A stretch of 51,484 nt of DNA from Rhodospirillaceae bacterium (GTDB lineage: Bacteria; Pseudomonadota; Alphaproteobacteria; UBA6615): assembly GCA_018667335.1 (NCBI GenBank), contig JABIVD010000031.1:1-51484 (forward strand), written 5' to 3'. Shown one piece after another: positions 1 through 51,484 of this stretch (its first letter is position 1; each line of letters begins with the position of its first letter). The notes beneath the pieces were generated by a model. That model was not told the origin of the DNA and ran no database searches. It was given only the letters and a program-made list of their open reading frames with translations. The translations under genes and the position numbers were made by a program.

Positions 1-1194
1 CGCGGCGTCGTCAGTCTCTTCGGCGGCGGGCGGCGTCTCATCTTTCGGCAGCAATGCCGGATGCACGATCTTGCCGTCGCGCGTCAGGCAGGTGCCGACG
101 ATAATTTCATCTTCCCAGTCGACGGTGATTTTCTTTTCGTCCTTGTCGACCAGCAACTCGACGAAGTTCAGCAGATTGCGCGCATAGAGCGCCGAGGTGT
201 CTGCGGCGAGTTGCGACGGCAGATTGAGCTCGGCGAGGATGATCACGCCATTGTCCGTGACATGCTTCTCGCCCGGCTTGGTCTGGGTGCAGTTGCCACC
301 CTGCTCTGCCGCGATGTCGACGATCACCGAACCCGGCTTCATCGACGCGACCATGTCGTCATTGACGAGAACCGGTGCGGCACGCCCCGGGATCAGCGCC
401 GTCGTGATGACGATGTCCTGATCCTTGATGTGGTCGGCAATCAGCTCGGCCTGGCGGCGCTTGTAATCGTCGGACATTTCCTTGGCGTAACCGCCCGCAG
501 TCTGCCCGGTGTCGCCCTCATCAGGTTCGACCATGACGAAGGAAGCCCCGAGGCTCCCCACTTCTTCCTTGGCGGCCATGCGCACGTCGGTGGCCGACAC
601 GATCGCGCCCATCCGGCGCGCGGTGGCGATGGCCTGAAGCCCGGCCACGCCGGCGCCCATCACGAACACCTTGGCCGGGTTGATCCGGCCGGCGGCCGTC
701 ATCAGCATCGGCATGCCGCGGCCATAATTCGCCGCGCCGTCGATCACGGCCTTGTAGCCCGAGAGGTTCGACTGGGAGCTCAGCACGTCCATCGACTGGG
801 CCCGGCTGATGCGCGGCACCATTTCCATGGCGAACGCCACGATGTTGTGTTTCGCGTATTCCTCGACGCCGATCGGGTCGCCATAGGGGTTGTGCAACGC
901 GATGAGCATCGCCCCGTCCGGGATATCGGCGAGGCCATCCTCACCGCCATCCGCCTGGGTTCGCGGGCGCTGTACCTTGAGCACGATGTCTGCACCCGCC
1001 AGCGCTTCGGCCCGGGTGGACGCGACAGTCGCACCGGCCTCCGTGTAGGCGGCGTCGGTAATCGATGCTGCTTCGCCGGCGCCGGTTTCGACGCTCACGT
1101 CGAAGCCCCATTGCAGGTAGCGTTTGATCGTATCCGGGGTGGCGGCCACGCGACGTTCGTGCGGGCGGCGTTCCTTTGCAATCGCGATCTTCAT
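1..1194 (-). CDS. pntAA: NAD(P) transhydrogenase subunit alpha part 1 (partial at window edge)
   Basis: Peripheral NAD(H)-binding subunit of the proton-translocating transhydrogenase, which drives hydride transfer from NADH to NADP+ with the proton gradient together with PntAB and PntB. 398 codons are visible and the reading frame runs off the left edge; family members are about 380-400 residues, so little is missing. The start MKIAIAKERRPHERRVAATP is the classic alanine dehydrogenase/PntA N-terminus, and a Rossmann GAGVAG motif lies at about residues 180-185, followed by an ATDVR segment. A GAGG-like ribosome site precedes the ATG at 1194. The C-terminus has no membrane segments, as expected where the alpha subunit is split. 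pntAB and pntB should lie just outside the window. Confidence 0.93.
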   Translation of the reverse strand, partial: MKIAIAKERRPHERRVAATPDTIKRYLQWGFDVSVETGAGEAASITDAAYTEAGATVASTRAEALAGADIVLKVQRPRTQADGGEDGLADIPDGAMLIALHNPYGDPIGVEEYAKHNIVAFAMEMVPRISRAQSMDVLSSQSNLSGYKAVIDGAANYGRGMPMLMTAAGRINPAKVFVMGAGVAGLQAIATARRMGAIVSATDVRMAAKEEVGSLGASFVMVEPDEGDTGQTAGGYAKEMSDDYKRRQAELIADHIKDQDIVITTALIPGRAAPVLVNDDMVASMKPGSVIVDIAAEQGGNCTQTKPGEKHVTDNGVIILAELNLPSQLAADTSALYARNLLNFVELLVDKDEKKITVDWEDEIIVGTCLTRDGKIVHPALLPKDETPPAAEETDDAA

Positions 1195-1367
1195 GATGAG
1201 AAGAACCTCAGTTCGAACCAATTCAGGCAGGGGTCGGTCAACACCCGCCCGTGCACTATCCAGCGCGGGGGGAATATGCCGCGCTGCAGCACGCAGGGCA
1301 AGCGGCATCCGGATGCGATCCCTGTATCATTTTGGAACACAGGTGCAACCAAAGATAACGCGAGGTA

Positions 1368-1871
1368 TCAGCCGCCGTAAAAGACGTTGTCGCCCAGTTC
1401 GTTCATGTGCAGGCCGGCCTCGTCCGGACGGCCCTCGATTGGCACCTGCACCTGTGCGTTGACCACCTCACCAACCACCAGGTGATGGTCGCCATGGGCG
1501 ACGACGTCCACCACCTTGCACTCAACGTTGGCCGGAGCGCCGTCGAGAACGGGGGCACCCGTCATGCCATCATGATAGGCCTCGCCATTGATCGTTCCGT
1601 CGTCGGCGGCCGCCGGTTTGAAGAACGCGAATGCAACTCCCTGCTGGCCCTTCCCCAGGAAATTCAGGGCGAAGTGGCGCGTTTCGTCAATCAGGGTCAA
1701 CGCACCGGAATCGGCCTTCACCGCAACCACCACCAAAGGCGGATCGAACGATGTCTGGGTCACCCAGTTCACGGTCGCGGCCGCAATCTCGCCGGCCGCA
1801 TTTTTGGCGGTCGCCACGTAAATCCCGTAGGGGATCATGCGCAGGGCGGTCTTCTTGATATCGGGGTCCAT
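1368..1871 (-). CDS. Flavin reductase-like domain protein (flavoredoxin type)
   Basis: 167 residues of the FMN-binding split-barrel flavin reductase family, which bind FMN and reduce free flavin or pass electrons to partner oxygenases. The conserved core is visible: MIPYGIYVATAKN, then an ATVNWVTQTSFDPPLVVVAVK segment that usually contacts FMN, then FALNFLGKGQQ. I chose the start at 1871 (MDPDIKK) because GAGGAG lies about 11 nt upstream; a longer reading back to 1916 adds an Arg/Pro-rich stretch not typical of the family. It sits upstream of pntAA on the same strand with a 173-bp gap, in which I see no clear signal. The specific substrate cannot be told. Confidence 0.82.
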   Translation of the reverse strand: MDPDIKKTALRMIPYGIYVATAKNAAGEIAAATVNWVTQTSFDPPLVVVAVKADSGALTLIDETRHFALNFLGKGQQGVAFAFFKPAAADDGTINGEAYHDGMTGAPVLDGAPANVECKVVDVVAHGDHHLVVGEVVNAQVQVPIEGRPDEAGLHMNELGDNVFYGG

Positions 1872-2051
1872 GGGCTCACACACTCCTCGTGCCGGTCTGC
1901 GTGGCGCGTACACCATCCGGGCGCGTCCACTTGGTCCATCCGATTACGCTATCGGCCGTGATGCGCGTCTGACCTGGATCAATTCGCCGTCGCCGCTGCA
2001 CGCCTAAACTCCATCCCGCAACGGCAGACCAAAAGCCATGGAGCAAGGAAG

Positions 2052-2492
2052 ATGTCCCTCAGCACGCTGGATCATTGTTCGATCAGGACCGTCAAACTGG
2101 CCGAAACCCGGGATTTCTATGTCGACCTTCTCGGCATGATTGATGGCGACCGGCCCGATTTCGACTTTCCAGGTAACTGGCTCTATGTCGACGGCAAGCC
2201 GGTCGTACATCTGGTCGGCGTGGACCCGGACGATCCCTCTGGTCTGATCGAATATCTCGGCGGCGACATTGATGCCGCAAAGCTCGACGGCTCGGGCGGA
2301 TCGGGCGCGTTCGACCATGTGGCGTTCCGGGCGAAAGACCCCGCGATGCTGATGGCGCGGCTTGAGGCCGGCGGTGTTCGCTATCGCGAACGAAAGGTGC
2401 CCGACCTCGACCTGTTCCAGCTCTTCATCGAAGACCCGAACGGAATCACGGTCGAGCTCAACTATTTCGCCACGGATGAGATGGCGGCGTAG
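2052..2492 (+). CDS. VOC family (glyoxalase/dioxygenase fold) protein
   Basis: 146 residues with two vicinal-oxygen-chelate modules. The likely metal ligands are H8 (LDHCS), H53, H89 (FDHVAFR) and E135 (VELN), the usual arrangement of three His and one Glu. AAGGAA precedes the ATG. It belongs to the same subgroup as the VOC gene at 10159-10638: H8 and H53 occupy identical positions and both end in an LFQLFI..PNG...ELN signature. Divergent from the flavin reductase gene, with 180 bp between. VOC proteins include glyoxalases, extradiol dioxygenases and antibiotic-resistance proteins; the reaction here is not decided by sequence. Confidence 0.83.
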   Translation: MSLSTLDHCSIRTVKLAETRDFYVDLLGMIDGDRPDFDFPGNWLYVDGKPVVHLVGVDPDDPSGLIEYLGGDIDAAKLDGSGGSGAFDHVAFRAKDPAMLMARLEAGGVRYRERKVPDLDLFQLFIEDPNGITVELNYFATDEMAA

Positions 2493-2524
2493 CCAGCCCA
2501 GGCCGCGCACGTTGGAAATCAAGC

Positions 2525-2794
2525 ATGCTTGAAACGTCACTGAGCCAGCAGTTCGTGCCGATCATTCTGTTCCTGTGCGCGATTGTCGTAACGTTCTCGC
2601 TCGTCGCGATGGCGTTCTACTTACGACAGCTACGCGAGCTCGCCGACAGGCTCACCCTCCACCTGATCGACGTCGCCAACGTCGACAACCAGCTGTCGGT
2701 GGTCGCCCAGGGTGTCCACGGGCTCACGCTCGAGCTGGAAAAAATGCGCGAAACGATCGCCGAACTGGAGTCAAAGCCGGACGAACCGGCTTGA
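2525..2794 (+). CDS. Small single-pass membrane protein with coiled coil
   Basis: 89 residues, family not recognised. Residues ~11-33 form one strongly hydrophobic membrane segment; the rest (LRQLRELADRL through LELEKMRETIAELESK) has heptad-like hydrophobic spacing typical of a cytoplasmic coiled coil. It starts 32 bp after the upstream VOC gene on the same strand, so they are probably co-transcribed. The ATG at 2525 has a weak GGAAA site. No catalytic motif is visible. Confidence 0.62.
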   Translation: MLETSLSQQFVPIILFLCAIVVTFSLVAMAFYLRQLRELADRLTLHLIDVANVDNQLSVVAQGVHGLTLELEKMRETIAELESKPDEPA

Positions 2795-2881
2795 CGCCGT
2801 ACAACCGCGAACCTCTGTTCATCGCACTCTGTGCCTGCTAGTCAGAACTGCCGGTCATCGGCCGACCAACGCGGGGCACCC

Positions 2882-3304
2882 ATGTCTGAGACCGACACCA
2901 GAAACGTCATCCTGAAATTTGACGAGACCCGAACACTCGAACGGGGCGGCGGCGTCGCCAGCACGCCCCTGGTCATTCCGACGGTACGTCCGGACGCGGC
3001 CTTTACCACCGGCATCAGTTCCTTCCCCGTGGGCCAGGCCGCACCCCTGCACAAACATAATTGCGACGAGCAGGTCACGCTCCTGTCGGGCCGCGCCGAG
3101 GTCGAGATCGACGGCGAGACGACCGAACTCAAGGCTTACGACACGACCTATGTGACCGCCGGGGTCGAACATTGTTTCCGAAACATCGGCGACGAGCCGA
3201 TGGTGATCCTCTGGATCTACGGCTCCAACAAGGTGACCCGCACATTTGCCGGATCCGACGAAGAGGTCGAGCATCTGTCTGCCGCCGATATGCTGGTGCG
3301 CTGA
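2882..3304 (+). CDS. Cupin domain protein
   Basis: 140 residues, single cupin_2 barrel. Metal-binding residues visible are H57 and H59 (PLHKHN), E63 and H97 (GVEHCF), matching the G(X)5HXH(X)3,4E...H cupin motifs. I chose the start MSETDTRN at 2882; an in-frame upstream reading lacks any ribosome site. Third gene in a same-strand run with the VOC and small membrane protein genes. Small cupins of this kind may be dioxygenases, isomerases or binding proteins; no substrate is assigned. Confidence 0.82.
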   Translation: MSETDTRNVILKFDETRTLERGGGVASTPLVIPTVRPDAAFTTGISSFPVGQAAPLHKHNCDEQVTLLSGRAEVEIDGETTELKAYDTTYVTAGVEHCFRNIGDEPMVILWIYGSNKVTRTFAGSDEEVEHLSAADMLVR

Positions 3305-3402
3305 CCACGAGATCAAGCCAACGGATGACCCGTGATACACTTCCGGCATTCGATACCGAACGCCGGTCCAGGCTCCGGTCAAATCCCACCGGGTAGCGCG
3401 CC

Positions 3403-4590
3403 ATTCTTCGTAAATCGCCAACGATCCCGCTGCTGACGGTCCTGATTTCCAGTAGCGCCATCGCCTACAATCTGTTCCTGCCCTCGATCCCCGACATCGG
3501 CCGGGTCTTCGATGTCCCCTCGACCACGGTCCAGGGCTCGCTGATCGCGTTCCTGATCCCCTACGCGATCGCGCAACTCTTCTACGGCGGTGTATCCGAC
3601 CGCTTCGGCCGCCGCCCGACCCTGCTCTGGGGCCTCGCCATCTATACGGTCGCCAGCCTCGCCTGCGCCAGCTCGACTTCGATGATGATGCTGATCTTCG
3701 CGCGCATCGCGCAGGGTATCGGGGCGGCGGGGTCGATGGTGATGGTCCGCTCGATCGTTCGCGACCTGTATGACCGCAAGCAATCCGCCCGCGCGCTGGC
3801 GATCATCTCGACGGTCATGGTCTTCGCGCCCGCCACCGCGCCGGCCATCGGCGGCTACCTGCACACCCAGTTCGGCTGGCAGGCGTCGTTCATTTTCCTG
3901 GCCCTCATGGGCGCGGCCCTGTTTATCTATTGCGCGTTGTGGATGGCCGAAACCAACGTCGTTCAGGGTGCCGACCTGCTCGCCAATATCCGCGCCCTCG
4001 CGAGCGGTTACCGGGTGCTGATCGGCGAGCGCACCTTTATCGCCTACAGCCTCAACATCGGCTTCATCGCCAGCGGCATGTTCGCCTGGTTCGCCGGCGT
4101 CCCGGTCGTCCTGATCGACAATTACGGCGTCGCCCCTGACCGGTTCGGATATCTCATGCTCACCGGCACCCTCGGTGCCTTCTTCGGCTACGCCAGCGCC
4201 ATCTGGCTCACCGGGAAACTCGGCGTGAACCGGATGATCGTCCTCGGCACGTTTATCGGGTTGCTCGGTGCGGCGCTGTACCTGGCATTGCCGTTGGCCG
4301 GCGTGTTGACGCCGCTGGCCGCGATCGCGCCCATGTCCCTGTTCGGCATCGGCCTGGCCATTGCCTTCCCCAGTGTCATGGCCGCGGCGGTCAGCGTCCG
4401 GCCCGACTATGCGGGCACGGCGGCCTCGATCAACGGGTTGGTGCAATACGGGACCGCGGCGATGGCCACATTGCTGGTCGGGGCGTTGTCGAGCACCACC
4501 CATCTGCCGCTGGCCTGGGTGATCTTCGGCACCCAGTCCCTGGCCATGGTCGCCGCCTGGGTTGGCTGGCGGGGCCGCCCGGCGGAATAG
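3403..4590 (+). CDS. Bcr/CflA-like MFS drug efflux transporter, start codon non-canonical or gene broken
   Basis: Major facilitator of the drug:H+ antiporter-1 (12 TM) group. Visible features are an N-terminal helix ending in NLFLPSIPDIG, the loop 2-3 motif GGVSDRFGRRPTLLWG, and ARIAQGIGAAGSM in TM4. The first in-frame ATG is at 3682, which would delete TM1-TM3, yet homology clearly continues upstream to about 3421. Between the in-frame TAG at 3394-3396 and that point there is no ATG, GTG or TTG; the only start-like codons are ATT at 3403 (giving MLRKSPTIPLLTVL) and CTG at 3430. An in-frame ATG at 3325 is separated from the rest by the TAG. So either a rare ATT/CTG start is used, or the gene carries a nonsense mutation or sequencing error. 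Confidence 0.72.
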   Translation: MLRKSPTIPLLTVLISSSAIAYNLFLPSIPDIGRVFDVPSTTVQGSLIAFLIPYAIAQLFYGGVSDRFGRRPTLLWGLAIYTVASLACASSTSMMMLIFARIAQGIGAAGSMVMVRSIVRDLYDRKQSARALAIISTVMVFAPATAPAIGGYLHTQFGWQASFIFLALMGAALFIYCALWMAETNVVQGADLLANIRALASGYRVLIGERTFIAYSLNIGFIASGMFAWFAGVPVVLIDNYGVAPDRFGYLMLTGTLGAFFGYASAIWLTGKLGVNRMIVLGTFIGLLGAALYLALPLAGVLTPLAAIAPMSLFGIGLAIAFPSVMAAAVSVRPDYAGTAASINGLVQYGTAAMATLLVGALSSTTHLPLAWVIFGTQSLAMVAAWVGWRGRPAE

Positions 4591-4616
4591 CAGATCCGCC
4601 ACCCCGGTTGGACACC

Positions 4617-6893
4617 CTAGTCGGACGCCGCTGTCGCAGTGGCGGCCGCCGCACCGACGGCGCTGGCGGTATCCGCGCGGTCCTCTTCGCTTTCGGTCTC
4701 GGCCATATCCACCAACACCCGGCGATGGGCAAACTTGATGCCGGCCTCGTCGAACGCCTTCTGCACCCGGTTGTAGATTTCCTTTCGGATCATGAACTGC
4801 TCACCCGGCTTGGTCATGAATTTGCCGCGCACGATCATCGCCGAATCTTCCATCGACAGGACGCCCTGGGATTTGAACGGCTCGATGAAGCCCTCGCCCA
4901 GGACCGGATCCTCGAGCAGATCCTGGCCGATCTTCTTGAAGATCTTCTTCACCTGATTGACGTCGGTGTCATAGGTGACCCGGAACATCAGCTTCATGAT
5001 CACCCAGTCGCGGCTGTAGTTTTTCAAATGTTTGATTTCGCTATAGGGCACCGTGTTCAACGCGCCGCGATGATGGCGCAGCACCAGCGAACGGACATTC
5101 ATTTTCTCCACCCGGCCCTTCACGTCGCCGATATCGACGTACTCGCCCGTCCGGAAGGCATCATCCAGCAAATAGAAGAGCCCGGAGATCACATCGGTAA
5201 CGAGGGTCTGGGCGCCGAAGCCGATGGCCAGGCCGACGACCCCGGCCCCGGCGATCAGCGGCCCGATGTTCATGCCCAGCGACGACAGGATGATCATCGC
5301 ACTGATAACGACAATCGTGACCTGGAAGAACCGCCGTATGAGCGGCATGACCGTCTCGACGCGGGACGCGCCGGCACCGCCGCCTTCGCCGCCGGCATCG
5401 ACATGCGCATCGGCAGTATCGTCAACGTCATACCGGCCAAGGGTCACCTCGACGATCAGCCAAAGAGTGTAGGCCAGGAGCACGGTGATCCCGATACTCA
5501 GTGCCGCGGCCGCGAAGGAATCGCCGATGGTGTTTTCGGTGCTGGCCAGCAGGTCGATGTTCCAGACCTTCGCGACCAGCGCGACCGCGCCGATCACCAC
5601 CGCCACGCGCATGATGCGATGTACGACATCGAGGAGTGACCGGCGCGGGCCCGGACCATCGGGGTCGATGTCGCTCCCGGTGAATTTCCATGCCTCGACC
5701 ATCGCGCCGAAAAACGCGTCGAAGAACGGCACCGCCAGGACAATCACGACCGTCAGCACCGCCGAGGTCATGAAGGCCGCCCCTCCTGCCGCAGATTCAG
5801 GGGCCGCCAGCAGCGCGCCCCCATAGGCGAAGGCGAGATAGGCCAGGGCCACCAGGTGCCAGATGCTCCCGATCACCCGGCGCGTCAGTCCGGCTTCGCC
5901 GCCGCCGCCAATCACCGCCGCGACCGGCCGGCGCGACACCAGCACGATGCGCGCGAACATCAGCACGACGATTCCGCCCGCGACCAGATTGAGCGACGCG
6001 ATCACCGGCTGTGCGAAACCGGACAGGTCGAGGATCTGGTTGCCGAAGAACAGCGCGGCGAGCGCGCACAGGACGATTGTCAGTTCGCGGATGAGCTTGG
6101 GCGCGAAGGCCGCGTCGAGCGCGATCAGTTGGTCGCCCGAGGCGCCGGGCAAAAGCACGAAGCGGATGATGAAGTCGGTGAACCGGACCGCGACGACGAT
6201 GATCGTCAGGCTGATGAACAGCGACCGGAAGGGCTCGAGCCCCTGCCACAGCAGGAAGGCCGACGCGAAGGCGGCCATGGCGAACACCGCCATGCGCGTG
6301 ACGTCAGAGATGAGCCGGCCGCATTGCGCGTCGAACCGGGCGATCTGCGGATGCACAGTGACTGCACCCGGCTGCGCCAGCTTTCGGCGCACCCGCGCAT
6401 CGACAAACCGTTCGATCACATAGCCGCCGGCATAGGTCGCGATCACCAGAAGGAGCACGCGCAGCAGCGTGGCCCGGTCGGCGGCGTCGGCCAGCCAGCG
6501 CGACAGGTGGGCCGGCACTTCACGGATTCGCGGCAGGGTATCGACCAGGCGGGCCAGGCGCGTTTGCGCGTTGGCGATGGTGACATCGAGGCGGCTGCCG
6601 GCGGACGCAGCCGCAGCGGTCTGGGCGGCCGATGTGGCGGCGCCATCGACACCCATGCGTTCGCGCAGGACCGTCAGCAGAATCTGCCGTATTTCCGAAT
6701 CGCTCAGCGCCGCGACGCCGGGCAGGATTTCCTCGAACTTCGCGTCCGGCCCGCCCAGGGATTCGAGAATTTTCGCACCGGAATCGCCCGGTGCCTGCGC
6801 CGCTGCAGGCGTTGCAGACGTGGCCAGGGGCGCGACGGCAAACAGGAGGAGGACCAGTGCCGGAAATACTAGTTTTTTAAAATACACGTGCAT
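4617..6893 (-). CDS. Large MscS-family mechanosensitive channel
   Basis: About 758 residues. A signal peptide (MHVYFKKLVFPALVLLLF... cut near AAAQA) leads into a periplasmic region of roughly 130 residues, a series of membrane helices, and a C-terminal MscS core (VVGLAIGFGAQTLVTDVISG, then FRTGEYVDIGDVKGRVEKM and NTVPYSEIKHLKNYSRDW). Such enlarged MscS proteins release solutes on hypo-osmotic shock. I prefer the start at 6893 over 6941 because it puts the signal peptide at the N-terminus and has GGAG just upstream. It is convergent with the MFS gene across 26 bp, with no visible terminator hairpin. Confidence 0.88.
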   Translation of the reverse strand: MHVYFKKLVFPALVLLLFAVAPLATSATPAAAQAPGDSGAKILESLGGPDAKFEEILPGVAALSDSEIRQILLTVLRERMGVDGAATSAAQTAAAASAGSRLDVTIANAQTRLARLVDTLPRIREVPAHLSRWLADAADRATLLRVLLLVIATYAGGYVIERFVDARVRRKLAQPGAVTVHPQIARFDAQCGRLISDVTRMAVFAMAAFASAFLLWQGLEPFRSLFISLTIIVVAVRFTDFIIRFVLLPGASGDQLIALDAAFAPKLIRELTIVLCALAALFFGNQILDLSGFAQPVIASLNLVAGGIVVLMFARIVLVSRRPVAAVIGGGGEAGLTRRVIGSIWHLVALAYLAFAYGGALLAAPESAAGGAAFMTSAVLTVVIVLAVPFFDAFFGAMVEAWKFTGSDIDPDGPGPRRSLLDVVHRIMRVAVVIGAVALVAKVWNIDLLASTENTIGDSFAAAALSIGITVLLAYTLWLIVEVTLGRYDVDDTADAHVDAGGEGGGAGASRVETVMPLIRRFFQVTIVVISAMIILSSLGMNIGPLIAGAGVVGLAIGFGAQTLVTDVISGLFYLLDDAFRTGEYVDIGDVKGRVEKMNVRSLVLRHHRGALNTVPYSEIKHLKNYSRDWVIMKLMFRVTYDTDVNQVKKIFKKIGQDLLEDPVLGEGFIEPFKSQGVLSMEDSAMIVRGKFMTKPGEQFMIRKEIYNRVQKAFDEAGIKFAHRRVLVDMAETESEEDRADTASAVGAAAATATAASD

Positions 6894-7124
6894 GGCTCCA
6901 ATAATCCTGACGATCCGTCGTTGCGGCACATATGCGCTCACCCCACATCGTCATAGACGCGGGAAAGGTGGGGAAAACGCAGTGTTCTTTCGGTGCTCAT
7001 CAATTGTTAGACGCCGAAACCCGGCAGAAGGTTTCATGGATCCGCATTTTCCCGTGCAAACCGGCCCGCCAGGGGCATTTTTGCCTCCCGAGCCGTGAAA
7101 GGCGCCGGATATCCGGGAATTCTT

Positions 7125-7188
7125 ATTTATCAAATGATAAATTAGTTGACTGCCCGAACCCTGGAATTTAATTTATCAAATGATAAAT
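7125..7188. promoter_or_regulatory. Twin identical palindromic operators upstream of the oxygenase gene
   Basis: ATTTATCAAATGATAAAT occurs twice without mismatch, at 7125-7142 and 7171-7188, 46 bp apart centre to centre. Each is a TTTATCA/TGATAAA dyad with a 2-bp spacer. They flank a likely promoter, and the second ends 32 bp before the oxygenase ATG. The spacing suggests cooperative binding or a loop by a homodimeric repressor, plausibly of TetR, GntR or MarR type. The surrounding gap (6894-7220, 327 bp) otherwise holds only the unresolved promoter region of the divergent MscS gene; I see nothing else in 6894-7124. Confidence 0.75.
7146..7174 (+). promoter_or_regulatory. Possible sigma-70 promoter of the oxygenase gene
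   Basis: TTGACT at 7146-7151 is followed by a 17-bp spacer and TAATTT at 7169-7174. The -35 element matches well and the -10 is weak. The -35 abuts the first operator and the -10 enters the second, so a repressor on either site would block polymerase. Confidence 0.4.
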
Positions 7189-7220
7189 AAGGACCATCCC
7201 CAGATCCCGAGAGACAGAAA

Positions 7221-8264
7221 ATGACCGCAGATACCGCGCCGAAGATTTTCGACCGTCGCAACGTGGACAAGGCCGACGCGTTCGAGGAAATCCCGATCCT
7301 CGACATGGGTCCATATCTGGCCGGCGAACCTGGTGCTGCCGAAGAACTCGCCGCCAACATCCGCTTCATCCAGGAGACGATCGGCTTCTACGTCGTCATC
7401 AATCACGGGATCGACCGAAAGGTGATCGACGACGCCTATGGCGCGCTGAAGGACTTCTTCAAACTGACGTCAGAGGAAAAGGCGGGATATAAATTCGATG
7501 AGACGTCGGTCGGATATATCGCGCCGAAATCCACCGTCTATGTCACCTCGAAGGTCAACGAGAACACCAAGCAGGATCTGAACGAGACCCTCGTGCTGTG
7601 CCTCGATCGCCCCGACGATCATCCCTATGTCCGCGACGGCGTCCGGTTTACCGGCCCGAACAAATGGCCGGACATCGAAGGTTTCCGCGAGCCCATGGTC
7701 CGCTACCAGTACGCCTGCGCCGACCTGGGCCGGAAGATCGTGCCGCTCTACGCCCTCGCCCTCGACAAGCCGATCGACTTCTTCGACAAATATTTCGAGG
7801 AACCGATCATGTGGACGCGCAACGCCCACTATCCGGCGATCGAGCCCGAGGAAAACCAGTTCGGCATCTCGCCCCACAGCGATCACTCGTTCCTGACGAT
7901 CCTGCCGCTCACCAGGGTCGCGGGCCTGCAGGTGCTGACGCGCCAGGGCAACTGGCTGCCCGCCAACTTTAACAAGGATGCGCTCGTCATCAACACGGGC
8001 GAGTTCCTGAATCTCTGGTCGAATGGCCGCTTCATCGCCTCGCCGCACCGGGTTGTGCCACCCGACACAGACCGGTTCTCGATGGCCACCTTCTTCGACG
8101 CCGCGCCCGACACGCTGGCCAATCCGGCCGACTTCGCCGAGCCCGGCGAGGCGCTGAAATACGAACCGACGACGATGTACGACTATGTCTGCGGGTACAT
8201 CGACCGCAACTATTCGTCGAAGGCCGGCGGCAAGGCCGAGGGCATCGAGCCCGACGCCGCCTGA
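7221..8264 (+). CDS. 2-oxoglutarate/Fe(II)-dependent oxygenase, isopenicillin N synthase-like
   Basis: 347 residues with the double-stranded beta-helix oxygenase fold. Iron ligands are H219 and D221 (PHSDHSF) and H276 (SPHRVV); R285 and S287 (RFS) would bind the 2-oxoglutarate carboxylate. The N-terminal DIOX_N region (IPILDMGPYL...GFYVVINHGI) is complete. The family catalyses hydroxylation, desaturation or ring closure of small molecules; the substrate is unknown. It is preceded by twin palindromic operators and followed by a TetR gene on the same strand, which points to substrate-inducible expression. Confidence 0.9.
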   Translation: MTADTAPKIFDRRNVDKADAFEEIPILDMGPYLAGEPGAAEELAANIRFIQETIGFYVVINHGIDRKVIDDAYGALKDFFKLTSEEKAGYKFDETSVGYIAPKSTVYVTSKVNENTKQDLNETLVLCLDRPDDHPYVRDGVRFTGPNKWPDIEGFREPMVRYQYACADLGRKIVPLYALALDKPIDFFDKYFEEPIMWTRNAHYPAIEPEENQFGISPHSDHSFLTILPLTRVAGLQVLTRQGNWLPANFNKDALVINTGEFLNLWSNGRFIASPHRVVPPDTDRFSMATFFDAAPDTLANPADFAEPGEALKYEPTTMYDYVCGYIDRNYSSKAGGKAEGIEPDAA

Positions 8265-8309
8265 GCACCGACCGGACGGCCCTCAACCCAACGACCGCCC
8301 AGCCTAAAG

Positions 8310-8327
8310 ATTGCAAGGACTTGCAAT
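8310..8327 (+). promoter_or_regulatory. Perfect palindrome covering the tetR ribosome site and start codon
   Basis: ATTGCAAG-GA-CTTGCAAT has 8-bp arms and a 2-bp centre. The AAGGA ribosome site (8315-8319) and the first two bases of the ATG (8326-8328) lie inside it. As DNA it fits a TetR-dimer operator for autoregulation. As RNA it could fold into a 7-bp stem with GGAC loop that hides the start. Confidence 0.6.
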
Positions 8328-9015
8328 GGCCCTCCTGCCGAAGACGAAGACGGAAGACAGTCCGAAGCGCCAGCGGTTCGCCCCGGCGGAGCGCGAGCAG
8401 CTGATTGTCGACGGCGCCATCCAGTTCTTCGCAGACGTTGGATTCGCGGGCCAGACCCGCGAGCTCGCCCAGCGGCTCGGCATCACCCAGCCCCTGCTCT
8501 ACCGGTATTTCCCGACCAAGCAGGATTTGATCGAGCGGGTCTATGACGAAGTCTTCATCGGCCGTTGGAAAGTCGCATGGGAACGGCAGGTCGTGGATCG
8601 CACGATCCCCCTGCGCGAGCGGCTGATCGGCTTCTACGACGCCTATGCCAGCGAGGCGCTGACCTATGACTGGATTCGCATCTATATGTTTGCCGGCCTC
8701 GCGGGCGAGGACATCAACCGGCGCTATATCGAGCTGCTCGAACACCGCCTGCTGATCCCGGTCTGCACCGAAATCCGCGCCGCGGCAGGCGCACCGGACC
8801 CCGACGAGGTGCCGATTTCCGACCTGGAGATCGAGGCCGCCTGGAACATCCACGCCGCCATCTTTTATTACTTCGTGCGCAAGTTCATCTACCGGTCACC
8901 GGTCGAGTCCGACCTGGCGGCGTATATCTCCGACACGGTCGACCGCACGTTGAACGGCGCGCTGACCGTCACCCGCGAGACCGTCGGGATGCCGGATCCA
9001 GAGGCCGTCGACTGA
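8326..9015 (+). CDS. TetR/AcrR family transcriptional regulator
   Basis: 229 residues. The N-terminal helix-turn-helix is clear at ~28-68: LIVDGAIQFFADVGFAGQTR, then ELAQRLGITQPLLYRYFPTK. The C-terminal ligand-binding part is diverged, as usual. I chose ATG 8326 over TTG 8311 because AAGGA lies 6 nt upstream of the ATG. It is 61 bp downstream of the oxygenase gene on the same strand and probably controls it, itself, or both; two different palindromes (one at the oxygenase promoter, one at its own start) are candidate sites. Confidence 0.92.
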   Translation: MALLPKTKTEDSPKRQRFAPAEREQLIVDGAIQFFADVGFAGQTRELAQRLGITQPLLYRYFPTKQDLIERVYDEVFIGRWKVAWERQVVDRTIPLRERLIGFYDAYASEALTYDWIRIYMFAGLAGEDINRRYIELLEHRLLIPVCTEIRAAAGAPDPDEVPISDLEIEAAWNIHAAIFYYFVRKFIYRSPVESDLAAYISDTVDRTLNGALTVTRETVGMPDPEAVD

Positions 9016-9043
9016 CCGCCACCCCGCTTAGCGCCGAAACACG

Positions 9044-9373
9044 CTATTTCTTGAATTCGATTTCCAGCGCGACGATATCGACGTCGCCGATGTTGATCGC
9101 GTTGTGCTCCACCGGCGCCGCCACATGGGACGATGTGTTCGGCACATAGTCGACCTCGCGCGAGGTCCCGTCGGGAAACTCGAACAACAGCCGGCCCGTC
9201 GAGAGCTGGATCGGCATGTAGTCCCTGTCGTGCAGATGCCAGCCGGTCTGCTCGCCCGGCTTGAAGACCCAGTGGGTGACGATCATGCTGTCGTCTTCCA
9301 TCACCACGGTGTGGGTGGCGATACCCCGTTCGGCGGCGATCTCTGCCGTCTTTTCCTTGAGTTTCGTAGACAT
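9044..9373 (-). CDS. Small cupin domain protein
   Basis: 109 residues. The metal-binding His cluster is visible as GWHLHDRDY (H46, H48) with a late His at ~90 (PVEHNAINIGD). The C-terminal strand VDIVALEIEFKK closes the barrel. Convergent with tetR, with 28 bp between the stop codons and no obvious terminator hairpin. Function beyond a cupin fold is not recognised. Confidence 0.8.
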   Translation of the reverse strand: MSTKLKEKTAEIAAERGIATHTVVMEDDSMIVTHWVFKPGEQTGWHLHDRDYMPIQLSTGRLLFEFPDGTSREVDYVPNTSSHVAAPVEHNAINIGDVDIVALEIEFKK

Positions 9374-9468
9374 ATCCCGGCCCTCCCCGTTGGTAACTAC
9401 GTCGATAGCTGCGGAACGGTCGCGCGGCGGGCGGCCAGCGTCAATCGAAAACGGCAGACAAGTCCGCC

Positions 9469-10005
9469 TTATGAAAGCCCGTTCACGATTCCGGTCAAAC
9501 GCCGCTTGGTGATGAAGAAGCGGCCGATCTCGCCGCGGCCGCCACCCAGCTTGAACGCCTCGCGGCCCTGACCGTCAAACACGACCACGGCGGGCACCGC
9601 GAAGATGCCGCCGAGCGCCTCGCTCACCGCGCGATTGCCGACGACCACCGAAATGTCCGGATGGATGACGTCGACGAAGCGGCGCAGACGCGACTGGCTG
9701 ACCGGCCCGGCGAAATTCTCCATCCAGTTCACCGCGATCATGGCGACCTTGTTGCCGTTGTCGGAAATGTAGCTGGCGAGTTCGCCCATCTCCGCGCGAC
9801 ACGGCGGGCACCAGCTCGCCCAGAAGGTGACCAGGACCGGACGCCCGTCGAAGCTGGCGTCGGTGACCGGGCCGCGCATGACCTGCAGCCCCTTCAGATT
9901 GGATTTCAGGGTGTCGTCGAGCGTGGCGGCCTGCGCCGGCGCCCCGGCCAGCATCGCGGCCGGCAGTCCGGCGGCGGCGGCGATGAATGCGCGTCGATCA
10001 AGCAT
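9469..10005 (-). CDS. TlpA-like periplasmic thioredoxin-family protein
   Basis: 178 residues. The N-terminus MLDRRAFIAAAAGLPAAMLA with AQAA cleavage site is a signal peptide with twin Arg, so Tat export is possible. The redox motif is WCPPC (C66, C69) after PVLVTFWAS, typical of TlpA/ResA proteins that reduce periplasmic disulfides, for example during cytochrome c maturation. A cis-Pro region (GIFAVPAVVVFDGQG) is present. GGAGG precedes the ATG. The upstream flank carries tandem GC-rich repeats. Confidence 0.86.
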   Translation of the reverse strand: MLDRRAFIAAAAGLPAAMLAGAPAQAATLDDTLKSNLKGLQVMRGPVTDASFDGRPVLVTFWASWCPPCRAEMGELASYISDNGNKVAMIAVNWMENFAGPVSQSRLRRFVDVIHPDISVVVGNRAVSEALGGIFAVPAVVVFDGQGREAFKLGGGRGEIGRFFITKRRLTGIVNGLS

Positions 10006-10070
10006 GGTGAACCTCCAGATGGTCCCATCTGTAAGACACCATCGCCCGGGCCACGAACAAGCAACATTGT

Positions 10071-10145
10071 CGTGAAGCGCCGTCCGGCGCGGGGTCGTGA
10101 AGCGCCGTCCGGCGCGGGGTCGTGAGGCGGCGTCGGGCGCGGGGG
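10071..10145. repeat. Three tandem 25-bp GC-rich repeats, each with a hairpin
   Basis: Two identical 25-bp units (10071-10095 and 10096-10120) and a third diverged one (10121-10145), with the start of a fourth. Each unit contains GCGCCG-TC-CGGCGC or a variant, able to form a hairpin. They lie between the stop of the VOC gene and the start of the TlpA-like gene, so they may act as a terminator cluster. Confidence 0.85.
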
Positions 10146-10158
10146 CGTGAGGCTGGCG

Positions 10159-10638
10159 CTAGCCGACGGCCACCGCCTCCGCCGCCGTCATGTCCGGCTC
10201 GATCCCGGACGCCTCGGCTTCGGCCGACGAGAAATTGAGTTCGATCCGCAACCCGTTGGGTGCATCGATGAACAGCTGGAACAGATCACCCACATTGGCC
10301 TGGCGCTTCAGGTAGCTGGCGTGCTCTCCATCAAGGCGCGCGATCATTCCGGCCAGACCCGTACAGCGAAACGCGACATGATCGATCACGCCCGAGCCAT
10401 GGGTCACATCGGTCTTGCGGCCACCGAGATATTTCTCCTGAAAACGCTTTTCTTTTCCCGCATCGGGAAACTCGGCGATGTGAATCACATCGTGATCACC
10501 GATGAAAAGCCAGACGACCGGCACTTTAAAATCCGGCGTGTCACCGCGTGTCAGGCCCAGATTCTGTTCGAACCAGTCTGCCAGCACTTCCACGTCATCG
10601 GTGTGAACCAGAAAATGTTGGATGGCATCGAGCGGCAT
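10159..10638 (-). CDS. VOC family protein, paralogue of the gene at 2052
   Basis: 159 residues. H8, H53, H87 (IDHVAFR) and E133 (IELNF) are the expected metal ligands. The start at 10638 is preceded by GGGGGT; a longer frame to 10857 is Arg-rich and unlike the family. Compared with the VOC protein at 2052 it has a somewhat longer linker (EKYLGGRKTDVTHGSG) and a C-terminal tail ending in TAAEAVAVG. It may be last in an operon with pepF and the ABC1 kinase gene (107-bp gap). Reaction unknown. Confidence 0.82.
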   Translation of the reverse strand: MPLDAIQHFLVHTDDVEVLADWFEQNLGLTRGDTPDFKVPVVWLFIGDHDVIHIAEFPDAGKEKRFQEKYLGGRKTDVTHGSGVIDHVAFRCTGLAGMIARLDGEHASYLKRQANVGDLFQLFIDAPNGLRIELNFSSAEAEASGIEPDMTAAEAVAVG

Positions 10639-10745
10639 AGCCCACCCCCTGTTTAATGAGGGTGGCATGCTAGGCCGATGTCCACGTGCGCAAATTGATC
10701 GAGCGCAATCGCTTACAGACAACGGCATCTGGCGCGTCAGCCGCT

Positions 10746-12101
10746 TCAGCCGCTGACCGGCACATCGAGATCGTGTGCCGCCAGCATCTCCGCCTGCCGC
10801 GCGGCGAGGCCGTCGATGTCGAACGCATCGATCAACTCGTGGAACACCCGGTGCCAATTCAGTTCGGCCCGCAGGCGTAAAAATACAGATCCCAAACCAA
10901 CGGCGGCGCGGTCCATCAGCACGAACTCGCGCGGCGGCGTCACCCCGCCCAGCGCGCGCAATTTCTCCTGCACCTCGTGGGCGATGTTGGCGCCGTAGAG
11001 ACCGGATTCCGATTCCTGGATGCGCTGCACCTTGTCTTCCATCAATGGCCGGTAGAGGAACCCGGCCCAGATGTTGAGCGTGTCGAGGAGTTCGTTGGAA
11101 ATATTCTCGAACCCCCAGCTTTCATAGGCATGCACGGCGCGGTCACGGTCCCCCTCGCGCAGCGCGTGATAGAGCTCGATCACCCCGCGCACGAAGGTCG
11201 GCGGGAACACCCGGATGCAGCCGAAATCATACAAGTTGATCGTGGCGTCCGCGTTCACCGTGTAGTTGCCCAGATGGGGATCGCCGTGGATCACGCCATA
11301 GCCATAGAACGGCACATACCAGGCGCGGAACATGTTGAGCGCTGCCGCCTTCCGCGCCTCGGGATCCGCCGCCTCGGCGAATGCCGCCATCGGCTGCCCC
11401 TCCAGCCAACTCGTCGTCAGCAGGCGGCCGCTCGAGAGCGGGTCCACAACCTGCGGGATATGCACGCCCGGCTCGTCGGCCAGCATCGCGCCGTACAGTT
11501 TCGTGTGCCGGGCCTCGCGCCGATAGTCGAGTTCCTCTGTCAGGCGATCCGCCAGTTCGGCGTGTATCTGGCTGGGGTCGATCGCGGAATCGTAGCGCCG
11601 GTAGAGCGAGAAAACGAGCTTGAGCTGGTTCAGGTCGGCGGCGACGGTCGAGGCCATGTCGGGATACTGAAGCTTGCAGGCGAGCGCGGCGCCATCATGG
11701 CCCACGGCCCTGTGCACCTGCCCCAGGGACGCCGCGTGCGCCGCCGTGCGCTCGAACTCGGCAACCTGGGTGCGCCAGTCATCACCCAGCTCGGCCGCCA
11801 TGCGCCGGCGCACGAACGGCCAGCCCATGGATGGCGCATTCGCCTGGAGTTCGGAAAGCTCGCGCGCATAGTCCGCCGGCAACGCATCGGGGATGGTTGC
11901 CAAAATCTGCGCGGCCTTCATGAGCGGCCCTTTCAGACCACCCAGTGCCGCCTTCAGGTCGGCGGCGTTACGCTCCGGGTCTGCCGGGCGGCCGAGATAG
12001 CGTTGCCCGGCCATACGAAACGCCGCACCACCGACCGCGGCACCGACCCGGCCGTAGCGGCCGACCCGTCCGCGAACCGTCGCGCGCTCGTCATCGCTCA
12101 T
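10746..12101 (-). CDS. ABC1/UbiB-like atypical kinase family protein
   Basis: 451 residues of the ABC1/ADCK (COQ8/UbiB) family, linked to ubiquinone biosynthesis in bacteria and mitochondria. Motifs in order: KAAQ at 62-65 (the place of the KxGQ motif, with Ala for Gly), ASLGQVHRA (nucleotide loop), EELDYRREA, the catalytic loop VIHGDPHLGN, and the metal-binding YDFG. No C-terminal membrane helices, unlike UbiB of E. coli, so probably a soluble member. It follows pepF by 24 bp on the same strand. Confidence 0.88.
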   Translation of the reverse strand: MSDDERATVRGRVGRYGRVGAAVGGAAFRMAGQRYLGRPADPERNAADLKAALGGLKGPLMKAAQILATIPDALPADYARELSELQANAPSMGWPFVRRRMAAELGDDWRTQVAEFERTAAHAASLGQVHRAVGHDGAALACKLQYPDMASTVAADLNQLKLVFSLYRRYDSAIDPSQIHAELADRLTEELDYRREARHTKLYGAMLADEPGVHIPQVVDPLSSGRLLTTSWLEGQPMAAFAEAADPEARKAAALNMFRAWYVPFYGYGVIHGDPHLGNYTVNADATINLYDFGCIRVFPPTFVRGVIELYHALREGDRDRAVHAYESWGFENISNELLDTLNIWAGFLYRPLMEDKVQRIQESESGLYGANIAHEVQEKLRALGGVTPPREFVLMDRAAVGLGSVFLRLRAELNWHRVFHELIDAFDIDGLAARQAEMLAAHDLDVPVSG

Positions 12102-12125
12102 GCATCACCGGTCAAGAATCGCCCC

Positions 12126-13970
12126 TCAAGAATCAAGCGCCTCGAGTTCGTCGATGAGACCGGAGATCACATCCAGCCCGCGCTGCCAGAAGGCCGGGTC
12201 GGAGGCGTCCAGACCGAAGGGCGCCAGCAGCTCCTTGTGGCGCAGTGTCCCGCCGGCCCGCAGCATGTCCAGGTAGCGCTCGGCAAACCCGTCCGCAGAG
12301 CCTTGATAGACGCCGTAGAGGGAGTTCACCAGGCAGTCGCCGAAGGCATAGGCGTAGACATAGAAGGGCGAATGAATGAAGTGCGGGATGTAGGTCCAGA
12401 AGTACCGGTATTCATCCTCGAAACGGATCGCCAGCCCGAGACTCTCGGCCTGGATTTCCATCCAGATATCGCAAATCTCCTCGGTGAGGAGCTCCCCCTC
12501 CGCACGCTTGTCGTGCAGCCGGCGCTCAAACTCGTGGAACGCGATCTGGCGGACCACCGTGTTGAGCATGTCCTCGACCTTCGAGGCGAGCATGGTCTTG
12601 CGCAGCGCGGGGCTGTCCGCCTCCGACAGCAGCTTGCGGAAGGTCAGCATCTCGCCAAACACCGATGCCGTCTCGGCCAGGGTCAGCGGTGTGTCGGACA
12701 TCAGATGGCCCTGCCCGGCCGCGAGCACCTGATGCACCCCATGCCCGAGCTCGTGGGCCAGGGTCATCACGTCGCGGGTTTTGCCCTGATAGTTGAGCAG
12801 CAGATAGGGGTGTGCGCCGGGCACCGTCGGATGTGCGAACGCGCCCGGCGACTTGCCCGGCCGGACCGGCGCATCGATCCAGTCATTGTCGAAGAAGTCC
12901 TGCGCGACCTCGGCCAATTCCGGAGAAAATCTGCCATAGGCGTCGAGGACCTTGGTGACGGCGTCGCCCCAGTGGATTTTCGTGTCGTCGTCATCGGGCA
13001 GCGGCGCGTTCCGGTCCCAATAGTCGAGCTGGTCCACGCCGAACCATTTCGCCTTCAGCGCATAGTAGCGGTGGGACAGGTCGGGATAGGCGCTGCGTAC
13101 TGCGGTCACCAGCGCATCGACGACCTCGTCCTCGACCACGTTGGCGAGGTTGCGGCTCGAGACCGGGCGGGCGAAACCGCGCCACTTGTCCTCGATCTCC
13201 TTGTCCTTCGCGAGCGTGTTGGTGATCAGGGTGAAGGTGCGCGCATTCTTGCCCAGCACCGCGCCGAGGGACTTGGCCGCCGCCTTGCGCACCGCCCCGT
13301 CGCTATCGGACAGGAGGTTGAGCACTTCCGCACTGGTCATCTCGCGGGTGCCGTCGGGAAGTTCGACGTCAAAGCGCAGATCCGCCATCGTCTCATCGAA
13401 CAGGCGGTTCCATGCCGCGCGGCCCGCGACGCTCTTTTCAAGCAGGAGCTTTTCGAGTTGATCATCGAGCTGATGCTCCCGGTATGCGCGGATCTCACGC
13501 AGCCAGGGCGCGTAGCGCCGCAGGGCCTCGGACTCGCCGAGCCGGGTGTCGAGCCGGCCGTCCTCGATCCGGTTGATCTCCAACTCGAAGAACAGCAGGT
13601 GGGACGAGATCTCGGTCGCCGTCTCCTGCATCGACTGCATGAACTTCCCGTTCTCGGGATCGGTCATATCGCCGGCATACAGCAATCCGGCGTAGCTCAT
13701 GACGCGCGACAGCACCTCATCGAGCGCCTCATAATCGGAGATCGCCGCGGCCAATGCACCGCCATCCAGCGCCGCAAGCTTGCCCTGGTAACGGGTCTCG
13801 AACGCCATCGAATCGGCGCGCGACGTCCTGATCGCCTCGGCCAGTTCCGGGCTGTCGGGCGCCGGAAACAGATCGGTCAGATCCCATTCGGGCAGCTTCT
13901 CGCGCTTGGCGCGCGCCGGGCTTCCCTCCGGGGCCCAGAGTGGGGATGGGACGGGGGTATTTCTGGTCAT
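12126..13970 (-). CDS. pepF: Oligoendopeptidase F, M3 family zinc metallopeptidase
   Basis: 614 residues. The zinc motif HELGH is at 406-410 with the third ligand E433 (LTLAETASVFGEM), typical of M3B oligopeptidases that degrade short cytosolic peptides. I chose ATG 13970 because AAGGAG lies 8 nt upstream of it; the reading from 13991 would put that site inside the coding region. It is divergent from the acyl-CoA synthetase gene (142 bp) and heads a run with the ABC1 kinase gene. Confidence 0.93.
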   Translation of the reverse strand: MTRNTPVPSPLWAPEGSPARAKREKLPEWDLTDLFPAPDSPELAEAIRTSRADSMAFETRYQGKLAALDGGALAAAISDYEALDEVLSRVMSYAGLLYAGDMTDPENGKFMQSMQETATEISSHLLFFELEINRIEDGRLDTRLGESEALRRYAPWLREIRAYREHQLDDQLEKLLLEKSVAGRAAWNRLFDETMADLRFDVELPDGTREMTSAEVLNLLSDSDGAVRKAAAKSLGAVLGKNARTFTLITNTLAKDKEIEDKWRGFARPVSSRNLANVVEDEVVDALVTAVRSAYPDLSHRYYALKAKWFGVDQLDYWDRNAPLPDDDDTKIHWGDAVTKVLDAYGRFSPELAEVAQDFFDNDWIDAPVRPGKSPGAFAHPTVPGAHPYLLLNYQGKTRDVMTLAHELGHGVHQVLAAGQGHLMSDTPLTLAETASVFGEMLTFRKLLSEADSPALRKTMLASKVEDMLNTVVRQIAFHEFERRLHDKRAEGELLTEEICDIWMEIQAESLGLAIRFEDEYRYFWTYIPHFIHSPFYVYAYAFGDCLVNSLYGVYQGSADGFAERYLDMLRAGGTLRHKELLAPFGLDASDPAFWQRGLDVISGLIDELEALDS

Positions 13971-14112
13971 CACGTCGGCTCCTTGAATCACATCCAGAGA
14001 TAGGGTCCATTGATGACTTCAACAAGCGCTCATCCGCAATTTCACAGCGATGTGTGGCTGCCGAAACCACAGTGGCCGCGATCAAAGTGGCCGGAATAAC
14101 CGGACAAGTGTG

Positions 14113-15933
14113 ATGGACTACGCCGAACGCTACGACCGCTGGCAGAACCTGCCGCAGATGTTTTTCGAGAAGGCCGACGAACGCGGCGCGGCCGCGATGT
14201 TCTGGGCCAAGCGCTACGATGCCTGGCAGCCCGTGTCCTGGCACGACGCGCGCGACACGGTGAGCGCCATCTCGCGCGGCTTGCGGCGGCTCGGCGTGGA
14301 ACGGGGCGACCGGGTGATGCTGGTCTCGGAGAACCGGCCCGAATGGGGCCTGGCCGATCTCGCCATCATGTCTGCCGGGGGCGTGACCGTGCCCGCCTAC
14401 ACCACCAACACGGTGACGGACCACATCCACATCATCAAGGATTGCGACCCGCGCGTCGCCATCGTGTCGAACGCCCGGCTGGCCGAACGCCTGCTGCCCG
14501 CGATCCGCAATGTCGGCACCATCAAGACCGTGATCACGATGGAAGGTGCGGGCGGCGAAAGCGACGGGATCGTCATCATCAACTGGCGCGACCTGTTTGA
14601 TTCCGGTGCGGAGGCCGACGACGACGTCGCCGCCGTGATCGGCGCCACGCAGCGCAGCGATACGTCATGCCTGATCTACACGTCCGGCACCGGCGGCGCG
14701 CCCAAGGGCGTGATGCTGAGCCATGGGGCGATCCTGTGCAATTGCACCGGCGCCTATCACCTGTTCGAGACGGACAAGATGATCGAACTCGACGGCGAGA
14801 CTTTCCTGTCGTTCCTGCCGCTGAGCCATTCCTACGAGCACACGGCGGGCCTGTACTTTCCGATCTCGATCGGCGCGCAAGTCTACTACGCCGAGAGCGC
14901 GGACAAGCTGGCCGCGAACATGGGCGAAATTCACCCCACCATCATGACCGCCGTGCCGCGGCTGTATGAATCCATGCATCAGCGGATCATGGCAGGCGTG
15001 GAACGCAAGGGCGGGCTGTCGGAGAAGCTTTTCCGCAAGGCCGTCGCGCTGGGCATCAAGCGCTACGAACAGGGCGCAGGCGGGCTCTCGGTGATCGAGC
15101 GGCTGCAGGACCAGGTCCTCGAAAAGCTGGTGCGCAAGAAAGTCGCGGAGCGTTTCGGCGGCCGCCTCAAGGCCTTCGTATCCGGCGGTGCGCCCCTGAA
15201 TTACGACATCGGGGTCTTCTTCCTGGCGCTCGGTGTGCGCCTGCTCCAGGGCTATGGGCAGACCGAGACGGCGCCGGTGGTGAGTGCAAACCCGCCGTCC
15301 CGCATCAAGATCGACACGGTCGGCCCGGCCCTTCCCGGGGTCGATGTGCGGATCGCCGATGACGGCGAAATCCTGATCCGCGGCGAGTTGAACATGCAGG
15401 GCTACTGGAACGCGCCCGAGCTGACGGCCGAGACCCTGCGCGACGGCTGGGTACACACCGGTGACATCGGCATCCTCGACGCCGACGGCTACATCAAGAT
15501 CACCGATCGCAAGAAGGACATTATCGTCAATTCCGGCGGCGACAATGTCTCCCCGCAGCGCGTCGAGGGCGCGCTGGTGTTCGAAGCGGAAATCAACCAG
15601 GCGATGGTGTTTGGCGACAAGCGCCCGCATCTGGTCGCTGTGCTGGTGCCGGATGACGAATTCATCCGTAGATGGACATCGGAAAATGATCGCGAGGCCG
15701 ACCTCGCCGCGCTGGCCGATTCCGAGGCCTTCCATGAACGCCTGCGCGAAGCGCTGGACCGGGCGAATACACGGCTGGGCCCGGTCGAACAGGTGCGACG
15801 CTTCATCATCGCGGACGAGGCATTCACGACCGAGAACGGGATGATGACGCCGTCCCTGAAGATCCGCCGCCACGAGATCAGACGCATTTACGGTGAACGC
15901 CTCGAGGCGTTGTACGGCCGGGCCAAGGCCTAG
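14113..15933 (+). CDS. Long-chain fatty acid-CoA ligase (AMP-binding)
   Basis: 606 residues. The ANL-superfamily motifs are present: the P-loop YTSGTGGAPKGVMLSH near 193, GYGQTE at 380-385, HTGDIG and the DRKKDIIVNSGGDNVSP hinge/lysine region. The length and the long insert between these motifs fit the long-chain (eukaryote-like FAA/ACSL) subgroup rather than short FadD. It activates fatty acids to acyl-CoA via acyl-AMP for degradation or lipid synthesis. The start at 14113 (MDYAERYDRW) fits the family; the 21 upstream in-frame residues are not conserved in character. Confidence 0.9.
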   Translation: MDYAERYDRWQNLPQMFFEKADERGAAAMFWAKRYDAWQPVSWHDARDTVSAISRGLRRLGVERGDRVMLVSENRPEWGLADLAIMSAGGVTVPAYTTNTVTDHIHIIKDCDPRVAIVSNARLAERLLPAIRNVGTIKTVITMEGAGGESDGIVIINWRDLFDSGAEADDDVAAVIGATQRSDTSCLIYTSGTGGAPKGVMLSHGAILCNCTGAYHLFETDKMIELDGETFLSFLPLSHSYEHTAGLYFPISIGAQVYYAESADKLAANMGEIHPTIMTAVPRLYESMHQRIMAGVERKGGLSEKLFRKAVALGIKRYEQGAGGLSVIERLQDQVLEKLVRKKVAERFGGRLKAFVSGGAPLNYDIGVFFLALGVRLLQGYGQTETAPVVSANPPSRIKIDTVGPALPGVDVRIADDGEILIRGELNMQGYWNAPELTAETLRDGWVHTGDIGILDADGYIKITDRKKDIIVNSGGDNVSPQRVEGALVFEAEINQAMVFGDKRPHLVAVLVPDDEFIRRWTSENDREADLAALADSEAFHERLREALDRANTRLGPVEQVRRFIIADEAFTTENGMMTPSLKIRRHEIRRIYGERLEALYGRAKA

Positions 15934-15967
15934 GCTTCAGCCCAACCAGGGGAACCCGCCGCGGCAC

Positions 15968-16942
15968 CTAGCCGTGGAATTCCCGGTACCAGGCCACGAA
16001 GTTTGGAATGCCCACGTCGATCGGGGTCTTCGGCTCGAACCCGAAATCGCGCTGGCTCGCACCGATATCGGCGTAGGTCGCCTGAACATCGCCGGGCTGC
16101 ATGGGCTGGAAGTCGATCTCCGCCTTGGTGCCGAGCGCCTCCTCGATCACGCCGATGAAGCGCATCAGCTGCTCGGACTTGTTGTTCCCCAGATTGTAGA
16201 CACGATGCAGCGGTTTGCCGTTGTCGCCAAGCTCCGACGGCAGGTCGAGCACCGCGAGCACACCCGCGACGATGTCGTCGACATAGGTGAAGTCGCGTTG
16301 CATGTCGCCATTGTTGAAGACCGGGATCGGCTCGCCGGCGACAATTTTGCGGGTGAAAATGTAAGCGGACATGTCCGGACGGCCCCAGGGGCCATAAACC
16401 GTGAAGAAGCGCAGGCCGGTCAGCGGTATCCCGTAGGTGACCGCATAGGCGTTGCTCATCAGCTCGTCCGACTTCTTGGTCGCGGCGTAGAGCGACACCG
16501 GGTTGTCGACCTGGTCTTCGACGGAGAAGGGCAGCTTGGTGTTGCCGCCATAGACCGACGAGGAGCTGGCGTAGACCATGTGCCGCAGCCCGTCACCGAG
16601 GCCGCGTGCCGCCTCGAGGATGTTCATATGGCCCACGATGTTGGCCTGAATATAGGCGCCGGGATTCTCCATGCTGTAGCGCACACCCGCCTGGGCGGCG
16701 AGATGGACGATCCGGTCCACGCCTTTGGACACCGCCATGACGGTGTCGAGATCGGCGATATCGCCGCGCACGAAGGAAAAATTCTCGTGGGACGTCAGCC
16801 GGGCCAGCCGGGCTTCCTTGAGGCTGACATCGTAATAGTCGTTGAGGTTGTCGATGCCGACGACGGTCTCGCCGCGCGCGAGCAACGCCAGGCCGACATG
16901 CATACCAATGAAACCGGCCGCACCGGTCAGAAGAACTGTCAT
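15968..16942 (-). CDS. NAD-dependent epimerase, probable UDP-glucuronate 4-epimerase
   Basis: 324 residues, extended short-chain dehydrogenase fold. NAD-binding GAAGFIG at 7-13; catalytic Y152xxxK156 (YAATKK) with SSSSVYG around 127-132. The strings HLAAQAGVRYSMENP and LRFFTVYGPWGRPDM are typical of UDP-glucuronate 4-epimerases (CapI/LspL type) that supply UDP-galacturonate for LPS or capsule. Convergent with the acyl-CoA synthetase gene. No other polysaccharide gene is adjacent. Confidence 0.87.
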   Translation of the reverse strand: MTVLLTGAAGFIGMHVGLALLARGETVVGIDNLNDYYDVSLKEARLARLTSHENFSFVRGDIADLDTVMAVSKGVDRIVHLAAQAGVRYSMENPGAYIQANIVGHMNILEAARGLGDGLRHMVYASSSSVYGGNTKLPFSVEDQVDNPVSLYAATKKSDELMSNAYAVTYGIPLTGLRFFTVYGPWGRPDMSAYIFTRKIVAGEPIPVFNNGDMQRDFTYVDDIVAGVLAVLDLPSELGDNGKPLHRVYNLGNNKSEQLMRFIGVIEEALGTKAEIDFQPMQPGDVQATYADIGASQRDFGFEPKTPIDVGIPNFVAWYREFHG

Positions 16943-17081
16943 GACTTCACGAAATCCCCGTCAGCTGATCATCCGATCATATAGATGAGACCGGCGATGA
17001 TTGCACGTCGTCCGGTACTTCACGCAATATGGCCCCGTTCAGAACGGAAATGCGCCTGTTCGCGGGGCGATTAGACAAATA

Positions 17082-17107
17082 GGACAGTAATGCTTACATT
17101 TCTGTCC
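17082..17107. promoter_or_regulatory. Nested inverted repeat upstream of iorAB
   Basis: GGACAG (17082-17087) and CTGTCC (17102-17107) form a dyad that encloses a second one, GTAA-TGC-TTAC (17087-17097). It ends 37 bp before the iorAB start. It may be an operator; the cognate regulator is unknown. Confidence 0.35.
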
Positions 17108-17144
17108 GGGGTTCGCGCCAGCGGCCCCTCAGGGAGAGACATTC

Positions 17145-20100
17145 ATGGCCGAGACCGCCGTCAGCCTCGACGACAAATACGCCCTCGAATCGGGTCGCGT
17201 GTATCTCACCGGGACCCAGGCGCTGGTGCGCCTGCCGATGATCCAGCGCCAGCGCGACGCCGCGGCCGGTCTCGACACTGCCGCCTATGTCACCGGCTAT
17301 CGGGGCTCACCGCTCGGCGGGCTCGACCAGCAAATGGAGCGGGCCAAGCCGTTCCTGGAGCGGAACAACATCGTGTTTCGCCCCGGCGTCAACGAAGACC
17401 TGGCCGCCACCGCGATCTGGGGCACCCAGCAGCTCAACCTGTATCCCGACGCCAAGCATCAGGGCGTGTTTTCCATGTGGTACGGCAAGGGCCCGGGGGT
17501 CGATCGCTCAGGCGATGTTTTCAAGCACGGCAATCTGGCCGGGTCCTCGACCCACGGCGGGGTGCTGCTGCTGACGGGCGACGATCATACCGCCAAGTCC
17601 TCGACCACCGCGCACCAGTCTGAGTATGCCTTCGTCGATGCCATGATCCCGGTCCTGAACCCGGCGGGCGTCCAGGAGTTCATCGATCTCGGCATCTATG
17701 GCTGGGCGATGTCGCGCTACTCGGGCTGCTGGGTCGCCTACAAAGCCATCGCCGAAACCGTCGACAGTTCGGCGTCGGTCTATGTCGACCCCCAACGGGT
17801 CCAGATCACCCTGCCGACCGATTTCGCAATGCCCGAGGGCGGCCTCAACATTCGCTGGCCCGACGAGTTCCTTCCCCAGGAAGAACGCCAGCACAGATAC
17901 AAGCTGAATGCCGCGCTGGCCTTCGCCCGCGCGAACCGCCTCGACAAGGCCGTGATCAGCAGCCCCAGGAAGCGGCTCGGCATCGTCACCACTGGCAAGA
18001 GCTATCTGGATGTCCGCCAGGCCCTCGACGATCTGGGCATTACCGAAGAGATGGCCCTCGATGTGGGCATCAGCATCTACAAGGTCGCGATGCCATGGCC
18101 GCTCGAACGTGAGGGCGTGCGCGAATTCGCGGAGGGCATGGAAGAAGTTCTGGTCGTCGAGGAAAAGCGCGCGCTGATGGAAGATCAGCTCAAGGAGCAG
18201 ATGTATCACTGGCGCGCCGATGTGCGCCCGCGCGTCGTCGGCAAGTTCGACGAGAATGGTGAATGGATGCTGTCATCGTCGGGTGAGTTGAGTCCGGCAG
18301 ATGTCGCCCGGGTGATCGCCAAGCGCCTCGGTCGCTGGCACAGCTCGGACGCGATCGAACAGCGGCTCTCCTTCTTCGAACAGAAGGAGGCCTCCCTCGC
18401 CCAGCAGCCACCGAGCGCCAAGCGCATCCCCTATTTCTGCTCGGGCTGCCCCCACAACACATCCACCCGGGTGCCCGAGGGCAGCCGCGCGCTCGCGGGC
18501 ATCGGCTGCCATTTCATGTCGCTGTGGATGGACCGTGACACGGAAACCTACACCCAGATGGGCGGCGAAGGTGTCACCTGGGTCGGCCAGGCGCCGTTCA
18601 GCAACGACGACCATGTCTTCGCCAATCTGGGCGACGGCACCTACTATCACTCCGGATTCATGGCGATCCGCCAGGCGGTCGCGGCCGACGTCAACATCAC
18701 CTACAAGATCCTGTTCAATGACGCGGTGGCGATGACCGGCGGGCAGAGCGTCGACGGGCCGCTGACCGTTCCCGCGATCACCCGGCAAGTGGAAGCCGAG
18801 GGCGTCGAACGCATTGTCGTGGTCAGCGACGAGCCGGACAAATACCCGACCGGCGCGCCGTTCGCCCATGGGGTCTCCATCCATCACCGTGACGAGCTGG
18901 ACCAGGTACAGCGCGATCTGCGCGAGTTCCCCGGCGTGTCGGTGCTCGTCTATGACCAGACCTGCGCGGCGGAGAAACGCCGCCGGCGCAAGCGTGGCAC
19001 CTTCCCCGACCCCGCCAAGCGGGTGATGATCAACGAGGCCGTCTGCGAGGGCTGCGGCGACTGCTCGGTCAAATCGAATTGCCTGTCGGTGGTGCCGGTC
19101 GAGACCGAGTATGGCCGCAAGCGGGCGATCGATCAGTCGAGTTGCAACAAGGACTTCTCCTGCGTGAAGGGCTTCTGCCCGAGTTTCGTGACCGTCGAGG
19201 GGGGCCAACTGCGCACGCCCGACACGGCAGCACCTGCGGGTGCCGACGCGGCGTTCGACGATATCGACCTGCCCGAGCCCAGCTTGCCGGACATGAACAA
19301 CCCCTACGGCATCCTCGTCACGGGCGTCGGCGGCACCGGCGTGGTGACCATCGGCGCACTGCTCGGCATGGCCGCCCATATCGAAGGCCGTGGCGTCTCG
19401 GTACTCGACATGACCGGGCTCGCCCAAAAGGGTGGCGCGGTGATCAGCCATGTGCGTATCGGCAAGACCCCCGAAGACCTGCACGCCGTGCGGATCGCCG
19501 CCGGCAGCGCCGATCTGGTGCTCGGTTGCGACCTGGTCGTCGCGGCGGGTGCCGACGCGCTCGCGCGGATGCAGCCCGGGCTGACCCATGCCGTGATCAA
19601 CAGCCACGAGACGGTGACGAGCGACTTCGCCAGCAACCCGGACTTCGATCTCAACGCACCGGAGATGCGCCAGACCATCCAGGTCGCCGTGGGCGAGACC
19701 GCGACCAGCTTTGTTGAGGCCACCCGCTATGCCACGGCGCTGCTCGGCGATTCGATCGCGACCAACCTCTTCATGCTCGGCTACGCCTGGCAGAAGGGCC
19801 TGATCCCGATCACCGGCGCAGCCATCGATCAGGCGATCGAGCTGAACGCGGTGGCGGTCGAATTCAACAGATCCGCCTTCCTGTGGGGCCGCCGGGCCGC
19901 CGTCGACGAGGCGCGGGTTGCACGCGCCGCCGAACCGGTGACGCCGCTGCGCCTGCAGGCGCCCGACATCGCCACGACCCTGGAAGATGTCGTCGAGCGG
20001 CGCATCCGCTTCCTGACCGAATATCAGAACGAGGCCTACGCCCGGCGCTACAAGGATCTGGTGGTCCGCGTGCAGAAGGCCGAAGCCGACCGCGCCAAGG

Positions 20101-20639
20101 GCCAGGAAGGGCTCACCGGCGCCGTGGCGCGCTACTATTACAAGCTGCTCGCCTACAAGGACGAATACGAGGTGGCGCGGCTCTATACCGATGGCCAGTT
20201 CGCCCGCAAGCTGCACGACCAGTTCGAGGGCGACTACAAGCTCAAATTTCACATGGCCCCGCCCCTGTTCGCCAAGCGTGACCCGGAGACGGGCGAACTT
20301 CTGAAACAGGAGTTCGGCCCCTGGATGATGACCGCCTTCAAGGCGCTGGCGGGGCTAAAGTTCCTGCGCGGCACGGCCCTCGATCCGTTCGGCCGCTCGG
20401 CCGAGCGCAAGCGCGAGCGCCAGCTGATCGCCGACTATGAAAAGGTGATCGGGGAGATCTGCGACGGCCTCAACCGGACCAACCATGACCTGGCCGTCGC
20501 GATCGCCACGATCCCCGAGCATATCCGCGGCTACGGCCATGTGAAGGACGAGCATCTGGCCAAGGCCCAGACCGAGGAAGCCGCCCTGTTGCGCGCCTTC
20601 CGCGACCCGAACGCCCCGCAGGCGAAGGCGGCGGAGTAG
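17145..20639 (+). CDS. Indolepyruvate:ferredoxin oxidoreductase, fused alpha/beta subunits
   Basis: 1164 residues, the fused proteobacterial form of IorA-IorB. It oxidatively decarboxylates aryl- or branched-chain 2-oxoacids to acyl-CoA with ferredoxin. The N-terminal part carries the pyrimidine-binding region (VTGYRGSPLGGLDQQ) and the central part the TPP domain (CSGCPHNTS at 432, later GDGTYYHSG). A cysteine region CEGCGDC...C (634-646), then CNKDFSCVKGFC, probably binds an iron-sulfur cluster. The last third is the gamma-type domain (VTGVGGTGVVTIGALLG). AGGGAGAG precedes the ATG. Confidence 0.92.
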   Translation: MAETAVSLDDKYALESGRVYLTGTQALVRLPMIQRQRDAAAGLDTAAYVTGYRGSPLGGLDQQMERAKPFLERNNIVFRPGVNEDLAATAIWGTQQLNLYPDAKHQGVFSMWYGKGPGVDRSGDVFKHGNLAGSSTHGGVLLLTGDDHTAKSSTTAHQSEYAFVDAMIPVLNPAGVQEFIDLGIYGWAMSRYSGCWVAYKAIAETVDSSASVYVDPQRVQITLPTDFAMPEGGLNIRWPDEFLPQEERQHRYKLNAALAFARANRLDKAVISSPRKRLGIVTTGKSYLDVRQALDDLGITEEMALDVGISIYKVAMPWPLEREGVREFAEGMEEVLVVEEKRALMEDQLKEQMYHWRADVRPRVVGKFDENGEWMLSSSGELSPADVARVIAKRLGRWHSSDAIEQRLSFFEQKEASLAQQPPSAKRIPYFCSGCPHNTSTRVPEGSRALAGIGCHFMSLWMDRDTETYTQMGGEGVTWVGQAPFSNDDHVFANLGDGTYYHSGFMAIRQAVAADVNITYKILFNDAVAMTGGQSVDGPLTVPAITRQVEAEGVERIVVVSDEPDKYPTGAPFAHGVSIHHRDELDQVQRDLREFPGVSVLVYDQTCAAEKRRRRKRGTFPDPAKRVMINEAVCEGCGDCSVKSNCLSVVPVETEYGRKRAIDQSSCNKDFSCVKGFCPSFVTVEGGQLRTPDTAAPAGADAAFDDIDLPEPSLPDMNNPYGILVTGVGGTGVVTIGALLGMAAHIEGRGVSVLDMTGLAQKGGAVISHVRIGKTPEDLHAVRIAAGSADLVLGCDLVVAAGADALARMQPGLTHAVINSHETVTSDFASNPDFDLNAPEMRQTIQVAVGETATSFVEATRYATALLGDSIATNLFMLGYAWQKGLIPITGAAIDQAIELNAVAVEFNRSAFLWGRRAAVDEARVARAAEPVTPLRLQAPDIATTLEDVVERRIRFLTEYQNEAYARRYKDLVVRVQKAEADRAKGQEGLTGAVARYYYKLLAYKDEYEVARLYTDGQFARKLHDQFEGDYKLKFHMAPPLFAKRDPETGELLKQEFGPWMMTAFKALAGLKFLRGTALDPFGRSAERKRERQLIADYEKVIGEICDGLNRTNHDLAVAIATIPEHIRGYGHVKDEHLAKAQTEEAALLRAFRDPNAPQAKAAE

Positions 20640-20645
20640 CCGTCC

Positions 20646-20699
20646 GGCAAAGATAAAGGGGCCGGCAAAGATAAAGGGGCCGGCAACGACAAAGGGCCC
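20646..20699. repeat. Three tandem 18-bp repeats after the iorAB stop
   Basis: The unit GGCAAAGATAAAGGGGCC is present at 20646-20663 and 20664-20681 exactly, and at 20682-20699 with four changes; a partial fourth follows. The repeat stays in frame with iorAB beyond its TAG and would read as a Lys-rich GKDKGA tail. Confidence 0.9.
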
Positions 20700-20717
20700 G
20701 GCAACAGCCGAGCCCTT
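20692..20717. terminator. Bidirectional intrinsic terminator between iorAB and the BCCT gene
   Basis: Stem AAGGGC/GCCCTT continued by CGGC/GCCG around an AACA loop, with one C/A mismatch. It lies between convergent stop codons. A-rich sequence on one side and TT on the other would serve both directions. Confidence 0.65.
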
Positions 20718-20741
20718 CGCTTATTCAGTTGGCTATGCGGG

Positions 20742-22340
20742 TCAGTCGTCGCCCGGCGCCATGGCCGGTACGGCAAGAGACGACTCGCCGTACCGCAGCT
20801 CGTGCCGCAGCCCCAGATAGAGGCTGACGCACATGGCGATCAGCACCAGCGTGAACGGCAGACCGACGGTTATGGCCGCCGCCTGCAGCGCACCCAGCGC
20901 ATCCGAGCCACCGCCGAACAGCAGTGCCGCGGCGATCACGCCTTCCATGACCGCCCAGTAAATCCGCTGACTGCTCGGTGCATCGACCTTGCCGCCCGCG
21001 GTGATGCTGTCGATCACCAGCGATCCGGAATCCGACGAGGTGATGAAGAACACCAGCACCAACACAATCGCCACGAAGGACGTGATGCTGGTGAGCGGCA
21101 GGTTCTCGAGCATCTGGAACATGGCCAACGAGACCGTGCCGATGCCGTTGGCGAGTTCGCCGACGCCGGTGGTCGCCTGCTCCAGCGCACTGCCGCCGAA
21201 GACCGACATCCAGATCAGGGTCACGAATGTCGGCACCAGCAGCACCGCCACGATGAACTGGCGCACGGTCCGGCCCTTTGAAATGCGGGCGATGAACATG
21301 CCGACAAACGGTGACCAGGAAATCCACCAGGCCCAGTAGAACACCGTCCAGCCGTGATAGAATTTCTCGTCCTCGCGGCCCACCCAATTGCTCAGCGGCA
21401 CGATGTCCGTGACGTAGTTGGTGAAGGTCGTGCCGATCGTCGTGAAAATGGCGAGGGTCGGCCCGAGCAGCAGCACGAACACCAGCAGCAGTGCGGCCAG
21501 CCCCATGTTGATGTTGGAGAGGATTTTCACGCCGCCGTCGAGGCCGCGCGTCACGGAAACCAGCGCAACCCCGGTCACACCGACGATGATCGCGATCTGG
21601 GTGTTGATCCCCGGGTCGGTCCCGAACAGGAAGTTGAACCCGCTCGCGGCCTGCTGGGCACCGAAGCCGAGGGATGTCGCGAGACCGAAGATGGTCGCGA
21701 GCACCGCCAGGGTGTCGATGATGTGGCCGAACCAGCCCCAGGTCCGCTCCTTGAGCAGCGGATAGAAGGCGGAGCGGATCGTCAGCGGCAGCCCCTTGTT
21801 GTAGGTGAAGAAGGCCAGGGACAGGCCAACCACCGCGTAGATCGCCCACGGATGCAGGCCCCAGTGGAACATGGTCGCGCCCATGGCCGCCTCGGCACCC
21901 TCGGTCGTGTTCGGCGGCGCATTCAGCGGTGTGCCGAACCAGTCCGTGTAGTAGCCGACCGGCTCCGCGACACTCCAGAACATCAAGCCGATGCCCATGC
22001 CCGCTGCGAACAGCATCGCGAACCAGGACATCATCGAAAATTCCGGCTTCGCGTCTTTGCCCCCGAGGCGGATCTTGCCGACGGGCAGCACGATCAGCGA
22101 CAGGCAGAAAATCACGAAAATGTTGCCGCCAACGCTGAACAGCCAGTCGAAATTCTCGATCGACCAGCCTTTGGCGCCGTCGAATGTTTCCTTGGCCGGC
22201 CCGGGCGATGCCACGGTGGCGATCACGAACAGCAAAATCAGCGTCGAGGTGATCCAGAAGACCGGGTGATGAACATCCATCCCCCATTTCTTCATATTGT
22301 GGTCACCAACCGAATGGTCGGATGAATATCTTTGTGGCAT
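20742..22340 (-). CDS. BCCT family betaine/carnitine/choline transporter
   Basis: 532 residues, 12 predicted membrane helices. The glycine-rich motif AAGMGIGLMFWSVAEP and the family signature FYWAWWISWSPFVGMFIARISKGRTVRQF identify the betaine-choline-carnitine transporter family, which imports quaternary ammonium osmolytes with Na+ or H+. The sequence GMGIG (rather than GMGIA/GDGIS variants) favours betaine- or choline-type substrates, but this is not decisive. I use ATG 22340 because GGGGGG lies 6 nt upstream; ATG 22295 (MKKWGMDVHH) is possible but has a poor ribosome site. Its upstream gap contains unusual palindromic and RNA-fold signals. Confidence 0.9.
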   Translation of the reverse strand: MPQRYSSDHSVGDHNMKKWGMDVHHPVFWITSTLILLFVIATVASPGPAKETFDGAKGWSIENFDWLFSVGGNIFVIFCLSLIVLPVGKIRLGGKDAKPEFSMMSWFAMLFAAGMGIGLMFWSVAEPVGYYTDWFGTPLNAPPNTTEGAEAAMGATMFHWGLHPWAIYAVVGLSLAFFTYNKGLPLTIRSAFYPLLKERTWGWFGHIIDTLAVLATIFGLATSLGFGAQQAASGFNFLFGTDPGINTQIAIIVGVTGVALVSVTRGLDGGVKILSNINMGLAALLLVFVLLLGPTLAIFTTIGTTFTNYVTDIVPLSNWVGREDEKFYHGWTVFYWAWWISWSPFVGMFIARISKGRTVRQFIVAVLLVPTFVTLIWMSVFGGSALEQATTGVGELANGIGTVSLAMFQMLENLPLTSITSFVAIVLVLVFFITSSDSGSLVIDSITAGGKVDAPSSQRIYWAVMEGVIAAALLFGGGSDALGALQAAAITVGLPFTLVLIAMCVSLYLGLRHELRYGESSLAVPAMAPGDD

Positions 22341-22479
22341 GCCAAGCCCCCCATGGCTTTGTCACGCGCGCGCCCGCAACCGACGCAAGCGCACGCGCCG
22401 GGTTCATCTCAATCAAGGACAAGAAAAAGGGAACTTGGTGTGGCCCCTTGCGACCGGCTCAATATGTCCGGTCCCGCGC

Positions 22480-22526
22480 GCTGGTTCTGGTGATGTTGTC
22501 ACCGGCCCGAATGGGCGAGAACCAGC
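22480..22526 (-). ncRNA. Predicted three-way-junction RNA element in the BCCT leader
   Basis: Outer 9-bp helix GCTGGTTCT (22480-22488) / AGAACCAGC (22518-22526) encloses two perfect hairpins: GGTGA-TGTTG-TCACC (22489-22503) and GCCC-GAAT-GGGC (22505-22516), separated by single G linkers. All 18 pairs are Watson-Crick. Closer to the gene, a weak stem AAGGG/CCCTT (22449-22427, minus strand) followed by TTT could be an attenuator. The 22341-22661 gap (321 bp) holds this element and the palindrome at 22546; I see nothing else. It resembles no riboswitch class I recognise. Confidence 0.45.
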
Positions 22527-22545
22527 ATCCCCCGCAGAAATGCCC

Positions 22546-22563
22546 CATCGAGATATCTCGATG
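22546..22563. promoter_or_regulatory. Perfect 18-bp palindrome upstream of the BCCT gene
   Basis: CATCGAGATATCTCGATG has 9-bp arms and no spacer. It lies about 206 bp before the BCCT start, where a promoter would sit if the structured leader is transcribed. Probably a dimeric repressor or activator site. Confidence 0.55.
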
Positions 22564-22661
22564 TTGGTGGACGAATCCTAACAAAGGCGCGCGGAAATAG
22601 CGAACTTGCGCGGTAACCCGGCGTTCGCAGCGCCTCCCGGCGACGAATCGGTAACCGCCGC

Positions 22662-22904
22662 CTAGAGCCCGACGGCGTTGCGGTAGATTTCGAGCAGGTG
22701 CTCCTGCTCCTGGCGTTCGGCGGGCTCGAGCTTCCGCAACCGCACGATCTGGCGCATCGTCTTGGCGTCGAACCCGGCCGACTTTGCCTCGCCGAAGACC
22801 TCGCGGATGTCCGCGTTCAGGTTGGCACGGTCTTCTTCCAGCCGCTCGACCCGCTCGATGAAGCTGCGCAGGCGTTCGGCCGCAATTCCCCCGGTGTCCG
22901 ACAT
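22662..22904 (-). CDS. gapR: GapR-like DUF2312 nucleoid-associated protein
   Basis: 80 residues, family DUF2312/UPF0335. The core LRSFIERVERLEEDRANLNADIREVFGEAKSAGFDAKTMRQIVRLRKLEPAERQEQE is split here only for description: the helix with IERVERLEE, then AEAKSAGFDAK, then VRLRK. Caulobacter GapR, the studied member, is an AT-rich and overtwisted-DNA-binding chromosome protein acting with topoisomerases. The start at 22904 (MSDTGG) has GGAGAG 6 nt upstream; longer in-frame readings are not family-like. Alphaproteobacterial hallmark gene. Confidence 0.9.
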   Translation of the reverse strand: MSDTGGIAAERLRSFIERVERLEEDRANLNADIREVFGEAKSAGFDAKTMRQIVRLRKLEPAERQEQEHLLEIYRNAVGL

Positions 22905-23039
22905 CAAATTCTCTCCGAATGCGAATGGCGCCGCGCGGATCGGCGACGCCATGGCGTGTAACCCAATCGCCTGTGGAAAGGCAAAGAGACCTTGTCCAGT
23001 GCCTGTGTAAAACCCGGTTACAGCCATGAGACCGATGGG

Positions 23040-23555
23040 TCAGGCCAGGCGTTTTTCGAACCAGAAATGGGCATAGGGATTGTCGTTATAGCGCGGGATT
23101 TCGGCGTAGCCGCAGCGCCGGTAGAGCGCATGGGCTTCCGTCAGGGCGCGGGCCGAATCTAGGCGCACCAGATCATGGCCCATCTCGCGCGCACCGGCCT
23201 CGAGCGCGTCGAGTATCCGATAACCGATCCCCAGGCCACGCAGCGCGTCATCGACCCACATCCGTTTGACCTCGGCGAAGGCCGGCGCGTTTGCGGGCGC
23301 GCGCACCACCAGCCCGCCACAGCCGACCGGTCGGCCGTCAACACGCGCCACGACGAACCGCCCGGCCGGTGGCGCCATGTCCGCATCCCCGCCGGCACCG
23401 CCGGCACCGCCGGGGTCGCGATCGAAACCAGCGTCGAAACGGGTGTCGAGTTCATCGTAGTAACGGTCCCGGCACCACAGGGCGTCGGGATCCGTCGGGG
23501 CCGCGGCAGTGATCGTCAACGCGTCGACAAGCCGGCGGCGCGCGGCCTCATCCAT
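23040..23555 (-). CDS. GNAT family N-acetyltransferase
   Basis: 171 residues. The acetyl-CoA binding strand-helix VKRMWVDDALRGLGIGYRIL (motif RxxGxG/A) is clear, preceded by GRPVGCGGLVV and followed by LYRRCGYAEIPRYN, where the Tyr near the end is the usual general acid. Substrate unknown. Near residue 47-53 there is a GGAGGAGG stretch made by a 9-bp tandem duplication (about 23391-23415), probably a flexible insertion in the loop before strand 2. Confidence 0.87.
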   Translation of the reverse strand: MDEAARRRLVDALTITAAAPTDPDALWCRDRYYDELDTRFDAGFDRDPGGAGGAGGDADMAPPAGRFVVARVDGRPVGCGGLVVRAPANAPAFAEVKRMWVDDALRGLGIGYRILDALEAGAREMGHDLVRLDSARALTEAHALYRRCGYAEIPRYNDNPYAHFWFEKRLA

Positions 23556-23582
23556 GGTTGAAGCCAGACAAGGAAAAGCGGG

Positions 23583-23885
23583 TCAGTGGCCGGCCTTTTC
23601 CTTCATCTTCGCGAGCTGCTCGGGCGTCGCCTCGGTCTGGTGCTTGTCCTTCCACTCGCCATACGGCATGCCGTAGACGAGTTCGCGCGCGACGCTGTAG
23701 TCGAGGTCTATCCCCTTCTCGTCGGCGGCGGCCTTGTACCATTTGGACAGGCAGTTCCGGCAGAAGTCGGCCAGGTTCATCAGGTCGATGTTCTGGACTT
23801 CCGGATGGTCGCGCAGATGCTGCACGAGGGTGCGGAACGCGGCGGCTTCAAGCTCGGTCTGGGTCTGGGTGTCGAGGTCGGCCAT
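23583..23885 (-). CDS. DUF1244 family protein
   Basis: 100 residues of the DUF1244 family. The conserved string LADFCRNCLSKWYKAAADEKG followed by YGMPYGEWKDKHQ is diagnostic. The CxxC pair is invariant in members I know and suggests metal or redox chemistry, but no function has been established to my knowledge. It starts 27 bp from the GNAT gene in the same orientation, so the two may be co-transcribed. Confidence 0.85.
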   Translation of the reverse strand: MADLDTQTQTELEAAAFRTLVQHLRDHPEVQNIDLMNLADFCRNCLSKWYKAAADEKGIDLDYSVARELVYGMPYGEWKDKHQTEATPEQLAKMKEKAGH

Positions 23886-23957
23886 TTTCGTCTCCGGGTC
23901 GGGCTACAGGTTGTTGCCGATCAATATAAGCGCCCGGACGTGCTGTGCAACGTCTGC

Positions 23958-24395
23958 TCAGTCGTCGGCAGCGCGACGTCCCTCCCGGCGGCGGCGATGG
24001 CGCTCGCCGAATTTATGGCCCCGACCGCCATGGCGGCCGTGCTTGCGACGTTCCGGCAGGGGTTGGTCGGGATCGAGGAACCCGGTCAACGCCGCAACGG
24101 CGGCATCTGCGGCTTCCGCGGCCGCCTCGTCTCCGTCGACGTTCGCCGTCAGATCACCGGTGGCGCGTTCGATAATCGCGGCCAGGGCGTCATCCGAAAT
24201 TGCCGGCGTCGGGTCGCCACGCAAACCGCGCACTGCGGCCACAACGGCCCAGGCGAGTGATCGCGGATCATTCCAGGGTTCATTGCGCAGCCGGTGGCGC
24301 CGGCGGCGCTGGCGCTCCGCAGGCGACATCGGGGTGTCGTGGATCGGGGGACGTCCCATGGGTTCGGTCACTTGATTGTTGGTGTCTTGGGTCAT
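23958..24395 (-). CDS. Arg-rich hypothetical protein with AERQRRRRHR motif
   Basis: 145 residues, not recognised. The N-terminal part contains GRPPIHDTPMSPAERQRRRR, a motif common in small phage- and plasmid-associated putative DNA-binding proteins; the centre is acidic and Ala-rich; the C-terminus is again Arg/His-rich (RRKHGRHGGRGHK, RHRRRREGRR). AAGGAG lies 8 nt before the ATG at 24395. A longer reading from 24455 would run through the promoter. Its promoter is enclosed by a 12-bp-arm dyad, so expression is probably tightly repressed. Possibly a DNA- or RNA-binding regulator of foreign origin. Confidence 0.6.
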   Translation of the reverse strand: MTQDTNNQVTEPMGRPPIHDTPMSPAERQRRRRHRLRNEPWNDPRSLAWAVVAAVRGLRGDPTPAISDDALAAIIERATGDLTANVDGDEAAAEAADAAVAALTGFLDPDQPLPERRKHGRHGGRGHKFGERHRRRREGRRAADD

Positions 24396-24410
24396 GTTAT
24401 GACTCCTTTT

Positions 24411-24455
24411 CGTTACTGTCACGTTATATATAGTGTGACGGTAACGAAACTGCAA
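24411..24455 (-). promoter_or_regulatory. Promoter with a large operator dyad for the Arg-rich protein gene
   Basis: Arms CGTTACTGTCAC (24411-24422) and GTGACGGTAACG (24435-24446) form an inverted repeat with one mismatch around a 12-bp AT-rich centre. Each arm is itself a GTTAC-n-GTNAC near-palindrome, so two dimers could bind. On the minus strand TTGCAG (24455-24450), a 17-bp spacer and TATATA (24432-24427) form a promoter lying within the dyad. Confidence 0.6.
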
Positions 24456-24484
24456 CCCCGCAACCGTCCCGCCCTGCGGACAGC

Positions 24485-24519
24485 AAAAAACCGGGCACCC
24501 CGATCAAGAGGGCACCCGG
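24485..24519 (-). terminator. Intrinsic terminator of dps
   Basis: On the minus strand CCGGG...CCCGG stem with an inner CCC/GGG helix, followed directly by six T residues. It begins 25 nt after the dps stop codon. Confidence 0.75.
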
Positions 24520-24543
24520 CCGTTTGTTTGTCCCGCAGTTTCG

Positions 24544-25032
24544 CTAGGCGAGGAAGCTGCGCAGCATCCAGGCGTTCTTCTCGTGCAGGTGCATGCGCTG
24601 GGTCAGCAGATCCGCCGTCGGCTGATCGTTGGCCCCATCGGCCGCCGCGAAGACCTCGCGCGCCGTCCGCGATACGGTTTCCTGGCCCTCGGCGAGCTGC
24701 TGGATCATGTCCGTGGCGGCGGGCACACCGTCTGCCTCGGGGATCGAGGACAGTGCCGAGAAGGCCGCGTAACTGCCGGGCGCGGGGAATCCCAGCGCGC
24801 GGATCCGTTCGGCGATCTCATCCACCGCCAGCGCGAGCTCGTTGTACTGGACCTCGAACATCGTGTGCAGCGTGTTGAACATCGGACCCGTGACGTTCCA
24901 GTGGAAGTTATGGGTCTTGAGATACAGCGTGTAGGTGTCAGCCAACAGACGCGACAGACCGTCGGCGATATCGCGCCGCTGATCTTCGGGAATACCAATA
25001 TTGACGCCAATCTGGCCTGGATTTTCGGACAT
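24544..25032 (-). CDS. dps: Dps family ferritin-like DNA-protection protein
   Basis: 162 residues. Dps stores iron oxidised with hydrogen peroxide in a 12-subunit shell at inter-subunit ferroxidase centres. Candidate ligands are H44 (FHWNVTG), H56 (TLHTMFE), E60, D71 and E75, matching the Dps pattern. The N-terminus is short and has few Lys, so direct DNA binding is uncertain. AGGAGG precedes the ATG. An Irr-type iron element overlaps its promoter, and an intrinsic terminator follows, so it is a single-gene unit. Confidence 0.93.
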   Translation of the reverse strand: MSENPGQIGVNIGIPEDQRRDIADGLSRLLADTYTLYLKTHNFHWNVTGPMFNTLHTMFEVQYNELALAVDEIAERIRALGFPAPGSYAAFSALSSIPEADGVPAATDMIQQLAEGQETVSRTAREVFAAADGANDQPTADLLTQRMHLHEKNAWMLRSFLA

Positions 25033-25058
25033 ATCCGCCTCCTGTCATGCGTGCCTTG

Positions 25059-25075
25059 TTTAGAACTATTCTAAA
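25059..25075. promoter_or_regulatory. Irr-box / iron control element at dps
   Basis: TTTAGAA-CTA-TTCTAAA has perfect 7-bp arms, 27 bp upstream of the dps start. It closely matches the ICE/Irr-box known from alphaproteobacteria. On the minus strand CATATT lies just upstream and could be the -10, which would place the box at the transcription start, a repressing position. Confidence 0.72.
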
Positions 25076-25121
25076 TATGGGTCCAAGACGGCCGAATACA
25101 ATGGCTCAGGAGAAGATTATT

Positions 25122-26363
<1,242 letters not shown>

Positions 26364-26431
26364 GAAAATCCTAGAGCGATTCGAGGCTCACCGCCCAATC
26401 AACGCCCCGTGTAGACGGTCGACGAAGGACC

Positions 26432-27730
<1,299 letters not shown>

Positions 27731-27778
27731 TCATCCCCAGTACGCCGCCTTGACGGGTTCCGGGTCGGCCCAAACGCA

Positions 27779-27807
27779 GTTCGGCGCGGGACATGCCCAC
27801 GCCGAAC
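27779..27807 (-). terminator. GC-rich hairpin downstream of the 44-residue membrane peptide gene
   Basis: GTTCGGCG (27779-27786) pairs with CGCCGAAC (27800-27807), with two further GG/CC pairs near a GACATG loop. It lies 45 nt past the stop codon at 27852 on the minus strand. The following T tract is poor, so termination is likely but not certain. Confidence 0.4.
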
Positions 27808-27851
27808 CAGCAATCCTGCCGCTGACAGGGCACTTCTGGGGTTCTGGGAGA

Positions 27852-27986
27852 TTACTCCGCAGCGGCGGATTGCCGTTCGTTTTTGCGCTGTTTGCCACTT
27901 TCCCAAGTCAGCCAACCGGCCACGGTACAGAACGCGACCACGGAAGCGACGAGGATTCCCAAGATGATTATGTTTTCAACGGGCAT
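27852..27986 (-). CDS. 44-residue single-pass membrane peptide
   Basis: MPVENIIILGILVASVVAFC begins the peptide; residues ~5-27 form one membrane helix, and the tail is basic and hydrophilic (SGKQRKNERQSAAAE). GAAGGA lies about 10 nt before the ATG at 27986. The frame continues upstream into non-coding sequence, which can hide this start. It is divergent from uvrB, and a perfect FNR/FixK box lies 55 bp upstream, so oxygen-responsive expression is plausible. Topology should be N-out/C-in by the positive-inside rule. It resembles small subunits or stabilisers of respiratory complexes in shape only; no family is recognised. Confidence 0.7.
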   Translation of the reverse strand: MPVENIIILGILVASVVAFCTVAGWLTWESGKQRKNERQSAAAE

Positions 27987-28041
27987 GGCGAATATCCTTC
28001 TTGAATTCGCCCCAACTTGCCGCCCGCAGGCCCCGGCTTCA

Positions 28042-28055
28042 TTGATCTGGATCAA
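28042..28055. promoter_or_regulatory. FNR/FixK-type box
   Basis: TTGATCTGGATCAA is a perfect TTGAT-N4-ATCAA site of Crp/Fnr-family oxygen regulators. It lies in the 135-bp divergent gap, 56 bp before the small membrane peptide gene and 66 bp before uvrB. A TAGACT at 28081-28086 could be a -10 toward uvrB; no good -10 is visible toward the peptide gene. Confidence 0.75.
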
Positions 28056-28121
28056 CTTCTCCACCGCGACTGGTGACAGGTAGACTGGCCATCCGGCGCC
28101 CCCGCGACCTATATAGGTGCC

Positions 28122-30371
28122 ATGGCTGATCTTGCAGAAATCCAGGCCAAATACCTGCCGATGGTCGAGCCGCAGCAGCGCCGTGTCTTCGCCGAGGATC
28201 ACCCGGCGGGCACCGGCCCGGCGGGGTTCGAGCTGGTCTCCGACTACACGCCCGCGGGCGACCAGCCCCAAGCCATCGCCGACCTGATCGACGGGGTCAA
28301 TCGCGAGGAGATGGACCAGGTGCTGCTGGGTGTGACCGGCTCGGGCAAGACCTTCACCATGGCCCATGTCATCGCCGAGACCGACCGGCCGGCGCTCATC
28401 CTGGCGCCGAACAAGACCCTGGCGGCGCAGCTGTTCGCGGAGATGCGGAGCTTCTTCCCGAACAACGCGGTCGAGTATTTCGTCTCCTATTACGACTACT
28501 ACCAGCCGGAGGCCTACGTCGCCCGGTCCGACACCTATATCGAGAAGGAATCCTCGATCAACGAGCAGATCGACCGGATGCGCCATGCCGCCACCCGCGC
28601 CCTGTTCGAGCGCCGCGACGTGGTGATCGTCGCCTCGGTGTCGTGCATCTACGGCATCGGCGACGCGGAATCCTATCTCAAGATGACCAAGGTCTATCAG
28701 GTCGGGGACAAGGTCGACCGAACCCAGATCCTGCGGGACCTGACCGAGCTGCAGTACCGTCGCAACGATTCCGCGTTCTTCCGCGGCACCCTGCGTTCGC
28801 GCGGCGACACGGTGGAAATCTTCCCCGCCCATCTCGATGACCGGGCCTGGCGCCTGTCCCTGTTCGGCGACGAGATCGAGTCGATCAGGGAGTTCGACCC
28901 GCTGACGGGCACGACCATGGGTGAGCTCGAGCGGATCACGGTGTTCGCCAACTCCCATTACATCACGCCCAAGCCGACGCTGCTGCAGGCCGGCAAGACC
29001 ATCAAGGACGAGCTCGCGGTCCGTCTCAAGCAGCTCCATGCCGAGGGCAAGCTGCTCGAGGCCCAGCGGATCGAACAGCGCACCACCTTCGATCTGGAGA
29101 TGATCGCGGCCACCGGCTCCTGCCCCGGGATCGAGAATTACTCCCGGCACCTGACCGGCCGCAAGCCGGGTGAGCCGCCGCCCACCCTGTTCGAGTATCT
29201 GCCGCCCGACGCGCTGCTGTTCGTCGACGAATCCCACATCACCGTGCCCCAGCTGGGCGGCATGTTCCGGGGCGATTTGGCGCGCAAGGGCACCCTGGCC
29301 GATTTCGGATTCCGCCTGCCGTCCTGCGTCGACAACCGGCCCCTCAAATTCGAGGAGTGGTACGAGATGCGGCCCCAGACCGTCTATCTCTCGGCCACCC
29401 CGAGCGACTGGGAGCTGAACCAGACCGGCGGCGTCTTCGCCGAGCAGGTCGTGCGGCCCACCGGCCTGACCGACCCCGTCTGCATCATCCGCCCGGTCGA
29501 GACCCAGGTGGATGATCTGATCGCCGAATGCCGCGAGGTCGCCGCTGCGGGCTACAGGGTGCTGGTCACCACCCTGACCAAACGCATGTCGGAAGATCTG
29601 ACCGAGTACATGCACGAGCAGGGCCTGCGGGTCCGCTACATGCATTCGGACATCGAGACCCTGGAGCGGATCGAGATCCTGCGCGACCTGCGGCTCGGTG
29701 CCTTCGACGTCCTGATCGGCATCAACCTGCTGCGCGAGGGGCTCGATATCCCCGAATGCGCCCTGGTCGCGATCCTCGACGCCGACAAGGAGGGTTATCT
29801 GCGCTCCAAGACGTCGCTGGTGCAGACCATCGGCCGGGCCGCGCGCAACGTGGACGGCCGGGTGATCCTGTATGCCGACGTCATGACCAAAAGCCTCACG
29901 GCGGCGCTCGAGGAGACTGCACGGCGGCGCGAGAAGCAGGAGATCTACAACGCCGCGAACGGCATTACGCCGGAATCGATCCGTAGCAACATCACCGACA
30001 TCCTGAAGAGCGTGTTCGAGCGCGACCGGGTGACGGTCGAGATCGAGGATGACGAGACCACCCATCTCGTCGGCAAGGATCTGCAGACCTACATGGCCGA
30101 CCTCGAGCAACGGATGCACACCGCCGCGGCGGATCTGGAATTCGAGGAGGCCGCGCGCCTGCGCGACGAGATCAAGCGCCTGGAGGCCCAGGAGCTGGCG
30201 GCGCTGGGCGCGGACCTGGACGGATCGCCCTGGCGTGAATCGGGCGGCAACGGCGAGAGCGCCGGCGACGTGCTGGCGGCCCAGCGCGCGGCGCGGACCA
30301 AGGCCAACATGACCAAGCGGCCGCAATCATCCGGCGGCCGCAAGGGCGGGCGCAGACGCCGGTCGCGCTAG
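28122..30371 (+). CDS. uvrB: Excinuclease ABC subunit B
   Basis: 749 residues. UvrB is the damage-verifying DNA helicase-like subunit of nucleotide excision repair. Walker A GVTGSGKT at 70-77, the beta-hairpin [15 protein letters not shown] box, the helicase motif [16 protein letters not shown] and QTIGRAARN, and the C-terminal UVR domain ([24 protein letters not shown]) that binds UvrC. It is longer than the E. coli protein (673) through an N-terminal extension and a basic Arg/Lys/Gly C-terminal tail ([10 protein letters not shown]), as in many alphaproteobacteria. uvrC lies 3.2 kb downstream. Confidence 0.97.
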
Positions 30372-30377
30372 TCCTTC

Positions 30378-30809
30378 TTAATCGACCGCAATCGCACCGA
30401 TCTGCTGCAGCAGCGCCAGCCGGTCGCCCAGCACCCAGACCTTCGTGATTTTCCCGCCGGCCATGGTGAACATGGCGACCCCGGCATATTCAATGGGCGC
30501 ACCCGTCGCCGCGTGGTCGAACAGCGGCCCGTCATGGGTGCCCGTATAGGTCAGGCGCGCGGCGGCCCGGTCGTCGGTGACGATGATCTCGTCGATCCGG
30601 TTGTGGAAATCCGGAAAGGCGTCGCGGATGGTCTGCATGTAGCCCGCAAACCCGTCATGGCCGTTTACCTGCAGGCCGATGGAGCCGCGGAAATCGATCG
30701 CCGGGTCGAGGATGTCGCGCATGGTCGCGTCATCCCAATTGTTCCACATGACATTGAAGAAGGTCTCGACCAGGCGCTGATTGTCGGCGGCTGACCCCGT
30801 GATGGTCAC
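30378..30809 (-). CDS. SnoaL-like / NTF2-fold protein
   Basis: 143 residues, ester-cyclase/SnoaL-like alpha+beta barrel. Typical strings are NQRLVETFFNVMWNNWD, GHDGFAGYMQTIRDAFPDFHNRIDEIIV and ARLTYTGTHDGPLFDHAATG. Such proteins are cyclases, isomerases or binding proteins; the catalytic role is unknown here. It starts 10 bp from the stop of msrA on the same strand, so probably an operon, and its stop is 6 bp from that of the convergent uvrB. Confidence 0.8.
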   Translation of the reverse strand: MTITGSAADNQRLVETFFNVMWNNWDDATMRDILDPAIDFRGSIGLQVNGHDGFAGYMQTIRDAFPDFHNRIDEIIVTDDRAAARLTYTGTHDGPLFDHAATGAPIEYAGVAMFTMAGGKITKVWVLGDRLALLQQIGAIAVD

Positions 30810-30819
30810 GACGGCGCCC

Positions 30820-31332
30820 CTACTTTTTCTTCCTCTTCATGAAGATGTCCGACATCCAGCTGCGGATATCGAGCCGTTCCTTGTATTTCTGGTGATAATC
30901 CTCGGCCTCCCAGAAGGTCGGCGCCGGCTCGATCGTGGTGACGATCGGGGCCTCGTACTTGCCCGAGGCCACCTTGGCCGCCTTCGAGACGCGCGCCGCA
31001 TTCTCCTGATAGGGGTCATGGGTGAAGATGCACGAGCGGTACTGGGTGCCCACATCCGGGCCCTGGCGGTTTACCTGGGTCGGGTCGTGAACTTCCCAGA
31101 AAATATCGAGCAGCGTCTCGTAGGTGACGATCGTGGGGTCGAACTCCATATGCACGACTTCGGCATGGCCGGTGTTCGTGTGGCAGACCTCTTCATAGGT
31201 GGGGTTCTTCTTGGTTCCGCCGGTGTAGCCGACCCAGGTGCCGTGAATGCCTTCGACCTGATCGAAGATACGCTGGGGGTCCCAGAAGCAGCCGGCCCCG
31301 AATGTCGCGAGTGCCACGTATTTTCTATTCAT
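30820..31332 (-). CDS. msrA: Peptide methionine-S-sulfoxide reductase
   Basis: 170 residues. The nucleophile C15 lies in FGAGCFWDPQ (family GCFW), followed by VGYTGGTKKNPTYEEVCHTNTGHAEVVHMEFDP in conserved order, and DPTQVNRQGPDVGTQYRS. MsrA reduces S-methionine sulfoxide in oxidised proteins. The usual recycling Cys pair at the C-terminus is absent: the tail ends in basic KRKKK, so regeneration may use a one-Cys mechanism or the internal C50 (EEVCHT). Confidence 0.93.
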   Translation of the reverse strand: MNRKYVALATFGAGCFWDPQRIFDQVEGIHGTWVGYTGGTKKNPTYEEVCHTNTGHAEVVHMEFDPTIVTYETLLDIFWEVHDPTQVNRQGPDVGTQYRSCIFTHDPYQENAARVSKAAKVASGKYEAPIVTTIEPAPTFWEAEDYHQKYKERLDIRSWMSDIFMKRKKK

Positions 31333-31431
31333 GCCGAAGCTCCTTCTACCCGAATGACATAAGTGTGGACCGGCGGGGAAACAATGGCGGCCGCATCAGG
31401 CCACGCACGCACCAATTCTTCAGCTCACCCC

Positions 31432-32274
31432 TCAACTCACCGGCGGCTCCGCCAGGATCGCCACCCGGCCGCCGCTCATGAGTTCGATTCCGGCACCCTT
31501 CAAGGCGGCATAGGCGGCGCTGTTCACTTCGAAACGGGTGCGGAAGTAACGCGAGCTGGGCACCCAGTAACGCAGGCCGAGAATGATGGCGCCGTAGCTG
31601 AAATCATGGATACCGACCTGGGGCGCACTGCCCTCGGCCATGTCCGGATAGTCCGCGAGCGCCTTCGAGATGGCCGCGATGGCCTGTTCGGGGTCGCTGC
31701 CGGCGGCGATCACGATCTGGGATTCGACGATCCTGTGGGCGGCGGAATTGACCAGAATTTCCCCGACCACCTTGCGGTTCGGGATGGTGATCATCTCCTG
31801 ATCCTCACCGATCAGGGTGGTCGCAGACAGGCTGACCTCGTCCACGACGCCGCTGACGTCCTGCACCAGGATCGTGTCGCCGACCGTGAAGGGCCGGGTC
31901 AGGATGATCACCAGACCGGCGCCGTAATTCGAGACCGGCCCCTGGATGGCGAAGGACAGGCCCAGGGCGGCGGCGCCGCCGAGCGCGACGATCGGCGCGA
32001 TGTCGATGCCGAAATTGCTCAACGTGATGATCACCACGATGATGACCAGCAGGATCTTCGCCGCGTTGCCCGCGAAGCGCGACAGGGTGACATCCAGCTC
32101 CTTGCGCGCGCACATGTTCGTGATCCGCCGGCCGACGAAGCCCGCGAATTTGAGCCCGATGAACAGAATGACCAGCGCGCCGAGAATCTGCAGCCCGTAG
32201 GCGATCGCGAACTCGGCGGCGATCTCGATGATAGCGCCCACCATTTCGAGCTGGGTTTCGACTGTATCTTCCAT
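31432..32274 (-). CDS. mscS: Small-conductance mechanosensitive channel MscS
   Basis: 280 residues, three membrane helices (~18-42, 57-78, 86-120) and a cytoplasmic beta/alpha cage. The pore helix GGAAALGLSFAIQGPVSNYGAG and the beta domain RPFTVGDTILVQDVSGVVDEVSLSATTL are MscS signatures. I start at 32274 (MEDTVETQLE) because an AAGGAAAG site precedes it; the longer reading includes a repeat-rich leader. It is the second MscS-type channel in this window. Confidence 0.92.
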   Translation of the reverse strand: MEDTVETQLEMVGAIIEIAAEFAIAYGLQILGALVILFIGLKFAGFVGRRITNMCARKELDVTLSRFAGNAAKILLVIIVVIITLSNFGIDIAPIVALGGAAALGLSFAIQGPVSNYGAGLVIILTRPFTVGDTILVQDVSGVVDEVSLSATTLIGEDQEMITIPNRKVVGEILVNSAAHRIVESQIVIAAGSDPEQAIAAISKALADYPDMAEGSAPQVGIHDFSYGAIILGLRYWVPSSRYFRTRFEVNSAAYAALKGAGIELMSGGRVAILAEPPVS

Positions 32275-32290
32275 GGTGCTTTCCTTGATC

Positions 32291-32333
32291 TTCCGGCGCC
32301 CTTGCCCGGGTTTTTCCGGCGCCCCTGCCCGAC
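32291..32333. repeat. 23-bp direct repeat upstream of mscS
   Basis: TTCCGGCGCCCTTGCCCGGG at 32291-32310 recurs at 32314-32333 with two changes. It lies in the leader of mscS. The rest of the gap to 32553 contains only a CCCCGC-CGCC-GCGGGG hairpin at 32399-32414. Confidence 0.6.
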
Positions 32334-32553
32334 CCCTAACAATTGCCCCCGAACCTATCGCCAAACACACAGCCATACCAACCGAAGAAAGAGTCAAACC
32401 CCGCCGCCGCGGGGTGGATTATCGGCCAATAAAGCGAGGCTTATTCGCGACAAACTTCTTGAAACGCGGGCGATGGATCGCGATGTACGGGCATAGCGAA
32501 ACCCTGGCGATTCCGCCTGGCACGATCGGGGCATCAACCCCGGGAGATCGAAG

Positions 32554-33525
32554 ATCAGTTACACCGGCTTTCTTCTGGCAACGATCGGCCTTGCGCTGCT
32601 GCTGTTCTCCGCGGATTTCATGGTTCGCGGCGCGGTCGGGCTTGCGCGACGCATGGGCATGTCGCCCCTGATCATCGGCCTGTCCGTCATCGCCATCGGC
32701 ACGTCCGCGCCGGAACTTGTCACCACGATCACCGCGACCCTGGAGGACGCGCCGGACCTCGCGCTCGGCAACGTCGTCGGTAGCAACCTGGCAAACATGT
32801 TGCTGATCCTCGGGGTCGCAGCACTACTGCGGCCGATCGCCTGCACGCCGAAGGTGATCTGGCGCGACGGGTCCATGGTCCTCGCGGCGACTGTGCTGTT
32901 CGTGGCCATCGCGATGACCGGCACGTTCATGCTGTGGCACGGGCTGCTCCTGCTCGCCGCGCTGTTCGCCTACCTGTTCCTCACCTACCGGGCCGAAAAT
33001 GCCAGTACGGCAAACGGACTCCACGGCCATGAGGCCGATGACGTGTCCGGGGTACCCGAGCGGGTGTGGGTCGGCGCCTTCTACCTGGCCGGCGGCCTCG
33101 CCGGCACCGTGATCGGCGCCAAGTTGCTGGTCGACGGCGGCGTGAGCGTCGCCGAATCCCTCGGCGTCTCGAAGGCGGTTATTGGCCTGACCCTGGTCGC
33201 GATCGGCACCAGCCTGCCGGAGCTGGCAATCGTGATCGTCGCCAGCATGCGCGGACACAGCGATGTGGCGCTGGGCAACGTGCTGGGCAGCAATATCTTC
33301 AACCTGCTGGGTGTCACAGGCACCGTGGCGATCATCGCGCCACTGCCGGTGCCGGGCATCCTGCTGTCCTTCGATATCTGGGTGCTGCTGGGCGTGACCG
33401 TCCTGTTGTTGCCGATGATGCTGACCGAAGGCTGCCTCAGCCGCCGCGAGGGTGGCGTGCTTGTCTTCCTCTACGGGGTGTATTTGGCATTCCAGTTCGA
33501 CAGCATTCGCTCCATGATCAGCTAA
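32554..33525 (+). CDS. CaCA family Na+(K+)/Ca2+ exchanger, apparent ATC start
   Basis: About 323 residues in two homologous halves. Alpha repeats: SPLIIGLSVIAIGTSAPEL with GNVVGSNLANMLLILG, and SKAVIGLTLVAIGTSLPEL with GNVLGSNIFNLLGVTG. The acidic residues after Ser-Ala/Leu-Pro are the ion ligands. Homology continues upstream of the first ATG (32620) through TGFLLATIGLALLLFSADFMVRG, which is TM1. No ATG, GTG or TTG exists in frame between the TAG at 32494 and TM1. ATC at 32554 has GGGAG exactly 7 nt upstream and is the best start; a C-for-G error in the codon is the alternative. Confidence 0.8.
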   Translation: MSYTGFLLATIGLALLLFSADFMVRGAVGLARRMGMSPLIIGLSVIAIGTSAPELVTTITATLEDAPDLALGNVVGSNLANMLLILGVAALLRPIACTPKVIWRDGSMVLAATVLFVAIAMTGTFMLWHGLLLLAALFAYLFLTYRAENASTANGLHGHEADDVSGVPERVWVGAFYLAGGLAGTVIGAKLLVDGGVSVAESLGVSKAVIGLTLVAIGTSLPELAIVIVASMRGHSDVALGNVLGSNIFNLLGVTGTVAIIAPLPVPGILLSFDIWVLLGVTVLLLPMMLTEGCLSRREGGVLVFLYGVYLAFQFDSIRSMIS

Positions 33526-33594
33526 CGCGGCACCTTCACGACGCATGGGCGCACCTTGTGGTCCGGGCCGCCCCACGGGTATTTAGCTGGATCA

Positions 33595-35625
33595 ATGACC
33601 GAGCAAGCCGAACCCAGCAACACGGAAACCGCGGAAACTGACGGCGCGGAGCCGACCCGCGGCGTTGAAGTCATCCGTGCGCAATTGGCGACCCTGCCCC
33701 ATGGCCCCGGCGTCTACCGGATGCTGAACGCGACGGGCGACGCGCTGTATGTGGGCAAGGCCCGAAGCCTGCGCCGGCGCGTCACCAACTACACGCAAGT
33801 CACCCGCCTGCCCTATCGGCTGCAGCGCATGGTCGCGGAGACCGTCTCGCTCGAAGTGGTCACGACCCACACCGAGGCCGAGGCGCTGCTGCTCGAATCC
33901 AACATGATCAAGCGGCTGGCGCCCCGCTACAACGTGCTGCTGCGCGACGACAAGAGCTTCCCCTACATCCTGATCACCGGGCATGTGGACCGGCAGACCA
34001 CCAAGACCGGCGCTGAACCCGACGCACGCAAGGCGCGCGCGACCATCAAGACCCGCCGCCACAGCCGGTCCGGTGCCGACCCGGCGGACTGGCCCAGTGT
34101 GATCAAGTATCGCGGCGCGCGGACCCTGCCGGGCGAGTATTTCGGACCCTTCGCGTCGGCCGGTTCGGTCAACCGGACCCTCAACGCACTGGAGCGCGCG
34201 TTCCTGCTGCGCAGCTGTTCCGACGCGGTCTTCTCCGGCCGCACCCGGCCATGCCTGAAGTACCAGCTCAAGCGCTGCGCCGCGCCCTGTGTGGGCCATG
34301 TGAGCGCGGACGACTACACGACGCTGGTCGACCAGGCGCGCAACTTCCTCACGGGCCGCTCGCGCGAGGTGCAGGACGAACTGGTGGCGGCGATGCAGGG
34401 CGCCTCGGAGAAAACCGAATTCGAGGCCGCGGCGCGGTTCCGCGACCGGGTCCGTGCCCTGACCCAGATCCAGTCCAATCAGGACATCAATCTCGAGGAA
34501 CTGAATATCAGCGATGCCGACATCGTCGCCGCCGAGCAGGATGGCGGGCGGACCTGCATCCAGGTCTTCTTCTTCCGGGCCGGCCGCAACTACGGCAACC
34601 GGGCCTATTTCCCGCGCCACGACAAATCGGTGCCGCTGGAGGACGTGCTCGGCGCGTTCCTGGGTCAGTTCTACGAGAACAAGCCCGCGCCCGCGGCCAT
34701 CTTCCTCAGCCACAAACCCTCGGAGATCGCGCTGATCGCCGAGGCGCTGGGCGTGCGCGCCGAGCGCAAGGTGGCGATCACCGTTCCCCAGCGCGGTGCC
34801 AAGCGGAAGCTGGTCGATCATGCCCGCACCAACGCCCGCGACGCCCTCGGCCGCCGCCTCGCCGAGACCGCGACCAACCGCGACCTGCTGTCCGGGGTCG
34901 CCGAGCTGTTCGGCCTCGACGGTCCGCCGGGGCGGATCGAGGTGTATGACAACTCACATATCGGCGGCACCCATGCGACGGGCGCGATGATCGTGGCCGG
35001 CCCCGAAGGCTTCATGAAGGCGAATTATCGCCGGTTCAACATCAAGGGTGCCGCCACGGCGAACGCGGAGGGTTACAGCCCCGGCGACGATTACGCGATG
35101 ATGCGCGAGGTCCTGCGCCGGCGCTTCTCCCGGGCCCAGAAGGAAGACCCGGAGCGCAGCCGCGGGCAATGGCCGGACCTGATCCTGATCGATGGCGGCA
35201 AGGGGCAACTGACCGCGACCCTCGAGGCGCTGCAGGAACTCGGCATCGACGATGTGCCCACCGTCGCCATCGCCAAGGGCCCGGACCGGGACGCCGGTCG
35301 CGAGCAGTTCTTCGTCGCCGACGGCGACCCGGACGGGTTCCAGCTGCCGCATGACGATCCGGTCCTGTATTATCTGCAGCGCCTGCGCGACGAATCCCAT
35401 CGCTTCGTGATCGGCGCCCATCGCCAGAAACGGTCGAAGGCGATATCCCGGAACCCCCTCGACGAGGTGCCCGGCGTCGGCGCGCGACGCAAACGCGCCC
35501 TGCTCAACCATTTCGGATCGGCCCGCGCGGTCGCGCGCGCAGGACTGCAGGATCTGGAGAAGGTCGACGGCATCAGCGACACGGTGGCGCGGCACATCTA
35601 TGATTTCTTCCACACCAACGAATAG
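33595..35625 (+). CDS. uvrC: Excinuclease ABC subunit C
   Basis: 676 residues. UvrC makes both incisions in nucleotide excision repair. Domains in order: GIY-YIG nuclease ([25 protein letters not shown]), a Cys-rich segment ([13 protein letters not shown]), UVR domain ([15 protein letters not shown]), the RNase H-like 5' nuclease ([23 protein letters not shown]) and a C-terminal helix-hairpin-helix pair ([20 protein letters not shown]). The start at 33595 gives a short acidic N-terminal extension before the nuclease. Confidence 0.96.
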
Positions 35626-35662
35626 CGCGCGTGGCGCAACGACAGCTGGCGATCATTCGACC

Positions 35663-36220
35663 ATGACCATTCCCAATATCCTGACCCTGTCCCGCGTCGC
35701 GCTGATCCCCATCGTCGTCCTGATGCTGTTCGCGGACGACCCGGCGATGCGCTGGTGGACGTTCGCGCTGTTCGTGGCACTTTCCGTGACCGATTATTTC
35801 GACGGCTATCTGGCCCGCGCGCTCGACCAGGGCAGCGCGCTGGGGGCGCTGATGGACCCGATCGCCGACAAGGTGCTGGTCGCCGCGCTGATCGCAGGGC
35901 TTCTCGCGCGCGGAGACATCGCCGGCTGGGATGTGGCGGGCGCGATCCTGATTCTCAGCCGCGAGTTCCTGGTGTCGGGATTGCGCGAGTTCCTCGCCCA
36001 GCGCGACCTGCCCCTGCCGGTGACCAATCTCGCCAAGTGGAAGACCACGGCCCAGCTCGTGGCCCTGGCCTTGCTGATCCTCGCGCCGCTGGCCGAACCG
36101 GGCCAGCTGCTCGCGATCTCTGCAATCTGGTGGGTCGCGACGGCGCTGACCATGATCACCGGCTTCGACTATGTCCGCTCGGCCGCCCGGCAACTCAAAC
36201 CTGCCGGAGGAGAACAGTGA
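35663..36220 (+). CDS. pgsA: CDP-diacylglycerol-glycerol-3-phosphate 3-phosphatidyltransferase
   Basis: 185 residues, integral membrane. The CDP-alcohol phosphatidyltransferase motif is complete: D44..D47-G48..A51-R52-x8-G61-x3-D65-x3-D69. It makes phosphatidylglycerol phosphate, the committed step to PG and cardiolipin. It follows uvrC by 37 bp, an order common in proteobacteria (uvrC-pgsA), and its TGA overlaps the mobB ATG by one base. Confidence 0.93.
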   Translation: MTIPNILTLSRVALIPIVVLMLFADDPAMRWWTFALFVALSVTDYFDGYLARALDQGSALGALMDPIADKVLVAALIAGLLARGDIAGWDVAGAILILSREFLVSGLREFLAQRDLPLPVTNLAKWKTTAQLVALALLILAPLAEPGQLLAISAIWWVATALTMITGFDYVRSAARQLKPAGGEQ

Positions 36221-36765
36221 TGCGTATCGCAGGGATCGTCGGCTGGCATGACAGCGGCAAAACCACGCTCGTGGTCCAACTGGTCGCCGAACTGGCGGGC
36301 CGAGGCTATCGCGTCTCGACCGTCAAGCACGCCCATCACGTCTTCGATGTCGACACGCCCGGGAAGGACAGCTGGAAGCACCGGGAGTCCGGCGCCACCG
36401 AGGTCATGGTCGGCTCCTCCACCCGCTGGGCGCTGATGCACGAATTGCGCGGCGGCGACGAACCCTCGACCCGGGAGCTCGTTGCGAAGATGAGCCCGGT
36501 GGATCTGGTGCTGGTCGAGGGATTCAAGCATGAGGATCACGAGAAGATCGAGGTCTATCGGCAGGGCCTCAAGGATCCGCCGAACGCCCTGCGCGACCCG
36601 ACGATCATCGCCCTGGCGGACGATGGGACGACGACGGGCCTGCCCGACAGGGTCCAGCGCCTCGACGCCGGCGACCCCGTCGCCGTCGCCGACTTCATCG
36701 AGCGGCACTGGGGCCTGACCCGCCCCGGTGACGGCGCCTCAGAAGCCGCATCCGGATCCGCGTGA
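36220..36765 (+). CDS. mobB: Molybdopterin-guanine dinucleotide biosynthesis protein B
   Basis: 181 residues. P-loop GWHDSGKT (8-15) at the N-terminus, then VSTVKHAHHVFDVDTPGKDSWKHRESGA, and LVEGFKHEDHEKIEVYR, all typical of MobB, a GTP-binding adaptor that assists MobA in adding GMP to molybdopterin. GGAGGAG sits inside the end of pgsA just before the overlapping start. Translational coupling to pgsA is likely. Confidence 0.93.
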   Translation: MRIAGIVGWHDSGKTTLVVQLVAELAGRGYRVSTVKHAHHVFDVDTPGKDSWKHRESGATEVMVGSSTRWALMHELRGGDEPSTRELVAKMSPVDLVLVEGFKHEDHEKIEVYRQGLKDPPNALRDPTIIALADDGTTTGLPDRVQRLDAGDPVAVADFIERHWGLTRPGDGASEAASGSA

Positions 36766-36769
36766 ACCG

Positions 36770-38083
36770 ATGGCGCAGCTCTCCGATGATTGCTTCGAGG
36801 CCGACGGCGGCCTGATCCCCGTCGAGGAGGCCCTCGCGCGGCTGGAGGCGCGGCTCTCGACCATCGTCGGTGCCGAGAGCATCACGCTCGACAGCGCGGC
36901 CGGGCGCATCCTGGCGGCCGACATCACATCCGACAGGGCGGTGCCGCCCCACGACAATTCGGCGGTCGACGGCTACGCGGTCTATTTCGACGATCTGGAC
37001 GCCGACGGCGAGACGCGGCTGCCCGTCGCGGGCCGGGTCGCGGCCGGGCACCCGCTGAACGGGCCCGCACAGCGCGGCACCGCGGTGCGGATCTTCACCG
37101 GCGCCCCTATCCCCGACGGCGCGGCCGGGCCGGACGGTGTGGCCGGGCCGGACGGGGCGGCAGGGCCGGATACGGTTCTGATGCAGGAAGACTGCCGGGC
37201 CGAGGAACATAACGGGCAGACGCATGTCGTGATCCCGGCGGGAATCTCACGCGGTGCGAACCGACGCGACGAAGGCGAGGATGTCGCCCGGGGCCAGGTC
37301 ATATTGCGCGCGGGCCAGCGGCTGCGCCCCCAGGATATCGGGCTCGCCGCGTCGATCGGGCGTGCGGATTTTTCGGTGTATGAGAAACTCACGGTCGGCG
37401 TGCTGTCGACCGGCGACGAGGTGTACGAGCCGGGCGCCGCTGCGCCGGCCGGCGGCATCTACGACGCCAACCGCCACGCCCTCACCGCCCTCCTGTCGGA
37501 CCTCGGCTGCGCCGTGCGCGACTACGGGATCGTCGCCGACGATGCGGATCGCATCGGCGCGGCCCTGACCCGGGCCGCAGAGGAATGCGATGCGATCGTC
37601 TCGACGGCCGGCATGTCGGTGGGTGACGAGGACCATCTCGCGGACGCCATCGCGCGGCTGGGCACGCTGCATTTCTGGAAGGTGGCGATCAAACCCGGCC
37701 GCCCTGTCGCCTTCGGACAGATCGGCGACACACCCTTCATCGGCCTGCCGGGCAATCCTGCGGCGATGATGGTGACCTTCCTGCGGCTGGCACGCCCCGC
37801 ACTGCTGCGGCTCGGCGGGGCCACGGATGTGGCGCCGCGCCTCTACCAGGTCCGGGCCGGGTTCACCCATTCGAAGAAGGAGCGGCGGCGCGAATATGTC
37901 CGCGTCTGCCTGGCACCCGGCGACGACGGCGTGCTGGTGGCGAACAAGCACCCGCGCAGCGGCGCGGGGGTGCTCACCTCGATGGTCGAGTCCGAAGGCC
38001 TGGTTGAATTGCCGGAAGACATGACCCAACTCACGCCGGGAACGATGGTATCTTTTCTTCCCTTCACGGAAGTGGCGCGATGA
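36770..38083 (+). CDS. moeA: Molybdopterin molybdenumtransferase with an expanded loop
   Basis: 437 residues. MoeA inserts molybdate into adenylylated molybdopterin. Motifs: PPHDNSAVDGYAV, GVLSTGDEV, STAGMSVGDEDH, FWKVAIKPGRPVAFGQI, GLPGNPAAMMV. The normally continuous IPxGADTVxMQED segment is interrupted: three 18-bp tandem units (37115-37168) add about 15 residues rich in Gly/Pro/Ala/Asp before DTVLMQED. I prefer ATG 36770 (MAQLSDD); GTG 36728 is possible but overlaps mobB and has no better ribosome site. Confidence 0.92.
   Translation: MAQLSDDCFEADGGLIPVEEALARLEARLSTIVGAESITLDSAAGRILAADITSDRAVPPHDNSAVDGYAVYFDDLDADGETRLPVAGRVAAGHPLNGPAQRGTAVRIFTGAPIPDGAAGPDGVAGPDGAAGPDTVLMQEDCRAEEHNGQTHVVIPAGISRGANRRDEGEDVARGQVILRAGQRLRPQDIGLAASIGRADFSVYEKLTVGVLSTGDEVYEPGAAAPAGGIYDANRHALTALLSDLGCAVRDYGIVADDADRIGAALTRAAEECDAIVSTAGMSVGDEDHLADAIARLGTLHFWKVAIKPGRPVAFGQIGDTPFIGLPGNPAAMMVTFLRLARPALLRLGGATDVAPRLYQVRAGFTHSKKERRREYVRVCLAPGDDGVLVANKHPRSGAGVLTSMVESEGLVELPEDMTQLTPGTMVSFLPFTEVAR
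37115..37168 (+). repeat. Three tandem 18-bp units inside moeA
   Basis: Units at 37115-37132, 37133-37150 and 37151-37168 each encode DG(A/V)AGP. They keep the reading frame and lie in a strongly conserved loop of MoeA. Confidence 0.92.
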
Positions 38084-38331
38084 AAATTCTCTACTTTGCC
38101 TGGATGCGGCAGCGGATCGGCCTGTCGAGCGAGACGGTCGAACTGCCCGCAGACGTCGCGACGGTCGATGGCCTGATCGACTGGCTGATCGGCCGGGGCG
38201 AGGGTTATGGCGCCGCCTTCGAGAAGCGCGACGTGATTCGCGCCGCCGTGAACCAGGACTATGTCCCCTTCGACCACCCGGTCGCCGACGGAGACGAGAT
38301 CGCATTCTTTCCGCCGGTCACCGGCGGCTGA
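38080..38331 (+). CDS. moaD: Molybdopterin synthase small subunit
   Basis: 83 residues, ubiquitin-like beta-grasp. The C-terminus ends in Gly-Gly (FFPPVTGG), the site that is adenylylated and thiocarboxylated to deliver sulfur to precursor Z. The N-terminus MKILYFAWMRQRIG is typical. Its ATG overlaps the moeA TGA (ATGA), so it is translationally coupled. Confidence 0.95.
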   Translation: MKILYFAWMRQRIGLSSETVELPADVATVDGLIDWLIGRGEGYGAAFEKRDVIRAAVNQDYVPFDHPVADGDEIAFFPPVTGG

Positions 38332-38344
38332 GGGGCAGACTCCG

Positions 38345-38824
38345 ATGATCCGCGTGCAGGAAGATGACTTCGACATCGGGGTGGAGATCGCCGCCCTGAC
38401 CGCCGAGAAGACGACGATCGGCGGCGTGGCGACCTTCACCGGCCTGGTCCGGGACATGGCGCCGGTCGACGGCGCGGACCAGCCCGTCAGCGCGATGACA
38501 CTCGAACATTATCCGGGCATGACGGAAAAGAAGCTCGGCGAGATCGAGGCCGAGGCCAACCGCCGCTGGCCGTTGGATGCGAGCCTGATCATCCACCGCT
38601 ACGGACGGCTGGAGCCAGGCGATCAAATCGTGCTGGTGGCCTGCGCATCGGCCCACCGCCAGGCCGCGTTCGACGCCTGTCAGTTCCTGATGGACTGGCT
38701 GAAGACGGACGCGCCGTTCTGGAAACTGGAAGACACCGACGCCGGCGGAGTGTGGGTCGAGACCCGCGCCACCGACGATGCAGCGGCGGCGCGCTGGAAA
38801 CGAGAATCCGAGCCCGGCGAATGA
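38345..38824 (+). CDS. moaE: Molybdopterin synthase catalytic subunit
   Basis: 159 residues. Conserved segments are GGVATFTGLVRDM, MTLEHYPGMTEKKL, IIHRYGRLEPGDQIVLVACASAHRQAAFDACQFLMDWLKTDAPFWK, the last containing the Lys that contacts the MoaD tail. It forms a heterotetramer with MoaD. I start at 38345, 13 bp after moaD. Its stop TGA overlaps the ATG of the following selenoprotein gene. Confidence 0.95.
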   Translation: MIRVQEDDFDIGVEIAALTAEKTTIGGVATFTGLVRDMAPVDGADQPVSAMTLEHYPGMTEKKLGEIEAEANRRWPLDASLIIHRYGRLEPGDQIVLVACASAHRQAAFDACQFLMDWLKTDAPFWKLEDTDAGGVWVETRATDDAAAARWKRESEPGE

Positions 38825-39033
38825 ACAGGGTTCCGGCCTCAACCATCACCTGCCCGCATTGCGGGCACCGGCAGACGGAAATCATGCCGACGGACAACTG
38901 ACAGGTTTTCTATGCGTGTCGCTCGTGCAGCGACATCCTGAAAGCCAAGCCTGGCGATTGCTGCGTGTTCTGCTCCTACGGCGACGTGCATTGCCCGTCC
39001 GTTCAGGAGCGCACCGCGACCGGCCGCGAATAA
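38821..39033 (+). CDS. GDCCVxC-family small selenoprotein (in-frame UGA = Sec at codon 27)
   Basis: 71 codons, 70 residues if TGA at 38899-38901 is read as selenocysteine. Reading: STITCPHCGHRQTEIMPTDN, then U27, then QVFYACRSCSDILKAKPGDC, then CVFCSYGDVHCPS. Both halves match one family of small Cys-rich proteins described as GDCCVxC domain (seleno)proteins, in which Cys-containing homologues have C at the TGA position (TDACQ..FY.C). Four CxxC-type pairs suggest a zinc ribbon plus a redox centre. The ATG overlaps the moaE TGA (ATGA). A hairpin with SECIS properties starts 15 nt after the TGA. The alternative is a nonsense-mutated gene, but the intact downstream frame, invariant motifs and hairpin argue against it. 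Biological role unknown. Confidence 0.85.
38902..38940 (+). promoter_or_regulatory. Candidate bacterial SECIS element
   Basis: Immediately after the TGA: upper stem TGTCGCT (38917-38923) / AGCGACA (38929-38935), 7 perfect pairs, loop CGTGC with G in its first two bases; lower stem CAGG (38902-38905) / CCTG (38937-38940). The loop begins 22 nt after the UGA, inside the 16-37 nt window known for bacterial SECIS. It would bind SelB to direct Sec insertion. Confidence 0.75.
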
Positions 39034-39040
39034 GCCAGAG

Positions 39041-39084
39041 CTATTCTGCTTCTATTCTGCTGCTATTCTGCCGCTATTCTGCGA
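39041..39084. repeat. Four tandem 11-bp repeats over the ilvE stop codon
   Basis: CTATTCTGC plus two variable bases, repeated at 39041, 39052, 39063 and 39074 without gaps. On the minus strand each copy carries TAG; because 11 is not a multiple of 3 the four copies place TAG in all three frames. The ilvE stop is the TAG of the last copy. Confidence 0.92.
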
Positions 39085-39973
39085 CGGCGGCTTCTGCACG
39101 ACCATTCACCTGGTCGTCATAATCCTGCATCAGGGTCTTCGTGATCTCGCCCACCGTGAAGGTGTGATCATCCGCGATCTTCGCGATCGGGGTGACCTCG
39201 GCCGCCGTGCCGGTGACGAACATCTCGGTCGCCGTGCTGAGCTCCTCGGGCATGATCGCCCGCTCGATGACCTCGTAACCGCGCTTCTTGGCCAGCGCGA
39301 TCACCGATCGACGGGTAATGCCGTCGAGGAAACAGTCGGGCGTGGGCGTGTGAATCTTGCCGTCGATGACCAGGAACATGTTGGCGCCGGTCGTCTCGGC
39401 GAGCTGTCCGCGCCAATCCAGCATCAGGGCATCGGAATAGCCCTTCGCCTCGGCCGCGTGCTTCGACAGGGTGCAGATCATGTAGAGACCCGCCGCCTTG
39501 GCGCTCACCGGTGCGGTCTTCGGATCCGGCCGGCGATAGATCGCCCAGTCGAGATCGATGCCCTTCATCCGGGCTTCCGGCGTGAAATAGGACGGCCAAT
39601 CCCAGACCGCGATCGCCACCTGGATTTCGCACTTCTGCGCCGACACGCCCATCTGCTCCGGGCCGCGCCATGCGATCGGGCGGAGATAGGCATCGGTCAG
39701 GCCGGCGCGGCTGAGCGCCTCGCGGCATGCGTCGTCGAGTTCCGCGACGGTGTAGGGCACCTCGAAGCCGAGAATCTTGCCCGAATTGTGCAGGCGTTCA
39801 TTGTGGGCCGTGAGTTCGAAAATCTCGCCATTGTAGGCGCGCATGCCCTCGAATACCGCTGACGCGTAATGCAGCGCATGGTTCAGGACATGCAGCTTGG
39901 CGTCGGCCCAGGGAACGAAGTCGCCGTTGAACCAGATCACCCCGTCGCGATCATCATAGGGAGTTTCGTGCAT
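39074..39973 (-). CDS. ilvE: Branched-chain amino acid aminotransferase
   Basis: 299 residues, PLP fold type IV. Typical strings: WFNGDFVPWADAKLHVLNHALHYASAVFEGMRAY, YLRPIAWRGPEQMGV, CTLSKHAAEAKGYSDALMLD (holding the Schiff-base Lys), AETTGANMFLV and TRRSVIALAKKRGYEV. Transfers amino groups between branched-chain 2-oxoacids and glutamate. Divergent from the marR gene, and a GTTACCT/AGGTAAC dyad lies between them. Its 3' end consists of an 11-bp repeat array. Confidence 0.94.
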   Translation of the reverse strand: MHETPYDDRDGVIWFNGDFVPWADAKLHVLNHALHYASAVFEGMRAYNGEIFELTAHNERLHNSGKILGFEVPYTVAELDDACREALSRAGLTDAYLRPIAWRGPEQMGVSAQKCEIQVAIAVWDWPSYFTPEARMKGIDLDWAIYRRPDPKTAPVSAKAAGLYMICTLSKHAAEAKGYSDALMLDWRGQLAETTGANMFLVIDGKIHTPTPDCFLDGITRRSVIALAKKRGYEVIERAIMPEELSTATEMFVTGTAAEVTPIAKIADDHTFTVGEITKTLMQDYDDQVNGRAEAAVAE

Positions 39974-40024
39974 CTCTCAGCCCTCGAAATATATGGTCCC
40001 GGGAACCAAACCCAAGGACGAAAA

Positions 40025-40068
40025 GTTACCTCAAAAGGTTGCGTCAGGTAACATTGCAATCTAATTAT
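40025..40068 (+). promoter_or_regulatory. Operator dyad and promoter of the marR gene
   Basis: GTTACCT (40025-40031) and AGGTAAC (40046-40052) form a perfect 7-bp dyad in the 101-bp gap between ilvE and marR. TTGCGT (40039-40044), an 18-bp spacer and AATTAT (40063-40068) form a plausible promoter that overlaps the right arm. The expected transcription start coincides with the ATG at 40075. Confidence 0.5.
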
Positions 40069-40074
40069 GTCAGT

Positions 40075-40572
40075 ATGGTTGACCTTAAATCAAGCCCCGA
40101 TACCGCTCCCTTCCGCGAAGAGGACCTCCGCCAGGGCATCGAACTCATGTTTTATGCCTACCGGGATTTCACCGACGAGCCCGACGCGATCCTCGAGCAA
40201 TATGCGCTCGGGCGAGCTCATCACCGGGTGATCTACTTCGTCGGTCGCAATCCCGGCATCAGCGTCACCGAGCTGCTGGACATCCTGCGGATCACCAAAC
40301 AGAGCCTGTCGCGGGTGCTGGGCAAGCTGATCGAAGACGAGTTCATCAACCAGCGCGCCAACCCTGCCGATCGTCGGCGCAAACAGCTCACCCTGTCCGA
40401 CAAGGGCAAGACCCTGGAACATGATCTCACCTCGACCCAGATGGACCGCTTCGTGCGCGCCTACCGCGAAGCCGGTGACGATGCCGTCGAGGGGTTCCGG
40501 CGGGTGCTGACAAGCATCATCAATCCCGAGGATCGCGCACGGGTCCGCCCCGCAACAATCCGCCGTAGCTAG
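40075..40572 (+). CDS. MarR family transcriptional regulator
   Basis: 165 residues from ATG 40075 (MVDLKSSP). Winged helix: ILEQYALGRAHHRVIYFVGR, SVTELLDILRITKQSLSRVLGKL, then the wing INQRANPADRRRKQLTLSDKG, where DRR is the MarR wing motif. No ribosome site precedes 40075, and the predicted transcript begins there, so a leaderless mRNA is likely; TTG 40039 is the other candidate start. It is followed by a response regulator and a kinase, as in the petP-petR type arrangement of alphaproteobacteria. Confidence 0.9.
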   Translation: MVDLKSSPDTAPFREEDLRQGIELMFYAYRDFTDEPDAILEQYALGRAHHRVIYFVGRNPGISVTELLDILRITKQSLSRVLGKLIEDEFINQRANPADRRRKQLTLSDKGKTLEHDLTSTQMDRFVRAYREAGDDAVEGFRRVLTSIINPEDRARVRPATIRRS

Positions 40573-40609
40573 AGACGGAATCGCGGATCGGAGATAGAGT
40601 CCCGACGCG

Positions 40610-41290
40610 ATGGAAGAAAGCCCGCATATACTTGTCGTCGACGATGACCGCCGGCTCCGGGACCTGCTGCAGAGGTTCCTTTCGGAAAGCGGTTTCCGCG
40701 TCACGGTTGCGGACAGCGCGTCCCAGGCGCGCGAGAAGCTTGAAAGCTTCCAGTTCGACCTTCTGGTCCTCGACGTGATGATGCCCGGCGAAAGCGGTCT
40801 CGATCTCACCTCCGGATTGCGCAAGACCAACCCGGTCCCGATCCTGTTGCTGACCGCAATGTCCGAACCCGAAAACAAGATCGACGGCCTCGAACGCGGC
40901 GCCGACGACTATCTGACAAAGCCGTTCGAACCACGCGAATTGGTGGCGCGCATTCGCTCGATCCTGCGCCGCGCGCAGATCAACGTGCGCGAAACCAGCG
41001 CGTTCAGGTTCGGAACCCACACCTATGACACGCAACGCCAGATCCTGACGGGCCCGGACGGCATGATCCCGCTCACAGGGGCAGAGGCGCGTTTGCTCGA
41101 CGTCCTGGCGAGCACACCCGGTGTCCCCGTCAATCGTGATACCCTTCAGGAGAGAAGCGGAATTACCGGCAGCGCCCGCGCGGTTGACGTGCAGGTCACG
41201 CGGCTCCGTCGCAAGATTGAACCCGACCCACGAACCCCCCGTTATCTGCAGACGATCCGGGGACAAGGTTACGTCCTATGGCCCGACTAG
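40610..41290 (+). CDS. OmpR-family response regulator
   Basis: 226 residues. Receiver domain with acidic pocket D11-D13, phosphorylation site D55 (LLVLDVMMPG), T82 and K104 (TKPF). C-terminal winged helix ending in VDVQVTRLRRKIEPDPRTPRYLQTIRGQGYVLWPD split by the usual turn. Related by context and sequence type to PetR/OmpR-like regulators. It ends 13 bp inside the kinase gene, so the two are translationally coupled. Confidence 0.95.
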   Translation: MEESPHILVVDDDRRLRDLLQRFLSESGFRVTVADSASQAREKLESFQFDLLVLDVMMPGESGLDLTSGLRKTNPVPILLLTAMSEPENKIDGLERGADDYLTKPFEPRELVARIRSILRRAQINVRETSAFRFGTHTYDTQRQILTGPDGMIPLTGAEARLLDVLASTPGVPVNRDTLQERSGITGSARAVDVQVTRLRRKIEPDPRTPRYLQTIRGQGYVLWPD

Positions 41291-42630
41291 AGGCGCTCAT
41301 TCGCGTGCCGCGCATTCTGCGGCTGACGCTCAAGCAATTGCTGCCGCGCGGGCTGCTTGCGCGCTCCCTGTTGATTATCGTCGTGCCCCTGGTCCTTCTC
41401 CAGGTGGTGAGCGGTGTCATCTTCTATGACCGCCACTGGTCGAATGTCAGCCGCCACCGCGCGACGGCGCTGGCTGGCGATATCTCGATGGTGATGGCGC
41501 TGATAAACGAGGACCCCGGTTCCGGCAATCAGTCCGAGTTGTTTGAGCTCGCGCGCCGCACGCTCGACCTGATCCTTGAATACAAGGTGGGCACAATCCT
41601 GCCCAACACGCACTTTGAGCCGGCGGGAAATCTCGAGATCACCCTGTCACGCTCCCTGCGCGAAATCGTGCAGCGGCCCTTCGTGATCGACACAGGCAGC
41701 CAACGCGATCGGGTTCTGATCGACGTGCAGCTGTCGTCCGGGGTCCTGAAGGTCTCTGCAAACGAAGAGAGATTGATCAGTTCGACGACCAAAATTTTCA
41801 TCTTCTGGATGATCGGGACGTCGCTGATCCTGTTCGCGGTGGCGACCCTGTTCATGCGCAACCAGGTGAGCCCCATCCGCCGGCTGGCGACCGCCGCAGA
41901 GAATTTCGGCAAGGGCCGGGACACGCCGAATTTCAGGCCGTCGGGCGCCACCGAAGTGCGCCAGGCAGCCAGCGCGTTCATGGCTATGCGCAATCGGTTG
42001 GAGCGGCAGATTCAGCAACGCACGGACATGCTCTCCGGGGTCAGCCACGATTTGCGCACGCCCCTGACCCGCATGAAGCTGCAGCTCGCCATGCTCAACA
42101 CCAACACGGAGATCGACGAGCTCAATTCCGACGTGGCCGCCATGGAAAGCATGATCGAAGGCTATCTGAACTTCGCCCGGGGCGAAGGCACCGAGGAACG
42201 ACAACTCATCGACGCCGGCACGCTGCTCGAAGAGGTCGCGCATGACGCACGCCGAAACGGCGCGGATATCACACTTCACATCGACGAGCCGGTCGAATTG
42301 CCCCTGGCACGGGCCGCCCTCAGGCGCTGCCTGACAAACCTCGCCGACAATGCGGCACGCCATGCAGAGAAGATCGAGATGGGGATGCGCCGCAACGGCA
42401 GCGTTCTCGAAATCATGGTGGATGACGACGGCCCCGGAATCCCCGAAGACATGCGTGACGAGGTGTTCCGGCCCTTTTTTCGCCTGGATGAGTCACGCAA
42501 CATGGAAACCGGCGGCACAGGCCTCGGCCTCTCGATTGCCCAGGACATCGTCCATGCCCATGGCGGCGAGATCAGCCTCGGCGAATCTCCGGCGGGTGGT
42601 CTGCGGGTCCTGATCCGAATCCCGATTTAG
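41278..42630 (+). CDS. EnvZ-like sensor histidine kinase
   Basis: 450 residues. TM1 ~29-50, periplasmic sensor ~51-171, TM2 ~172-193, HAMP (NQVSPIRRLATAAENFGKG), dimerisation helix with H257 (SGVSHDLRTPLTRMKL), and ATPase boxes N (NLADNAARHA), G1 (DDDGPGIPED) and G2 (GGTGLGLSIA). The cognate partner is the upstream response regulator. The periplasmic sensor has no recognisable ligand domain. Confidence 0.95.
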   Translation: MARLEALIRVPRILRLTLKQLLPRGLLARSLLIIVVPLVLLQVVSGVIFYDRHWSNVSRHRATALAGDISMVMALINEDPGSGNQSELFELARRTLDLILEYKVGTILPNTHFEPAGNLEITLSRSLREIVQRPFVIDTGSQRDRVLIDVQLSSGVLKVSANEERLISSTTKIFIFWMIGTSLILFAVATLFMRNQVSPIRRLATAAENFGKGRDTPNFRPSGATEVRQAASAFMAMRNRLERQIQQRTDMLSGVSHDLRTPLTRMKLQLAMLNTNTEIDELNSDVAAMESMIEGYLNFARGEGTEERQLIDAGTLLEEVAHDARRNGADITLHIDEPVELPLARAALRRCLTNLADNAARHAEKIEMGMRRNGSVLEIMVDDDGPGIPEDMRDEVFRPFFRLDESRNMETGGTGLGLSIAQDIVHAHGGEISLGESPAGGLRVLIRIPI

Positions 42631-42660
42631 CCGAGCCGCGGCCGTACAACCGCACAGAGA

Positions 42661-42999
42661 TCAGAACAAACGCCCGCCATTCGGCACCGCCTGATCGATA
42701 TTCAGCAGGACCACGGCGCCGTCGGCATCGGGAAAGCCGAGCACCAGGATTTCCGACATGAACTTGCCGACCTGCCGGGGCGGAAAATTCACAACGGCGG
42801 CGACCTGGCGGCCGACCAGCGCCTCGGGCGTGTAGTGGATTGTCAATTGTGCCGAGGATTTCCGGATTCCGATCTCGTCACCCAGATCGACCCACAATTT
42901 AATCGCCGGCCGGCGGGCCTCGGGAAATGGTTGCGCGTCCACGACAGTGCCCACGCGGATATCGACCTTCTGGAACTCGTCGAATGTGATCTCGTTCAT
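42661..42999 (-). CDS. csaA: CsaA-like tRNA-binding domain protein
   Basis: 112 residues, OB-fold of the EMAP/tRNA-binding type. VDIRVGTVVDAQPFPEARRPAIKLWVDLG, then GIRKSSAQL, and VVNFPPRQVGKFMSEILVLGFPD match CsaA, an export-related chaperone-like dimer. Its ATG overlaps the TGA of the upstream tetR-like gene (ATGA at 42996-42999), so the two are coupled. Confidence 0.92.
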   Translation of the reverse strand: MNEITFDEFQKVDIRVGTVVDAQPFPEARRPAIKLWVDLGDEIGIRKSSAQLTIHYTPEALVGRQVAAVVNFPPRQVGKFMSEILVLGFPDADGAVVLLNIDQAVPNGGRLF

Positions 43000-43619
43000 T
43001 GCGCTTCATCACCGGCCCGAACGTCGGTGGTCCGACGAAGCAACGGGCCGATAAGATCGATCGCACGGCCCAGGTTTCGGTCGAGTGATGCCATGGTGAC
43101 AGACAGATCGGGCGTGTCGTCTCTCAGCCAGTCCCGCTGCGTCGCCAGCCATACCGCCGAGAGCGCCTTGGCAACAAGCGCACCCGGAATGCCCGTGCCA
43201 GGATAGCCCGCAGCGGCTGCCAGGAACGCAAACGAGCGCTGACTTTGCGGCAGGCGCTGCAGGAGGGTCTTCGGGTCGGCCGGGACCTCACGAACCAGGC
43301 GCAGAACGGCGTCCCTGTGGATCTGCAACGCTTCAAACCGCCGCATCAGGATATCCAGCAGCTCGTCATACCGCGCTGTCGGATCCGACCCCGGCTGCGC
43401 ATCCGCGCAGGCCATCACATCGACGCGGCGGGCGTAAGCGTCGAGCAGTTGCCCCCGGTCGGCGCAGACCGCATAGGCGTCCGGCGTCGTCATCCCGGCC
43501 TGCGCGGCAACGGCATCGAGCGCGACCCCGGACCAGCCATCGGTCATGACCGTGTCGAGCATGGCGTCGATCAGCCGGTCGATCGGGCGGGTCAAACTGT
43601 CGTCTGTGTCATCTGTCAT
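42996..43619 (-). CDS. TetR-like transcriptional regulator
   Basis: 207 residues. The N-terminal part (IDAMLDTVMTDGWSGVALDAVAAQAGMTTPDAYAVCADRGQLLDAYARRV) is a diverged TetR helix-turn-helix; the recognition helix lacks the usual aromatic YYHF pattern. The C-terminal part (FAFLAAAAGYPGTGIPGALVAKALSAVWLATQRDW) resembles COQ9/TetR-type dimer domains. Either a regulator or a COQ9-like lipid-binding protein; coupling to csaA says little. Confidence 0.7.
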   Translation of the reverse strand: MTDDTDDSLTRPIDRLIDAMLDTVMTDGWSGVALDAVAAQAGMTTPDAYAVCADRGQLLDAYARRVDVMACADAQPGSDPTARYDELLDILMRRFEALQIHRDAVLRLVREVPADPKTLLQRLPQSQRSFAFLAAAAGYPGTGIPGALVAKALSAVWLATQRDWLRDDTPDLSVTMASLDRNLGRAIDLIGPLLRRTTDVRAGDEAQ

Positions 43620-43669
43620 GTGGGTATGTCGAAACCTACGCCAGACAATCCGCCCTGTTAAGGGAAACG

Positions 43670-44476
43670 CTAGCCGGCGAGTTCGCGGGACCGTTCGGTT
43701 GCGCGCAGGATCGCCCGCGTCATCAGCTCGGTGAGCCCGTCGTCCGACATGAGAATATCGAGGGCCGCCGCCGTCGTCCCGCCCGGGCTGGTCACATTCT
43801 CGCGCAGGGTCGCAGCCGCGTCCGCGCTCTGTGCCAGCAATTCCCCGCTGCCGGCGACTGTCTCACGGGCGAGTTGCATCGCCAATTCCGGCGACAGCCC
43901 GGCAGCGATCCCCGCCGCAGCCATCGCCTCGACCAGATGGAACACATAGGCGGGCCCGCTTCCCGATACGCCTGTCACGGCATCGATCAGGCCTTCGTCA
44001 GCCACCCACGCAACCTTGCCGACCGCCGTCATGAGCGCTTCGCAGGCGTCGCGCTGGGCCTCGGTGACATGCTGGTTGCCGGTCAGGACGGTAATTCCCC
44101 GACCCACGGCTGCGGGCGTGTTCGGCATGGCGCGAACAATCCGGGCGTCGGCGCCCAGCACGGCCTCGAAGGAGGCAATGGTGCGTCCGGCGGCGATCGA
44201 GAGAAACACCGTGTCGGGCCGCACGATGGCCGGATAGGGTGCGAGCACCTCATCCATGACCTGCGGCTTCACGGCCAGCACAACCACCGACGCCACGAAA
44301 CTGTCCGGGATATCCGCGAATGCTGCCCCACCGGCAACCCCGTCCGGCAGGTCCGGTTGCATGGGATCCACCACGAAGATGGCATCGGGCGACGTGCCCC
44401 GTCCGATCCAGCCATCCATCAATGCGCTGCCCATCTTGCCGCAGCCGACGAGCAGTATCGATTCTTGTCGTGTCAT
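43670..44476 (-). CDS. proC: Pyrroline-5-carboxylate reductase
   Basis: 268 residues. NAD(P)-binding GCGKMG at 11-16, VVLAVKPQVMDEVL, RAMPNTPAAVGRGITVL and the C-terminal signature GVSGSGPAYVFHLVEAMAAAGIAAGLS are diagnostic. Last step of proline synthesis. It follows the ybjN-type gene by 22 bp on the same strand. Confidence 0.95.
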   Translation of the reverse strand: MTRQESILLVGCGKMGSALMDGWIGRGTSPDAIFVVDPMQPDLPDGVAGGAAFADIPDSFVASVVVLAVKPQVMDEVLAPYPAIVRPDTVFLSIAAGRTIASFEAVLGADARIVRAMPNTPAAVGRGITVLTGNQHVTEAQRDACEALMTAVGKVAWVADEGLIDAVTGVSGSGPAYVFHLVEAMAAAGIAAGLSPELAMQLARETVAGSGELLAQSADAAATLRENVTSPGGTTAAALDILMSDDGLTELMTRAILRATERSRELAG

Positions 44477-44498
44477 AGTTTTTCGTCCGCTGAACGGG

Positions 44499-44999
44499 TC
44501 AGGCTTCGCCGACCGTATCGAACATAATCGAACTCACGGCCGTCTGGGCTGACTGGTTGCCCCAGACCACATACTGGAAGGCCGGGTAGAATCGGTCGAG
44601 CTCGTGCACCGCGATGTCGACCATGTCCTCAATTTGCTCTGCCGACACGCCGCCGCCGCGTAGCAGGAGTGCATGGCGATACGCCGGCAGCCCGTCCTGC
44701 GAGCCGATGTCGAAGTGACCGATTCCGAGCCGTTCGTTCAGCACCGCGAGCAATTCATGCACGGCACCGCGCTTTTCGGGTGGCGTGCGCATGTCGAAGG
44801 CGCAGGTCAGCTGCAGGGCGCCGATGTCGTCGATCCAGCTGAATACCGCATGATAGTCGCACCAGCGTCCGCCAATCTCGGCCAGCAACTCATTCCGGCC
44901 AACCCGCTCCTGGGCCCAGTCGCGCATCGCAATCATCTCCTCGGTCAAATCGAGGGGATGCAGGGTCTGGTCGATGACGCTTTGGGACAGATTACCCAT
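44499..44999 (-). CDS. YbjN domain protein
   Basis: 166 residues, YbjN/DUF1790 family, often found next to proC in alphaproteobacteria. Strings such as YHAVFSWIDDIGALQLTCAFDM and AVHELLAVLNERLGIGHFDIG fit. Function is unknown; the fold resembles type III secretion chaperones. AGGAGG lies 10 nt before the ATG. A good promoter with an AT-rich dyad lies 60-90 bp upstream. Confidence 0.85.
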   Translation of the reverse strand: MGNLSQSVIDQTLHPLDLTEEMIAMRDWAQERVGRNELLAEIGGRWCDYHAVFSWIDDIGALQLTCAFDMRTPPEKRGAVHELLAVLNERLGIGHFDIGSQDGLPAYRHALLLRGGGVSAEQIEDMVDIAVHELDRFYPAFQYVVWGNQSAQTAVSSIMFDTVGEA

Positions 45000-45049
45000 G
45001 GGGGAGAGGCCTCCTGAATGCGGCTTGCGCGTGTCCGCCCCGTGACCCC

Positions 45050-45086
45050 CAATATCTTGTTATATCAACAAAATATTGTGTGTCAT
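45050..45086 (-). promoter_or_regulatory. Promoter and AT-rich dyad upstream of the ybjN gene
   Basis: Minus strand: ATGACA (45086-45081), 16-bp spacer, TATAAC (45064-45059), each 5/6 to consensus. A dyad CAATATCTTGTT (45050-45061) / AACAAAATATTG (45067-45078), one mismatch, covers the -10 and spacer, so a repressor there would block transcription. Confidence 0.6.
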
Positions 45087-45118
45087 GAGCGTCTAACCAC
45101 TACAGAAAGTAGACTGTC

Positions 45119-45169
45119 ATGAACGCCAACTGCGCCGCAACCGCCGCGCCTGTGGACATTCCCTGCTAA
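45119..45169 (+). CDS. Possible 16-codon peptide with two Cys
   Basis: ATG at 45119 reads MNANCAATAAPVDIPC and stops at TAA. The last residue is Cys, and a GC-rich hairpin follows 8 nt after the stop. Only a weak AGAAAG ribosome site precedes it. It could be a leader or a small cargo peptide, or chance. Confidence 0.2.
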   Translation: MNANCAATAAPVDIPC

Positions 45170-45177
45170 TTCGAAAC

Positions 45178-45194
45178 CCGGCCAGAACGGCCGG
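45178..45194. terminator. Hairpin downstream of ubiK
   Basis: CCGGCC-AGAAC-GGCCGG, 6 perfect pairs. It lies 10 nt after the ubiK stop on the minus strand, followed there by GGGTTT. Probable terminator, possibly bidirectional. Confidence 0.5.
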
Positions 45195-45204
45195 TTGCCG
45201 GGTA

Positions 45205-45531
45205 TCAGCCCTCGGCAGCGTCGGGTTTATCGGCTGATTTGGCAGATGATTTCGGGGCTGATTTCGGGGCCGCCTTGCGTGGGCGCGCCGCAAGCTTCTT
45301 CTCGAGTACCGCCACACGCTTTTCCAGGACTTCCTGCTCTTCGCGTGCCTTGATCGCAACCGCCTCGACGGCCTCGAACTCCTCGCGGCGGACAAGATCC
45401 ATATCCGCCATCACACGCGACAAGCGCTGTTGCACGAGCGCCTCGATCTCTTCGCGCAGGCCGCTGGCAACACCAGCAGCGCCGTTGGCCAGACGGGCCA
45501 CATCATCCAACAATCGGTTTCGGGTCTGCAT
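45205..45531 (-). CDS. ubiK: Accessory factor UbiK family (YqiC/BMFP) protein
   Basis: 108 residues. MQTRNRLLDDVARLANGAAG with LREEIEALVQQRLSRVMADMDLVRREEFEAVEAVA is the membrane-fusogenic BMFP domain: an amphipathic helix then a trimeric coiled coil. UbiK assists aerobic ubiquinone synthesis and lipid binding. The Lys/Ala/Ser/Pro-rich tail (RPRKAAPKSAPKSSAKSADK) is a longer extension than in E. coli. GGGAG precedes the ATG. Confidence 0.88.
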   Translation of the reverse strand: MQTRNRLLDDVARLANGAAGVASGLREEIEALVQQRLSRVMADMDLVRREEFEAVEAVAIKAREEQEVLEKRVAVLEKKLAARPRKAAPKSAPKSSAKSADKPDAAEG

Positions 45532-45598
45532 GTCGGAAACTCCCTATTCGATGGAGCGACACTACGCCCTTCCGCCACGGGCGAACAAGGCTGCCACA

Positions 45599-45628
45599 TT
45601 GCCGCAGCGATCTGCGAAAGCCTATAAA
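45599..45628 (+). promoter_or_regulatory. Sigma-70 promoter of hldD
   Basis: TTGCCG (45599-45604), 18-bp spacer, TATAAA (45623-45628). The GAAGGAG/GGGAG ribosome region and the ATG at 45654 follow within about 25 nt. Confidence 0.55.
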
Positions 45629-45653
45629 GCCGAAGGAGAGACGGGAGCAGCCA

Positions 45654-46631
45654 ATGCATGTCGTAACCGGCGGGGCCGGGTTTATCGGATCGAACCTCGT
45701 GGCCGCGCTGGCCGAGCGCGGCGGCGCGCCGGCGATTTGTGATTTCGACGATGACCCATTGGCCCGCAACATCGCCAAGCGTGGCCCGTTCGAGGTGATC
45801 GCGCCGGACGCCCTGATGGACTGGCTGGCGGGTGCAGACGATCCACCCGAAGCGGTGTTTCACATGGGGGCGATCTCATCGACGGTCGAACGCGACGTCG
45901 ACCTGATCATGCGCAACAATTATTTGCTCAGCCTGCGGCTCTGGGACTGGTGCACCGCGAACCGGGTGCCATTCATCTATGCGTCCTCCGCCGCCACCTA
46001 TGGCGGGGGCGAACGCGGCTTCGACGATGCCAACGATCCCGACGCGCTGGCGCGCCTCAGGCCGCTCAACCCCTATGGCTGGTCAAAGCTTCTATTCGAT
46101 CGCGCGGCGCTGCACATGGCGGCTGCCGGACACGCGCCACCGCAATGGGCCGGCCTGCGGTTTTTCAACGTCTACGGACCGAACGAATATCACAAGGGCG
46201 GTCAGCAGAGCGTGGTGCCACAATTCTGGCAGCAGATTCGCGAGACCGGCGGCGCCCGCCTGTTCAAATCCCATGACCCAGACTACGGCGATGGCGGCCA
46301 GCTAAGAGACTTCGTGCATGTCCGCGACACGGCGTCGGTCATGCTCTGGCTGCAGGCCAATCCGGAGATCAGCGGGATATTCAACCTGGGCACCGGCCAG
46401 GCGCGGTCATTCGACGACATCGCAGGCGCGATCTTCGATGCGATGGGTGAGGCATCGAAGATCGAATACATCGACATGCCCGACACCGTGCGCCATCAGT
46501 ATCAGTACTTCACGGAAGCGCGAATGGACCGCCTGCGCGACGCCGGATACGATCAGCCCTTCACGTCCCTCGAAGACGGCGTGCGCAGCTATGTGCGAGA
46601 CCATCTCGCGACCAACGACCCCTATGTCTGA
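45654..46631 (+). CDS. hldD: ADP-L-glycero-D-manno-heptose-6-epimerase
   Basis: 325 residues. NAD(P)-binding GGAGFIG (6-12); catalytic Y141xxxK145 (PYGWSK); HMGAISSTVERDVDLIMRNNY and RFFNVYGPNEYHKG are specific to HldD/RfaD, which makes ADP-L,D-heptose for LPS inner core. Its presence implies heptose-containing LPS. First gene of a tight run into lgt (6-bp gap). Confidence 0.93.
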   Translation: MHVVTGGAGFIGSNLVAALAERGGAPAICDFDDDPLARNIAKRGPFEVIAPDALMDWLAGADDPPEAVFHMGAISSTVERDVDLIMRNNYLLSLRLWDWCTANRVPFIYASSAATYGGGERGFDDANDPDALARLRPLNPYGWSKLLFDRAALHMAAAGHAPPQWAGLRFFNVYGPNEYHKGGQQSVVPQFWQQIRETGGARLFKSHDPDYGDGGQLRDFVHVRDTASVMLWLQANPEISGIFNLGTGQARSFDDIAGAIFDAMGEASKIEYIDMPDTVRHQYQYFTEARMDRLRDAGYDQPFTSLEDGVRSYVRDHLATNDPYV

Positions 46632-46637
46632 GCGTTC

Positions 46638-47495
46638 ATGACCGGACCGATTCCATTTCCCGAAATTGACCCCGTGGCGATCGCGATCGGGCCTTTCGTC
46701 GTGCGCTGGTACGCGCTGGCCTTCATCGCCGGGTTGCTCGCCGGCTGGGGCTATATGCTGACCCTGCTGCGCCGGCCGCCGGTGACGATGACGTCCCAAC
46801 AGGTGGGAGACTTCTTTAGCTGGGCCATCGTCGGCGTCATCCTGGGCGGACGACTGGGGTTCGTCGGCTTCTATCAGCCCGATTATTTCCTCGCCAATCC
46901 GCTGCAGATTCTGGCGGTCTGGAATGGTGGCATGTCGTTCCATGGCGGACTGCTCGGCGTCGTCGTCGCGACCATCCTGTACGCCCGCAAGCAGGGCATC
47001 ATGGTTCTGACACTCGGCGATCTGGTCGCCGCCGCCGCCCCGATCGGTTTGTTCCTCGGCCGCCTCGCAAACTTCATCAACGGCGAGCTCTATGGCCGCG
47101 CAACCGACGTCCCCTGGGCTGTGGTGTTTCCCGACGGCGGCAATCTGGGCCGCCATCCAAGCCAGCTGTATGAGGCAGGCCTCGAAGGCCTCCTCCTGTT
47201 CGTCATCCTGTTCGCACTCGCCCGGTTCGCCCGCGCACGATACCGGCCCGGCCTGCTAACGGGTGTGTTCCTGGTTGGTTACGGATCGGCGCGAACCTTC
47301 GTCGAGCTCTTCCGCCAGCCCGACAATTATGTGGGTGACGGCGGGTTCCTGCTCTGGGGCTCCACGATCGGCCAATGGCTGTCGACACCGATCGCCATTG
47401 CCGGTCTGATCTTCATCGTCTATGCGGTGACCCATGCGCATCTCGACAACAGCCACACCTCCGACAAACGGGGCGCGGCCAGACCGGCCCCATAG
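46638..47495 (+). CDS. lgt: Prolipoprotein diacylglyceryl transferase
   Basis: 285 residues, seven membrane helices. Essential motif GRLANFINGELYGR (R142, N145, E150) and H102 in SFHGGLLG. GGRLGFVGFY replaces the more common GARLGYVLFY. It attaches diacylglycerol to the lipobox Cys of lipoproteins; a candidate substrate is encoded three genes downstream. Confidence 0.95.
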   Translation: MTGPIPFPEIDPVAIAIGPFVVRWYALAFIAGLLAGWGYMLTLLRRPPVTMTSQQVGDFFSWAIVGVILGGRLGFVGFYQPDYFLANPLQILAVWNGGMSFHGGLLGVVVATILYARKQGIMVLTLGDLVAAAAPIGLFLGRLANFINGELYGRATDVPWAVVFPDGGNLGRHPSQLYEAGLEGLLLFVILFALARFARARYRPGLLTGVFLVGYGSARTFVELFRQPDNYVGDGGFLLWGSTIGQWLSTPIAIAGLIFIVYAVTHAHLDNSHTSDKRGAARPAP

Positions 47496-47507
47496 CGGAA
47501 TTCGGAC

Positions 47508-48623
47508 ATGGATAGCGGACACCCGGTCGTCCGCCGCCTGACCGGCCTGATCTCCGAACGCGGCCCCATCAGCGTCGCGGATTTTATGGAGATTGCGCTC
47601 GGCGATCCCGACGGCGGCTATTACGCCACCCGCGACCCGTTTGGCGTGGACGGCGACTTCACGACTGCGCCCGAGATATCCCAGATGTTCGGTGAACTGA
47701 TTGGCCTGTGGTGCGCGGACACATGGCAGCGGATCGGCGCGCCGGAAGCGTTCGCGCTGATCGAGCTGGGACCCGGTCGCGGCACATTGATGGCGGACGC
47801 GCTGCGTGCCATGGCCAGCGCGCCGGATTGCCTGACGGCGGCGCGTATTCATCTGGTGGAGAACAGCCCGACCCTGCGCGACGCGCAAAAACAGAAACTC
47901 CACGCCCATGATGTGACCTGGCACGAACGCCTGCCGGCGCCCGGCGATACCAGCTTGGGCAGTTTGCCCGCAATCTTTGTCGCCAATGAGTTCCTCGATG
48001 CCCTGCCGGTGCGGCAGTTCGTGAAGACCGGCGACGCCTGGTGTGAGCGTCTGGTGGCACATGACCGCGCGGCAGATGTCTTCGCCTTTACCCCGACCGG
48101 GACGGCAATCCCCGGCGGCCCGAATGCGGACCGCCTGCTCGCCGATGCGGACGAGGGAGATATTTTCGAGGAATCCCCGGCGGTGATATCCGTCGCCGGC
48201 GACATCGCGGCCCATATCGCAGCCCATGGGGGTGCGGCTCTATTCGTCGACTACGGGCATCGGCGGACCGCGATCGGCGAGACGCTTCAGGCCGTGCGCC
48301 AACACCGGCCAATCGACCCGCTTGAAGCCCCTGGAATGTCCGATTTGACCGCCCATGTGGACTTCCAGCGCGTCGCCGAGGTCGCCGGCGACCACGGCTT
48401 GCGATCCCTCGGGCCGTTGGACCAGGGCGCCTTCCTGCAACGCCTCGGCATCCGCGAGCGGGCCGATATCCTGCGTCAAAAGGCAGACGACCGGCAGTCC
48501 CGTGACCTCAACGCGGCACTGACGCGCTTGATCGGGTCATCCGAAATGGGCACCCTGTTCAAGGTAATGGCCCTTTCCGAGCAACGGATCGAGCTTCTCG
48601 CAGGCTTCGACTCCCAATCCTGA
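47508..48623 (+). CDS. MidA/NDUFAF7-like class I SAM-dependent methyltransferase
   Basis: 371 residues, DUF185 family. Typical strings: ISVADFMEIALGDPDGGYYATRDPFG, DFTTAPEISQMFGELIG, SAM motif IELGPGRGTLM (G88-G92), FVANEFLDALPVRQF and FVDYGH. The eukaryotic member methylates an Arg of respiratory complex I; the bacterial role is inferred. It follows lgt by 12 bp. Confidence 0.91.
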   Translation: MDSGHPVVRRLTGLISERGPISVADFMEIALGDPDGGYYATRDPFGVDGDFTTAPEISQMFGELIGLWCADTWQRIGAPEAFALIELGPGRGTLMADALRAMASAPDCLTAARIHLVENSPTLRDAQKQKLHAHDVTWHERLPAPGDTSLGSLPAIFVANEFLDALPVRQFVKTGDAWCERLVAHDRAADVFAFTPTGTAIPGGPNADRLLADADEGDIFEESPAVISVAGDIAAHIAAHGGAALFVDYGHRRTAIGETLQAVRQHRPIDPLEAPGMSDLTAHVDFQRVAEVAGDHGLRSLGPLDQGAFLQRLGIRERADILRQKADDRQSRDLNAALTRLIGSSEMGTLFKVMALSEQRIELLAGFDSQS

Positions 48624-48628
48624 CCATC

Positions 48629-49408
48629 ATGCATGATCCTCACGCAAGCGCTGACAATCTGGGGCAAATTCCGGGTGTCCAGCATCGCTTCCTGTCCCGC
48701 GCCGGCGGGGTCAGCGCGGGCATATATGCCGGTCTCAATTGTGGACTCGGTTCGGACGACGACCGCGCCCACGTGATCGAGAACCGCGCGCGGGCGGCGC
48801 GCGCGGTCGGGGCGGACGACGATCAGCTTCGCACCCTCTATCAGGTCCATTCCGCCAACGTCGTCGACGCCGAGGCGATGGATCCGGGCAACCCGCCCCA
48901 GGCCGACGCGCTCGTTTGCACCCGCCCCGGCATGGCGATCGGCGTCCTCGCGGCCGATTGTGCGCCGGTCCTGTTCGCCGACCCCCAGGCGCGGATTGTC
49001 GCGGCGGCCCATGCCGGCTGGCGCGGCGCCCTGGATGGCGTGGTCGAGGCGACGGTGGCCGAGATGGAAGCGCGCGGCGCCGAGCGAACAAGGATCACTG
49101 CTGCCGTCGGGCCGTGTATTGGTCCCGGCTCCTATGAAGTCGGCCCCGAATTCCCGGATCCCTTTCTGGCGCAGGACGCGACAAACGAGATATTTTTTGC
49201 GCCGCGGCCGGGCTCCGACCGCCTGCTGTTCGACCTGCCGGGCTATGTCCGAACCCGGCTGGCGCGGGCAGGCATCAACGCCCACACCGCGACCGGCCAC
49301 GACACCTATGGCGACGAGAATTTTTTCAGTTACCGGCGCAGCTGCCACCGGCATGAACCGGACTATGGCCGCAACCTGTCGCTGATCATTCTGGATGCCA
49401 AGGACTAG
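48629..49408 (+). CDS. pgeF: Peptidoglycan editing factor PgeF (YfiH/laccase-domain)
   Basis: 259 residues. Catalytic/metal residues H74 (YQVHSAN), C111 (AADCAPVLF) and H128 (AAHAGWRGALDG), plus GPCIGPGSYEVG. PgeF removes misincorporated amino acids such as Ser from UDP-MurNAc; older annotations call it polyphenol oxidase. Starts 6 bp after the methyltransferase gene, consistent with the lgt-midA-pgeF order common in alphaproteobacteria. Confidence 0.94.
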   Translation: MHDPHASADNLGQIPGVQHRFLSRAGGVSAGIYAGLNCGLGSDDDRAHVIENRARAARAVGADDDQLRTLYQVHSANVVDAEAMDPGNPPQADALVCTRPGMAIGVLAADCAPVLFADPQARIVAAAHAGWRGALDGVVEATVAEMEARGAERTRITAAVGPCIGPGSYEVGPEFPDPFLAQDATNEIFFAPRPGSDRLLFDLPGYVRTRLARAGINAHTATGHDTYGDENFFSYRRSCHRHEPDYGRNLSLIILDAKD

Positions 49409-49410
49409 CG

Positions 49411-49476
49411 CATGCCGTATCTGATCATGCTGATATTCTTCACGCTGGCGGCGACGATGGTGAGCTGTGCGATTTA
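49411..49476 (+). CDS. 21-residue hydrophobic peptide overlapping the lipoprotein gene
   Basis: ATG 49411 begins MPYLIMLIFFTLAATMVSC and ends two residues later. It is a single membrane-type helix with AAGGA 7 nt upstream, 2 bp after the pgeF stop. Its last 10 bases overlap the GTG start of the lipoprotein gene, which has a poor ribosome site of its own, so translational coupling is likely. LAATMVSC looks like a lipobox by chance or origin. Confidence 0.45.
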
Positions 49477-50366
49477 GCCTGCTGCTGCCGCTCCTCGTCA
49501 TTCTGACCGCGTGCCAACCGGTGCCACGCGTGTTCGAACGCGCGCCGGACACCGAAAACAGGCTGTTGCGGCTTTCGGATTTACCGGGAATCCTGGTCCA
49601 GCCGGTGGCCGATGCCCCCGCGGCAACCGCCGACGGCCTGGCCCGCAAGATGGTCGAAGCCCTGATCGAGCGCGACGTGCCCGCCTTTCTGACCAGCCGC
49701 AACCGGTCGAGCATGACCCTGACCGGGACGGTGATCGATCCGGGTCGCGACGCACATATCGCATGGGTCCTCTACGACCCCCAGGGCGAAGAAATCGGGC
49801 GCTACGAGCAGACCCTCGAGGGCACCCCAATCGCGCCATGGGCGCAGGCGGACCCGAGCCTTTTGGAGACCTTCGCAACCGGCGCTGCGCCGCAAATTGC
49901 CGCCTACATCCAGGAAGATGTCAAAGCCGAAGTGGTGACGCCGGCGATCTTTGTGGGTGCGGTCAGCGGCGCGCCGGCAAATGGCGGGCCACGCCTGGAA
50001 GCTGCGTTGCGGCAGGGCCTGCGACGCCTGGGTGCGCGCGTCGCGACGGTGCCGAGCGATGAAACACTGATTGCGACGGCCGAGGTCCGCGTGTCACCGA
50101 TGCCGAATGATCGCCGCGAAGTCGCGATCGCATGGGCCGTGGCAGACCCGTTCGGCGCCGAAATCGGCAAGATCGACCAGGCGAGCCCCTTTGCCACAAG
50201 CGTTGTCGAGAACAGCTGGGGCGAGCTCGCACGCGAGGCCGGGCTCGCGGCCGCGGCCGGAATGGTCGAGCTGGTCTCGCGGATCGACTGGCGCGATGGA
50301 TTCGTCGCGCCGGAGACCGAAGAAGATGACGGAAACACCAACGGTGACGACACGGCGAAGCGGTAA
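49467..50366 (+). CDS. Predicted outer-membrane or periplasmic lipoprotein
   Basis: 299 residues. MRFSLLLPLLVILTACQ is a lipoprotein signal with lipobox LTAC, acylated Cys at 16; Gln at +2 favours outer-membrane sorting. Two similar-looking halves each contain a strand pattern around TGTVIDPGRDAHIAWVLYDPQGEEIG and AEVRVSPMPNDRREVAIAWAVADPFGAEIG, suggesting an internal duplication. The Asp/Glu/Asn-rich tail is flexible. Start GTG at 49467. Family not recognised. Confidence 0.8.
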   Translation: MRFSLLLPLLVILTACQPVPRVFERAPDTENRLLRLSDLPGILVQPVADAPAATADGLARKMVEALIERDVPAFLTSRNRSSMTLTGTVIDPGRDAHIAWVLYDPQGEEIGRYEQTLEGTPIAPWAQADPSLLETFATGAAPQIAAYIQEDVKAEVVTPAIFVGAVSGAPANGGPRLEAALRQGLRRLGARVATVPSDETLIATAEVRVSPMPNDRREVAIAWAVADPFGAEIGKIDQASPFATSVVENSWGELAREAGLAAAAGMVELVSRIDWRDGFVAPETEEDDGNTNGDDTAKR

Positions 50367-50531
50367 ATACGGCACCGTTATTATCCCCAGCGGAGGCATG
50401 TTTACAGCCCCCTGCCGGGTTGATACTTTCCGGCCGCGCATGGGGTCGGTTGCAACAACCGCATCCTCTCGAGCGTTCGAAACATGCCCGTGTCGCCAGA
50501 GGGCGGCATTCAGGGTTCGGGGGTACGGTCG

Positions 50532-51464
50532 ATGAAGGTGCTGGCATGCAACAGCAACCGCCCACTTGCCGAGGCAATTTCGGCATATCTGAATATCGAG
50601 CTGACACAGGCATCCATCCGACGGTTCTCGGACATGGAAGTGTTTGTCGAGATTCTGGAGAATGTGCGCGGTGAGGACGTCTTTGTCGTCCAGTCCACAT
50701 CCTATCCGGCCAACGACAATCTGATGGAGCTCCTGGTCACCCTGGACGCCCTGCGGCGTGGCTCCGCACGCCGGATCACGGCGGTGATCCCCTATTTCGG
50801 ATATGCCCGACAGGACCGGAAAACCGGGCCGCGGACGCCCATTTCGGCGAAGCTGGTCGCCAACCTGATCACCCGCGCGGGTGCCGACCGGGTGCTGACA
50901 CTCGACCTTCACGCCGCCCAGATTCAGGGGTTCTTCGACATCCCCGTCGACAATCTCTTCGCCAGCCCGCTGTTTTCGGAAGACATCGAAAGCCAGACGA
51001 GTGACGACGAATTGGTGATCATATCGCCCGATGTGGGCGGTGTTGTGCGCGCCCGGGGGCTGGCCAAACGCCTTGACGCCGATCTCGCGATCATTGATAA
51101 GCGCCGCGAACGGGCTGGCGTCTCCGAAGTGATGAACATCATCGGCGACGTCGAGCAGCGACGATGCATCCTGGTCGACGATATCTGTGATAGCGCCGGA
51201 ACATTGTGCAACGCCGCAACAGCGTTGATGAATCAAGGCGCCAAATCGGTGTCCGCCTATGTGACGCACGGTGTGCTGTCGGGCGGCGCGGTCGGGCGGG
51301 TTGCGGCATCTCCGCTGGAAACCCTGGTGATGACGGACTCGATACAGGCAACCGAAGCGGTGCGTGTGGCGAGCAACATCCGGCAATTGACGGTCGCCCC
51401 CCTGCTGGGCAAGGCGATAGACCGCATCAGCCGCGAAGCCTCGGTTTCAAGTCTGTTCAATTAG
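50532..51464 (+). CDS. prs: Ribose-phosphate pyrophosphokinase
   Basis: 310 residues. Makes PRPP from ribose 5-phosphate and ATP for nucleotide, His and Trp synthesis. Motifs: [42 protein letters not shown] (metal and ATP binding), [15 protein letters not shown] and the PRPP loop [10 protein letters not shown] (215-224). Start [12 protein letters not shown] at 50532 with GGGGGT upstream. The 165-bp gap to the lipoprotein gene suggests its own promoter, but I see no strong element. Confidence 0.96.
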
Positions 51465-51484
51465 AATTCGGCGCATCCGGCGTC

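Follow-up and report, generated by a model that had tools for sequence, protein, structure and literature searches.

Genes and features of the locus

The window analyzed here, a stretch of 51,484 nucleotides, carries a group of molybdenum-cofactor genes on the plus strand. These are mobB (36208..36765, start codon assumed), encoding molybdopterin guanine dinucleotide synthesis protein B (PF03205, 168.9 bits), moeA (36728..38083), with matches over cut-off to PF03453, PF00994 and PF03454, a moaD-like ThiS-family gene (38080..38331; PF02597, 74.6 bits) that overlaps the end of moeA, and moaE (38345..38824; PF02391, 126.4 bits), encoding the large subunit of molybdopterin synthase. Directly downstream of moaE and on the same strand lies a small gene (38821..39033) of 70 codons and a TAA terminator, which is open throughout except for a single TGA at codon 27 (38899..38901), as the preliminary description of this DNA had stated. 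With this TGA read as selenocysteine (Sec), the translated product of 70 residues is MNRVPASTITCPHCGHRQTEIMPTDN-U-QVFYACRSCSDILKAKPGDCCVFCSYGDVHCPSVQERTATGRE*. A standard gene caller would be expected to cut the gene short or divide it at codon 27. The start codon of the selenogene and the stop codon of moaE share the sequence ATGA (38821..38824), an offset that is common to all six loci found to carry the Sec form, and translation of the selenogene would probably be coupled to that of moaE through this overlap. On the opposite strand, a convergent gene (39074..39973) encodes a class IV aminotransferase (PF01063, 173 bits), ilvE-like by our naming. An 11-bp tandem repeat of 3.9 copies (39040-39082) occupies the space between the selenogene stop and this gene, and extends a few bases into the end of the latter.

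The product, with Cys substituted for Sec, matched the NCBIfam profile NF041374 with 103.8 bits (cut-off 40), covering positions 1 to 57 of the 58 in the profile, while a Pfam scan of the product found no family above cut-off. The GDCCVFC motif is located at residues 45-51. Seventeen columns are invariant between the product and 65 other sequences when Sec is counted as Cys, including C11, C14, position 27, C33, C36, C47, C48, C51 and C58. The "four CxxC-like pairs" noticed earlier therefore reduce to two CxxC pairs (C11/C14 and C33/C36), the remainder being a CCxxC cluster, C58 and Sec27.

Predicted decoding of the in-frame TGA

The genome (3.55 Mb, 62 contigs, 96% complete) was searched for selA, selB, selC and selD, as the preliminary description had proposed, and all four were found on contig C5 within 13 kb (153.5-166.3 kb). 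selA (584 bits) and selB (466 bits) lie side by side at C5:153553-156803, tRNA-Sec is encoded at C5:163995-164086 (71.2 bits; called by ARAGORN as tRNA-SeC with anticodon tca) and a selD domain (292 bits) at C5:165381-166292. The SelD domain is fused behind a pyridine nucleotide-disulfide oxidoreductase domain (L141 13685-15916, on C5), with tRNA-Sec just upstream; the domain itself passes TIGR00476, and the fusion reaches 479 bits against TIGR04369, the profile for oxidoreductase/SelD-related fusions, which is below the cut-off of 700. A search of the same genome for formate dehydrogenase alpha (Fdh-alpha) genes gave one match over cut-off, which had no TGA and hence does not show a second selenoprotein.

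Among 95 genomes, consisting of the present one and its relatives, 23 carried the family over cut-off, leaving aside two further genomes with fragments below cut-off only. Residue 27 is encoded by TGA in six of these 23 genomes (the present one, G005, G006, G012, G014 and G018), which belong to three genera, and is Cys in the other 17. All 80 wider homologues taken from named genomes also have Cys at position 27; these were the best-scoring of 591 confirmed stretches rather than a random sample, and as one of the two discovery patterns requires Cys at 27, the set would miss Sec forms. Every homologue over cut-off that was read and that covers the site therefore has either Cys or TGA there, in agreement with the earlier statement that GDCCVxC proteins exist in Cys and Sec forms. 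With 60 bits set as the threshold for a true tRNA-Sec (our choice, placed in a gap between listed scores of 64.5 and 53.7), 28 of the 95 genomes have one. It was found in 6/6 genomes with TGA at 27 (each with at least 70 bits) versus 5/17 with Cys (Fisher p 0.0046) and, after addition of a class-wide panel (385 genomes, 60 with the family, overlapping the set of 95), in 6/6 versus 13/62 (p 0.00025); since the six Sec forms descend from one event, these tests are not independent and the p-values overstate independence. In a tree of 66 rows the six Sec forms make up one clade (support 97/99) among Cys forms, with many forks of the tree, which rests on 57 columns, being unresolved. An in-frame UGA aligned with a Cys of homologues and a genome with selA, selB, selC and selD are among the features by which bacterial selenoproteins are recognized, and both are found here.

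The reading frame continues to be constrained after the TGA. In the six Sec-form genes (15 pairs summed), pN/pS was 0.278 before the TGA (codons 2-26) and 0.211 after it (codons 28-63), compared with 1.99 and 2.03 in the two other frames, and the differences after the TGA were distributed as 68, 48 and 189 over codon positions 1, 2 and 3. The low pN/pS and the codon-position pattern indicate that the downstream part is under protein-level selection in this frame. These data bear on the possibility that the gene is in decay and its TGA no more than a nonsense mutation or sequencing error. Decay does have precedents in this family, namely a copy with TGA at residue 48 in genome G144 and a truncated Cys-type copy on contig C62 of the present genome, but a TGA that stands at the same codon in six genomes of three genera, all six with tRNA-Sec, and is followed by sequence with a pN/pS of 0.21 makes decay here very improbable. 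A pseudogene was rejected on the basis of the selection after the TGA.

In G144, a genome from a different family of the class, one Cys copy has no stop and a further copy (L140 1833-2003, on G144:C160) has TGA in place of the second Cys of GDCC. No tRNA-Sec above the serine-tRNA background was found in G144 (best score 49.8 bits) and the local fold behind this TGA is weak, and for these reasons the copy was rejected as a second kind of Sec form; it reads as ordinary decay, in contrast to the six Sec forms. The truncated copy on C62 (L046, G000:C62:73561-73659) has no GDCCVxC segment and lies close to a gene whose product contains the molybdopterin oxidoreductase domain PF00174 (L046, L143). 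The version in G003 (L029) retains the GDCCVxC segment and adjoins a 94% identical relative of the PF00174 gene.

A SECIS-like hairpin (38916..38936, plus strand) follows the TGA, with arms at 38916-38923 and 38929-38936 that form a stem of 8 bp (seven Watson-Crick pairs and an outer G.U pair) around the loop CGUGC (38924-38928). It had been described beforehand as a 7-bp stem beginning 15 nt after the TGA, with the loop 22 nt after, and both distances were borne out; its value as evidence had been overrated, however, as it is uninterrupted in only three of the six Sec-form genes (the present one, G005 and G006). G012, G014 and G018 keep 7, 6 and 5 of the 8 pairs, respectively, so that by alignment count 42 of 48 pair cells (87.5%) form across the six genes. 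This pairing is no better than that obtained with shuffled 3' letters (422 of 500 shuffles were as high), and no pair has changed on both sides among the six Sec forms, hence there is no compensatory change. The fold energy of the hairpin departs only modestly from that of shuffled sequence (z -2.0, matched by 8 of 200 shuffles), with z-scores of -1.9, -1.5, +0.5, -0.65 and -0.2 in the other five Sec forms. Chance does not account for the evidence at the protein level, namely the NF041374 match and the TGA at the same residue in five other genomes. A stem of at least 8 pairs near the equivalent place was found in 5 of 81 matched stretches of Cys forms, and an Rfam scan of the window gave no match at gathering scores.

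The 5' arm of the hairpin is invariant across the six Sec forms except for its outermost base. Codons 33-36 (TGT CGC TCG TGC), which span this arm and the loop, are identical in all six genes. At sites with an invariant amino acid, identical codons account for 4/4 in codons 33-36 versus 7/30 elsewhere (p 0.007), and for 6/7 in codons 28-38 versus 5/27 elsewhere (p 0.002), both ranges having been picked after the hairpin was seen. Judged from these sequences, the codon identity at 33-36 is compatible with a constraint at the RNA level.

The evidence from the hairpin alone is insufficient against a reading in which the UGA serves as a functional stop, giving a peptide of 26 residues, or is translated, independently of SelB, by a near-cognate tRNA as a residue other than Sec, given that half of the Sec forms have an interrupted structure and that no covariation is seen. 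What speaks against this reading is the Cys at position 27 of the homologues, which is expected for Sec and not for Trp or another residue, and protein-level selection that continues for 36 codons beyond the TGA; we consider it as improbable as decay. The gene, the machinery and the conservation together make it highly probable that UGA 27 is decoded as selenocysteine. Decoding would be carried out by SelB and tRNA-Sec, aided by the downstream hairpin. The earlier proposal of a true selenoprotein that standard gene calling would split or miss has thus held up, with the sel genes present, Cys or TGA at position 27 and selection after the TGA, and we estimate a probability of roughly 0.85 that the gene is a genuine selenoprotein of the GDCCVxC (GOS_B, NF041374) family.

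Neighborhoods of the Sec and Cys forms

The gene order moeA, moaD, moaE, selenogene, convergent aminotransferase gene and MarR-type regulator was found in all six Sec-form genomes. moaE itself was matched in 24 of 25 genomes searched, and 22 moaE loci were compared, three fragments (L166-L168, from G008 and G023) having been omitted. The selenogene lies between moaE and the aminotransferase gene at six of these 22 loci, while at 14 others, including those of the same-genus genomes G001, G003 and G004, the aminotransferase gene follows directly behind moaE without a selenogene. At L163 the aminotransferase gene is about 1 kb from moaE, and at the L161 moaE locus it was not found. The most economical history is a single arrival of the gene at the moaE site and subsequent losses, although the gene may also have arrived as a Cys form and changed to Sec later. 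In our main reading, one ancestral Sec-form gene came to lie in the molybdenum-cofactor gene cluster of this lineage. Its position in this cluster suggests that the Sec form is probably made together with molybdopterin synthase; it may serve the cofactor or may simply share in the expression of the cluster.

This arrangement invites the explanation that the protein, rather than carrying metal ions, assists molybdenum-cofactor (Moco) assembly or a molybdoenzyme as a thiol/selenol redox helper. It might, for instance, pass sulfur or persulfide to molybdopterin synthase or reduce a molybdoenzyme. In favor of this explanation are the ATGA overlap with the moaE stop in 6/6 Sec forms, behind moeA and moaD, and the finding that a relative of a PF00174-domain protein (MsrP-like by our naming) adjoins the gene in four of 100 non-Sec loci, two of the four being probably the same place in two genomes and two being confirmed by Pfam. 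Against it, the selenogene is absent at most of the moaE sites compared, which means that Moco synthesis does not need it; no relative of moaD, moaE or moeA was found in the 100 loci (tblastn, 1e-10; many of the loci are short); and the six Sec loci represent one inherited event. A role of this kind is therefore rather unlikely, ranking next after the soft-metal function considered below, and a Moco function deduced from linkage alone was rejected, because most of the relatives compared lack the gene at this site. In two different genomes, a gene of molybdopterin-oxidoreductase type (L039 509-1474, PF00174; L099 4049-4960, its 68% identical relative; both MsrP-like by our naming) stands upstream of a Cys-form GDCCVxC gene and ends within about 40 bp of it, which may be a second connection between the family and molybdoenzymes.

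The neighborhoods of the Cys forms are of another type. A cluster of MerT/MerF-like proteins, which are small membrane proteins whose first hydrophobic segment contains a vicinal Cys pair, was represented at 43 of 80 Cys loci. At 42 of the 80 loci the MerT/MerF-like gene is found no more than 1.2 kb upstream and in the same orientation, and at 30 of these it is within about 30 bp or overlaps (distances use the estimated start codon). A MerR-type regulator was found at 34 loci, a MerT-like gene or MerR at 46, and any of MerT-like, MerR, MerA-like, ACR3, CDF or P1B-ATPase genes at 57, with none of them at the remaining 23; the 80 loci include near-copies (a single MerT-like protein is common to L056, L058 and L060, and one to L098 and L102) and so represent fewer events than loci. 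The MerT/MerF-like and MerR profiles had no match in 53 control loci (194 kb), which were taken from the present genome and its relatives and are not matched to the 80. A MerT search of the present genome gave no match either, and its controls were silent too.

The name MerT-like has to be used with caution, as comparison with reference profiles shows. Among seven members scanned against Pfam, four exceed the MerT cut-off, a fifth stays below it and the other two are unmatched at 1e-5. Among seven scanned against NCBIfam, two of which had also been scanned against Pfam, one passes as MerF, three are of MerT type below cut-off and three have no match. The score of L092 is 129 bits, with a MerT cut-off of 150. 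A family match was also found on 347 plasmids; of the four that were inspected, one carries the gene behind a cation diffusion facilitator gene, one within a mer region, one within an ars cluster and one behind a gene for an FAD-dependent oxidoreductase.

Possible function and relation to known systems

An AlphaFold2 model of the product has middling confidence (mean pLDDT 74.9, pTM 0.57) and consists of four short strands and two short helices. Structure and sequence searches gave weak ribbon-like matches, none of them significant (best Z 2.8). The conservation and this model suggest that C11/C14 and C33/C36 probably form an N-terminal zinc ribbon, and that Sec27, C47, C48, C51 and C58 may constitute a second thiol/selenol site.

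Given that MerT/MerF-like membrane transporters are often encoded immediately ahead of Cys-form relatives, the likeliest function, which we would put at somewhat under an even chance, is that the protein binds a soft metal ion of the mercury class in the cytosol and passes it on. Selenolates are tighter ligands for Hg(II) than thiolates, and a Sec instead of Cys at position 27 would make the exchange of such an ion tighter or faster. The preliminary description had called the function undescribed, and no described function was found; its suggestion of metal-bound redox chemistry is plausible, but the Cys-form neighborhoods favor soft-metal (mercury-type) handling over general redox chemistry. 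A more speculative scenario, which we regard as improbable and slightly more so than the Moco helper, is that a soft-metal carrier of mercury resistance changed from Cys to Sec and was captured by the Moco cluster, where its selenol would guard molybdopterin synthase against soft metals or join in sulfur or metal transfer as the cofactor is assembled.

The gene provides a well-supported, genome-anchored Sec form for a family that has been listed as a hypothetical protein. The neighborhood data give GOS_B a functional lead, with Cys forms near MerT/MerF-like transporters and the Sec form inside a molybdenum-cofactor cluster, and with this lead the function of GOS_B becomes testable in laboratory strains. 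In a full-text search of the open-licence literature, judged by its listings, no paper was found on a linkage of the family to mercury genes or moaE. The placement of the Sec forms as one clade at the moaE/aminotransferase site and the occurrence of Cys forms near MerT/MerF-like genes were not found in print in this search.

Among known systems, the Cys relatives behind merT/merF-like genes resemble the accessory proteins of mer operons, and on one Aeromonas plasmid a Cys relative is located between merP and a Tn3-family transposase gene. In PMC5067307, a gene called orfY is counted among the accessory genes of mer operons and described as not essential. The Sec form itself differs in having no mer neighbor and adjoining molybdenum-cofactor genes instead. 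The spacing of C11/C14 and C33/C36 is like that of zinc ribbons, such as the PaaD zinc ribbon and the ribbons of RNA polymerase subunits, with a weak resemblance in sequence and fold, all matches being below cut-off or not significant.

The family is already catalogued and is not new, a point that the preliminary description omitted while being right about selenoprotein identity. The product is a full-length match to NF041374, "GDCCVxC domain-containing (seleno)protein", a name that itself admits Sec, and no feature excludes membership. The members seen are mostly Cys forms, TGA at residue 27 occurring in 3 of the 60 genomes of the class panel with the family over cut-off. In the portion available of a 2026 review (PMC13188914), NF041374 is entered for "hypothetical protein GOS_B" with one Sec and without a Sec motif; this absence of a motif would fit Sec27. 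GOS_B was reported from Global Ocean Sampling reads by Zhang and Gladyshev in 2008 (PMC2398784), with 11 Sec and 125 Cys sequences and, in the sections available, without functional evidence. As described there, the GOS_B sequences are marine metagenome reads, whereas the gene presented here lies in an assembled genome together with its neighbors.
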